Shown: positions 1 through 64,000 of the stretch, piece by piece
Position numbering within the stretch: position 1 is the stretch's first letter
How the letters are laid out: the number at the start of each line of letters is the position of its first letter
Assembly (NCBI RefSeq): GCF_026210795.1
Contig: NC_089445.1
Coordinates: 2,046,001 to 2,110,000, forward strand
Reading direction: 5' to 3'
DNA from: Rhizophagus irregularis
Lineage: Eukaryota > Glomeromycota > Glomeromycetes > Glomerales > Glomeraceae
DNA: 64,000 nt
The notes under the pieces: model-generated
Databases searched by the model: none
Told to the model about the DNA's origin: nothing
What the model saw: the letters and a program-made list of their open reading frames with translations, nothing else
Position numbers and translations under genes: made by a program

Positions 1-833
1 CATTTAGCATTTAGTGTAGCGTTTGCTGCATTAATTTATTTGGAATATTTGAGATACTTTGCTGTGTATCCTATTGGAAAACAACTCCATATGTTCCTTA
101 GTGAATTTTTAGATTCTCGTGATTCAGGACCTTGTATTTTGAGTCACATATATTTACTTATTGGATGTGCTGGATGTATTTGGTTAGATGGGTAAGTTAT
201 AATAAAAATAAGTGATAACAATAATATAATTGATGGGATAGTATTTTAATCAAAAAAATTTTGCTTTAATTAATAAGGTCTTTTATATTAGCAAATCTTT
301 CTGGTATTTTTACTCTAGGTCTTGGCGATTCAATGGTATGAAATAATTTGTATATATCTATATTATTGTTTTGGAAATATTTGAATTGTAATTCTTTTAT
401 TATCTAAGGCATCAATAATTGGAAAGCGATATGGAAGAAACAGATGGCCCAAATCTTGTAAAACTATTGAAGGATCTATTGCATTTTTTGTTTTCCTTTT
501 TATTGGGGCTTTTATATTAGTTAACATCTCATCTTCACCTAACATGTGGCCGGGTTCTTCTGCACAAGTAAGAATTACGTTATATATATATATATATTTT
601 TTTTGAAACTAATTATTATTTTATTTAATATAGTGGTTCAAATATGCACTAGCAGTCTTAACAACTGGTAAGTTTACTACTAATAAATATATTTTTCTTA
701 TTTTGTAAAATAAAATAATAATTTATTATTTTATTACGTTTTTAACATAGCTCTTTTGGAAGCAGCATCATTTCAAAATGATAATCTTATACTTCCACTA
801 TTCATGTGGTCTTTTTTAAATATCCAAATGTGA
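1..833 (+). CDS. SEC59: Dolichol kinase, C-terminal part (5' end outside window)
   Basis: Last enzyme of dolichyl phosphate synthesis: CTP-dependent phosphorylation of dolichol in the ER membrane, feeding N-glycosylation, O-mannosylation and GPI anchors. Exons 1-191, 278-335, 409-567, 634-667 and 751-833 give 174 residues plus stop. The frame opens with hydrophobic residues and RYFAVYPIGKQLH, then FLDSRDSGPCILSHIYLL, both typical of the Sec59 CTP-binding half. LGLGDSMASIIGKRYGRNRW followed by KTIEGSIAF is the conserved CTP-transferase signature. The protein ends in a membrane-spanning stretch (LPLFMWSFLNIQM). The start lies upstream of the window, so total length is unknown. Introns are short with GTAAGT-like donors. 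The next gene starts 408 bases downstream on the same strand. Family assignment is firm from motifs. Confidence 0.9.
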
Positions 834-1241
834 ACTTTTTTTTTTTTGTTAGAAAGATAAATTAAATTTATTAAATTTATAAAGTAACAATTTTTTTTTT
901 TAGTTAGTACATTATGATAAAGGTGCGTTTTTTTTTCTACTAAAAAAAAAAAAAATTGGACACATATTGTAAAAAAAATACATAGTATATTATTTAAGTA
1001 TATGTAGGATTGATTATATAGGTTTTTTTTTTTACTGTAAAAAGTTTTTCAATGGATTTTTACAAATATATAAATAATAATAAACTATCTGGTACATATC
1101 CGGTATATCATCGGTAAATCGGCTAATATAAATTTAGAAACTGTGTTCAATTTTTAGGGCGATCATATTAAATAAATATGCAGCATAGATCTCCAAAAAA
1201 TAGTTAATTCTAAATTTTTTTTTGTAAAAACTATTAACGAA
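834..1241. other. Intergenic, dolichol kinase to P450
   Basis: No gene seen. The stretch holds several poly-T and poly-A runs of about 10 bases. It must contain the terminator of the kinase and the promoter of the P450; no convincing TATA element could be chosen. Confidence 0.5.
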
Positions 1242-3831
1242 ATGAATTTTCTTATAGTCCTTTTAATTTTGATATCATTTATAGCTTTTAAAATTTATCA
1301 AAAAACAAGAGTACCCAAGGGACTTAAAAATGTGTCAACATTAAGTTTCTTGGATCTTGCTATTGCAATGCTTGCATCATATGGATTGGATAAACGTTGG
1401 GAAGATATGCGTGAAGTTTTAGAGAAAGACGGAATCGGAAAGGTAATATATATTCTTTTACGCGGTTTATTTAAGACAATTACCTAATTGAAACCTTTTT
1501 TTATTAAATTAGATTTGGTTCGATGGGGAATGGACTATCGTAGTAACCGATTTAGAATTGGTAAAAGATATAATTACAAAAACAGGTTAGGGTTAGGAAT
1601 TCCTAAAAATTTTATCGTTTATATGGTTTTTAATAATGTTATATTTTGATGAATTAGATTTATATCCTAAGATTTTGCTCGAAGAATCATTTCCTAGATC
1701 TTTAGTGGCTAAATATTATGGTACAAATGTAGCAGTATCCAATGGAGATGTAAGTATATATCGGAATATAGTTAATTTTTTATGAATAAACCTTTAACTC
1801 TAAATTATCGATTATAATAGGTTTGGAGACGTCATCGGTATGTGCATCAATAATTTCTGTCCTGTATAGAGTATCAAGTATCGAGTTTTGTATTAAGAAA
1901 ATGTAGTACACTTAAAGTATAAACTTTTAACCATAAAACGAAAATTCTTTATCGATTGGATTTGTGTCATAGCTACTGTCTCCCTAACGCCAAATAATAG
2001 TTAATTTATTCGATGGACTGAAATATAAATTATTAAAGCATTTAATTTTTTCTCGTATTTTTTAGACGTGTTGCAAATCCTGCTTTTCGAAATTTACCCG
2101 TACATGTGTTTGTTGAATCTGCTATGAAATTGATGGAAGTCATGGAAAAAGTTGATAATGAACCCATAGAAGCCAAAAGTCTTATGCAAAGGTATGCCAT
2201 AAAATGGATTTATTATTAAGTTTAAATAACTTAATTTTAATTTATAATAGGTATACTTTAGATGTTCTTGGAAAAGCTGCTTTTGGTTTTGATTTTAATG
2301 TAAGATCTAAATTATATATATACATTTTTTTTACTTGTTTTTTAATAGTATTATTATTAAAGTATTATTATTAATTTTATGAAATTATGTTAAGAATCTT
2401 GAAGATCCAAACAACGTATATGTTACTACTTTTAATGAATTGATAAAAGATTTGGGAAATCCATTATTTTTTCTTTTGTCATTCCTTAATTATTTCCCAC
2501 GTACTAAAACACTTAAAAAAATGATAAAGCTTAATAATTTATTTGATGAAATTGTTGAAAAAAAACGTCAATCAGTGAAATCAGGAGAAATGGATAAAAA
2601 AATAAATAATGGAACTGCAGACTTGTTAGAATATATGATACAAGCTTCCAGTGACCCAGAAAATCCAACTTTGACAAGCGATGAATTGCGAGTAAGAATA
2701 AAATTATTATTTTTATAAAAAGTAAACATATGTAGGAAATTTTTTAATTTCGAAATTATATGAAACAATAGTATAACCTTGCAGTTTTTATGTTTGCTGG
2801 TCATGATACTAGTAAGAAGGACTTTAATATATTTACTTACTTATTTATTTATTATGTTTATTAATATTATCTAAATTTAATCTTAATTCCCAATAATGGA
2901 ATTTAGCTGCAAATGCTTTGACAACCATTTTATATCTATTAGCTACCCACAAGGTATTCAAGAATCTCAAGTTATTATAATAATTTATTACTTTTTATTA
3001 CTTTATAATTATCTTTATTTATCCGTTTATTTAATAAGGAAGTACAAAAGAAAGTTCGTGATGAAATATTACGTGTTCTTGGCGATGATTTAACACCAAG
3101 CATAGAACAACAGAAAGAATTAAAATATATGAACATGGTCATAAATGAGAACTTAAGATTATATCCTCCAGTGTGTATTAGATAATTTTTCTCTTTCTTT
3201 TTTTTTTATTTATGGCTTGATCAAATTTAATTTCATTTTTTTTTTCAAAAATATATATTAATATATAATTTAGGCTCCAGAGTTACAAAGAAGATATAAC
3301 GCACAAGATGTTAAATTTCGCAATCATGTAATTCCAGCTAAAACGGCTATAGTATTATTTACCTATGGAATTCATCATTCATCGAAGAATTGGGAAAATC
3401 CTGAAAAATTTGTTCCCGAAAGGTTTGAAAATGAAAAGCATGATCATTATGCTTGGTTGAGCTTTGGTGGTGGTAGCAGATCGTAAGTTAAAATATTTTC
3501 ATTTTTTTATTTAAACAAACAAAAACAAGTAAATAACTCTTTTTTTTTTTGACAAATAGATGTTTAGGTATTAATTTTTCGCTCTTTGAACAAAGAGTAA
3601 CATTATGCCTTTTATGTATGTTATTTTTTTTTTATGTTTGAGTTAGTTAATTTATTCTGTATTAGTAAATTATTCTTTAATAATTTTCTTTGTTTTTATA
3701 TAGTAAGAAAATATGAAATATCTTTGCCAGAAGACAGTATTCATAAAGATAAATTACAACTTGAACCTGATAATACTGGAACTATGGGACCATATCCAAT
3801 ACCTTTAATATTTAAAAGAAATACAGATTAA
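1242..3831 (+). CDS. Cytochrome P450 monooxygenase
   Basis: Haem-thiolate monooxygenase, probably ER-anchored. Thirteen exons: 1242-1442, 1513-1585, 1658-1749, 1821-1837, 2066-2191, 2251-2299, 2395-2691, 2772-2811, 2907-2953, 3039-3170, 3274-3482, 3560-3615, 3704-3831, giving 488 residues, a normal P450 length. Residues 2-18 form an N-terminal membrane anchor, followed by a basic/proline turn (KTRVPKG). The I-helix motif AGHDTT lies at about 294-299. The K-helix ExxR is ENLR at 351-354. The PERF-like motif is PERFENE. The haem loop FGGGSRSCLG places the axial Cys at about 429; its Ser codon is split by an intron. One exon is only 17 bases. The CYP family number cannot be given from sequence alone; substrate unknown. 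Eukaryotic microsomal P450s resembling CYP3/4 or CYP5xxx clans are plausible. Confidence 0.92.
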
Positions 3832-5232
3832 CAGTAAAATGATTTAGTAAACTCGTATTTAAAATGATAAATTATTATTTATTACTTATTCATGAATTAT
3901 GACAATAAAGTTATATATATAAATTATTCATAAAAAAAAATGGTTAATACAGTACGTTATGTTTTTACCTTTGAATTATAAATCATTCCATACTAAGAAG
4001 AAACCGAGGTTCCGGATTTATGACTTTATTCAAAGGTAGTTTTTTTTTTTTAAAAAAAAAAGGGTATTTTTATATTCAAACCATAAAAGGAAAGCTCTGA
4101 TTTCTATATTCAGCAATTAAAGGAAGGGGATAATCCAACATTCTGTAAAGCGAATCCCGGATCAAGCTCTTTTATTTTAAATTTAACTAATAACCATATT
4201 CGTATCATTATTCGGTGTGTTGAACATACTTTGTGGTTTCTCGTTTCTAAATCAGATGAAACAATTTTCGTTAAAATCATACTAACTTTATACTATGATG
4301 TTTTCCAAATGTTCTTTTAATTCTTTAATACAAATTCAATTTTTCGGTTCACGTCACCCGGCATAAATGTAATAAGAACTCTTTTGTTATTGTTATGTCG
4401 TGATGCAATACTACACTAGAGCTAGATAAGTATTGCACGTTAATAACAATGTATTTAATAAAATAGTTAATAAAGAACGGCACGATTGTTATGAGAACAA
4501 TCAGGGAGAATCAGTAATAAGTGCACTAACACTAAATGACAAAAAAATCATCATATATGCATGAAAAGAAATAGGCGTGTACGATTGTTTTGTAAAAAAT
4601 AGTTTACATTCAGATTTCACTTTATTTCACATTTTTTACATGATTTATAAACTAAAAATTGCGAAGACCAATTGATATGTTATAAAAATGTCAAGAAAAA
4701 TTATAGGATCCATTTATTTAAAATATACGATCATCAAATTGTCCCGTTCTTAGCCGGCAATTAAAAAGGTTTTTAGTAAAAATATCGGGTAAACTGAATT
4801 TTGAAAAAAAACATGTTTCCTAAATACATTATTTCCACGACCTTTCAAGTTTCAACATTAAAGTCGGGGTTAACTATTGGTTTCTGCAGCAAAGACATAT
4901 TTCAATGATTACAAAAACTGTAATTAATTTGAAAACAATTGGAATTCTTCCTTTTGTATATAAACTGTATATTTTAATACTTTAAATAAATAGAGCAAAG
5001 GGTACTTTAAATTATTAAATACAAACAAATCTATTGTTCGCTTTATTTTTAAAAGTAAAAGTAAAAATAATTAATTATATACAATTTTATAAAAATAAAC
5101 GCTATTATTAAAAAAACCTTCCTTTTTCATGTATAAAAAAAAAACTAACTCAAATTTCATTATCATTATATATTAACTATTTTTAATCTAAAAGAATGTT
5201 TAAAAAATATTTAATGTAAATATTTTTGACTT
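3832..5232. other. Intergenic between convergent genes
   Basis: No gene seen between the P450 and the furin/EGF-repeat gene, which converge here. There is an imperfect inverted repeat, arms about 4389-4411 and 4429-4450, around the matched cores TGCAATAC and GTATTGCA. The rest is AT-rich with homopolymer runs. Confidence 0.5.
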
Positions 5233-8200
5233 TTAAATCCAACTATCTCTCCGTATTGGAACATCGAAAGTTCTTTTAGCACTAATAGGACGATTTGATC
5301 TTAAAGATCCTTTACTATTCCTATAGACATCCTTCGGAGCCTCAAATGTATTTTTTTCTTCTTGATTATATCCACTATATCCTGCATTATTATTATTATT
5401 ATTATTAGATGACAAACTTTCTTCGGTTACAATATCAAATCCTTCCCAATCTTTACTCTTCAATTTTTGTTTCCAATTATTATAATCATCTGGGTTAATT
5501 GATGCATGCTTCTGATGTCTTTGTTGTCTTTGCTTCCAATATAATTCACCGTCCTTATTATCATAAGCAGGAAGGGGTGCATTTAAGTCATCAACTTCTT
5601 GAGCTTTCGTTGAACTATGCGACATCTCTGGTTGCGATGGCATTCCACGTGCATTACGTAACATATTCTTTAGGTTTTGTGCAACCGCGTTTTCATCAAT
5701 CTGATCACTAAATTCCTTAGTTTTCATCTTTCTTCTCTTTACAGCAATACATCTTATCAACAGAGCAGCTAAGATTAACAATAAGAGCGAACCACCCGCA
5801 ATTATAAGAATATGCCACCATTGAAGTTTTATGGGGACGATTGACTGTTTTTCTTCTTTAATTATTTCTCCAGGTGGAATAATATCTTCACCGTTCAAAC
5901 TTTGACAGAGTTTTTCAACTTTGACTAGCTCACTTCCAGTTGGACATGATCCACTACAAGTGCCACCAAGTAAAACTTTTGTTTGATCATTGCATCCAAG
6001 ACATTGATCGTTCCTTGGTCCTACGCATGAAGAACAATCTTCATTACATTTTTGGCAATTTTCTCCATCAGCATAGGTTCCCTTCGGACAAACTTCTACA
6101 CATTGACCATTTATTAAACTTGGACGTTCAGGTGAACATTTTGTACATTGATTAATTCCTGGGCCAGAACATTCTACACAATCTACGTGGCATTTTTTAC
6201 AAATATTGTCAATTGCTACGAATCCTGAAGGACATGGGTCGGTTGAACATACTCCATCGTGATTAAAGGAATCTTTTCGACATGTTTTACAATTATTGTT
6301 TCGAGGACCATTACAAGTGTCACAACTATCGTCGCATACTGTATAGAAATAAAAAAAATTTTTTTAAGTACAACTATGAGTGTGGATAGTAAGTATTATC
6401 ATTGAATTCAACATACCTTGACAGGAGTTATTGGTAGTATTGGCATATGTTCCTGGGGGGCAATTTTCAACACATTCGGTACCATTAAGGAAATGTCCCG
6501 GTATACATTTTGTACATTGCAAACCTTTAAGAACATCAACAGCACTTGTTGGAGTGAAATTTTGAATATTGCAATCTGTGCATGTACTTGGACAAGGTTT
6601 ACAAATTTGTTGAGCATTATCAGCAATAAAACTTTGATTTGTATTTGCAGCCGGAATACATTTACCACTATCTGGAACAATATCGACGCAAGAACCCTCC
6701 AAATACAACTTCGGCGGTTGACATTTCAAACAAATTGGTCCAGAGCAATTTAAACAAAATGACACGGTACATGTGGGTTGTGATATAGATTGATTTTGGT
6801 CTTGAGAAAAAATGCATTTGCCGTTACCATCATCTTTAAGACCTTGTTGACATGTTATACATTTGCCATTTTCACATGCCTCACAACCCGGAGGGCATGG
6901 CTCGCATTCGGTATCAGATAGGAAATATCCTTCTTTACATAAAGTGCAATTTTGTGCATTATCCAGAGTAAAACCGGCATTACATATACATTTATTTTGT
7001 TCGTCACATATACCATTAACACAATTGCATTCTAAAATTTATAAATGAAGAGTAAATATGGATCGTATTTTAAATAAAAATTGTTAAAAATAACGTACTT
7101 TCACACGTATTGCCAATTTTAGTAAAACCGGGAGCACATATATCGCAATTGTCACCAGTAAATCCATCATTACAACTGCATTTCCCAAATCCTGTCATTG
7201 AATCATCACACTTATTTTTATTAAGAACCGTCGTGCATTGGCATTGTTGACATGTTGGGCCATAGAATCCAGGTTCACACTGTTCACAACTGTCTCCAGC
7301 AAAACCTTTATAGCATGAACAATTACCGTTAAGTGAGCAAATTCCACCAGACCCACAATCGTTTTTGCATTTAGCTGAAGTAATAATAATAATTTTTAGT
7401 AAAATAAATAAAAAATTTTTTATTTATAAATATGTTTACTTACTTGCGGAGATATCTAAACTAGCGGCAAAGTCTTGTTTTAATGCTACTGAGACACCAG
7501 TAAAATTAGCGATAGGTTCAAACAAACCGAGATTATTACCAGTGAAATTTGGATTTGACCAAATAACTCCACGTAAACCTTCAGGAATTAAAACCGAACC
7601 AATAATTAAACTTGAAGTGTTTTTTTCACCAACTTTCATAAATTTGCTCGCGCTAAAATAAGCAGGTTGTTCATAAATAATCATCCCGGGCTTTAATTTG
7701 ACGGAAATTATTGAGGTAAGAGAATTGATAGGTGACATTTGTGCAACATCGTTATCGAATGTTTTAATATTATTGTTTCCACTATCAATAACAAATTCGA
7801 ATCCAGGTGGAATTTCAAGGGAGAATGGGGAGAAAAAAATTTCTTGAGGAAGAAATTTCGAATTATAATCATTTATGAAAAGTTGTTGTGAGTCACCAAC
7901 AAATCCCGACTTAAGATATAAGTTTACCGCGTCTTAAAAATTAGGATACGTCAGTAACGTGATCTACATAAATCACAATAGTAATAGTAGGAAAATACTT
8001 ACTTGGAGCTACATGATAATGATTCCAAGAGGTTGGACCTCCATTAGATTGACAATTTCCTACGTTAACTACACCTCCTAGTTGACTTAAACATTCGTTA
8101 GGTTTAGCAACACTTAAAATTTTATCATCAGCTAAAGTCCACTTTTGAGCATTTCCATTATCACAAGGACAAGCTTCTACATTATTTGTCGAAGTAGCAC

Positions 8201-8574
8201 TTAAACATAATTGATTATCATTTGTTTCGATCATAATAGTAGAATTATCGGTTAATTGCGAAGAAGTATTTAAAGGAATAAAATTCCATTTTAATGAAAC
8301 TGAGAAATTAGAAAATCTGTCCGTAGGGCAAGGATTCAAAGTCACAGGTATACATGAAGAAGAAGAGGATGGTAATAAGTCAAGGCATGAAAGCGTTTGT
8401 GCATTACGAATAAATCTTGCTGTTAAATGAAAATTTAATTTGATCAGTAATGAAATAAATGATAATAAAATTTTTAAAATTATCGAAGATAAAAAGCAAC
8501 TAACCTGTTTGTACATATGACAAATTTGTTAAAAACAAAAAAGATAGAAAAACATAAACAAATGAGAAATTCAT
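5233..8574 (-). CDS. Secreted/type I membrane protein with EGF-like and furin-like Cys-rich repeats
   Basis: A 990-residue surface protein; role unknown. Exons on the minus strand: 8505-8574, 8003-8419, 7444-7932, 7099-7374, 6417-7031, 5233-6338. Exon 1 encodes a signal peptide (MNFSFVYVFLSFLFL and on). Residues about 24-162 carry a weak ricin-B-like pattern (CLSATS, NAQKWTL, SWNHY). The next exon has YEQPAYF and SNPNFTGNN, reminiscent of a beta/gamma-crystallin fold (weak). Exon 4 encodes EGF/laminin-type repeats (CSCYKGFAGDSCEQCEPGFY). Exons 5-6 encode many furin-like repeats of CxxC/CPxGTY type (NCPPGTYANTTNNSC, CPKGTYADGENCQKC). A single transmembrane helix (WWHILIIAGGSLLLLILAAL) is followed by about 195 polar cytoplasmic residues with a poly-Asn tract and Lys/Arg-rich blocks. 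The architecture suggests a receptor-like or adhesive protein; no kinase domain is present. Confidence 0.85.
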
Positions 8575-10492
8575 AGTGGGCCAGCCTCGTATTTTATTAT
8601 TATTAATTTATCGTATAAAATAAAAAAAAATTTTACTATATAATAAACAAATAATAATAATGATGAGAAATAAAAACAAAGAGAAACCAGTCCTCTCGTT
8701 CCTTGAAGAAAACAGATGAAAAAAATAATCTTTTTTTTTTTTAAATTATACATAATGGAAAAGCTTGGATTTATATAAAATTAACAATTGTTTCGTACAC
8801 AGAGAAACAAAAAAAAAGAATAATACGAGTAACTAAATTTGTCCTATAAGCCAATTTTGGTAATATACATAAATTCATGGTTGTATTAGTATTATTATGT
8901 CTTAATGCACGCCCGATTGTGAGTAGATCATATATGTTACACGATTGTTTGCGAAATCCAAAATGGTTTTCACTACTATTTATGTTTAAAACTGCGGGAA
9001 ATTAATAAATAATACATAATATAAAATCAACAAGGAAACTAAATATCACATTTTTTGACTTGCATCTTTGTTTAAAGTACTTGCCCTTGTTCCATTTTAT
9101 TTGTTTTCTGATGCACATATTAGCCATCATATTCCCCTTATTGCCATGCTTTGAATTTAATTTTATAATAATAATGTTTCATATTTTTTTTTTTTTTTGA
9201 TTATTATAAATAATTTATTTTCCATGTTTAAAGTTAAAAATAATATTTTTTTTTTGAGTAACCAATTGGGGCGAATAATGGATTAGGTGAACAATTTTTT
9301 TTTTAGCATTAAGTAATAAATGAGTTTAGTTTTGATGACACTGCAGCTTACTATATAAAGATTTTTAGTTTGAAACGCGGGCTTTATGATAAAAGGTTTC
9401 ACGAATATTGTTTTCAAGGTTTCAAGATTTTTTTTTTCTGTTTCTTATTTTTTTCCTTTTTACTTCAAACGTAACTTGTATTAGCAATGAAAGCGTATGG
9501 TTTTTTTTAAAAAAAAGTGACTAGAATGACTAGAATTTAATCGAATTTACCGTCCTTTGTTCTCAAGAATGAGATCAACTGATGAAACTGAACGTAATTG
9601 ACGTAATTGATTATTATCATTTCCGTCAGTCAGTCAAGAAAGAAATCCGTTACCCCGTTAGACTAATCTTGTATACGAGAAATCTTTTGATACATGAAAA
9701 AGTCGATAGATAGAATTCATTGAAAAATTCTTCACATGTTGGGTACTTTCTGAAATTTTTTTTATAGTTATACAATAAAGAAAATGAGGAATTTTCTTTT
9801 TAAATTAGTCATGTGATTTTCTTTTATGTTCCCTAAATGCGAAACTTCTAGCGTTTCAGAAAGATAAATTCAGTTAAAGTTCCGAATCCCCACATTAATA
9901 TTTAACTTTATTATGAATGATTAAAGACCCTGGCATGCCATTTGATATTTCAAAATTATACTTGCAATACTTGCAATGACGCCAAGGTCGCAGATAATTT
10001 ACAAAAATTGTAATTGTTTACAAGTGATTTATATAATTCGTCGGTTTAAATTCGAAACATTTTAAACAACCTGCATCTAACTTGGTAATTCCGAGACTAA
10101 ATTGATAAAATAGTTATACCGTTTAACATTTTTAGTTTCAGTTGGTTGTTGCAATTGTTAAATTTCCATTAATAAAATTTAAAAATAGAATGTTTGAAGA
10201 GGATTGTGAAAAGTATATAAAGTATAATTAGTATCATTTTTTTTAATATGTACTAATTTATTGTTATTAAATTTAGTTAAAAAAAAAAGTAAAAAATAAT
10301 GAAAAAAGCGTCTATTGATCAGTTATCTGATACGGTTCCGCCCATTTTGAATGTTTATTTGAATGGATGAATTGGTTTATAGTTTAATAAAGAAGCTTCA
10401 CAAACAGATTTCGCCTTAATAAAATGATTAAATGTAACCTACATATTTTTATACAAAATTTATCAATATACTTTTATGTATAGATAAAAATT
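8575..10492. other. Intergenic, 1.9 kb
   Basis: No gene or RNA recognised. It lies between two minus-strand genes, so it should hold the promoter of the furin/EGF gene (near 8.6-8.8 kb) and the terminator of the AAA ATPase gene. Many poly-T and poly-A runs; TATATAAAG occurs near 9352 but has no gene assigned. Confidence 0.45.
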
Positions 10493-14027
<3,535 letters not shown>

Positions 14028-14403
14028 TATGTTAAAGAAGTTATACACATAAATTGGATCTGGTTATGATAAACGATCGATCTCTTAATTAAAAGATGCA
14101 CCCTATCTTTTTATATTGAGGTTCACTATATAAAATGTATTATATTAGTTTATATCAGGGACAAAAAAAAACATGAAAAAAATTTTTTTTTTGTTAAATA
14201 ACTTAAATGAAAACGAAATAAATTGTTGGCTCCAAACAATACGAGAAAGAAATGTAAGAATCATTGAAAAAAAAAAAATTTCGTTTTTATACCTTTGATT
14301 CAAATTTTCTTATCACGTGATTTTCGATTATCAAAACAACTATAAAATTTTTTTTTTAAAAAAAAAAAGAAAATTGACTTAATTTTAATGCATCGAAACG
14401 AAA
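14028..14403. promoter_or_regulatory. Shared divergent promoter of the AAA ATPase and MRD1
   Basis: The two start codons are 376 bases apart on opposite strands. The interval holds a palindromic E-box TCACGTGA at 14313-14320 and long A/T runs. Both genes are predicted to act in ribosome assembly, so co-regulation is plausible. The MRD1 5' exon ends inside this region (see MRD1). Confidence 0.55.
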
Positions 14404-17400
14404 ATGTAAACATTTTCTAGTTTAGCAGATATTTATATGAAATTTATTAATATTAATTAATTTTTACATTTAATAGGTCTCGTCTAATAATAAAAAATTT
14501 ACCAAAAAATTTAACCGATAATAAATTTCGGGAACATTTTTCTTCGAAAGGTCAAGTAACTGATGCAAAAATAATAAAAACAAGGTTAATATTTAAATTC
14601 ATTAAAATGATCTGTTCTTTCAATTTGATGTAATTAATCTCTTGATTTTTTCGAGTGTAGTGATGGTAGATCTCGTTGTTTTGGCTTTATTGGTTATCGT
14701 TCAGAACAAGAAGCAAATGATGCACTAAAATATTTTAATAATACTTTCATATTCACTTCAAGAATTACAGTTGAACGTGCTAAACCTGTGAGTGAGTAAC
14801 GTTAAACCTACATTATATTTAATGATTCTAAAGTTATTAACTCTAATACTTATTATAGGTGAATGATTCATCACTCCCTAGACCTTGGAGTGCACACAGT
14901 ACTGGTTCTTCAAGATATGAAAAGAGTCACCAACAGCAAAAACCTGATGATAAACTAGTGGATGACAATGTTAAAGCAACTAAAGATAAAAAGAAATCAA
15001 AGTCAAAAATCTCAATTGTAGATGAGAATAATGAAAAATTACATGAATTTTTAGAAGTTATGCAGCCAAGATCAAAATCTAAAACTTGGGCAAACGATGA
15101 TTTAACAACTTTAGATTCACAACATGGAAAAAAGTCTAAAATAGGAAATGAAAACAAATCTGTAAAAAAAAATGCAAAATCTGAAGAATCAGATGATGAA
15201 CTTTATCAAGATTTACGATATAAAACTAAGGATAAAAAGAGTGGTGATAAAAAGGAAAGCTTATTATCCAAGCCCGTAAAAAAAAACAACGAGGCCAATG
15301 AAGACTTAGTATCTGATGGGGATTGGCTCAAGTCAAAAATGAGAAAAAATTTTGATTTAGAGAAAGAGGAAGATGAGGAGGAGGAAGAAGAAGATGATGA
15401 TGATGACGATGAAGAAGAAGAAGATGATGATGATGATAGTGATAAGGTTAGTATTTATTTAATTGAATAGTGCCTAATATTATAAATAAGATTTAATAAT
15501 TTGAATCTCTATTCATGTTAAAAAGGAGAATACTTCATCTGATAGTGAATCTAATGATGATGATAGTGAACTTAGCGAAAGTGTTGAAGGAAAAAAGGAT
15601 AATAAAGCCACGCAATCCAATTATATGAATCACGATGAAGAAAACATAATATCCAACAAAGAGACGAATAATAATTCAAACCATCAAACCACTGACGTGC
15701 CACCTGAAGAATCTATAGGTGAAACTGGTCGTTTGTTTGTTAGGAATCTACCCTACATTTGTACAGAAGACGATTTACGAAGAGAGTTTGTCAAGTTTGG
15801 TCCACTTGCTGAAGTAAGTATTAATTTCATAAAAATTTGGAAGTTTGAAATTAAAAAATTTTAATTTATTAAATGTTTTTTGTAGGTTCACATGCCAATT
15901 GATAAAGAAACTAAGAAACAAAAAGGTTTCGCTTATATCCTTTATCATATTCCTGAGCATGCCGTCAAGGCTTTTATAGAACTTGATAACAAATTTTTTA
16001 TGGGTAGATTATTACATATTATACCTTCAAGAGAGAAACCTCAGTCGCGTGATTCTGATCCAAGTAAATGGAATTTGAAAAAGCAGAGAGAGATGAAACT
16101 AAAAGCACAAGCCACAAGTGACTTTAATTGGAACACTTTATATATGAATGTAAAAATTTTTTTTTTTACTCATTCTCCATTTATTTTTATTTAAATTGCT
16201 AATAAAACTTTTTTAAATATATTTTAGAGCGATTCGATTGCTGAATCCATCGCAAATAGATTTAACATAAAAAAATCCGATATTTTAGATCCAGAAAGTG
16301 ACAATATGTCTGCTCGCCTCGCTCTTGCGGAAACACATATTATACAAGAAACAAAAGCATATCTTGCAGAGGTAAGTACAAATTCTATATATTTGTCGAC
16401 TTGGTCCCTTTTTGCAGAATCCACAATTTAATTGATTTCTTAATATAATTAGAATGGAATATTCTTAGAGTCCTTTGGAAAAAAAGAAAGAAGTAACAAT
16501 GTTATTTTGATAAAAAATATTTCGTACAGTGCCACCAAAGAAGATTTACAACAATTATTTGGATGGTATGGAGAAATTGGTCGGGTACGTTTTTTTAACG
16601 TAGTAGTTTCGTTATGTAATATATATATATATATATATATTAGTATGTGATTAACGCTTCCCATTAATATAGTTAATAATACCACCGGCTCAAACACTTG
16701 CTGTAGTAGAATTTTCACATCCAACTGAAGCTAAAAATGCATTTACAAATCTTGCCTATAAGATGTTTAAAGGAGTTCCGCTTTACCTAGAAATGGCACC
16801 TGTTAACGTCTTTAAAAATGATGATTCTAAAGAAGATGAATCATCTAAACAAGAAAAGAAAAAAGTGTTGTCTTCTAATGACCTTGTTGAACCAACACTT
16901 AATGTGGATGATGATAACATTGATGTTAAATCTGAAGTAAATGTTACTTTATTTGTAAAAAATTTAAGTTTTGATACTACAGAGGAAGGGTTAAAGAATG
17001 TATTTAAAAATACACCTGGTATGAAATCTACAAAAATAAAAATGAAAAATGATCCAAAAAACCCTGGTAAAAAATTAAGCATGGGATTTGGATTTATTGA
17101 ATATGATAATATAAAAAATGCAAAGAATGCTTTGAAAGTTATGCAGGTACTTGATATTATAATGTTCAATTGAGAACACCTTTTCAACTTCCCTGTACTA
17201 ATTTTAATTTTTTTTTTTTTTTTTTGAAAGAATTATGAGCTCGATGGTCATGCATTACAATTGAAATTTTCGAATCGTGGAGTAGATGTTGTACAACAAA
17301 AACGTAAAGAGGATGAGAATCAAGAGTCAACTAAAATTATAGTTAAAAATTTAGCCTTTGAATCAACAAAAAAAGAAGTCAAGGAGCTATTTAGTTCTTA

Positions 17401-17716
17401 CGGGCAAATTAAAACACTTCGTTTACCAAAAAAGTTTGATGGTACATCACGTGGTTTCGCTTTTATAGAATTTTTAACGAAACGCGATGCAAGAAATGTT
17501 ATGGAAAATCTGCGTGATACTCATTTATTAGGTAGACATTTAATATTGGAATATGCTGAAGTTGATAAAGATGTTGAGGAATTAAGAGAGAAAGTTGGTA
17601 GAGAGTACATTGCTGATATAGAAGGTGGTGATGGCAGAATGAGAAAAAGGAAAAAAGTTGACATGGAAGATTGGAAGGAAAGTCATCGAGATGATAATGA
17701 TTATATGGAGGAATAA
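14404..17716 (+). CDS. MRD1: Mrd1/RBM19, five-RRM pre-rRNA processing factor
   Basis: Nucleolar RNA-binding protein of the 90S pre-ribosome, needed for early cleavages making 18S rRNA. Exons 14404-14405, 14477-14584, 14661-14787, 14859-15446, 15526-15813, 15886-16149, 16228-16371, 16453-16584, 16673-17146, 17231-17716 give 870 residues. RRM1 (about 1-80) begins [14 protein letters not shown], matching the yeast Mrd1 N-terminus MSRIIVKGLP. A long acidic/basic linker (about 90-335) with Glu/Asp runs follows. RRM2 about 343-425 (RLFVRNLPY), RRM3 about 522-595 ([11 protein letters not shown]), RRM4 about 642-725 ([10 protein letters not shown]), RRM5 about 743-820 ([11 protein letters not shown]). 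Start choice: the ATG seems split by an intron, AT at 14404-14405 and G at 14477; an upstream ATG at 14388 would be out of frame. It converges on TAF5, 371 bases away. Confidence 0.92.
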
Positions 17717-18087
17717 GTTAAAGTTTTTTTAAAAAATAATCCTTTTTATTAGTATATTTGATCCTTGATATCCATTATAATTGTAATTTATATTTTTTTT
17801 TTCTCTGAACTTTATTAGTATTGTGACAATCACGCAACGTGATTTGTCCCCATGTAGACGTAAATACATCATCTCATAGATTCTATTTTTAAATGTGTGC
17901 ATTTTTTTAAAATTTCTATGCTTAAAACATGTATCAAAACAGTATTAATAAAAGCAATCAAAAGTAAAAGTCGCTGACAAGATTAAATTTTAGATTTCTA
18001 TTGTGTCAAGTTAGCTTACATTCTAATCTTTCATAATCAACTACATGTACTTAATTGGGAAACTACAGTTGGATAAAAATCCTTTTT
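17717..18087. other. Intergenic between convergent MRD1 and TAF5
   Basis: No gene seen. It should hold both 3' ends. AATAAA-like sequence occurs near 17946; assignment to either transcript is uncertain. Confidence 0.5.
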
Positions 18088-21082
18088 TTAAGTACTTTTT
18101 TGTTCGTTATAGCCCATTGATTCTGTTAACTCTTCTTCGGTAGGCACGTAAGCACCAGCTGCAAGACATAAATTTCTTCTAGTAAAATGAATTTTATAAA
18201 CAGGGGTTTGTTTTGTTGGTAATGTTGCTATAAGGTCCCTAAAAAAAAAAAAAAAAATTATTGTAATTAGTTTTGTTATTAATATATTTGTTTTATTAAA
18301 AGAAATTTACTAACTTCGTTTCGGTTATTTGTTTTTGTTTAGCTAGCGAGGAATGTGAGCGATTTTCATCTATATCCATTCTAATTTTGCTCAAATAATG
18401 TTCATCTTCATTGGGACTATCTGAAGTACCCTTTTTTACATCCCATAAACGAACGGTACAATCTGAACCGCCTGATACTAAAATACTACTTTCTTTGCTA
18501 AAATCTAATGAATATACAGTAGATTTATGTCCCAACATTTTCTTGAGAAGCTTTCCACTTCCAAGATCCCACAGCATTATGGATTTATCTTCTCCTATAA
18601 GAGAAAAATATAGGATTATTTTATATAACATTTATATTATAGTACAGAAATTGGAACTTTAAAATACCTGCTGAGGCCATTAAACGTCCATCATCAGATA
18701 TACTTATACAAGAAATTCCTCCAGTATGTCCAGAGAATAATCGAAGACATCTACCTCCTTGAATATCCCACATTCGAACTGATTTATCACTTGAGCCAGT
18801 AACAATGTATTTAGAATTGGGATGAAATTTAACAGTCTAATTATTCGAGTAGAGTTAGTTTGAATTAGAATTTTTCGAATAAGCGCAAGAACAATGATCA
18901 TTTTTACATACGTCTACATCTGAGATATGTCCCGCAAAGATCCTTAAAGGATAAATATGATCACAGCTCCAAAGCCTTGCAGTTCTATCATGTGAAGCCG
19001 TTACGAAGTAAAAACCTAAAGGACTAAAATCAACATCCCATATTGGAGAATTGTGGCCCTTATAACATACAAGGTTAGTATAAGTGTCTGAACTCCAAAG
19101 TCGCGCTTAAAATAAATTTAGTGAGAGATCAATATAGATTTTTTTTTAAAAAAAAAATAAATAAATAAAATAACTAAATTTAATTTATTTTTTACCTGTC
19201 CTGTCTTCTGAGCATGAAATTAAATATTTATTATCAGGACTGAAACTCAAACCAAACACAGGTCCGGAATGTCCTAAAAGTCTTTTACAATCACTACCGA
19301 CTTTTTCTCTCGCATTTTCAAGATCGCTGGCTTAATCAATACATAAGATAAAACCAATGTAAGTTCTACATACGAAAAAAAAAGTAAATCTAAATTTGTA
19401 TTACCAGTATTGATTTCAGCTGGATTTATACGTCCTCGAAGTCCTCTTAGTTTTTCGTGTTTCAAACTATAAATTTTAATGTATGAATCTGAAAAACCTC
19501 CAGCGATAAGAGACGTGTCTTCAGAAATGGTTAAGCAATTCAGGCTATAAAGATAATTGGGATAATTAATTTATCTCATTAATATCCTAGTACTCACCTG
19601 CACGCACATGAAGTCAAATATAATAAATAATGACATTTACCTATCGTAAGTATTAAAAAATGTATAAAAACAAACTGATGGAAGAGTTGAAGATGGTCCC
19701 AGTTCTACTCGTAGTCTCAAGTCTTTAATCGTTTCGACTTGTGCTAATACATCAGCTTCTTTGCTAAACGTCTCTCAAGTCAGATAAACAAATTCATTGT
19801 CGTGTTATAATAGGTTTTATTGAATCAATTTGAACAAAAACATACTGTGAAGGCAGCGGGATAGACATCCTGTCAGGAGCATCTGAACTCTGTTCCCTTT
19901 TTACTTTATTTACAAACTCTTGATAAAGTGAAGCCGGTATTCCGTTTGTCTAATAATAATTTGATATTTTATTTTTAGTTTAAGAAAATTATGTAGATTT
20001 TAATTATACGAGGATTTACCTGGTCTTCATTTATCCCTAACTGATTTTCTTCCTCAAATTGTCTTTGATAAATTTCGTCTTGTTCTCTTAACGTTTTCTC
20101 AATTTCCTCACGGAACTCTGGATGCATCGGCATATGTCCCAAATGAAGTTCGTGTTTATTGTATTCTTCAAGCTCTTGAGCGGAAAAACTAGGGATACCA
20201 ACATCTGTATGCGATGTACCAACTATTCCGTAGTCGTCAAAATAAATAAGCAGTAAAATCCATCTAAATTAATTAAATTAATGATATTCTTTAAAATTAA
20301 CTGTATAACACGTACCTTCAATATTAAGGGATTGATTTACAAGTCTGAATAAGAAACTATTACTACTTCCATTAGGAGGATTGTCTTGTAAAAAATCGAA
20401 AAAAATATCATATGATATTGAAGACATCTGTATTGGATATTTCTTTGAACGAAAATTTTTAGCAAATTCATTCTCCTGTACGTGATGTGAATATTTAATC
20501 ACTCGCATTGTACCGAGCTCTCTGCTGTGCATTTTGTGATCTAGTTGAAATTCTTCAAAAAATTCCGTCGCTAAAAGCATCCATTGATTAGGTAAGTGGT
20601 TGATGCAAAAAGAACAAGTAATAACCTCACCAACCATGATCAGAAAATCCTCTTGACACAAGTTCGAGATACGAATGTACAAATATCGGCCATAGAATTC
20701 TTTGCAATTCGTCCTATTTTTGATAATTATTAGTACAAAAAAAAATGTATATATATATACAAATAAATTAACCGCAAATTACCTTAAACTTATCTAATGA
20801 TCCTTCTATCCATTTCCTTAAAGCAGTATAACTTTGTTTGTATATATCTGGTGGGTTTATATTAGTGTAATTAGAATAAGTGGTATAATTAGGGTAATTA
20901 GAGTAACTCAAAAAATTAGGCGTCATAGTATCGTTATTTTGATCAATTGGAAAGTTTCTTGTAGATTCTTGTCTAAACATTGCCTCGGTTTGTTTATATC
21001 CTTTATGAGCAAGGTAAGTTAATATAAGAGGTTCCGGATTTTTATTGTTAAGTGAATTACTATTTGGTTGATTTGCTGCCAT
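18088..21082 (-). CDS. TAF5: TAF5, TFIID/SAGA WD40 subunit
   Basis: Scaffold subunit shared by TFIID and (in many fungi) SAGA. Minus-strand exons 20783-21082, 20635-20713, 20316-20570, 20020-20222, 19846-19949, 19641-19763, 19405-19544, 19196-19330, 18912-19105, 18668-18836, 18315-18594, 18088-18238 give 710 residues. N-terminal LisH-like motif ([20 protein letters not shown]) at about 18-37. The NTD2 domain reads [19 protein letters not shown], then [16 protein letters not shown]. The C-terminal half is a WD40 propeller with clear blades: [17 protein letters not shown].., [49 protein letters not shown]. The tail [20 protein letters not shown] is diagnostic of TAF5. A Tyr/Asn/Thr-rich insert ([13 protein letters not shown]) lies in the N-terminal region. 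The intron after FSDHG (20571-20634) was placed by homology and uses a GTTGGT donor. Confidence 0.93.
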
Positions 21083-21396
21083 GTTTTGTCGCCTTTAGAA
21101 AAACGTGCGAAGCCAAACTATATACGACGATCAACTACAATTCCAACCAAAATTAGTATTGTCACGTTACGCTAAGAACATTTATAAATAAGGAAATTTT
21201 ATTATGCATTCAAAAAATTCAAAAATTGATTTTATTAATAAATAAGGAAATTTTATTATGTATTCAAAAATTAATTTTATTATTCATACTTAATCCTCAA
21301 TATTAATACAAAATAACGAACATAAAAAAAAAAAAATTATATTAGTTCTATACTATATTTTCATTTATTAAATGCTCTTTTAAAACAACCATAATT
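21083..21396. other. Intergenic, TAF5 5' side and GGC1 3' side
   Basis: No gene. Contains a local imperfect duplication: AAATAAGGAAATTTTATTAT occurs twice, near 21186 and 21239, followed by similar sequence. Confidence 0.5.
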
Positions 21397-22868
21397 TTAA
21401 AGGGATTGAGTGGGTTTAGAAATTATTCCTTGGGCTACAAAAAAGTTATCTAATAAAGGAATTAATTGTTGCGCTACAGTGAATGAAAATACTAATTTAG
21501 GTCCAATTACTATTAATTTAGGTGTTATACCCTTGATAAAAGACGTGGGACCTGTAAAAATGAGTAATAAATTAAATTCATAAATTAATGTAAAATAGTG
21601 ATTTAAAAGAAATAATAAACACGCAAGTTACCTTCATGTTTAATCATATTCTTGATAATTTGTACACCGCTTTCGGGAGCATCAAAAGGTCTATTTTGAA
21701 TACGAGTTTTTACTACGTCAAGTGGTTGAGCAACAGAAATGGAAGCTATAGCCCCACCAATTGAAGAACAGAAATTTTGGAAAAATGTTGCTTTGGAATA
21801 ATCTTTTAATCCGAATATATATTCTTTCACAAAAGCTGATCCTCCAAACTGTAAGAATATAAAGAGCGAGAAAGGTATGAAATATTGACATAAGTATATA
21901 CTAATCAACCTTATAAGTTTATTCTTGGGATAACGATTTTATTGTCCTATAACTTTTAATAATAGATCTATAAAAATTTACTTACCAGAGCAAAACTACC
22001 AGGGGCATTACGTGCTGCTGTCCAAAGGCCACCTCTGTTTTATTTTACAATAAATAGTTAGTTTCAAATGCAAAAAAATGTGTATCATATATAAAATTTA
22101 CCTATAAAGCCCTAATCCTTCATCCCAAAAGATTTTAAAAATATTACGTCCTCTCAAAGTTTCAGGAGCAGTTTGACGTTTAATTTTTAAAACGTCTAAT
22201 GGAAGAAGAGCCACTTCACCAATACCGATTAAACTAATAAATGGGCGAAAAGATTGATTTTTTGATTTTTAAACCAAAAGAGAAACTTAGAATTTCAACT
22301 GATAAATTACCTTCCGGCTGTGGCATGTATTATAGTTTTGCCACTTTTTTCGCCAAATATTTTATAAAAAGTATCTTTATGATGATTATTAAGGTAATCC
22401 TTTACATAAGGTTGACCTCCATATTTATAAATACGTTGAAGGACCTTATATCCTCCAGCATATCCTAAACCAGGAAATAATGATGTATACTTTCTTAATA
22501 CGGTCGCAGAAGAGGCATCCTATGAAACAAAGTTAAAAAATATTTAGTTTGAATAACAAATATATTGTTACCAGAAAGATATCAATCTACCTTGAATATG
22601 ACTGTATCAAGTTTATTGAAACCTTGAGATAATGGTGCTCCCGTTGCAAAAATCTATGTAAAACAATTAATTAAAAATGATTTTTTTTTTTTTTTTTGAA
22701 AATAAATAGCAAACAACGCGAAAAACTTCGTACTTTGTTAGGGTTTGTCATTAACCGTTTGGCTACAGTATCAATAGGGTGAAATATAAACAATTCTAAT
22801 ATCCCTGAAGTACCTGAGCCTAATAAACGAGCAAGCCCGGATTCTGATTTACCAGAAGGTGGTGACAT
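21397..22868 (-). CDS. GGC1: Mitochondrial GTP/GDP carrier
   Basis: Inner-membrane exchanger importing GTP into mitochondria; in yeast its loss disturbs iron homeostasis. Exons 22734-22868, 22591-22653, 22311-22519, 22102-22233, 21986-22034, 21632-21848, 21397-21551 encode 319 residues, usual for a mitochondrial carrier. Three repeats carry Px(D/E)xx(K/R) signatures: HPIDTVAKR, LPLDVLKIKRQ and QPLDVVKTRIQNR. The stretches SGLARLLGSGTSGILE, LFPGLGYAGGYKVLQRIYKY, SLIGIGEIALLPLDV-like (SLIGIGEVALLPLDV here) and FVKEYIFGLKDYSKATF follow yeast Ggc1/Yhm1 almost residue for residue, as does the end (GITPKLIVIGPKLVFSFTVA). The start ATG at 22868 gives MSPPSGKSESGLARLL, also like Ggc1. Confidence 0.93.
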
Positions 22869-23555
22869 AGTTTATACTTTAAAATTAATATTATTAAAAA
22901 AGAAAAGAAAGAGACAAGGTTTAATAATTTTAATTCCTTTGAAATCGAAAAAATCGTGTTTATATTTATTTATATTTGATCATAGATTCAAATAATCTCT
23001 AGATTTGCGGAAATAACCACGGGGAGATTAAATATTTGTGATCAAGTACATGACAATCCTATTTCTTAATTTCGTATAGAGACTAATTCAAATCAGCAAT
23101 AAAGGAAAAGGCGCATCCAAACAATAGATTTTGACATATATAACAAGTAATTTTACAAGATTTATTACAAAATAAGATCTCGAATTTCGTTACATTAGAT
23201 TTTAGATAATTCGGCTTACCCCATATAAAAGATTTTTCTTTGATAAAACAACTTTTTGATGTGGTGTCATCACCACGGCAAAATTATTTTGTCGCTGATG
23301 GGGTTGCATAGTGCAGAAATTGTAATTTCCTTACTTCGCAGCCCGGAGTAATGCCCGAAAAACGAACTATTTCCGAATTTAGTCTCAAAAGGTTTCAAGC
23401 TGGATCACATGACTTAACAGTCTTTATACTTAGCCTAATTAGTACAATATTACGGCTTACTGTTTCAATTTTCATTCTGCCAATTTATCTACCGTGGTTT
23501 AATTATCGTTTCGATTTACTCCCTAATGAAATTCCAAGAAAATTAATATTATTCG
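22869..23555. promoter_or_regulatory. Divergent intergenic region, GGC1 and the 23.6-kb gene
   Basis: Should hold the promoters of both neighbours. A short hairpin GTGGTG-tcat-CACCAC lies near 23261-23276. An open frame at 23351-23572 with a hydrophobic stretch overlaps the next gene in another frame and is not supported as coding. Confidence 0.45.
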
Positions 23556-24086
23556 ATGTCATACAAGTATGAAATCATCGACAAACGTCAGTTAACTTCT
23601 ACAGCAGAAGACGAAGACTCTCCCTCTACAACACCTGCAGTTTCAGAACCTCAATCACCGACAGGACCTATACAATTCGCAACACTAGTCGTAACATCTG
23701 AAAAACCTGCATCAACAATAACAGAAACAGAATCAAGTACTATTACTACGACTGTTAAATATGTCTCTGCTGATGCTTCCAATACTCCTTCAAATTCAAC
23801 AAGTGTTTTATTAGCTGCTTTATTGGGTACAATTGGATTAATAATTATTTTGACTGGATTATTATTTATGATACTTTGGTTAAAAAGAGGAGAGAAACCT
23901 AGAGTTATAAATAGAGGCTTAACTCAATTAGATGATAATGGAAGTTTAAACGATTCAAATGATTCAACAAATGATGAAATGGTTACTTATAGGCCAAGTG
24001 ATCCAGACGATGAACAATTACCCAGCTATGCTGAAGCTGTAGTTAGGGGCAGGAGCAGTACCATTTACAATAACCCAGTAATATAA
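23556..24086 (+). CDS. Ser/Thr-rich single-pass membrane protein with LPSY motif
   Basis: Unrecognised protein of 176 residues as read from the ATG at 23556. Residues about 11-84 are rich in Ser, Thr and Pro (TITETESSTITTTVK), as in O-mannosylated extracellular stalks. One transmembrane helix follows at about 85-107 (LLAALLGTIGLIIILTGLLF), then a basic stop-transfer (LKRGEKPR) and an acidic tail with QLPSYAEAV, an LPxY-type motif that could bind WW domains of Nedd4/Rsp5 ligases. The topology expected from the stalk is type I, but no signal peptide is present. A 5' exon may therefore be missing; an acceptor-like TACAAG ends at 23566. Alternatively the helix serves as a signal anchor. The frame is closed upstream by a stop at 23544. 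Confidence 0.6.
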   Translation: MSYKYEIIDKRQLTSTAEDEDSPSTTPAVSEPQSPTGPIQFATLVVTSEKPASTITETESSTITTTVKYVSADASNTPSNSTSVLLAALLGTIGLIIILTGLLFMILWLKRGEKPRVINRGLTQLDDNGSLNDSNDSTNDEMVTYRPSDPDDEQLPSYAEAVVRGRSSTIYNNPVI

Positions 24087-24602
24087 TATATATTGCAAAA
24101 GGGTTTTATAAAAAGGGACATTAGAAGATTAGATAATGGCATATTTTACTATTCCTTCTCTTGATATTTTCAATAATTTTTTTATTTCTTAAATTCATAT
24201 TTAACTTTTATACCGTCTTTAAAACGAAAGAATTAATGTAATATATGTAATATGTTAAAACAGATAATCTAGTAATATTTTAATGTAATAACAGAAAATT
24301 TGTAATTCTTAGTAATTTATAATTAAAATTTCTAGTTCATAACTTTTAATCTCTAAAATTTCTTTATTATAAATTGAAAGTATTAATTTACATATTAATA
24401 GGCTATTTGTAAGATTAGATTTTCTTGATAATAGCCAGTGATATCACAACTAATAAATAATATATTTTATTTCGCTAATTTAAAAATAAAACAACCAAAC
24501 AATAAAAACAATAAAATCATTTACACTACGAATACGCATATGTTTTTCTTTGTTTTTTACCTATGTTGAATAGACTACATAATTATTTTTTTATCCACCT
24601 AA
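24087..24602. other. Intergenic between convergent genes
   Basis: No gene seen; AT-rich, between the 3' ends of the membrane-protein gene and CPSF4. Confidence 0.5.
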
Positions 24603-25889
24603 TTAATAACGGTTTCCTTGTCCTCTTGGACATCTGTTAGCGAAATGTCCTTTCTCTCCACACTAATTCAAAAAAAAAAAAATTTATCATTATTTAATAT
24701 TATGCATATTTGTAACTCGTTCTTAACATACCTTGAAACACGTTACTTCAGATAAAGATCGGTAATTGTGATGTTGCTGTTGATGTTGATGATGTTGTTG
24801 TTGATGTTGTTGATGTTGTTGATGTTGTTGATGTTGTTGATGTTGTTGATGTTGTTGATGTTGATGCTGTTGATGTTGATGCTGTTGGTGCTGTTGGTGC
24901 TGTTGATGATGTTGTTGATGTTGTTGATGTTGTTGGTGTTGTTGGTGTTGCTGTTGTGGCGGCGTTTGTTGCTGTTGTTGTCCCATTCTTTGATTCTTTA
25001 TTAAAAAGAAATAACTATAATGATTAAAATAATAACATAAAGAATAATCTCCATAAAAAAATTAATTTTTTACTTCTTCATTTTCCATAGAATATTTTTG
25101 AATTCCTTCATCTTCAAGTCCATCATGATCACGCTGTACTGTAGGTAATTCATATTTTGGACTAATAAAATAAATAATGTTAAGCCAATTCATGAATATT
25201 ATGTGCATAAATTATATATACAAAAAAGTACTTACTGTCCATTAGGACAATCTGACCCTTTTGGGCAGAAACCACTCAAGTACAACTGACATACAACTTT
25301 TCGTACATGTTTATGTCTACAATGTGGACCTAAAAGAAAAAAATAATAATAATTAGTGTACTTGTCAAATATAGAATTATTTTAATCGATGCAATTTACC
25401 ATGTTTACAAAAGCCTCTCGCGTACCAAGCACATTCCTTTATTTTAGATTCTGGATCGATATGTAGATACATACAATCCTCATTACTACATTCACCATAT
25501 CTAGAATAGAACCAACATTCGGGCATTTTTCTCATATTAAATTCGTGTAAGAATTCACATTGGTCTCCTTTTTTGCAAAGTCCACGTAACCAATGTTTGC
25601 ATACTACAGCTTTTTCACGAAAATTTGTAGTATGCTTGAATTCACACTTCATGCCCTTCGTACATGTTCCTCTTAAAAAATCTTGACAAATTTGATCTAA
25701 AATGTAAATCAGATTTATAAACAAATTAAATGAAAAAGAATTTTATCTATCAAATTAAATTCTTATTAATAAGAAATTTATAATACCTGAATCGCTATTG
25801 TTACCAAGTCCTATTTCTGTTTTAATGAAATCTTCGAAATCAAAACTATAATTTTTGCTATTTGTATGGAAAAAATCTGTATCAGGCAT
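24603..25889 (-). CDS. YTH1: CPSF4/Yth1, polyadenylation factor CCCH zinc-finger subunit
   Basis: Subunit of the mRNA 3'-end cleavage and polyadenylation complex that helps read AAUAAA. Exons 25787-25889, 25400-25696, 25236-25329, 25074-25161, 24732-24995, 24603-24662 encode 301 residues. Five CCCH fingers: CQDFLRGTCTKGMKCEFKH, CKHWLRGLCKKGDQCEFLH, CWFYSRYGECSNEDCMYLH, CAWYARGFCKHGPHCRHKH and CQLYLSGFCPKGSDCPNGH. A C-terminal CCHC zinc knuckle (CFKCGEKGHFANRCPRG), split by an intron, is present as in animal CPSF4 and absent from budding-yeast Yth1. Between finger 5 and the knuckle lies a Gln/His low-complexity tract of about 70 residues. The start MPDTDFFHTN lies in the region duplicated with the neighbouring tropomyosin promoter. 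Confidence 0.93.
24775..24985. repeat. TGTTGATGT-type microsatellite coding the Gln/His tract of CPSF4
   Basis: About 210 bases of imperfect TGTTGATGT/TGTTGGTGT repeats. On the minus strand they read as HQQ units in frame within CPSF4. Expect length variation between isolates. The Leu/Met-rich frame on the plus strand is a shadow. Confidence 0.9.
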
Positions 25890-26291
25890 GTTTTTATGGT
25901 TAAGATGAAAAACTTAAAAACTTTATTAAATTTTATTATTTGCTGCTTTTGATACAATTACGATAAAATCTTTAAATATCTAAATAAAATCTATTTTTCA
26001 AAATATTCTAAACTAAATATTCAAGTGGAATAAAGTATCTTTAAAATGTGGTGGATCTAATTATTTTTGAACGAAGACAAAATCTAACACTTTGAAACTT
26101 AAAATATTAAATCAAAGTTGTGATAGAACTAGATTTGTAATTTGTCATATTTATATGCTATTGTTTATTGATCATAAATTCACGTGATCTCAAACTTTAA
26201 AGTTCGAGGTTAAACTCGAAAAATAGTGTAAGTCGTCACACATTATTTGTCAATAACATTTTTATCTATTTATTCATTTTATTATAGACTA

Positions 26292-26432
26292 ACGGATAAA
26301 TTTAGGGAAATAAGTAAATTATCTTTTATTTTTATGTTCGTAAAATTTTAAGAGAGTCTTAGAGCCATGTCTATTTGTATGATAGATCTCATTTAATTTC
26401 CACAATTCATTTTGTCCCAATTCGCTATCCAA
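26292..26432 (+). pseudogene. Remnant of tropomyosin 5' end (copy A of the duplication)
   Basis: ACGGATAAATTTAGGGAA at 26292 matches the live tropomyosin exon 1 (ATGGATAAATTTAAGGAA at 26879) but the start reads ACG and the splice donor reads ATAAGT. Further on, the match covers intron 1 and a shortened exon 2 start ending CAACGCGC. No coding capacity left. Confidence 0.75.
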
Positions 26433-26433
26433 C

Positions 26434-26543
26434 GCGCCTGTTGAATCGCTATTATTGACTAAACTTATTTCTGTTTTAATAAAATCTTCAAAATCAAAAC
26501 TCTAATTTTTGTCATTTGTATGGGAAACATCTGTATCAGCCAT
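26434..26543 (-). pseudogene. Remnant of CPSF4 exon 1 (copy B of the duplication)
   Basis: The minus strand from 26543 keeps an ATG and would read MADTDVSHTNDKN before a stop, against MPDTDFFHTNSKNYSF in the live exon. It has no connection to the remaining CPSF4 exons, which lie beyond the live exon 1. Confidence 0.75.
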
Positions 26544-26878
26544 GTTTTAAAAAACTTTGCTGCTTTTGATACGATTACGAGAAAATCCTTAAGTATCTAA
26601 AATAAAAACTATTTTCAAAAAATATTCTACGAGCGGAATAAAGTATCTTTAAAATGTAGTGGTGGATTTAAACGATTTTAACGAAGACAAAATTTGAAAC
26701 TTAATAAGGTTATATATTTTTATATATCAGATATGCTAATATTTATAATAGTTTGCGATCATATATTCACGTGATCTCAAACTTTAAAGTTAGGAGTCGT
26801 TACACATTTCTTGACAATAATAATACGTTTTATCTATTTATTCATTTTCTCTTCCTTGGTCATTTTATTTAAAAACTT

Positions 26879-27699
26879 ATGGATAAATTTAAGGAAGTAA
26901 GTATTTATTTTTATGTTCGGTATATTCTTGATTGTTCTTTTAGCTAGATAAAGATGTCTAGATATTTATTCCTGTAAAGCGATGTCAAAATTATTTATAA
27001 CCGTGTAATTTGACCAGAATTTCTTGCATTTTTAAAGTACAAAACATTAATTCATGAGTGCGAAGAGTCTTAGAGTCATGTCTATTTATATGATAGATAT
27101 CTTTTAATTTTCCGCGATTTATATTTCTGATTTTTATCCATAGAAAATCAATTCGCTTCGCGCTGAAGCTGATGCATCTGTTCAACGCGCTGAAAATGCT
27201 GAAGCTGAATTAAAAAAGGCCAAAGAAGATATAATTGTAAAAGAACAAGAAATCATTTCCCTTACCAATAAAATTTCACTTTTGGAAGCTGAAGTTGAAC
27301 GTGCTGATAAAAAAATTAGTGATCTAAAATCTGCGAAAGAGGAAGAGGAATCAACTTCAAGTACCACTGAAGCACTTCAAAGAAAAATTTCTATACTTGA
27401 AAATGAATTGGATACCACTGAAAAGAATTTGAAGGAAACTACTGAAAAGTAAGAATTTTATTTATTATCGAGATCTAAGTTCGAATAATGTTATATATGT
27501 TTGTAAAATAATATTTAAAAATATTTTTATTTTAAGGTTACGCACAACAGATGTTAAAGCCGAGCACTTTGAGCGTAAGTGTAACACTCTTGAATCCGAG
27601 AAAGCCGATTTAGAAAAGAAACTTGATGAAAAGGAACAGGAATTTAAAAAGAAGGAAGAAGAATTAGAAGCCACACTGAAACAACTTGAGGATATGTAG
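26879..27699 (+). CDS. TPM1: Tropomyosin, fungal type
   Basis: Coiled-coil dimer that polymerises along formin-made actin cables and supports polarised growth. Exons 26879-26896, 27144-27448 and 27537-27699 give 161 residues, the usual fungal length. Exon 1 encodes only MDKFKE; the join gives MDKFKEKINSLRAEADASVQ, very close to the fungal tropomyosin start MDKIREKLNALRLEAEAA. The rest is an uninterrupted heptad-rich helix (AENAEAELKKAKEDIIVKEQ, EVERADKKISDLKSA) ending EATLKQLEDM. Intron 1, 247 bases, is long for this window. A second intron splits a Lys codon in TEKLRTT. It diverges from CPSF4; its promoter is copy B of the duplicated region. Confidence 0.93.
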
Positions 27700-28312
27700 C
27701 AAAGTTCAATTAGTTTACCAAAGTTAATACGACTAATATTCTTTTATATATGCGTTTTGATTTTTCACTTTTCATTTTAAGTATTTTAAGTGGAATTATA
27801 ATTTATTTAATCAATATTACAGCTAAATTTTTTGACATCATTGTAAATAAATGTAAACTATGATATGGCTGTTGCCTACCATTACTTACATTGGTCAATA
27901 AAATTTTGTCAGTAAAAAACCATCTTTATTTAATAAATTTTGCACTACCATTTCAATAAATATTAATTACTAATTTACTATTATGAGTTCTTGCAATTTG
28001 TATTAATATATTCCACAGTATAAAAGGAAATTATATTAACATTCTCTTAGAGCCTTCATGTTATTTCAATACGTTCCATTGAGGGAAGAACCGCATATAA
28101 TAATTACATTAATTTTAATAATCGAATGATAGAATTCTTATAACCTTTAAGTTGAAAGTCAAACTATTAATAATTCTATAAATATTAATAAGTTATCTGA
28201 AGAACTACGTGATAATTTCAATAATGAAGGAAAAGACAATTAAGAAAAAGAAAAAGAGAGAATTTTATTTATTTTTTTTTTCTTTTTGCAATTCCTAAAT
28301 TACCGATAGTAT
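27700..28312. other. Intergenic between convergent tropomyosin and TFB4
   Basis: No gene seen. An AATAAA within GTCAATAAAATTTTG near 27894-27908 could be the tropomyosin polyadenylation signal. Confidence 0.5.
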
Positions 28313-29909
28313 TTAAGTACTTCCCCCACTTTCACGACCTTTAGCTTGCTTCTTAATTCCATTTAACAGCTTCAATCCGCATTCATTGACAGACGCTAAC
28401 ATAAGACTAGATCTAAAATAAAGAAAAAGGTCGTAAATATTGATTGTTTTTACGAGAATATAATGAACAACAGGAAAAAAAAAATCAAACCTGCAAGTTG
28501 AACACTGTTCTAATGGATGACAAAAAACTTTATTGTAAATAATTACAAGAATCAAGGTAATTTTCGAAATTAAAATAATTTTATCTTATTATTAATTATT
28601 TAAACAAAAAGGATACTTGATAAGCACACCGAACAAACGTACCCAATATCTATCATTTTTTTATGACAAAAACATGAAGCACTAAAATCAACTTTTTCTT
28701 CCCCAGGTAAACATTGGTAATTTCTCGTAAATCGATCAGGAAGAAAGGTGATCTATGAAAAAAAAATAAAAATTAAAGAAAATAACACTATCCTTTTATT
28801 TAGTATTGCGTTATAACATACCATCAAAAATTGCAAGAACCCTTGTGGAATTTGTAGTTTAAGATATCTACCACCAGTTAAATGAGCTGCTTGTTTTAGG
28901 AAGACTGTTTCTTCGCTATGAACTTTGCAAACATCAATCGGTATTCCCTAAAATTAGAAACCAATAAATTAATACAAATAAATCAATAAATATGAACTAA
29001 ATTATAATCAATGAAACTTACTAATTTTTGTGCCGAGAAAATGCAATTCATTATGGATATGTATTGATAAGGCGAATCTGGTGAAATGGATATAATTAAA
29101 ATTCGAGGTTTTATATGACCAATCTCATCAGCTCTCATAATTCGATTAGTATCTGTATTATAAAGATAATAGATTAAAGAAATTGTTCGATATGAATGAT
29201 CATCAATTCTCGATCTTAGACAAATTAAAAAGTAACAATAAGCGCATACAACAAAGGGCCATAGATAAAGCTCCTGCGATCATCGAACTTGCTGCCAAGG
29301 TGGAAAAATTGTATAAGTAATAAATATATTAAGAAAAAAAAATCAGATAACAATATCTCACACACCTTTATCAGGATACGAATTCAGTGTTGATACATCC
29401 TCAAACAAATCTTTCATATTACTTATCACTTGGTCATTTACAACCTTGAACCTTTGATACAAATTAGAATCCACTGCCTGATCTGTATTTTCGGAAAGTC
29501 TAGAAGGATTAGGTATTGGGTATAAAAACTTGCTAATAAAATAATGATAATGATCATAAGTTTTAATTAACATATAATCAAAAATCATACTATAAGATAT
29601 TTTACCTGACACCAATATGACTTGCAATGACAGCTACTTCGTTGTCATGCTTTAATGCCAAATGAGCGTTGATGAATACTAGAAGATGCCGCAAAGCTTC
29701 TTTTAATGATAGTGATTTTGCTGATTTCGTCCAAATCAATGGATTTGTATCGATGATCAGAACAAGTAAATTGGCATCGTCTGATAAGAACAGTAAGATA
29801 AAATAAATGATTATATGTAAGTGTCCATTCCAAAACAATTTAGAAAGTAGGAATAGGAATGTTACCGTCAACCTTCGTTTACGGTCGCGGTGTCTTTCAA
29901 AGCATTCAT
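28313..29909 (-). CDS. TFB4: TFIIH core subunit Tfb4/p34
   Basis: vWA-like subunit of core TFIIH, binding p44/Ssl1; acts in transcription initiation and nucleotide excision repair. Nine exons: 29873-29909, 29606-29780, 29366-29532, 29250-29291, 29022-29152, 28822-28947, 28617-28752, 28491-28527, 28313-28412, giving 316 residues. The N-terminal vWA strand is DDANLLVLIIDTNPLIW; HVGI-like HIGVSKFLYP, SSMIAGALSMALCYTNR and PRILIISISPDSPYQYISIM follow. Middle: GIPIDVCKVH, LKQAAHLTGGRYLKL, then LPDRFTRNYQCLP. The C-terminal zinc-binding region shows CFCHKKMIDIGYVCSVCLS then CSTCRSS. Two exons are under 45 bases. The first donor is the less usual GTTGAC. It diverges from METTL5 over 383 bases. Confidence 0.92.
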
Positions 29910-30292
29910 GGCGACAATTTGTACGAACTTGAAAAAGAATTTAAAGAAATCATTATTACAGAAATACACGGGTATTAATCAAAAATCAAAGTAAATATCT
30001 AGTCAACAGTTACCTGAAATACTGCCAGCCAGTTGTGAGCTTATGAAAAAAAAATAACCTACAGCCGTATGGACGGGCAACAACTTTGTTACAAGATACG
30101 GTCACAAAAACCAGAATTTGAAGGATAGATCGGAAATTTAGGACTACTTTTCAATACGATATTTTCAAAAAATATTAAAATATAGTTTTGGAATTCTTAT
30201 ACTATTTTATTGTAATACAAAATTGCTGATTCAAAAATTATGGGTGGCTTGGAAGTGTGTAAAATTTAGATTTTTTTTTTTTGCGATCAAAC
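29910..30292. promoter_or_regulatory. Divergent promoter region of TFB4 and METTL5
   Basis: 383 bases separate the two start codons. No clear TATA element; a T-run lies at 30270-30281, just before the METTL5 start. Confidence 0.45.
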
Positions 30293-31408
<1,116 letters not shown>

Positions 31409-33032
31409 ATCTTAACGAATTTCGAAATACAGATCGCGACATTTTGAATAAAAATTTTAAATTGATATATTAATGTCCAATTTAATATATAAATAGTTAA
31501 ATCAAATATATAAATATATAAATTTTGGTATAAAATGATTAGTTAATTATCTAATTACATTTATTTTTAAGTTAACATGAGTTTTACGATGAATTAAGTA
31601 TTAAATAAATTAAATAGATTTTTTTTTTAAAAAAAAAAATTAGGAATTCAGGGTAGTTACGCAGAAATAATTTGAAATGTCAACATTAATTTATTTAATA
31701 TAAAATGAGAATCATTTGAGGATCTTCAAGGGTTTAATTTCCGCACATCCACGCGGAGATTTCAATTTCAGTATTAAATTTATAATTTAATCAATTAATA
31801 AATCATTGTTTTCTGTAAAATTTTCAATTTTTTAAAAATACCAAAAGTAGAAAAAGTAATGTACATTTACACAGTATATTTGATAGAATACGTTTATATA
31901 CTTTAATTGTAACATCAGTACATCAATAATCAATTAATTAATTCAAAATTGTTGTATTTATCAAATCCTTTGTAATTTATCAAATCTTTGTAAATTTAAT
32001 AATAAAAGTCGAGAATATAAGATTCTCAATGAATAATGAAAGAATCATTTATTCATTCTCAAGTTTAATTAACTGCATATACAATCTCTAAGTTGACGTT
32101 TCACTAAAATTTGCCTACATTGAGGCAGAAAAATTGTGCTTTTTATGACCAGATAAATTAATTTACGCCGTACAACATTCTATTTTTATAGCAAGTAAAT
32201 ATAAAATATAGTTTGATGCGGATTTTTATTTTATTAATGCACAATATTTCACCTATCATCATTTCGTTTCTTGTTTGTAACCCAAATTTTGTTTTAAAAG
32301 TAATGTAAATTTAATGTAAATTTAATATTTATAATGTTTATTGGTATTTGAATAGAACTTTTTCCTAATAAATCTACTTATATGACTCATCCGGACCTTA
32401 AAATTTATTACGTATTTTGTTACATACATTGGGATAAATGCATGTTAGGTTATCTTTGTAATCTTATTTTGGTCAGAAGAACGAATATCTATACTTCAAT
32501 ATTTCAATAATTACAAAAAGACAAATCTGTATCTTCAATAGGTCCGTTTTAAAACTCCGACTTATTTATTACACAATTTTCCAGGCAGGCAAGATTTTGC
32601 TCGTGGAGCTTTCCTTAATGTTTGTTGTGTTGTTAAATTATAGAACTTTCTTCTTTGTGAAATTGTCTACATTTATAGCAAAAAGTTATTTACATATATC
32701 CTAAAATGTCAATTATGTCAAATAACAATGCAAATGATACTTTGTGAAATGCACACGGTTTAATATTTCTTTCTAAAAAAATAATTTCATCTTTTTTTAT
32801 AGCCGACATGTAACGTTGCAATTGAAAATTTCTGTACTAGTTAATTTTCAATAAATTCCCTCTATTCATGGAAAAAAAAAATAATCGAAATTTTTTTAAA
32901 AAAAAAAAATTGTTTGCTTCCTGTGCAAACTACCAACTTTTTTTTTAGCCGTCCGGAATTTTTTTTCAATCCTTTAATACCTTCATTTTTCTTTACCTCT
33001 TTCCTTTTTTCATCTTTTAATTACCTTTCACA
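31409..33032. other. Intergenic, 1.6 kb
   Basis: No gene or RNA seen. AT-rich with homopolymers. CT/TC-rich sequence from about 32975 to 33025 just before the next start may be the promoter or leader of the secreted protein gene. Confidence 0.5.
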
Positions 33033-33500
33033 ATGAAGGTCTTACTTGCATTCATTCTTGCACTCAGCGCTTTCACAATTATTACCGCCGAAGAAGGGGT
33101 TGTCAGAAGAATGGAATTCTCACTTCTCAAAAAACGAGATACTACTTCTAAAATTACCTTCTACGAAGATGATCAACTCAATAACGCTGCGTGTTACGGT
33201 CGTGATGGAATTCCCAATTATAACGCAAAACCATCTGACAGAATCGGCGCCATGTCCAACAATAATATGTGTTATCAATGTGTTAAGATAACAAATCCTA
33301 AGAACAAGAAGAGTGTTGTTGTGAAAATTATCGATAAATGTGCAGGCTGCCCAAAAAACAATATTGACTTGACGAAATCGTCGTTTGCTAGCATTGCAGA
33401 TCCAGATGACGGAATTGTTAAAATTACCTGGAAAGGTGTTGCCTGCCCATCAAAGGGTAGATTTCCCACAACCGAAAAGAATAGGAATAAAAAGAAATAA
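33033..33500 (+). CDS. Small secreted double-psi beta-barrel (RlpA/expansin-like) protein
   Basis: Single-exon gene, 155 residues. Signal peptide about 1-19 (MKVLLAFILALSAFTIITA). A short propeptide ends in dibasic KKR at 33-35, a likely Kex2 site. The rest is a DPBB domain: SKITFYEDDQLNNAACYG, NYNAKPSDRIGAM, CYQCVKITNP, VVVKIIDKCAGCPKNN, IDLTKSSFASIAD, GIVKITWKGVACPSKGRFP. The DKCAGC...DLT motif is shared with RlpA, barwin, expansin and plant natriuretic-peptide-like proteins. Six Cys fit a secreted disulfide fold. No expansin C-terminal domain, so wall binding or loosening is only a guess. A paralogue lies at 51527. Confidence 0.88.
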   Translation: MKVLLAFILALSAFTIITAEEGVVRRMEFSLLKKRDTTSKITFYEDDQLNNAACYGRDGIPNYNAKPSDRIGAMSNNNMCYQCVKITNPKNKKSVVVKIIDKCAGCPKNNIDLTKSSFASIADPDDGIVKITWKGVACPSKGRFPTTEKNRNKKK

Positions 33501-33974
33501 ATATTTCTTTTTTAGAGTTTCATATTAATAGAAAATAGAAATATGGACTTTTCAAACCCGGACGGTTTTTTTTACGGCTGTACAAAAAATATATTATTTT
33601 ACTTTAATCATGAATTCTCGACATTTTCATTAATCACCATTATCATCGTCATCATAATTCATATATGATTTGTACACTAATTGAAATTGTTTTTTTTTAA
33701 TAAAGAGGTTCGTTGAACCAACTTTTTTGTATTGTTTTTTAAAAAGTTTGAGCGTATTGCATAATGATCATTTGACTGGAATTAGTTCTGCTATTTACAA
33801 TTCTCTGTGATTTGATAAAAATCGAGAATGAGTGTTCATTGCCAAATAAAGATTTATTTATGTATTATGTAATTAATCTATAGATGGATTTTAACTTCTT
33901 GCAGTTAATGTGAGAAAATAATAAAAATGTTTAGCAAGCATTTTTTCGATCCATAAAGCCGAAATAACGGGAAA
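33501..33974. other. Intergenic
   Basis: No gene seen. 3' end of the secreted protein gene and promoter of ISN1. Confidence 0.5.
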
Positions 33975-36336
33975 ATGACTTCTATGTATACTGTGAGTTA
34001 GAGCATACCTTTTTTTTCCCCTGAAACTTGCGTTCTAATATTACAAATAAAATGTGAATCGCTATTCTTGCCTTTCGAAAAGATAAATTATGCTCTCCGA
34101 GCACATAAGCGGGATCCTTTTATTGAATTCATAAAGGTATACATTTGTAAAGTCCGTTTCATGGAAACGTTAAATAATGATAAAATTGAAGTCATTTTTA
34201 AACCTAATGTGCAAATAGGGAATGCTCATGACTCCATTCGTTCTACATGCAAAGCCAATTCCGCAAACCGATGATCCAACTGAAAAAGACGAAGAATATC
34301 ATATGGATGCAAATGTTGCTAGGTATTGTGATATTCTATCTAGTATTGAAGAATTGATAAATGTAAGTATTGAGATTCATGAAATAAAAATGATGCAGAG
34401 ATTCTAAGATTTTAATAAAAACTTATTAAATAGGAACATATTCGAAAACAAGCTAAAGGTTTTAAAGAAAAAAAATAATAATTTTATTCAATCGTTTGTT
34501 TTATTCCCAGCAATGTTGTTGTTAATATCTACTTATTTGGGTATCCACGTATTAGGTGTCCCTGATCAATCAAGACTTAAAAGACTTGTTCCATCTATAT
34601 CAACTTTTCATACTCAATTACCGCTACGCGAGTCATTTTTATCAGCTAATGCTAAACATTCTATTGCCGCACGTAGATTTGTACCTCCAAGTTTCAACGA
34701 CATTCGAAGGTTTTTACTTTTTTAAAACATATATATTTCAATCTTCCATTCATTAATTGCTAATTATTATTTTTTTTGTTGTAGGATTTTAAACACAGCT
34801 CAGGTATTTAATTAAATTAAATTGATTATTGGTTTCAGATTACTTACTTTTAAAGAATCTTTAGATTACTGCAATTGCTCCAAAACTCAAATTAATAACA
34901 TTGTAGGTTTATTAATTAATTGTTGTTATATCCATAATATTTATGTTAACCTTTTTTCGTTTAAATTAGCGATGGGGATATGACACTTTATGATGATGGA
35001 CAAGATTTTGAACACGACTCAGCTTTAGTGAATTTACTTGTGAGCTTATTAAAATATAATCTAATCGTTTGTGTGGTTACAGCCGCCGGATATCCAGGAG
35101 ACGCATTGCGATATGAACAAAGGTTATCTGGACTTTTAAAAGGTTTTGAAAACGCACGATTGTCAAAGAACATGTGTGAAAAATTTTTCGTTTTGGGTAA
35201 GTTATCGATAAAGGCTGTAAAGTTTCCCGTCGTCGATTTATAATTCATTTTCTTGTAGGAGGTGAATGCAATTACCTTTTTCAATGTAAAGAAGATTATC
35301 ATCTAAAATATCTTCCTGAAACGTAAGTTTTATAATACCAGATAAACAAGGAGGTATAAATATAATTTTGATTTTTTTTTTAACATAATTTTATGAAATA
35401 TAGTAAATATCAGCCGCAAAATATTCTTTCTTGGAGTTCGGATCAGATCAATGCTATTTTAGATGTAGCCCAAGAAAATTTGCAAAGATGTATTGACGAA
35501 ATGAAATTGCAGTGTACCGTGTTACGTAAAAGCAAAGCAGTTGGCGAGTATTTATTTTATAATATGAAAAGATACGAGTGACAAGTTGTGGAGTGGAAAG
35601 AGTGGTGATACTGAGAAGATTACAATAATATATTATCATGTCTTTTTTAATTCGGGATTTCTATTCTAATATTTTCCTTTATTATACAGGTATTGTGCCT
35701 AAACCCAATGTAAAGATATTTAGAGAACAACTGGTATATTTAATTTTCTTTTGGATTTTTTTTATCGCATTTGGAATTTTGCCGTCTTTATTGGTTGTTA
35801 AATTGTAGGACGAATGTGTACTATCTACGCAACATCGAATTGTGAATTATTTAAATTCACCATGGGGAAAGAAGAATGATTTACCATTTTGCGCATTCAA
35901 TGGTGGAAGTGACGTTTGGGTAGATATGTAAGCGTGATTTAATTTTATATTTATAGCCATTTCAACGAATACATTTTAATATTTCTCGCTCTTTTAGTGG
36001 GAATAAACTTATAGGAGTGCAAATACTGCAGCAGTTTCTTGGCGCAACACCAGGAGAAACTTTGCATGTAGGAGATCAAGTAAGCGCAATTAACTTAGTT
36101 TATTTATATTCATACATAAGTCTTGTCTATTAATATATTTTTTGTTTTAGTTCTTATCTACTGGAAATGATTTTGCTACAAGACACCAATGTTGTACATT
36201 ATGGATTGTTAATCCTGACGAAACACAAGGTGTGTTGCTGGAATTAACCGCATTATTGGAAGCAAAGAAATCGGAGCGATCCCTCTTAACATTGCTAGAT
36301 CATTCAAAAATTCTTTTGGACTCTCAGACTATATAA
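33975..36336 (+). CDS. ISN1: IMP-specific 5'-nucleotidase
   Basis: Hydrolyses IMP to inosine and phosphate in purine turnover; HAD-like fold, found in fungi and apicomplexans. Fourteen exons: 33975-33992, 34083-34136, 34219-34362, 34434-34458, 34556-34709, 34785-34803, 34865-34902, 34970-35196, 35259-35322, 35404-35543, 35690-35733, 35809-35927, 35998-36079, 36151-36336, giving 437 residues. The start MTSMYTINYALRAHKRD aligns with yeast MSSRYRVEYALKQHRRD, which decides exon 1. Then IEFIKGMLMTPFVLHAKP, AARRFVPPSFNDIRRILNTA, the HAD nucleophile stretch TFDGDMTLYDDGQ, VTAAGYPGDALRYEQRLSGL, GGECNYLF, FCAFNGGSDVWVDIGNK, and GETLHVGDQFLSTGNDFATR. The intron at 35544-35689 begins GC rather than GT. 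One exon is 19 bases. Confidence 0.93.
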
Positions 36337-38209
36337 TATATGTTTAAATTATTCATCTATTTAATTTGGTTCATGGAGCAATTTATTGTTTTTTCTATTT
36401 GGTGATATTGGTGATTTATATAAATAAGAAATAAATTTACAGTTTGAAATTGGATTATTTGTACCCTAAGCATTCGTTCTTCAGGCTTGAATTGGGTTAT
36501 GGAGGTTGTTTAAATTAATAATTTGGCTAAAATTAAAAAATAATTCTGCCCCAAATTATATATTTTTAAATGCCTTAAATCTGAAAAAAAGGAGGAAGAA
36601 TGATATGTAAAACAGATAATTAAAATTAAATTGGGTTGGCCTTTTTATAATATGTTGTCTTGTATTAATTTTAATGTAGAAAATTGGAAAATTGAAAAAG
36701 AAGGATGTAAATGTTATTTAAAAACAAGCAACATTTATCTAGAACTTCAATTTAAAAGCTATATTTAAGATTGGACATTTTATAGTATAATTAAAATAAA
36801 GTAGTTTGAGATGGATATCTTTTGGAATTGCACTATATGACTATACTAAAAACCTTACAGTGGTAGTTACAGTTCTTACAAAATACAATTGAATCATATA
36901 TTAATAGTAGTCAATAGGTAATAATCAATATTATGATATAGATGTTTAAGTTCAATTTTTAGCTTGTCTATAGTACTAATTGGTGAACTGAAAGGTGAAT
37001 TAGACCTTACCTACATATACTTAGATCCTTCCTATTTTAGTAGTCACTTCTTTATCATAAATGCTGAGTTAGAAGTAAAATCATTAGGAATGCTAACAAC
37101 TATATATAATAGTGATGTGTGGGAATTACAAACTGTAATGATCTTAAGTAAGTCTATATATTTAATATAGCATTCTGGATAATTATAATAAAGGTTATAT
37201 GCAAAAAAAGTATTTTTGCAGTAAGATATTTAACTTTTCTAAGCTTTCAAATGTGGCAGTTTCTATAAAACTCAAATTGTATAAGGATATAATTAAGTTT
37301 GCTGATACAAATATTTAAAAGGAAAATTGCAGACTAAGACATATAGTACAATTAATAGGAATTAGGTTTCCAAATCAATATTTTGTATAGTGATTTCTGG
37401 AATTGAAGGATTTTTAAAAGTATTGAATAGAATGTGTTAAAATACATTTTGAAGTAATATAGTAGAATTTACTGAAGTACTATAAGTTTCTTTGGCAATT
37501 TATTAATTCAAGCAAAATTTCCATTTGATCAAGAAAAGCATTAGCTTTGCCTTTATTAGTATAAGGTAGTTATTGATTATTAATATCCATATAGGCACAC
37601 TTAGGTTAAGCAAAACCTTTAGCATTGCTTGTAAAAGCAGTTAACATGTTCATTTAAAAAGACAAGACAGGTATTTTTAATAGAAAAATTATATGAAAAA
37701 AATGTATTACTTTAAGTAAAGTTATATGCAAAAATAATATTTTGAAGGAATATTATTAAAAGAAATTTAATTTTACATTAAACAGATTTATATATTTACT
37801 AAAATTCATTTTATATTATATTACTAAAATTTAAATAATTTACCAAAAATTCAATATAATTTTACTATTTATTACTTTTAAAATATATACATATTTTAAT
37901 ATTATTAATTTCAAGTTTTATTAAAAAAAATTTAAATATAACAGATAATAATACTTTTTCTAAAATTATAATAATAATTATAATTTATTATTATATATAG
38001 CCTAAAAGTTTGGTTCTATTTTCTATAAAATAAGAAAGAAAGAAATATTAGTAATATTTCTTTAATTTATCATCAACATACCAATATATTTATAGTTTTG
38101 CATTTACTATCTAGAAATAGATTCTTATAAAAAAAATAAAGAAAAAAATATTAGTTTTATTTATTTTTAAAATTAAAAATAAAAAAAATAAAAATAAAAA
38201 TACTGATTT

Positions 38210-38309
38210 TTTTAATGATTGCATCCTTCTGGATGGATATAACTCATGATAATTTGTTTGTATGATATATAAACTCAATATCAATAAAGCATATATAAAT
38301 CATTAAAAT
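38210..38309 (+). mobile_element. Small A-tailed insertion, candidate SINE or retroposed fragment
   Basis: About 100 bases flanked by direct repeats sharing AAAATACTGATTT (ending 38209 and 38335), preceded on both sides by AAAAT units. AATAAA at 38283-38288 is followed by an AAAAT-rich tail. The ends also pair (TTTAATGATT/AATCATTAAA), so a tiny inverted-repeat element is an alternative. Confidence 0.35.
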
Positions 38310-38690
38310 AAAAATAAAAATAAAAATACTGATTTATTTATTTATATATCTTTAAAAAGTAACTTGAAGTTATTTTTGAATAGAAAGAAATAATTAGTAT
38401 TTATTTACTTTCTCTTTTTCTTTAAAATGAAATAATTTTAGAAAATTATATTTTAGTTTTTATTAGATGGTAATTTAATAGATTTTTCTAAAAATTTAAA
38501 ATACTCTTAGATAACTATAAAAGAATCCCAAACATCTCTTATCTAACTTATATAATTAAATTTTAAATTTATAATAACTCAGCTAATATTAATATTAAAA
38601 ATGCAATTTTACTATCATTAAATTTTTCTTATTGAAATAAACTTTATAAAAACTTAAAATCTACAAATAATATCATTTTAATATTATTTT

Positions 38691-39061
38691 AAGAGAATTA
38701 CTAAACTTAACCTAGGGGAATTTTCCTCCACTTTCCCTTTATTTCAATTTTTAATTAAAATATTGACTTGTATAGTAATCTAAGAATAAGATTATATGTA
38801 AATTTATGAAAAGAAAAGGTTTTATTAAGTTAAAAAGGGTAGTTGTTCAGATGGTTTTTGAGAAAATTACATAATTTTGATTTTATAGTTAAATTGTATT
38901 TTTCATGATAAAAATTTTTTTTAAAATCAAAAATTGCCAAATTTTTATGCGATTAATATCCACTTATATTTATTTTATATATTTCATAAAAAAAGTTTAT
39001 TTTTTTTAAATTTTTAAGGGAGGGAGGAATTATCCCCCCGGTTAAGATTAGCAATACTCTT
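38691..39061. mobile_element. MITE-like element with about 45-base inverted ends
   Basis: The left end AAGAGAATTACTAAACTTAA and following CCTAGGGGAATTTTCCTCC pair with the right end read on the other strand: AAGAGTATTGCTAATCTTAA then CCGGGGGGATAATTCCTCCC. The 371-base element is bounded on both sides by the exact direct repeat ATTTTAATATTATTTT (38675-38690 and 39062-39077). No coding capacity. Non-autonomous DNA transposon; superfamily not assigned. Confidence 0.75.
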
Positions 39062-39635
39062 ATTTTAATATTATTTTAATATAGTTTGTTAACTATATAT
39101 TGATTAAAATTTTAAAGTTTTATAAAAAATCCAATAATATAAAATTTATTAAAATCCAAATAGTTATATAAATAATAATATCTGCCAAAACTCTTTTTAC
39201 CAAAAATTTTAAATTTATTACTAACTAATTTCAGTTTTATTATTAATTAATAAACTATATAATAATAATTTTTAATTTTAATTTTAATTATATAAAATTA
39301 AAATATATAAAATTATATTGTATATAATAGTCTTTTTAAAAATATTATAATAATTTTACAAGTAATTTTTATAATTAAAAATCCATGGAAATACTATGAA
39401 ATATTGAATTTTAGCATTTCATCTTTTAATTTTAAATGCCCAAATTATTTTAGTTTTGTCAAATAACTAAATATTTCAGTTTCATTTACATCTCTAATTA
39501 CTAATACTTTTTTTAATTAATTGATTTATAACTTTAACTTTTTGTGTACTTTAAATATTTGCTATGAAAGATTTAATTTGATAGCATTTGCTTATACCTA
39601 ATAACAATTATATATTACATAATATTCAGTTTAAT

Positions 39636-39877
39636 TGGGTCCCGTAATCACCAGACATTGAAGATAGGGCCTTTATGGCTAAGATGACCTATTACTAAAC
39701 GAAGTCTACCTACAGAGTCAAACGATCACTCGATAGTGCACACGTGGAGTACTACTGGTATGATGAGTGGTTTGTAGTTTAATTATATTAGAATAGTTAT
39801 TAGGGAATTTTACTTTGTATATATTTTCTTTATTTTTTTACTTTAATAAAACTGCAAATGCGCTGCGAAAAAAAAAA
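39636..39877 (+). mobile_element. Polyadenylated retro-insertion with target-site duplication
   Basis: About 242 bases of near-normal base composition inside the AT desert, ending ...AATAAA (39845-39850), 17 bases, then a poly-A run from 39868. Exact 14-base direct repeats ATATTCAGTTTAAT flank it (39622-39635 and 39878-39891). This is the signature of LINE-type target-primed insertion: either a 5'-truncated LINE 3' end, a SINE, or a processed mRNA 3' end. It retains many CG dinucleotides, unlike its surroundings, suggesting a recent insertion. No open frame of note. Confidence 0.8.
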
Positions 39878-42725
39878 ATATTCAGTTTAATATAAATTTA
39901 CTTCCTCCTCCTTTGTTAGATTTAATAACCAATCAAATTATAATATTTATAAATCATATGATTTTATTAAATGTAATATAAAATTTTAATTATTTCCTCC
40001 TTTTTTTAACAATTATGTAATATGTATATGTATAAGCTTTCTTAAAATATTTTTAGGTTTGTAAATATTTTTCAAGTAATTGTATTTAACGGCAATCTAC
40101 AAATAAATTATTTTAGATATGTAAAAATTCTTATAAAATAATTGGTATTCTTACCTAATTTACTTGCTAAATTTTTTTGTAAATTTTCTTGAATATAAAA
40201 GATATAAAGAAAATGATATATTTCAGAAAACTTTGATGATATTGCATTTATTAAAGCAAAATTTGTATTAGAAAATAAGTAAATAAATAGATTATTATTA
40301 GTTGCTTTAAAAAGACAATTAAGAAATTATTTGTAATTTTCAGTTATCTTATCTTCTGATAAACATTAAGCAACAAGTAAAGTTGTCTACCTAAATCTTT
40401 CCAAAATTTTATGATTAGTTTCTCTAAGATTTTACTATAATTTTACTATAATTTCAGTAAGATTTAGCAGTTTTAATATTTATAATAAATTTTAACAAGT
40501 ATTGTTTTTTTTCAAAGTTTTGCCAATTTTTTAATAAGACTTTTATATAGCTTTGGTAAAGTTTTATTTTTTTAGCATTTTGCTAACTTGCCAAAACCCT
40601 TTAGTTTTTCCAGTAATTTTAGCAATATGACAGTTTTTAATATTATTATCAATTACAACTAAAAGCATTAAATATATATTAAACCTTGGTTTAACATGTA
40701 TTATCTATTTGTATAATATTATTATATTGTAAAAGGCATTGGTATTGATTGAATAACATTCAAAATAAACCCATAAAATAATTATTAAAAGGATCAAGTT
40801 TATATAAATTATTCGCCTAAATTCATAGTTTTTTAACTCAAATAATTTATTAATTATATTTTGAATATCTTCATATCAATTAGTAAATGATGATTTAAAT
40901 TTTTAAATTGCATTATAAAGATCTCTTTTGTAAAAGAAAACTTGCAACTAATAATAGATAAATTTGCTTTAATTTTATATTTCCTTTATTAGTAATATAA
41001 AATTCAATCCTTTTACTAATAATCTATAATACTTAAATGTATATAAATATATATTAGAAATCATAAAATGATTGTATTAGCTAATAATACTTGTAATACT
41101 TATTTTCTGTTAATAATTTGGGTTTAATAAGATTTATGTGCCATAAATATATAATTTTTTTAAACACTCTTTTCTGTTGATAAGTTATATTAATAATTTG
41201 ATTAAAAACTATTTTACCAAGAAATTGCATTCAAATATTTTACATCACATAACTCTATCTTTATTAATTTGAATTCAGAAAACTTTGCATATTGATTAAG
41301 TTTTATTTTTGCATTTTTCCATATAAAAAAAGTAGTACTAACTTTAATATTACTAATAGATTTATCTGTTATTAACTTATTATATTACTTTCTATTAAAG
41401 TAAAATTATAAATTTCATTATTTAGTTGTTGTAATAATAAATTATGTAAATAGTATTATATAATACTGGTAATTTTAACTGTCTATTATTTAAAGTAATT
41501 ACCTTTTTTAAATTTATTTATCCATTTTATTAGAAATTAAAAATTTAATAAATTTAATAATTTTAAATTGCTTTAGCTTTTTTATATAAAATATTATTAT
41601 TAATTATAAAACTTATGAAAAGCATATTTGTAATTCATAATAAAAGAACCTTTTAAAAAAAAATAAATCTACTTTTTTCTTTATTTATTTAATTCTTATA
41701 AATTTAGATTAATAAAAGCCATTTTTTAAAAAAAATATTAGAAATAATATTTTATTTAATATTATATAAGTTGGTAAATTTTATTTTTAAGTTATTGTAT
41801 TTTTTGAAAATCATAATACTTTTAAATATATGTTAATAATTCTTATTTAGTAATTAAAAAAGTTTTTTTTTGATAAATTTTCTTATAATTTGTATAAAAT
41901 ACAAATTATTTTGTAGGTTTTTTTTATTAAAAAACATTTTTAAAAAATGGAACATTTGGCATATATAAAAATTTGAATATTTGCATTAGTTAATATAATA
42001 TGTGGTATAACATACTTAATTATATATTATATTATAAATTTATATATGATAAGGTTTTTTTTATTAAATATAAAATGGAATAGTGAAAATTTATTGGTAT
42101 AGGAAATTATTAGTATATATTATATAGGATATTAGTACATTGAGTTTAACTGTATAAAGCTTTTATTTCCTTCAATCCATTCCTATATCATCAATTCTAT
42201 TCAGAATATTTTCAAATAATATTGAATTTAAAGTAACCTTTAAAGTATAATTACAATTATTTTGTATATATTGTTTTGCTACATGCCTGCACCCAAAATT
42301 GTTCAATAAATTTAATTTACAACTAAACTTTGGACTTATGACCTCAAATTTCAACAATTTCTTGAATTAAAGGTTTTTGTGCAGCAAAATCAAAAATTTG
42401 ACTGGAATTATCATTGAAAGTATCATTCCAGCCTAATTTATGATGGCCAAATTTAATAAGATTTTAAAATAATAGATTTTATGATCGAATTAATCCAACT
42501 GGAAAAAACTCTCTGCTATTATAACTAAAAAAGTAATATTCTATCAAATATTCAAATAATAGGCTTAAATTTTTTATAACAACAAAAAATTTTTCTTTAA
42601 AATTATCTGGCTTTAGACTGTATGCACCGTAAGATTTTATTATTTTTATTTTTTATTTTATTTTTAAAATAAAAAGTTTAAAAGTATTTTTGCGATAATT
42701 ATATTTTTGGACCAATCATATTTAA

Positions 42726-42775
42726 AAGGAGAGGGGACTAAACCGGGGTCTAGGTTAAGGACACATAATAAAGTC
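42726..42775. repeat. Solo inverted-repeat end related to the 38691 MITE
   Basis: AGGAGAGGGGACTAAACCGG then GGTCTAGGTTAAGG resembles the MITE end (shared CTAGGTTAAG and a preceding purine-rich block). No partner arm was seen nearby, so it may be a broken copy. Confidence 0.4.
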
Positions 42776-43925
42776 CTTTAATTTTTCTAGCAAATTTAAG
42801 GGTAGAGATCTGTAAGTTTTAGAAATAATGCATTTATAAATTATAAAATTTTATTTTATAGGTAATTATTTGATTTTAGAATCAAGATTAATAGAATTTG
42901 AAGATTTTATACTTTATCTGTACAAATACTTTTTTAGTATATGTTACAGTATTAAATATTTTTAAACTGTCTTAAATAATGAAACAAATGAAAATCAGAA
43001 ATATTTAAATTAGAAAACAATTTGTTTTAGAAATATGAAGTATTTGTACTTCAAAAATATTAATTTTATCTTACGCAGGCAATCTTGATAATTTTCAATA
43101 TACTGGAGTTTGATCTGGAATGGAACAATAATAAATATACTTTCAATTTCTTGATATATGAGATTTTTCTAATAAAACGGATGATTCGAGATTTGCCATT
43201 AACAACTTGTATTTAAAAAAAAATCGGGATCTTCGCTATGAATAGTCGTCAAGTCGTCAAGAATTGGAATCTACAATTTCAGGATGATTTTGAATCTTTT
43301 CCTGATCCGCCTTATAAGTCTTATAAGTCCAAATCAATAATCACTAAAATCTGTATATATCAATCCTAAAACCTGTTCTTTCTAGTTATACAAAACAATG
43401 CCGAACTCACTCCGTAAAAATAAATACCGTTTATTATAAAGAATCTTCTGATTCATGATCTTAATTATAAAGTAAAAAGTAAATGGAAAAAAGAGGTGGA
43501 TCGAAGATTATATATAATATATCACAATATCACACATTTGATAATAAAGAAACATCAGGACACCAGTCCATTGATCGGTATTTTTTTTTATTTAAAAAAA
43601 TATTTTATAATTACCTTAATTAAATGTAATCCCGTAAATTATTTATATATACGTATGTATATAATAAATATATATATACACATTTTGGAATCACGTATTT
43701 AATATTAACAAAAAAAAAAATTAAATATCAATAATGTACAAAAAAATAAATTACATATAAATTATTATAACTAAAACAAAAAAAATTGTTTGCTTAAAAA
43801 ACTAAAAGTACATAAATGTATACATTTTTTTTTTCTTTTTTTTCTAGTGTATTAAAAATTTCATAATATAATACTAGTTTATATAACAGTATTGCATATA
43901 CTGTATTAAATTTTACTTTTTTCTT

Positions 43926-45452
43926 TTATTTTTTTCTAAATTCAAGTAATCTTCTTCCTTCAATCTTTAATAAAAATGATGTAAATGATACTACCATTAC
44001 CACAATTCCAAGTATCGTAAATGGCGTTGAACTTGCAGGAAATTTTTTGAATACTGCGGCGAATACAGCACCACCAATACTTCCACCACCACCAACTAGA
44101 CCTGAAATAACACCCATAAGTTCTGGATTTACAAAAGGTACAATACCAAAAGAAGTCCCACAACCGGCCTAAAAATAATAAATTTTATTTAGTAAATTGT
44201 GCTCGTGTATAAATAAAATAAATTCAGTAAATAATAAATTATAATAACTTACTTGAGTGAAATAACTGAATAAAATTAAGATAACAATAGCTTCAGCTAA
44301 ACTATTTAAAGTATATGGGAATATAAATAGGAATAAACCTTCCAAAAAGAAGATTATAAATTGAACAAGAAGTCTACCACGAATTCCCATTTTTTCATTA
44401 GCAAAATCCGAAAGGAAACCTCCAGTGGCACGTGAAAATAAATTCATCAAACCAAAAAGTGAAGCGATCAAACCAGCATCCTTTTTGGAAAGGTTAAATT
44501 TTTTTTGTTCATAAAAAAACAAAGTCAAAGCACCATCTACAGCAAGTTCAACACCAAAACAACAAGAATACATAATCATTAAAAGTATAACATTTGGATC
44601 TTTAAGTGCTAATAAGAAAGTTTTAAGATCACGTTTTGGTACAGTAGGAGCCGGAACATTCTTTTCAGAATCTGTGTCAGTTACAACTTTATTTGCATCA
44701 TCTGTATTGGGCTTCTTTTCATTATTAGCTATATGAATTTCTGCAGTTTGTTTAGGGGAAAGGTCACGTTTAAACCAATCACCTTGAGGACAATCATCAG
44801 TGAAGAAATAATCACATAAACCAACAGTGAAGCAAAGAACAGCAGGAATAACTAAAGAAACGCGCCATGATAAGCTAGAACTTAAACCAGCAGAATGAAA
44901 ACCAGCGGCGATCAAAGCCAGAAATATAGTAGTAATACCAGCACCCATGTTTCCCCAACCTCCTACTATAGCATTAGCACTTCCAACAATATTTTTACCA
45001 AACATTTGAGTTGTCCAGAATTGACAAGGAACAAAAGTAGCACCGAGAATACCAATAAAGAAACGTACAACAATTAAACCAACAGGGGTACGTACTAAAG
45101 CACTAAGTCCTACAGGTATAGAACCTAATATAAGCAATAGAGCCATAACACGTTTTGGGCCAAAACGGTCACATAAAGGGCCAACAAGAAAACGGAAAAA
45201 TACAGCGGAGGCCACATTTACAATGTTTCCATCTTCGGCTTGTTCAGGGGTTAATTTTAGATCTTCCTTAATATAAGGTAAAAGAGGAGCAATTGCAAAC
45301 CAGCCCGTAAAAGCTATATTAAAGGAAAGCCATGAAAAATGAAATGCTCTCATATAAGGACGTTTCCCTTGAATGAGATTAATCTCAGTTGCCTTTTGGT
45401 CATCAGGATTAACAGAAAGTTCTTTAGAAGGTTTATCAAATAATTTAATCAT
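43926..45452 (-). CDS. High-affinity nitrate/nitrite transporter, NRT2/CrnA (NNP) family
   Basis: Plasma-membrane MFS proton symporter for nitrate. Exons 44253-45452 and 43926-44168 encode 480 residues. The N-terminal helix region reads FHFSWLSFNIAFTGWFAIAP, typical of NNP carriers. The MFS loop is RFLVGPLCDRFGPKRVMALL. The two nitrate signatures are present: GGWGNMGAGIT in helix 5 and GLVGGGGSIGGAVF in helix 11. A charged central loop (about 222-275) separates the two halves. The C-terminal tail is short (GRRLLEFRKK). The single intron lies between FSYFTQ and AGCGTSFGIV. The upstream side is dense in AGATAAG/CTTATCT sites, as expected for nitrogen GATA-factor control. In a mycorrhizal fungus this would be a nitrate-uptake gene; expression is not shown here. 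Confidence 0.94.
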
Positions 45453-48310
45453 TTTGATAATTTTAAAATGTCAATTCGTTTCAAACTCAAATTATGGACT
45501 TTTGCTTTTTTTTTTGTCGTTAAAAAATATATAATAAAAGACAAAAGCAAAGGTTCCGATCTTCAGGATAAAAAATGGCTTATTTAAGGGTTTTTTTTTT
45601 ATTTTTTGTAAACCTTCGTGTGATACCGGTAATTTTTGTGGATCACCTTATCTAGTATCAGCGCCAAAGAAAAAAAAAGATAAGATTCACGGCAGATTCT
45701 CGAATAAAATTAAATAGAACACGGTTTACAAATAATCTGACATTAATATTTATTTATTAAACAATGATTAAGTAATATATTATTCATTGATAGGCAAACT
45801 AGGAATAAACTGCTTTACAAATGCAATAATACAATAAAATAAAATAAAATTTATTTTTAAACTTTTTGAATGAAATTCATTATTTTTTTTATATTTTTTT
45901 AGTAAGAAGATTGAATCAACGAAATAAAGATAATTAATTGAAAAAGATGGATATAACATTCTTTTTTTAGAGATCAAAATTTGATACGTACGAAAGGGAA
46001 ATTTTGGGCATTTAATTTTGAAAACATTGACGCGAAATTAGTACACGGGGGTCTAGACGTGCATATTGCATTTTTACATTGTATTACATATGCATTGTAT
46101 GATTTATAATAGCAATTATCAAAATCTTTGTTTGTAGGTTTTTTACGTGATCATGATCTGATGATCATATTATTATATATATTGAGTATATATATATATT
46201 ACATTAATACAAGTTTTTATTTTCTGGTCTAGAACGAACAGAACGAAGTTGGATTTAATTTACTTAATTACTTATCATTATTTATCTTATCTTTCGTGAT
46301 ATAATTAATTTTTTATCTTATCAGCTAAAAGTCACCCGTGCCCGATTTCCAGGTTATTGATCAGCTTAATAACGCAGTTCTTGCTGTTTTTAGCTTATCT
46401 ATTTATGATTTTCAATAAACAGTTTTTCCATTTTGGTACTTCATTACTTATCATTGATAAATTATTGGTGAGTTCGATTAAGTATTATTTAAAAAAAAAA
46501 GAAATTATATTATTTACTGGGAGCAATCACCCCTTTTTTTAATACTGTATATGCGTTTACATATGAATACGTTTTCGAGTTCCGTATCCGTCCGGTAGTA
46601 ACGATGTAAAATGGATTGAATTTTAAAAAAAAAATTTCATTTCTCATAGGCTACAACTTAATTTCTATAATTAGTTTAATTATTATTTTTATTTTATTTT
46701 ATTTTATTTTATTTATTTATCTTTTTTTTTAAAAAAAAGAAAGTTCTGATCTTAAAATAAAACAAATACAAAAAGTGGAACGACACTTATCTTAAAAATT
46801 GATAGGTAATAAAAAAAAAAATTTTTTTCATTTTTGTTTATTTGGTCACAAATTGCTTATCTACGAAATGTTTGACATGCTTAATTCACATGTTTTGAAG
46901 ATCCAAATTTTCTAGAAGACTGTTCTAAATATCATTGATAACTTATCAAATTCGTATCTTCTTTATCACCCGTTTTTTTCTGACTATGGATAATCGTAAT
47001 CTTATCAAAAGAGTTAAAGATTGCGTCTCGTAGAGTAACTACTAAAAAAAACGTAAGATTTTTATCGAATTATTCTTATCTTTATATACTTGAAGGACAA
47101 TGGTTACTTCATTCGATCTATGTATCTTCGTATCTTTGTCATTATAGATATGAAATATATGATAGAAATATTTTTTAAACGTTAAACGTATTACATTACT
47201 TAATCATTATTATTATGTATATCACCTGTCAGATAACGTGATACTAATAATGTGTGCTACGCCTATATCGATACGGAAAATTTTAATCTTGGTGTGGGAA
47301 AAATTTGTTATAAAAAAATTCCGCTACGTGGGAAAGTAACAAATAAATTTGATCCTATTTCTTTTTTTTTTCTTTGCTCAATTGCCAAGAATTGATCGAT
47401 ATACATATACTAACTATATTTTATATTGTTGAAATTTTACTGAGTCAGATTTAAAGAATAAAAGGAAACTATTTACTATTTACGTAAATTATCAATGATC
47501 TCGGATTCGGAAATTAATTTTTCTTTTTTTGATTCACTTCTCCACGCGGAAAATTTGATAAGATATCTTTTTTTTTTATTATTTTTGCATATTCAAGAAA
47601 TTTTTATTTGACAACGTTGATCTTTCATATATAAGATACGATCTTCGCTTTCGGATTTTCCGCATATTCGCGTACCACTTGCTTATCTTTTTTCGAACAA
47701 AAAAAAAAAGAAATTATAAAAATGCCGCTACTTTATCCATTTTTCATTTTTAATTTTTAATTTTCATTTATCATTTATCATTTATCATTTTTCATATATC
47801 ATATTTCATTTTTCATTTTCCATTTTCCATTTTTCATTTTTCATTAATCATTTTTCATTTTTCATTTTCCATTTTCCATTTTTCATTTTTCATTAATCAT
47901 TTTTCATTTTTCATTTTCCATTTTCATTTTTATAAATATTAGTCAGCTTACGCTCATAATGAATACACAATTAATGTCCATGTAGAATATTATTAATTTT
48001 TTACGTTCAAAGTTTAATCCTTTTAAGCATTTATTAAAATCTTTGGAACCATTAATATACAAGTTAGTTCAAATTAATTCCTTAATGCTATGTTATTTTT
48101 GGTAATTACCCATAAATTTTACACTTATGTAATTTCATTTACGATATGATATTTCAGAAATGTATCCTACGGATAATGTCAATACTATCCGCTCCGTTCA
48201 ATGATGATTCGAGTTGTATAATCTCAAATGCTTTATATACCACTCTCAAATTTTCTTATCTTCTTCTCTTTCTTTCAAAAAAATTTTAAATAGCTATACA
48301 CTTCGTAAAG
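45453..48310. promoter_or_regulatory. Divergent region with clustered GATA-factor sites
   Basis: Between the nitrate transporter and the 48.3-kb gene. The 7-mer CTTATCT/AGATAAG occurs at about 45647, 45678 (inverse orientation), 46286, 46394, 46786, 46856, 47075, 47683 and 48255, besides looser GATA cores such as TTATCTTATCAGC near 46313. The first two form an inverted pair about 200 bases from the transporter start. No gene is supported here; also contains a (TTTTA)n run near 46690-46720 and the repeat block at 47745. Confidence 0.6.
47745..47936. repeat. TTTTCAT-type tandem repeat with higher-order unit
   Basis: About 190 bases of 7-base units (CATTTTT, CATTTTC, CATTAAT, CATTTAT). A compound unit of about 55 bases containing CATTAATCATTTTTCATTTT is repeated twice in a row. 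Low complexity, no CRISPR-like spacers. Confidence 0.85.
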
Positions 48311-49573
48311 ATGCCATTTTATGATGATGATGATGATAGACCATTTTATAAAAATAAATTATTGATTTCAGCTGAAAGGAGATCTGCGTTTGAAGAAAAA
48401 ACTTCATATAGAGATCGTAATAATAATTATTCCACAACTAAAACTAGTTATGAATCTGAAATAAAATTTAAATCATCAATTCCTTTATATACTCCATCTG
48501 AATCAAATCGTGTTACACCTTATAAAAATTATACTCCCAAGATTTCTGATTCAGGTTGTGTTACGACATATAAAAATAATACCCCATTTAAGGGTTCTGC
48601 TGAAATTATTAATTCAGAACGTACGTCGATTAGAAATTATAGATCTAATGGTTCTGCTAGTTTAGATCATATGTTACATAATAATTATGAATCTAAATTT
48701 TCAGCTGAAATTGCTAATAAAGATGATAATGATTTTAAAATTGAAGCAAGAGCGAGAAGAATGTATGATTCAGATATTAATGGTGTCAAAACTAAATTTG
48801 ATGTAGGTGGTTCAGGTTTATTTGATATTAAAAATAATAATTATAAACTTGAAGCAAATATGGGAGGAATGGTTGATTCAGATAATATAAAAGCTAATTT
48901 TGATGCAGATTGTTCAGGTTTATTTGATATTAAAAATAATAATTATAAACTTAAAGCAAAAGCGAGAGGAATGGCTGAATTGGATACTGACGATCTTAAA
49001 GCTAAAATTGAAGCAGATGGTTCAGCTTCATGGGATAATGTGAGTAATGATTTTAATATTGAAGGAAGAATGAAAGGAATGGTTAAATCAGATTTTGATG
49101 ATGGTTCCACAGCTAAAGTTGAAGTAGATTGTTCAGGTTCATGTGGAAACAATGAAAGAAAAATCGGTGCAAGTATTAAATCATCAATTCAAAAAGATGA
49201 ACTTACTTTTCTTCAAAGTAAAGGTTCGGTTAAGTCAGATGATCTAAAAATAAGTTCAAAACTCAGTAGTACGGTATTTAGAGCTAAAGATGAAGATATG
49301 GATTTCAAATTTTTAAATGCTACAGTAGAAAATAAATTTGGAATAAATAAGGATGGTGTAGATTGTATGGAAAAATTAGGGGTAAGTTTGGTGGAATTTG
49401 AGGGTGCAGGCATTAAATCGAAAATTGGATTAAATCTTGATACAGGAATGTCAGTCAATAGTAACACTATGGAAATTAAAGTAGAAGGTTTTGGTATCAA
49501 ATTAGGAAAAGAAACAGGTTTTAGTACACCTATTGGAGAAGTTTCAGTTGACCTTGGTAGATATCTCGATTGA
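48311..49573 (+). CDS. Unrecognised 420-residue protein with about 35-residue internal repeats
   Basis: Single exon; not recognised. Residues 1-110 are polar and disordered-looking (MPFYDDDDDRPFYKNK; then two TPYKNYTP/TTYKNNTP motifs). From about 114 there are degenerate tandem units: starts near 114 (longer), 167, 202, 237 and 274, with consensus GSG-LFD-hydrophilic-NNxYKLEAxxxGMxxSDxxxxKAxxxAD. The units at 167 and 202 share an identical run of over 40 bases at 105-base spacing, so that duplication is recent. The C-terminal 75 residues form a different Gly-rich, alternating polar/hydrophobic region (IKSKIGLNLDTGMSV, EIKVEGFGIKLGKETGFSTP). This pattern suggests beta strands. No signal peptide and no transmembrane segment. 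A TTTATATA box at about 48231 lies 80 bases before the ATG. Codon usage and length make a real gene likely. Confidence 0.75.
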   Translation: MPFYDDDDDRPFYKNKLLISAERRSAFEEKTSYRDRNNNYSTTKTSYESEIKFKSSIPLYTPSESNRVTPYKNYTPKISDSGCVTTYKNNTPFKGSAEIINSERTSIRNYRSNGSASLDHMLHNNYESKFSAEIANKDDNDFKIEARARRMYDSDINGVKTKFDVGGSGLFDIKNNNYKLEANMGGMVDSDNIKANFDADCSGLFDIKNNNYKLKAKARGMAELDTDDLKAKIEADGSASWDNVSNDFNIEGRMKGMVKSDFDDGSTAKVEVDCSGSCGNNERKIGASIKSSIQKDELTFLQSKGSVKSDDLKISSKLSSTVFRAKDEDMDFKFLNATVENKFGINKDGVDCMEKLGVSLVEFEGAGIKSKIGLNLDTGMSVNSNTMEIKVEGFGIKLGKETGFSTPIGEVSVDLGRYLD

Positions 49574-51526
49574 CCTAGAAAAAATGTTTAATATTTAGTT
49601 TTGTTGTTCACTTATATATAAAATATAGTATCCCGTATAATTGTCATTTTTATTAATGGTTAATTTGTTTTATTAAATAAAGGTCAATGTTACTATGTTA
49701 GTCCCAGTATCAGTCATATGACCACGTTGTTTATTCATGTCACATTAATACATCATATTTGAAATCTATTAGGAGCTTGTATGCTCGTGGGAAGTCCAAC
49801 ATTTTTGTGAGAACGAGATTATTAGGATTAAAAATTTTACGGGTTCTTTGATTTAGATAAGTTTAAAATTAATCGTAAACGGAGTTTGAGTGAAAATTAT
49901 TTATTTGACACATAAAATCTCCACGAATCATCGAATCATGTCTGTCTGAAAACATCATAACCATCTTATTTCACAAGATTTACCAATATTTAATTAAATC
50001 GTCACATTTCAAATTGCTATTATTTTTGTGTATCCTCGCATATTTGGCATCAGAATTTTCTTTAATAGAAGACTAGAATACTACAATACCTTGCAGCTTA
50101 AATTATACAATAACCTAATAGGTCGTTATAATTAAATTGTATTGAAATTTATATCATGTAGAGAAAGTATTTAGTAATATATAATTAACTGAACGCTATT
50201 TATGTCGTTGTTACCACAAATTGTACGCAGTACATGCATAATGTTGAAAACGTAATAATATGTAAACTTTAGTAGCCTGAATTATGTTATAATTTGCTGC
50301 TTAATGCTATTTCTTTTGATGACTCATAAAAATATTCATTTATTTATTACAGGAAATAAATATCGTCAAATAACGTAAATTGATGTGATAAATCTTTTTA
50401 AACTTAAAAAAAAAAAAATTTTTTATTGTATCAACTATCAACTATCAAATGTAAATTACTTGATTCCAAAAACTTTAAGTATATCACTTCTGAAGTTTCT
50501 TTTACTGCACAAAGACGTGGTTTATAGGTTTATAAAAACCATAGTTATTTGACTTTATTTTTGAAAGTTACTCGAAAATTTAGAGAATTGCCAATTAAAA
50601 AAAAAAGCCAAAGGATATTTCACTGTATGACAAACAGTGTAATCTCAACAACATGATGCAGGTATTAAATCCACATTTGCGTATAATATTGCTCGTGCAT
50701 TAATTAAAGGGTAGTGAAATTTTTAAAACAAAAAAGTACCAATTAAAATACGGAATTTTCCGAAATTAAACTTTTAAATAAAAAAAATAAATATATAATT
50801 GTTATTTTTTTGTAAAAATATAAAATATAATAGATCGAATTTTGTTCTCTTTTTTTTTTCTATATTTTTTTTATAAACGAGTGATATGAAACATAAGTTT
50901 GCATTTAAAGTTTTCGGTTAATCCGTATCAATTTAATATACTGTAAAGCGTAGAAACTTTTTTAATAATAAAAACGATCAAAGGTACATGCTATTTTGCT
51001 TTGTTTTTTATTAATCGACATTTTTCACTGGATTATTCAATGCAGCTTGCATTAGATTTAACCAATTAATTTATTGTCAATCATCCAGTAAAAATAGTAA
51101 AAATTAATTGTCGCAGCTTCGTACTCGAGGAGGATTTATATCACTCGACGCGTGAAAAAGAGAGTTTAATATTTTTCTTCTTTAAAGCACAAAAGGTTAC
51201 ATTTAATAATTAACCGAAAGATTGAGCATTATGCAACTAACTATAAAGCATGTGACCACAACGAGGTGAAAAAGAAATAAAATGAACTCGCAAACAATAC
51301 TTCATGATATTTATCTCAACAAAATATTTTCTCCCTTTCCTAACCTTTTTTTTTTTAAAAAAAAAGAAAAAAATTTTACATTCCTTTACTTTTTCTCACC
51401 ACAAACCGCTAAAGAATAAACTTCTTATCGCGGTGTGAACACGCCTAAAGATAAAGTTCTTTAAATAACTTATAATCTTTATTCTACCTCCTCCTTCCAT
51501 CTCTCTCATATCAATAAATTCTTAAC
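49574..51526. other. Intergenic, 1.95 kb
   Basis: No gene or RNA recognised. A CT-rich leader-like stretch (about 51487-51508) precedes the next start. The rest is AT-rich with homopolymers. Confidence 0.5.
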
Positions 51527-52201
51527 ATGAAATATTCTATTATTTTATTCACTATTTGCTTTGCTCTTGCGGTAGCTACCGCAACTAGTGCAGCCACATT
51601 AGCATCCAAGAAGAGAAGTTTGATTATTGGAAAAGGCGATTGGGTTTCCTCAAGAGCAGTCAATGGTTTTGTTAAACGTGCCAAGAAAGATGATAACAAC
51701 AAAGAAGACGATAAAAAGAACAAAAAAGAAGATAACAAGAATAACGACAACAAAGACGATAATAAGAATAAAGATAACAAAAATAATGATGATAAAGATG
51801 ATAAAAATGATAACGGAAAAGGCAAGCCTGTTGATGCCCAGATAACATTTTATTCTGGAGATAGTCTTAAAAATTCGGCCTGTTACGGTAACAACGGATT
51901 GAGAAATTATGATGCTAATGAAAATGATATGATTGCTGCTATGCATATGAACGAACTTGAATTGTGTTTTGATTGCATTGAAATTAGAAATCCTGCGAAC
52001 AATAAAAATATAATTGTAAAAGTTATTGATAAATGTGCTGGTTGTCCCCCAGATGGTAATAATGTTGATTTAACTCCTTTCGCTTTTAAACAATTGGCTG
52101 ATATTATCTTAGGCAGAGTCAATATTGAATGGCGTCCTTTGAATAAATGTCCAGATAAAGGAAGATGGCCAATTTTCGAAGAAATTGATAGATCTAATTA
52201 G
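51527..52201 (+). CDS. Secreted double-psi beta-barrel protein with Lys/Asp/Asn linker
   Basis: Paralogue of the 33033 protein, 224 residues, single exon. Signal peptide about 1-21 (MKYSIILFTICFALAVATAT). Likely Kex2 sites: SKKR at 27-30 and VKR at 49-51. Residues about 52-104 are a low-complexity linker of Lys, Asp, Asn (DDKNKKEDNKNNDNKDDNK). The DPBB domain follows: AQITFYSGDSLKNSACYG, NYDANENDMIAAM, CFDCIEIRNPANNKNIIVKV, IDKCAGCPPDGNNVDLTPFA, GRVNIEWRPLNKCPDKGRWP. Cys positions match the paralogue. The linker is absent from the shorter paralogue and may set the domain away from another partner, or be removed on processing. Function inferred only as wall- or host-interface protein. Confidence 0.88.
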   Translation: MKYSIILFTICFALAVATATSAATLASKKRSLIIGKGDWVSSRAVNGFVKRAKKDDNNKEDDKKNKKEDNKNNDNKDDNKNKDNKNNDDKDDKNDNGKGKPVDAQITFYSGDSLKNSACYGNNGLRNYDANENDMIAAMHMNELELCFDCIEIRNPANNKNIIVKVIDKCAGCPPDGNNVDLTPFAFKQLADIILGRVNIEWRPLNKCPDKGRWPIFEEIDRSN

Positions 52202-53166
52202 ATTTAAGCATGTTCTTTTATTTTTCTCCTTGAAAAGTACTTTTATCAACTTGAATTGTACTTTTTTTTCAAATAAATAAATGTTGTCTATTTTATAACA
52301 ATAAATTTCACTTTTTTCATGCATGTACAGTAGGTAATGTGCACATATAAAAACTCCTTGTTGTACCTTTTTCCGGATGCTATTTCCCAATTTCTGAATG
52401 CTCATTTTCGAAACTGGATCATATTCCGAAATTCCATTTTCCCGAATGTCACTTTATCTCAATTTCCAATAAATAATAAACAAACATTAGGGAATTATTG
52501 CGCCGAGAATTTTATTGTCCAGTTATTAATTTGTATACTTAATTACTGTATAGTATACGTAAAAAAATTGTTATTGCTTATTATTTATTATTTTGCAATC
52601 AAATAATCTTTTGGCAGTTAATCATTTTTATGCACCGTATGGCCAAGCCAAAATGAAATGGGTTAAAAAGAAATCTATACATCATTTATTTATGATCCAA
52701 TCGGATTTTGCAATATTGGGGTCGTGGGTATTTGGTACCGCTGGTACGCATCACATCTATCACGTGATTTATTACACCTTTCCTTATATATAGCTATCCG
52801 CAGTAACACGTGATCGAAAGTCTTACTAAATAAGGAAATCCGCAGTATATCATGTGATAGGATGTGATGCGTACCTGCTATTGCGGTATTGCCTAGTACC
52901 TATAACCCCGCACCAACTATCTAATGTTTGGAAAATGTATTTCGGAAAATCCAGCTGCAGCCATAATAATCATAAATAATCATATGCAATTCTTTTTGTG
53001 CGTATTACGGTATTTATTTATTTTAATCAGCTAAACTCGTGATAATTTGCAGATCCAACCTTTTATAATTTGCCCTTAAAAAAAACTTAAAAAGCTGATC
53101 TTTTTTCTTTCTTGGAATTTTTTTTTCCAAAATACTTATCAAAATTCAAAGCAATCTTTAATAATA
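52202..53166. other. Intergenic containing one MITE
   Basis: No gene. Polyadenylation-like AATAAATAAATG at about 52273. The element at 52719-52910 is described separately. The remainder leads into the PLP-enzyme promoter. Confidence 0.5.
52719..52910. mobile_element. Short MITE with long inverted repeats (about 75 bases)
   Basis: The two arms face each other: GGTACGCATCACATCTATCA on the left and, read on the minus strand, GGTACGCATCACATCCTATC on the right. Pairing extends outward to GGGG at 52719 and CCCC ending 52910, and inward to TTTCCTT/AAGGAAA. The spacer is about 50 bases. CACGTGA E-box-like cores occur in it. No target-site duplication was clear. No coding capacity. Confidence 0.75.
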
Positions 53167-54528
53167 ATGTCAAAAGAAGAATCAACTTTTAAATTTGGAC
53201 ATCCAATGCGATCACAATTTCTTTTAGATAATGATTATATACCACTTAATCATGGATCGTATGGAACTATTCCTAAGGTCGTTCAAGAAGCTTTCCGTGA
53301 ATATCAAGATAAAATGGAAACTAATCCTGACAAGTTTTTTCGCAGAGATTTAGAATTAGAATTATGTAAAGCCAGAGAAGCTGTAGCAAAATTTATAAAT
53401 GCTGAAACAAATGAAGTGGTTTTTGTACAAAATACTACAACTGGTATTAATTCAGTTTTGAAAAGTTTGAAATATGAAGAAGGTGATAAATTACTTTATT
53501 TTTCGACAGTTTATGCTGCTATAGGAAGTTTATTAGAATATATTCATGAAATATATGAAGGAAAAGTTGAACTTATCAAAATTGAAGTAAATTATCCTAT
53601 ATCAGATGATGATTTAATTGATAAATTTGTCAAAGTCATTGAAGAGGAAAAACAAAAACCAAATACGAAAATCAAATTGGCCGTAATTGATGCTATATCT
53701 TCTACTCCCGGTTTGTAATCCTTTATTATTATTATTATTTTCACGTAATGCCATAAAATTAATTGTGTTTATAATCCTCTTAGGAGTTATTGTACCTTTT
53801 CAACGTATGATTTCTATTTTGAGACAAAATAATATTCTTTCTGTCGTTGATGGAGCTCATGCAATTGGTCAAATTCCTCTAAATATTAAAGAAATTGAAC
53901 CAGATTTTTTTGCGACAAATTGTCACAAATGGTTATATACACCTAAAAGTTCTGCTATTCTTTATGTTCCATATAAACATCAGAAAAAGATTCATCCTTC
54001 TGTTACAAGTTTATATTTACATGAAGGGTTTGTTTCCGAATTCTCATGGATTGGAACACAAGATTTTGGGTGAGTGAACTAGTGAATGAATTTTTTTTAC
54101 ATATTAAATTTATATAAGATTAGAAAATAATATAATATACGTCCATTTTTAGTTCATTTTTGGCGATTCATGCTGCTTTGGAATTTCGCAAAAAAATTGG
54201 TGGTGAAGAAAAGATTCAAAATTATTGCAAAAAATTGGCTATTGAAGGAGGAAATTTAATTTCTTCAATTCTTGGTACGGAAATAATTGGACCAGAAAGT
54301 ATTATTCAAAGTATGGTCAATATTAGGTTACCAATTCCTACATCAAATGAAGAATTTACTGATAAAAAATTTATGGATTTAATGTTTAATAAGTATAATT
54401 TTGCTGTACTTGTATTTAAACATAATAAATATTGGTATATTAGAGCTAGCGCACAAATTTATACAGATTTAAATGATTTTGAAAAAGTTGGTTATATTGT
54501 AAAAGAAATTTGTGATTCTTTTAAATAA
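53167..54528 (+). CDS. PLP-dependent class V aminotransferase-fold enzyme (cysteine desulfurase/epimerase-like)
   Basis: Exons 53167-53710, 53784-54069, 54153-54528 encode 401 residues. N-terminal YIPLNHGSYGTIPKVVQEAF is typical of the isopenicillin-N-epimerase-like/LolT/Egt2 branch. FVQNTTTGINSVLKSL gives the PLP-phosphate-binding region. The PLP-ring Asp is in VVDGAHAIGQIP, and the Schiff-base Lys is in ATNCHKWLYTPKSSA. The C-terminal domain ends VRASAQ-like (IRASAQIYTDLNDFEKVG). In fungi such proteins include the hercynylcysteine sulfoxide lyase of ergothioneine synthesis and cysteine lyases; the exact substrate cannot be told. No transit peptide is apparent. Confidence 0.9.
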
Positions 54529-56712
54529 TGTAATTTTTTACTTTCAAATCTTATTTTTTTCTTTTTCTATAATAATTTACAGACTCAATAATCTAGATTT
54601 TTCTATTGACTTGTATTTGATTTAAAAGGAAGATAGTCGGCAAGTTTTTATATTTATTATATTTTTAAGCAATAATATTTTGATCGTATCATCATGTACC
54701 GTACTTAGATTGTTATGATTGTGAAACTTCTTAAACTCATAATTTTTCTGACTATTCAAGTAAGTCACCTTCATCTGTGCTATTAGTAACATTCTCCATT
54801 GGGGATATTATTTCTTCGGGTAAAGCAGGTAAAGAAATTCGTAAAATACATGGTTTTTATGATATTTACAAAAATATACAGTATATATATACTGTATAGC
54901 ACTCGATTGAAATTCTCTGCCAAAATATTTTTCGCTATAAATATAATAGTAGCTGTTGTCATTTTACAAGAAATATTTTATTGATCGATGCACATCTGAT
55001 ATTTTAGACAACCGTTTATCCACATTTTGCTAATGTAAAATCAAAGATTCTTCTTTTTAATATTATATTTGCTTATCAATGAAACTCGGAACTTTCTTTT
55101 CTCGTTAATTATTAGATTGGCTATAATAAAGTACAATAACTAATTGTTCACATAAGATCAGTTGGCTGGTTTCCAACAGGTTCTATTACGAAATAACAAT
55201 ATTTAATTATCATTATTGTTCATCATAATCTACAGTAATAAATGTTATCCTGTTTATGTACCCCAAAAAAACTTACCTCGTTATTTACGATGAGGCTGCT
55301 TTGACGAAAACTCGTTATTACTGGCTTCCAACAAGCCTGGCACTGTGATTCAATTTTTTAACATAGCAAGAGTTCACAAGGCATCCATTTGAATAATAAT
55401 AAAATCGTAATTTAAGGTACTGTTACTACTGTACGAGATAAAAAAATATCAAAAAAAAAATATTCTTCATAATTTAAGTTTCATATTTAACAAATAGACT
55501 TTTTGTTCGGAATAACGGATACCGGCCGGATATTCGTAAGACCGCAACATTAAAGAAGGTAATTTATTAAAACTTTGTCAGTGGCTATCTTGCTAAGCTA
55601 AGTTCTATACCAAGTGATCGACCCAAATTAATAATTATCCGTTCAAGCAATCAAGCAACGGATCCAAGCTCAAAGTCAGTGAGAAATGAATGAAATATCG
55701 AAATTTAATAGAATTTTGATTGTCTATATCATAAAACTGCGTAAATTCTCTTTCAATTTATCTCAAAGCGCGTAATATTATCTATTTGATGATAAGTATT
55801 TTTTATATTACTTTTGAAAATCATATAAATCGATGAAAATTTAACATATAAAAATATAAAAATTTCATACTTAACAGGATGTAAATATGTAATCTAAAAA
55901 AAAAAAATTTCGCGAACAGGTTTTTTTACCGATAATTTAATTAACATTTCAAGTTAGCCAAATCAATAATTGGTCATTTAGGGCTTAAGTAATTCGCAAT
56001 ACGTCTTTTCCTTTTTAGAAAATAATTAGAAGGCGTCTTTGATATCAAAAAAGGAAAATTCGTTCTAATAATATAAATTTCTCAAAAAAGAAATTTCCTT
56101 TATTCGATTTATACCGAATATTGAAATGACATTTCACAAACTATGACAGCTCATTAGCCTCACACATGCTTTATTAATTATTTCAAATATCATGGCTGTG
56201 GTCAGGCATTGTTTTATAGAATTGATATCGGATAGATTCGATATGCAAAAGCCATATAATAATTCAAAGAACTAATTCTAAAAATTTAAATAAAAGAAGC
56301 CTTTATTTGTAATTTTTATTTATAAGAGAACGCAAATTTGAGATCGAGCAGATCGAACTGCATTTATTCTAAGCCATACCGATTTAAGCCATAAAAGCCA
56401 CTAAAAATCAAATTAATTCAAATTCCAGTATTTTTTCAAGAAAAAATAAAGGCTTATCAATGCGGTGTTTTAGGGTATTTTATCTATACCAAATTCTAAG
56501 TAATGGGCTTTGCGGGATCTATGATCGATTTATAATAATTATTAAACTTGAGGCTTAAATAAAAAAAAAGGACTTCCCGGAAGATAGTCATGTTCGAGGA
56601 AAAAAAAACAGATTATACAAAAAGTATTTAAACAGTGGACTTTCCTCGCTTCAAAATAAACTTCAAGTCTACTTTTTACACTTTCAAGTCTACTTTTTAC
56701 ATTTAAAATCTA
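54529..56712. other. Intergenic, 2.2 kb
   Basis: No gene or RNA recognised. A small hairpin GTTGG-ctggttt-CCAAC lies near 55160-55176 and a related CTTCCAACAAG near 55326. A local doubling of CTTTCAAGTCTACTTTTTAC near 56661-56700 sits just before the next start. Confidence 0.5.
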
Positions 56713-57301
56713 ATGATCAAAATGAAATTTTTTTCTCTTTTGTTAATTACTATCGCTTTAATTGCAACATTTGTTGTTGCTTCTCCAACTCCAAACGAAG
56801 GCGGTAGCAAAGAAATTCATGTCTCTAGCCCGGGAAGTGGCCCATGGGCTGTCAAATCTACTCAAGCTATCAACTGGTGGTCTTTAAACATTCCATCCGA
56901 TTGTAAATTTTTTTGAACTTTTTATATATTTAAAGATCATTTATTTAATTTATAATATAACTAACGAAAAATTTTTGAATAAAATAGCCATAGTTATAGT
57001 TAAAGTTATAGACAAGAGTACTGATAAAGTTGTCTTCGAGGATAAAGTAAGTATCACAACTCTCCTTAATTCTAATGTTTATTTCAAATGCTAAAAAAAA
57101 AAAAAATTTGATTTATACTAGAGCAAATGCGGAACTGGAACCATTAATTTCGAAATTAGTGAAGACTGGAACGTTAAGCATGAATTTATTGCCGTTGTAT
57201 ACCTCAAAGATAATGAAGAATGCAAAGGATTTAGTGAAAAGTTCAAAATTTTCAAAACTGAGGAGTACGGTTATGGCGGTGGTTACAAGAAAGAATATTA
57301 A
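56713..57301 (+). CDS. Small secreted Kre9/Knh1-like N-terminal domain protein
   Basis: Exons 56713-56902, 56988-57046, 57122-57301 encode 142 residues. Signal peptide about 1-24 (MIKMKFFSLLLITIALIATF); an alternative start at the second Met (56722) gives nearly the same peptide. The mature part HVSSPGSGPWAVKSTQAINW then IPSDSIVIVKVIDKSTDKVV shows the Ig-like pattern of the Kre9/Knh1 N-terminal family (P-x-G-x-x-W-x-x-G/S-x-x-x-x-I-x-W). Two Cys (KCGTG, EECKG) could pair. The tail EEYGYGGGYKKEY is Gly/Tyr/Lys-rich. No GPI-attachment tail, so it is likely soluble. Role at the cell wall is inferred from the family. Confidence 0.82.
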
Positions 57302-58277
57302 TTATTATAATTTGTTTAAAAATTTTCTCTGTTAATACTTAGAATAATAGACGTACACTTAGGACATAACTTAATAAATTTGTATTGACATAATATATTT
57401 CTTCTGAATTAAAGAATTTAAAGTGTGATTCAAATTGAATATCAATGACGTTTTTCACTTTGGTGTGAAATTATTACGTAATTTGACGCCGGTAAATTTA
57501 CCTTCTTCGGAATCATTATAAAAAATTATTTTTTCTGTGAAAATGCCTAATATAATTGGAGAGTTTACTTTTTAAAACTCTATGGTATCCATTAGGTTAT
57601 TATGTTTTTTGGAAAATTATAAATTCGATTCCGACTACGTGGTACACAGATTACAAGTAATCTAAGAACAATGATAATAATGGAAAGATTGTGTAAGTAA
57701 TCCAGTTTTGAGCTGTTTTTGTTCACCGAACTATAATTCTCAATCAGAAATTAGTTATTTAATATGTTTCGCCCTAACCCCCTAATGGAATTATCTAAAA
57801 TTATTGTCATATACATATTTTTATATATAATGAAGAAAATAATATAAATCACATGATAGGCTGATCCCCGGGTCTATTCTGTCGGAAGATCTGCGGAATG
57901 AGTTTCATCTTTCAGCCGTTTCAAGTTTAAGGGGTTTTGAGTATCAACGTGCATTTACTGTTTATGTATTAATAATAAAAATACGTTTCTGTTTGACAGA
58001 TTCTGTATGTAAAAAAAAAATAATACAATCAAAAAGTTTATTACAAAGAAAAAAATTATAACAAAATATTATCTTTTTTTTTCGTACCCAACTCTACTTT
58101 TAATTACATTTACAATATTATTAACGGTTTGACTTGTTCATACATTCAAAAGATTGAAAAAAAAGTAGCTAAAATTTACTAGAAAAAATAATTTATAGAA
58201 ATTGTGATGTGGACTGATTCGTCTATTTTCTATGATATTTAGCGACAAAAACTAACATTTTTTTAAAAATTGTATTT
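57302..58277. other. Intergenic between convergent genes
   Basis: No gene seen; 3' ends of the Kre9-like gene and of NADPH oxidase. Confidence 0.5.
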
Positions 58278-60494
58278 TTAAAAGTTTTCTATTTAAAAAA
58301 AAAAAATTAAATGATTAGTTGCAATTTTCCAAAATATAAACATTTTTAAGTAAATAAATAAATAAAATTAAAATTTACCTTTTCCGAAGTAAAATCTTGT
58401 GCCATCCTCAAAACCTTGACTCCATAAATTACATTTCGTATGTATTTGTTTACCAAGAGGTTTAGGTCCGCAGAAAAATACACCAACGTCAGAAGCAGGA
58501 TGTTGCTCCCTCATATTTGAAAAGATTTTATCCCAATTTGGACGTCCAAATTGTGTTGGTGAACGAAGTCCTGTAATAGTATCTTTAACATTTCCATCAT
58601 CATTAACATGAATATTACCAACTTCCGAATGACGTAAACGGCCTGTTAAATAAGTGTGAATCTCAATAAATTGTTGAATATCCTGTTCTTCTATAGCTAA
58701 TAATAATGATTGAAACCATTCAAAGGAATCGTAATCACGGCAAATCCAAAAGAAGTAAACTTTTCGAAGTTTGGTGGATTTCTTCGGATAAGTTACACGA
58801 TACCTAAAAGAGAAATAAAGTCTTTTATTTAGTAAAAGTTATTTAAAAACTTATTTAAATAAAATTTTAAGTTAAATTTCTTACCAGATACTCTTAAGGA
58901 TACTGGCAAATGGAGTGACACCAATACCAGCACCCACAAGCATAGCAACTTCGAATTTGAATACGTCTTCGGAAGCACTACCAAATGGGCCATCAACCAT
59001 AACTCTTGGTAAAACTTTTTGAAGTTCGGGATTGTCTGAAGAAATATCAATTCCATCATACTGGCTCTTAATACGGTCCCTATTCTTTTTTCTTAATTTA
59101 GCTTCTTCTTCAAAATTACATCCTAATTTTTTAGCTAATGCCTCAGTAAAATCACCAACAACACGAATATGTACCGAGATATAATCTTCCTCGGGAGTTG
59201 AAGTTAATGTAAATGGATGCCATTGCCAAATTGAAACTTCAGGACAACATAAGAAAATATATTGACCAGCTTTAGTTGTAATATTGTTCTTTTTAATTTG
59301 AATTTCGACAACTTTGGATGGATGCATAACAACTTTTGAAATATAAGTTGTTTGACGAGCACGAATTTCTCGGAGAACACGTTCTCCAATATAAATTGTA
59401 CCAGACGCAATCCAATATTTCCAGAACGAAGCAATATCACTACATTTTGGTTCTCTATCAGGTTGAATCATGCAGAAAGCACCGTGGAAAGCCCATGCAC
59501 CAAAGAATGGAATAAAAAGATGATGAAGATACCAGAATCTATTGAAATGAGCACGTCTAGCTTTTTGTGTGGCCGTAGCAACCATAATAAACAAAGAAAT
59601 AAGCATAACATATCCGGTTAATCCAGGTCCAGTTGCAAAATTAAGCTGAAGCCACATAAGAACTCCTCCATTTTTTGCTACTGCCAAACGATAGAAATTA
59701 ACCCAATGTGATACGGTGTGAACTATTGTGAAAAATAATAAAGACCAACCAATGGCTTTATGAAATTCGATATTTTCATCAAATGAAATAACATTATTAA
59801 GGGGAGTTTGACGAACAATAGAAACTAAATTACGGCAAACAGGAAATAAAATCACGGCTGCGTCAAAATGGAGAACAACGGCTGCTGATCGTGCAAATAC
59901 ATATGTCATTCCAAAGGTTTGTCTTGGTCCATTCAAATTATCGCTAAAAAAGTAATTGAGGAAAGCCATCGAAAATATTAATGCATGAATAACAATCCAT
60001 GATACGGTAAATATTTTGCGTGAGCCTATAAATAAATATTTTAGAAAGTTTTAGAAAAAAATTATACACGTGATGCGATATGTATGTTTTATTTGTGTTA
60101 CATTGCTTTATTTACCTTCGTTAATCATCCAAGCTTGAAACTTTTCATAACTAGTAACTGGTTTCTTAACAGTTACAGAACTATTATATGCATTCGTGGG
60201 GTCAAATTTGTTAAGTGTTTGCAATTTTTTTTCTGAATCGCCCCTTGTTAGTTTTTTCATTGAATCTCCACGAGCAATTTCCTTATCCAAAAGTTTTTTG
60301 GTAGAACTTTGTCTCTGAAGTGCAACTTCTTCCGGGTAAATTATATTATTTGGCATTCCCGTTGCTTCATAACTATCCCTAAAGCCCGAAGTATTAACAT
60401 ATGTTTTCATAGTTTCGTATTCCGATGGATACCTATCGTTGCTTCCATCATCAAAATATGGATTATATCCTGGTATATTGTTATTTTTATTCAT
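58278..60494 (-). CDS. NADPH oxidase, fungal Nox (gp91phox family)
   Basis: Membrane flavocytochrome b making superoxide from NADPH and O2; in fungi it governs differentiation and, in symbionts, hyphal behaviour. Exons 60116-60494, 58885-60025, 58379-58803 and 58278-58288 give 651 residues. Residues 1-127 are a polar cytoplasmic extension with a repeated RGDSxKKL motif (about 75-82 and 84-91). Haem ligands: His 215 and 229 (EFHKAIGW, FTIVHTVSHW), then 294 and 307 (WYLHHLF, WAFHGAF), with the 14- and 13-residue spacings of gp91phox. FAD site HPFTLTSTPEEDYISVHIR. NADPH sites DGPFGSASEDVF, GAGIGVTPFASILKSIWY, FFCGPKPLGKQI. The last exon of 11 bases supplies the final residues, so the protein ends FGKENF, the conserved Nox C-terminus. 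No EF hands, so not NoxC. NoxA versus NoxB is not resolved. Confidence 0.94.
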
Positions 60495-60599
60495 TTTTTT
60501 AAATTTTCTAAATATGTATGTATATGAGAAATGTATGTATGGAAGTTTTTGTAATGTCTTGACCGGAGTGATAATATTAAAATTCTAGAGGAAGATAGG

Positions 60600-60613
60600 C
60601 TCGGCCAGCCGAG
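60600..60613. promoter_or_regulatory. GC-rich palindrome CTCGGCCAGCCGAG upstream of NADPH oxidase
   Basis: Perfect 6-base arms, 106 bases upstream of the Nox start codon, in very AT-rich DNA. It contains CGG-N4-CCG, a spacing of the kind bound by fungal Zn2Cys6 activators. Function is inference. Confidence 0.35.
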
Positions 60614-61900
60614 AAGATTTTACGGAAAGGATAAAGAGCGAAATGTATAAAAATGAATGAAAATGTTTGAAAGGTAGGAAAAAAAAAATATTGAAATTTA
60701 ATACTTTTTATTGGTATTTAAATAGAAAATTTTATTGTCGCTAATTCAAGTATCACGAAACCAAATAAGTTTATTAAATTATTATATTATTATATCAGTT
60801 TATTATATTATTATATAAGTTAATTAATATTATGATTAATATTCAAGAGTTTTATATTTAAAGTAAAATGTAATTAACAATTAATACGTCCTGCATTGTA
60901 CTACGAATGTTGCGGCCGATACTTACTAATTGAAGAAAAAAAGCGCAAACAAGGGTAAGATACAACGTTTTGAAATCAATATATTTCTGTAAAAACCAAT
61001 AAGTTAGGATTTCCTAAATTAATGATATTAATCAGATTAATCATGCCATTTTTACGATTTTTACGGAAATAAGGGATTATTCCGAAAATAATAATATAAA
61101 AGGATGTTGTTGTTCGATTTTGCCATTGTGGTTACACTTAGTAACTTAGTCCCGTGCTCATGTATAAATACATGTAGATCCCATTCTATATGTACAGGCA
61201 CGTGACATACCATTTATGTAAACTGTTTAAAAAAAAAGCGAAGTGCCATGGTATCATCGCACAATGACACATGATTGATAAATTTCCGCCACATATATTA
61301 ATCAATTATGGCTTAGATAAAATCCATAGCACCCGTGCGCTGCACTTGGCAATATTCTTCTAGTTTATCCAGTATAGTCACCTTGGAATGCAACTCTATT
61401 TTCATATCTATCCATTGAAATGCCACAATTCCTGCAGTTACATTTGGCACAGTCTTATGATTGATTTTCCTTATCTTGCATTTATTTTCATAAACGATTT
61501 TCCATGAATTTAATCTGAAAGACTACTTTGTAAAAGCGTTATCGTCTTTGTTGTGTTGGAGCTGACTGTGCAAGTTCAACTATCTAATTGCTTTCGTCAA
61601 TTTTGTCCAAATAAAGACTATGAAGACTACATGGATAGAATCACTTAATTCATGAACCTGTTTTTGCTTCTTATATACAGTACCTATGAAATACCCATTC
61701 ATTTAATTCAATAACTCTAAAATGGTTGGTAGTTTCCTCATGTGCTTTTTGCCTGATTTGATATTCTCATCAGTGTTGCATTCGGCGGACTACCAACCAA
61801 GTTAAATCTCTTAACAATACCACATTGTTTATCGGAACGTATATATTACAGACAAAGATGATGTTGATTACATTGAAGAGAACAGGTTTTGTAAAATAGA

Positions 61901-62135
61901 TGAGTCCGAGACTGTCAGACAGTGTTGGCATTTGGCCGCCAAAATGGCTTAAACGGCCAATGGCAACCACTGACCAAATTTTGGCCAAATAACAAAATAC
62001 CAATATTTTATTAAGGCTGAATTGGCATTTGGCCACGGCCAAAGATTTATTGGCCAGTTTGGCCGGCCAAACTTGCCAAACGGCTAAATGGTCAACCTTG
62101 GCAAGTGCCAACACTGCCGCCAGTTTCCAAGACTA
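61901..62135. mobile_element. Inverted-repeat element full of TTGGCC/GGCCAA units
   Basis: The ends pair: CAGTGTTGGCATTTGGCC at about 61920 against CAGTGTTGGCACTTGCC on the minus strand at about 62116, with imperfect pairing extending outward to about 61901 and 62135. The inside is packed with TTGGCC, GGCCAAA and TGGCCAA, so it can fold on itself at many places. GC content stands out from the flanks. CAGTG ends recall hAT-type MITEs, but no 8-base target duplication was found. Confidence 0.6.
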
Positions 62136-62169
62136 ACTAATCTTTAATGACGTGAAAGGTAGTAGATTA

Positions 62170-62753
62170 AGGCCGTTCTCAAGCATCTCCTTCAATTTGA
62201 TGTCATTGTGCTCATGTATCATAATCAATAACGAGATCAATAGAATGAGCATGCCTTTTTTTATTAGTTTGACATAAATTTTAAATAACGAATTTTTTTT
62301 TATGATAACGATGAGTAAAAGTTAAAAATTTTCTGCATTAAAAGTAAAATAGATTTCTTTATTGAAAAAAAATCTTACTGAGAACTTATTTTTGTTATAC
62401 CAAAATAAATTAATTTGAAATAATGATTGAGCGATAAAGAAACTCTCCAAATCTTTCTGATATTTTTTTGACCAATCAGATCACTCAACCATAAAGTGCT
62501 TGAGAACGCTGATAATTGATATGATCTCAATTGATATACTAATGAGTGAACAGATTAGCAAAAAAAAACATCATAAAGTTTCGAAGTTTCTTTATAGAAA
62601 ACGCTCAATCATCATTTCAATTTAAAATTGAATTTAAAATTAAATTCTCAAATAGATTTTTTCAGTATAAAAGTTTGTGTCATAATTCTTTATTGGTTGT
62701 GATACTTGAGCACAATGACATCACTATCCGATTTAATTGAAGGAGAATGGCCT
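62170..62753. mobile_element. Compound TA-flanked inverted-repeat element (Tc1/mariner-type MITE?)
   Basis: Outer ends AGGCCGTTCTC (62170) and, on the minus strand, AGGCCATTCTCCTTCAATT (62753), each next to TA. Pairing continues through TGATGTCATTGTGCTCATGT / TGATGTCATTGTGCTCAAGT. Inner inverted pairs also exist: GTTCTCAAGCA near 62174 with TGCTTGAGAAC near 62498, and TGATTGAGCGATAAAGAAAC near 62424 with its complement-like GTTTCTTTATAG..CGCTCAATCA near 62586. This looks like nested or repeatedly inserted relatives. No coding capacity. Confidence 0.65.
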
Positions 62754-62944
62754 TACCAGTATTTACACCAATGAGAGACTACTAAGCAAAATTTATCAAT
62801 TATCATAGATTCATAGATCGATTTAACGCTATCAGTTAATCGTGAGAAACTAGTTAGGAACCAGGTTTAATCCAAGATTATTTAGTTATATATGGCTGAG
62901 ATTTTATATCGAGAATTCAATACCTTCCCTTACAATATTACACT

Positions 62945-64000
62945 ATGGTTGAATATAACGCCGGTAAAGCTTCCGAGCTTAAAGACGGACAAATGTAACT
63001 AACATAAATTTTTGGTTTCTTTCTCTGATTATTCCTAATATTATCGAAATTTTTTAGGAAAGAAGTTACCGTCGGTAACAATTCCAAGGTACTCCTTGCA
63101 AAAACAGGTGGTCAAATTTATGCTACTTCTCACAAGTGCACTCACTATGGAGTAAGTTTTCAAAGAAATACAATTTATTTCTTGGTTAAATATCAGAATT
63201 TAATTTCATATTTTAACAATTTAGGCACCTCTTGCTAAAGGCGCCTTTTCAAGTGAAGGACGTATTATTTGGTATGTCAATTTATATATTATATTAGTAA
63301 TTTTTTAAATAACAATTATTAAGAGTCTTGAATTTAGTCCTTGGCATGGAGCCTGTTTCAACGTCAAAACCGGAGATATCGGTATGAATCAATGGGATTT
63401 ATCAGAAAATTTAATCTTTTCCATACATCTAAATTTTTTTCATTATTATAAGAGGATTCTCCCGGATTGGATAATCTTCAATCATTAAAGGTAAAAATAA
63501 TAAATTACACTATTATCTAAATTAATTTTGTTTCTCACCAAAATTTTACCATGATTAGGTTACTGTTAAAGATGATGATATCTATGTGGAAGTTGATGAA
63601 GCAGGTAACGTAATCAAATATTAAGTACAAATTATTTTTATATATTTACAACACAACTCGTCATAACTAATGTTAACCCATAGTGTCTTTATAATTTAAT
63701 TTCAGCATTGAAAGGTGGAAGACGTCCTCCTAGGTGTAAGGTTCATCCATCTCCATTTAACGAAGACGATGTTGTAGTAATCATCGGTGGCGGTGCTGGT
63801 GGTAATACTGCCGCAGAAAAACTTCGTGAGGTATATCTCAGATAAATTATTTACTAGTCTTATTTTTATTGATTTTAATTATGATATTGATACTAGAATG
63901 GGTATGACGGAAGAATCATTCTTGTGAGTCGCGAATCTTACTTGCCTATTGATAGGTTAGTGATCAAAATTAATTGTCTTTATTAAACATTTTCCAAACA
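62945..64000 (+). CDS. AIFM3-like Rieske/FAD oxidoreductase (3' end outside window)
   Basis: N-terminal part of an apoptosis-inducing-factor-like protein: a Rieske 2Fe-2S domain joined to a pyridine-nucleotide-disulfide oxidoreductase. Exons 62945-62994, 63058-63151, 63225-63271, 63338-63381, 63453-63490, 63559-63604, 63706-63830, 63897-63955, continuing past the window. The Rieske ligands are in CTHYGAPLAKGAF (Cys, His) and CPWHGACFNVKTGD (Cys, His), followed by DSPGLDNLQSLKV, all as in AIFM3. The FAD-binding Rossmann motif is VVIIGGGAGGNTAAEKLRE, then GYDGRIILVSRESYLPIDR. The first intron splits a Met codon (GQM). No clear mitochondrial presequence: the protein starts MVEYNAGKASELKDGQM. Partner and substrate unknown; family assignment is firm. 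Confidence 0.9.

Follow-up and report, generated by a model that had tools for sequence, protein, structure and literature searches.

The genes for CPSF4/Yth1 and tropomyosin lie divergently on a stretch of Rhizophagus irregularis DNA where the region between them appears to be present twice, which raises the question of which copy serves which gene and of how the arrangement came about. We analysed this locus within a window, the whole stretch of 64,000 nucleotides with a G+C content of 27%, a value in keeping with Rhizophagus. The first-pass annotation had proposed that the divergent CPSF4-tropomyosin region, with both first exons, occurs twice in direct orientation, and its coordinates proved correct. 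One of the checks proposed with that claim, a self-alignment, was performed; it returned colinear similarity between the copies and left the duplication standing, as one colinear direct repeat of two adjacent copies.

25788 to 26440, unstranded: copy A, from the self-alignment, with live CPSF4 exon 1, the intergenic region, dead tropomyosin exon 1, part of intron 1 and a damaged piece of exon 2
26442 to 27196, unstranded: copy B, from the self-alignment, with dead CPSF4 exon 1, the intergenic region, live tropomyosin exon 1, intron 1 and the start of exon 2

Global alignment of 25788-26440 (copy A, now 653 bases long) with 26442-27196 (copy B, now 755 bases) gave 482 identical columns of 548 aligned (88.0%), with 33 transitions and 33 transversions (K2P 0.13) and 30 gap events. 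The local score of A against B was 260.25 under a gentle scheme and 413 under a strict one, compared with highest scores of 85.75 and 120, respectively, when copy A was set against other stretches of the window (400 draws, of which 374 were kept and 26 dropped by overlap rules). Being adjacent, colinear and direct, with similarity above chance, the copies form a partial tandem duplication. In ungapped repeat finding, A and B appear as separate families with spacings of 568 to 711 bases because indels intervene. Mismatch rate differed marginally across ten segments (Monte Carlo p = 0.047, the segments being chosen after the alignment had been seen), and the least similar segment was 26111-26169, with 32 of 43 columns identical. 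We also note an inverted repeat, TTCGAGGTT/AAACTCGAA, at 26203-26220 (89% complementary), which overlaps a stretch of about 23 bases that copy A has and copy B lacks, a small insertion or deletion.

When the window was compared with itself by BLAST (E up to 1e-8, with a low-complexity filter that hides a simple repeat at 24.76-25.0 kb), rows came from two loci only, the A/B duplication and a repeat at 48.7-49.1 kb. At the latter locus, tandem repeats with a spacing of about 106-108 bases and a similarity of 69-75% occupy 48682-49145, inside an open frame of 427 codons (48290-49573) that had no Pfam match at E 0.001. Elsewhere in the window, neighbouring minus-strand open frames at 5233-8528 have ricin-B-lectin and TNF-receptor-like matches, together with a growth-factor-receptor match just under its cut-off; judged by these matches, the frames may perhaps belong to one gene for a cysteine-rich surface protein.

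The CPSF4/Yth1 gene can be read from copy A as a single frame, with GT and AG at every junction from exon 25889-25787 through exon 25161-25074. Its parts, and the second copy of its first exon, are as follows.

25787 to 25889, minus strand: live CPSF4/Yth1 exon 1, 103 nt, with ATG at 25889 and donor GTATTA, joined in frame to the CCCH exons
25696-25400, 25329-25236 and 25161-25074, minus strand: CPSF4/Yth1 exons 2-4, each with a GT donor and an AG acceptor
26442 to 26543, minus strand: dead CPSF4 exon 1 copy in B, with the ATG kept at 26543, TAG at codon 14 (26504-26502) and GT missing from the donor position

The top PDB matches of the protein are CPSF4 chains (E 8.1e-66), and there is a match to yeast YTH1 (E 2.2e-48), whose chains align with residues 6-69 of the query. 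Pfam CCCH and zinc-knuckle families were matched by a hand-joined, shortened version of the product. Ahead of the zinc knuckle, the protein has a Q/H-rich run that is specified by a long repeat with a period of 9 bases at 24760-25000, within a CPSF4 exon. Between A and B, CPSF4 exon 1 is identical at 87 of 102 columns and is no better conserved than the non-coding parts. The 15 differences are split 7/5/3 over codon positions 3/1/2, roughly the pattern to be expected if one copy is under constraint and the other is free. At codon 14, A probably preserves the older, coding state and the TAG in B is the younger one, because this codon falls in the stretch that matches YTH1, the match being taken as the query range 6-69 of the PDB search.

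Tropomyosin, in turn, is readable from copy B, and further pieces of its first two exons are left in copy A.

26879 to 26896, plus strand: live tropomyosin exon 1, encoding MDKFKE, with donor GTAAGT at 26897-26902
27144 to 27448, plus strand: tropomyosin exon 2, with AG acceptor at 27142-27143 and donor GTAAGA
27537 to 27699, plus strand: tropomyosin exon 3 with the stop, completing a product of 161 aa
26292 to 26309, plus strand: dead tropomyosin exon 1 copy in A, with ACG in place of ATG and ATAAGT at 26310-26315
26418 to 26440, plus strand: tropomyosin exon 2 remnant in A, with deletions and no AG acceptor, ending at the junction

The product of 161 residues matches Pfam Tropomyosin (E 1.8e-30) and aligns over residues 1-161 of both sequences with a solved tropomyosin, PDB 8puz_A (E 3.4e-28). 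The live exon 1 in B reads ATG GAT AAA TTT AAG GAA, followed by GTAAGT, and its counterpart in A reads ACG GAT AAA TTT AGG GAA, followed by ATAAGT; the change of ATG to ACG and of the donor to ATAAGT, both part of the original description of copy A, are thus confirmed. By pattern search, the first donor-like site after the ACG in A is GTAAAT at 26314, use of which would shift the frame by base count.

CPSF4 is readable only from its near copy (A) and tropomyosin only from its near copy (B). This agrees with the first-pass annotation, according to which only the CPSF4 start still works in copy A and only the tropomyosin start connects to its gene in copy B: in A, CPSF4 exons 1 and 2 join in frame and tropomyosin has ACG, ATAAGT and no acceptor, and in B the CPSF4 exon copy carries TAG at codon 14 and lacks a donor. 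We found five disabling lesions, all of them in the far copies, and saw none in the near exons that were read. Such confinement is expected whenever both genes are alive, and it therefore offers no independent evidence for a process or for selection. Likewise, that each gene has one promoter follows from the tandem geometry and shows neither selection nor uncoupling.

The edges of the duplicated unit lie at the border between CPSF4 exon 1 and intron 1 (left) and within tropomyosin exon 2 (right), and they meet at the following place.

26426 to 26455, unstranded: duplication junction, where tropomyosin exon 2 sequence runs into the CPSF4 exon 1/intron 1 border

This position of the junction, the TAG at codon 14 of the CPSF4 exon copy in B and the exon 2 remnant of A, without the AG acceptor that B has at 27142-27143, are details that go beyond the first-pass annotation. 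CTGAA occurs at both edges, and three times near the edge on the tropomyosin exon 2 side. The microhomology is weak, a match of at least 5 bases with a slack of two being found in 5.7% of random position pairs, and naming a repair route from the CTGAA match was rejected on that account.

Overall, we conclude that a small partial tandem duplication very probably doubled the divergent region, with the near copies intact and the far starts broken. The ancestor would have been single-copy, with CPSF4/Yth1 and tropomyosin divergent around one intergenic region, and the duplication would have doubled the whole of that intergenic region, both first exons and the start of tropomyosin exon 2. Since both copies point the same way, the one next to each gene stays intact: CPSF4 has A and tropomyosin has B. 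For the CPSF4 start in B, the splice donor most probably disappeared at the breakpoint itself, and this exon copy carries a stop codon as well; had the break occurred right at the exon border, the copy would never have had a donor and would have been born disconnected. The tropomyosin start in A, on the other hand, could at first have spliced to the second exon of B, and would have lost its ATG, donor and acceptor afterwards. The exon lesions are complementary, as "reciprocal decay" of the unused starts would predict, but the CPSF4 donor in B probably went at the breakpoint and not by decay. Because CPSF4 exon 1 in B was probably born disconnected, a symmetric "reciprocal decay" is not the simplest account.

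The first-pass annotation had further singled out blocks that stayed alike in both copies, above all one containing CACGTG, as candidate functional sites.

26170 to 26204, unstranded: CACGTG block of copy A, with CACGTG at 26181-26186 and the palindrome AACTTTAAAGTT at 26193-26204
26757 to 26791, unstranded: CACGTG block of copy B, with CACGTG at 26768-26773 and AACTTTAAAGTT at 26780-26791

The block is identical at 34 of 35 bases (97%) between A and B, compared with 448 of 513 for the rest (Fisher p = 0.11, the ends of the block having been chosen for likeness). Ten runs of 12-27 identical bases are kept in both copies; the longest, ATTCACGTGATCTCAAACTTTAAAGTT, has 27 bases against a mean of 27.6 in 20,000 column shuffles (p = 0.50), and the longest run with one miss has 35, where shuffling averaged 37.8 (p = 0.63). 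The similarity of the CACGTG block lies within chance by run length and by Fisher's test, and the claim that it marks a specially conserved or functional site is not upheld. More generally, conserved blocks were rejected as evidence for functional footprints, as column shuffling reproduces the longest runs; comparing A with B gave no retained elements above background, a comparison that has little power with two copies this old.

CACGTG is a known site of bHLH factors. It occurs at 11 sites in the window, compared with 2.34 expected (none of 100 dinucleotide shuffles reached 11) or with 7.9 expected under a fourth-order model, which contains the sites themselves. Because the dinucleotide and fourth-order expectations differ, the enrichment depends on the null model, and it was set aside as evidence. 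CACGTGAT or ATCACGTG, the flanks of which we take to resemble the yeast Cbf1 consensus, is present at 7 of the 11 sites (p = 0.006) and, with one of the duplicate pair omitted, at 6 of 10 (p = 0.016), both tests being made after the sites had been seen. The palindrome AACTTTAAAGTT is exact only in the two copies within the window; with one mismatch allowed it has four matches there, a number that 5 of 100 shuffles also attained. A pair of CACGTGAT sites with a spacing of 46 bases is also seen at 52761-52812, about 270-320 bases ahead of a stop-to-stop frame (53080-53718) with a class V aminotransferase match.

It could be argued that the release of CPSF4 and tropomyosin from a shared promoter is what caused the duplication to be retained, the copies then specialising in one direction each. 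Such regulatory uncoupling is in keeping with the complementary lesions in the two copies and with the distance between the live start codons, which is 989 bp, compared with 402 bp in A and 335 bp in B for the paired starts of a single copy; with start codons as a proxy for transcription starts, the genes are head to head, with less than 1 kb between starts. However, geometry alone yields the same pattern, and no identical run exceeds the expectation from column shuffling, and we consider it unlikely that uncoupling is why the duplication was kept. It likewise seems improbable to us that one bidirectional promoter was split into two one-way promoters under independent control, while the silent inner halves between them (26292-26543) decayed. 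Were the split real, an RNA-processing gene (CPSF4) and a cytoskeletal gene (tropomyosin) would have come under independent control; and should each copy fire one way only, the locus would amount to a natural experiment in the separation of shared promoters, in which two copies of one sequence, of the same age, are each freed from one of two duties.

The far copies might instead still work, as alternative upstream promoters, untranslated leaders or a second activating element, so that two copies serve each gene. The persistence in both copies of the ten identical runs described above would suit this possibility, and there is a precedent in PEP1 of Arabis alpina, where, according to the excerpted report, both duplicated first exons are spliced to one exon 2 (PMC3527215). 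The persistence of such runs is within chance, though, and the far starts themselves argue against it: the CPSF4 exon in B has a stop at codon 14 and no donor, and the GTAAAT at 26314, the first donor-like site after the tropomyosin ACG in A, would shift the frame. Working far copies appear doubtful on this evidence. Fungi of the Rhizophagus kind can be heterokaryotic, and two alleles might on these grounds have been set side by side as an assembly or haplotype artefact; in our judgement, however, a substitution divergence of 12%, 30 gap events and lesion sets that are opposite in the two copies exceed what is expected of alleles, which makes this explanation very improbable. The same 12% divergence and 30 gap events, again as a matter of judgement on the sequence, make a duplicate created by the assembly unlikely. 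The tandem copies at this locus are real and neat, and they are mostly an ordinary local duplication, for which the evolutionary reading is plausible as a description. As things stand, partial tandem duplication has here a clear small case, and the case carries the caution that complementary loss in such a tandem layout follows from geometry.

Searches for relatives were made in two collections, genome_contigs and viral_contigs, which are prokaryotic and viral and hold no fungi, so that missing matches say little about fungi. CPSF4 relatives gave 28 pattern matches in genome_contigs and 4 in viral_contigs, none of them confirmed; a 24-base block had no relative in viral_contigs, and a 21-base pattern of tropomyosin exon 1 and its donor matched two bacterial contigs in genome_contigs, which we take as chance. 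Among the literature matches listed, the titles and opening parts of the abstracts named neither this locus nor a comparable duplicated bidirectional promoter.

How does the doubled region compare with known systems? In the excerpt available, divergently paired genes are defined by start sites less than 1 kb apart (PMC2670823). The genes here are likewise head to head, with start codons that are separated within a copy by 402 bp in A and 335 bp in B; unlike those pairs, as the excerpt presents them, the region between them is doubled, which puts 989 bp between the live start codons. RiPho4 of R. irregularis interacted with phosphate-transporter promoters through CACGTG/T in a yeast one-hybrid assay, as described in part of that report (PMC9895418). 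The CACGTG core is common to these bHLH sites, those of RiPho4 (PMC9895418) and Cbf1, and to both copies here; in contrast to the RiPho4 promoters as partially described (PMC9895418), the CACGTG of our locus is a sequence match only, with conservation within chance. The closest precedent that we found is PEP1 of Arabis alpina, in which, from the excerpted account, a partial tandem duplication of exon 1 and parts of the promoter and intron 1 left two functional starts, both of which splice to a single exon 2, with sequences further upstream sharing little (PMC3527215). In both cases, the tandem copies comprise the first exon with a portion each of the proximal promoter and of intron 1, and they precede a common gene body. 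As far as the excerpt goes, however, PEP1 is one gene with both first exons in use and with only parts of the promoter duplicated (PMC3527215), whereas here the whole intergenic region is doubled between two divergent genes, each with its far start broken.
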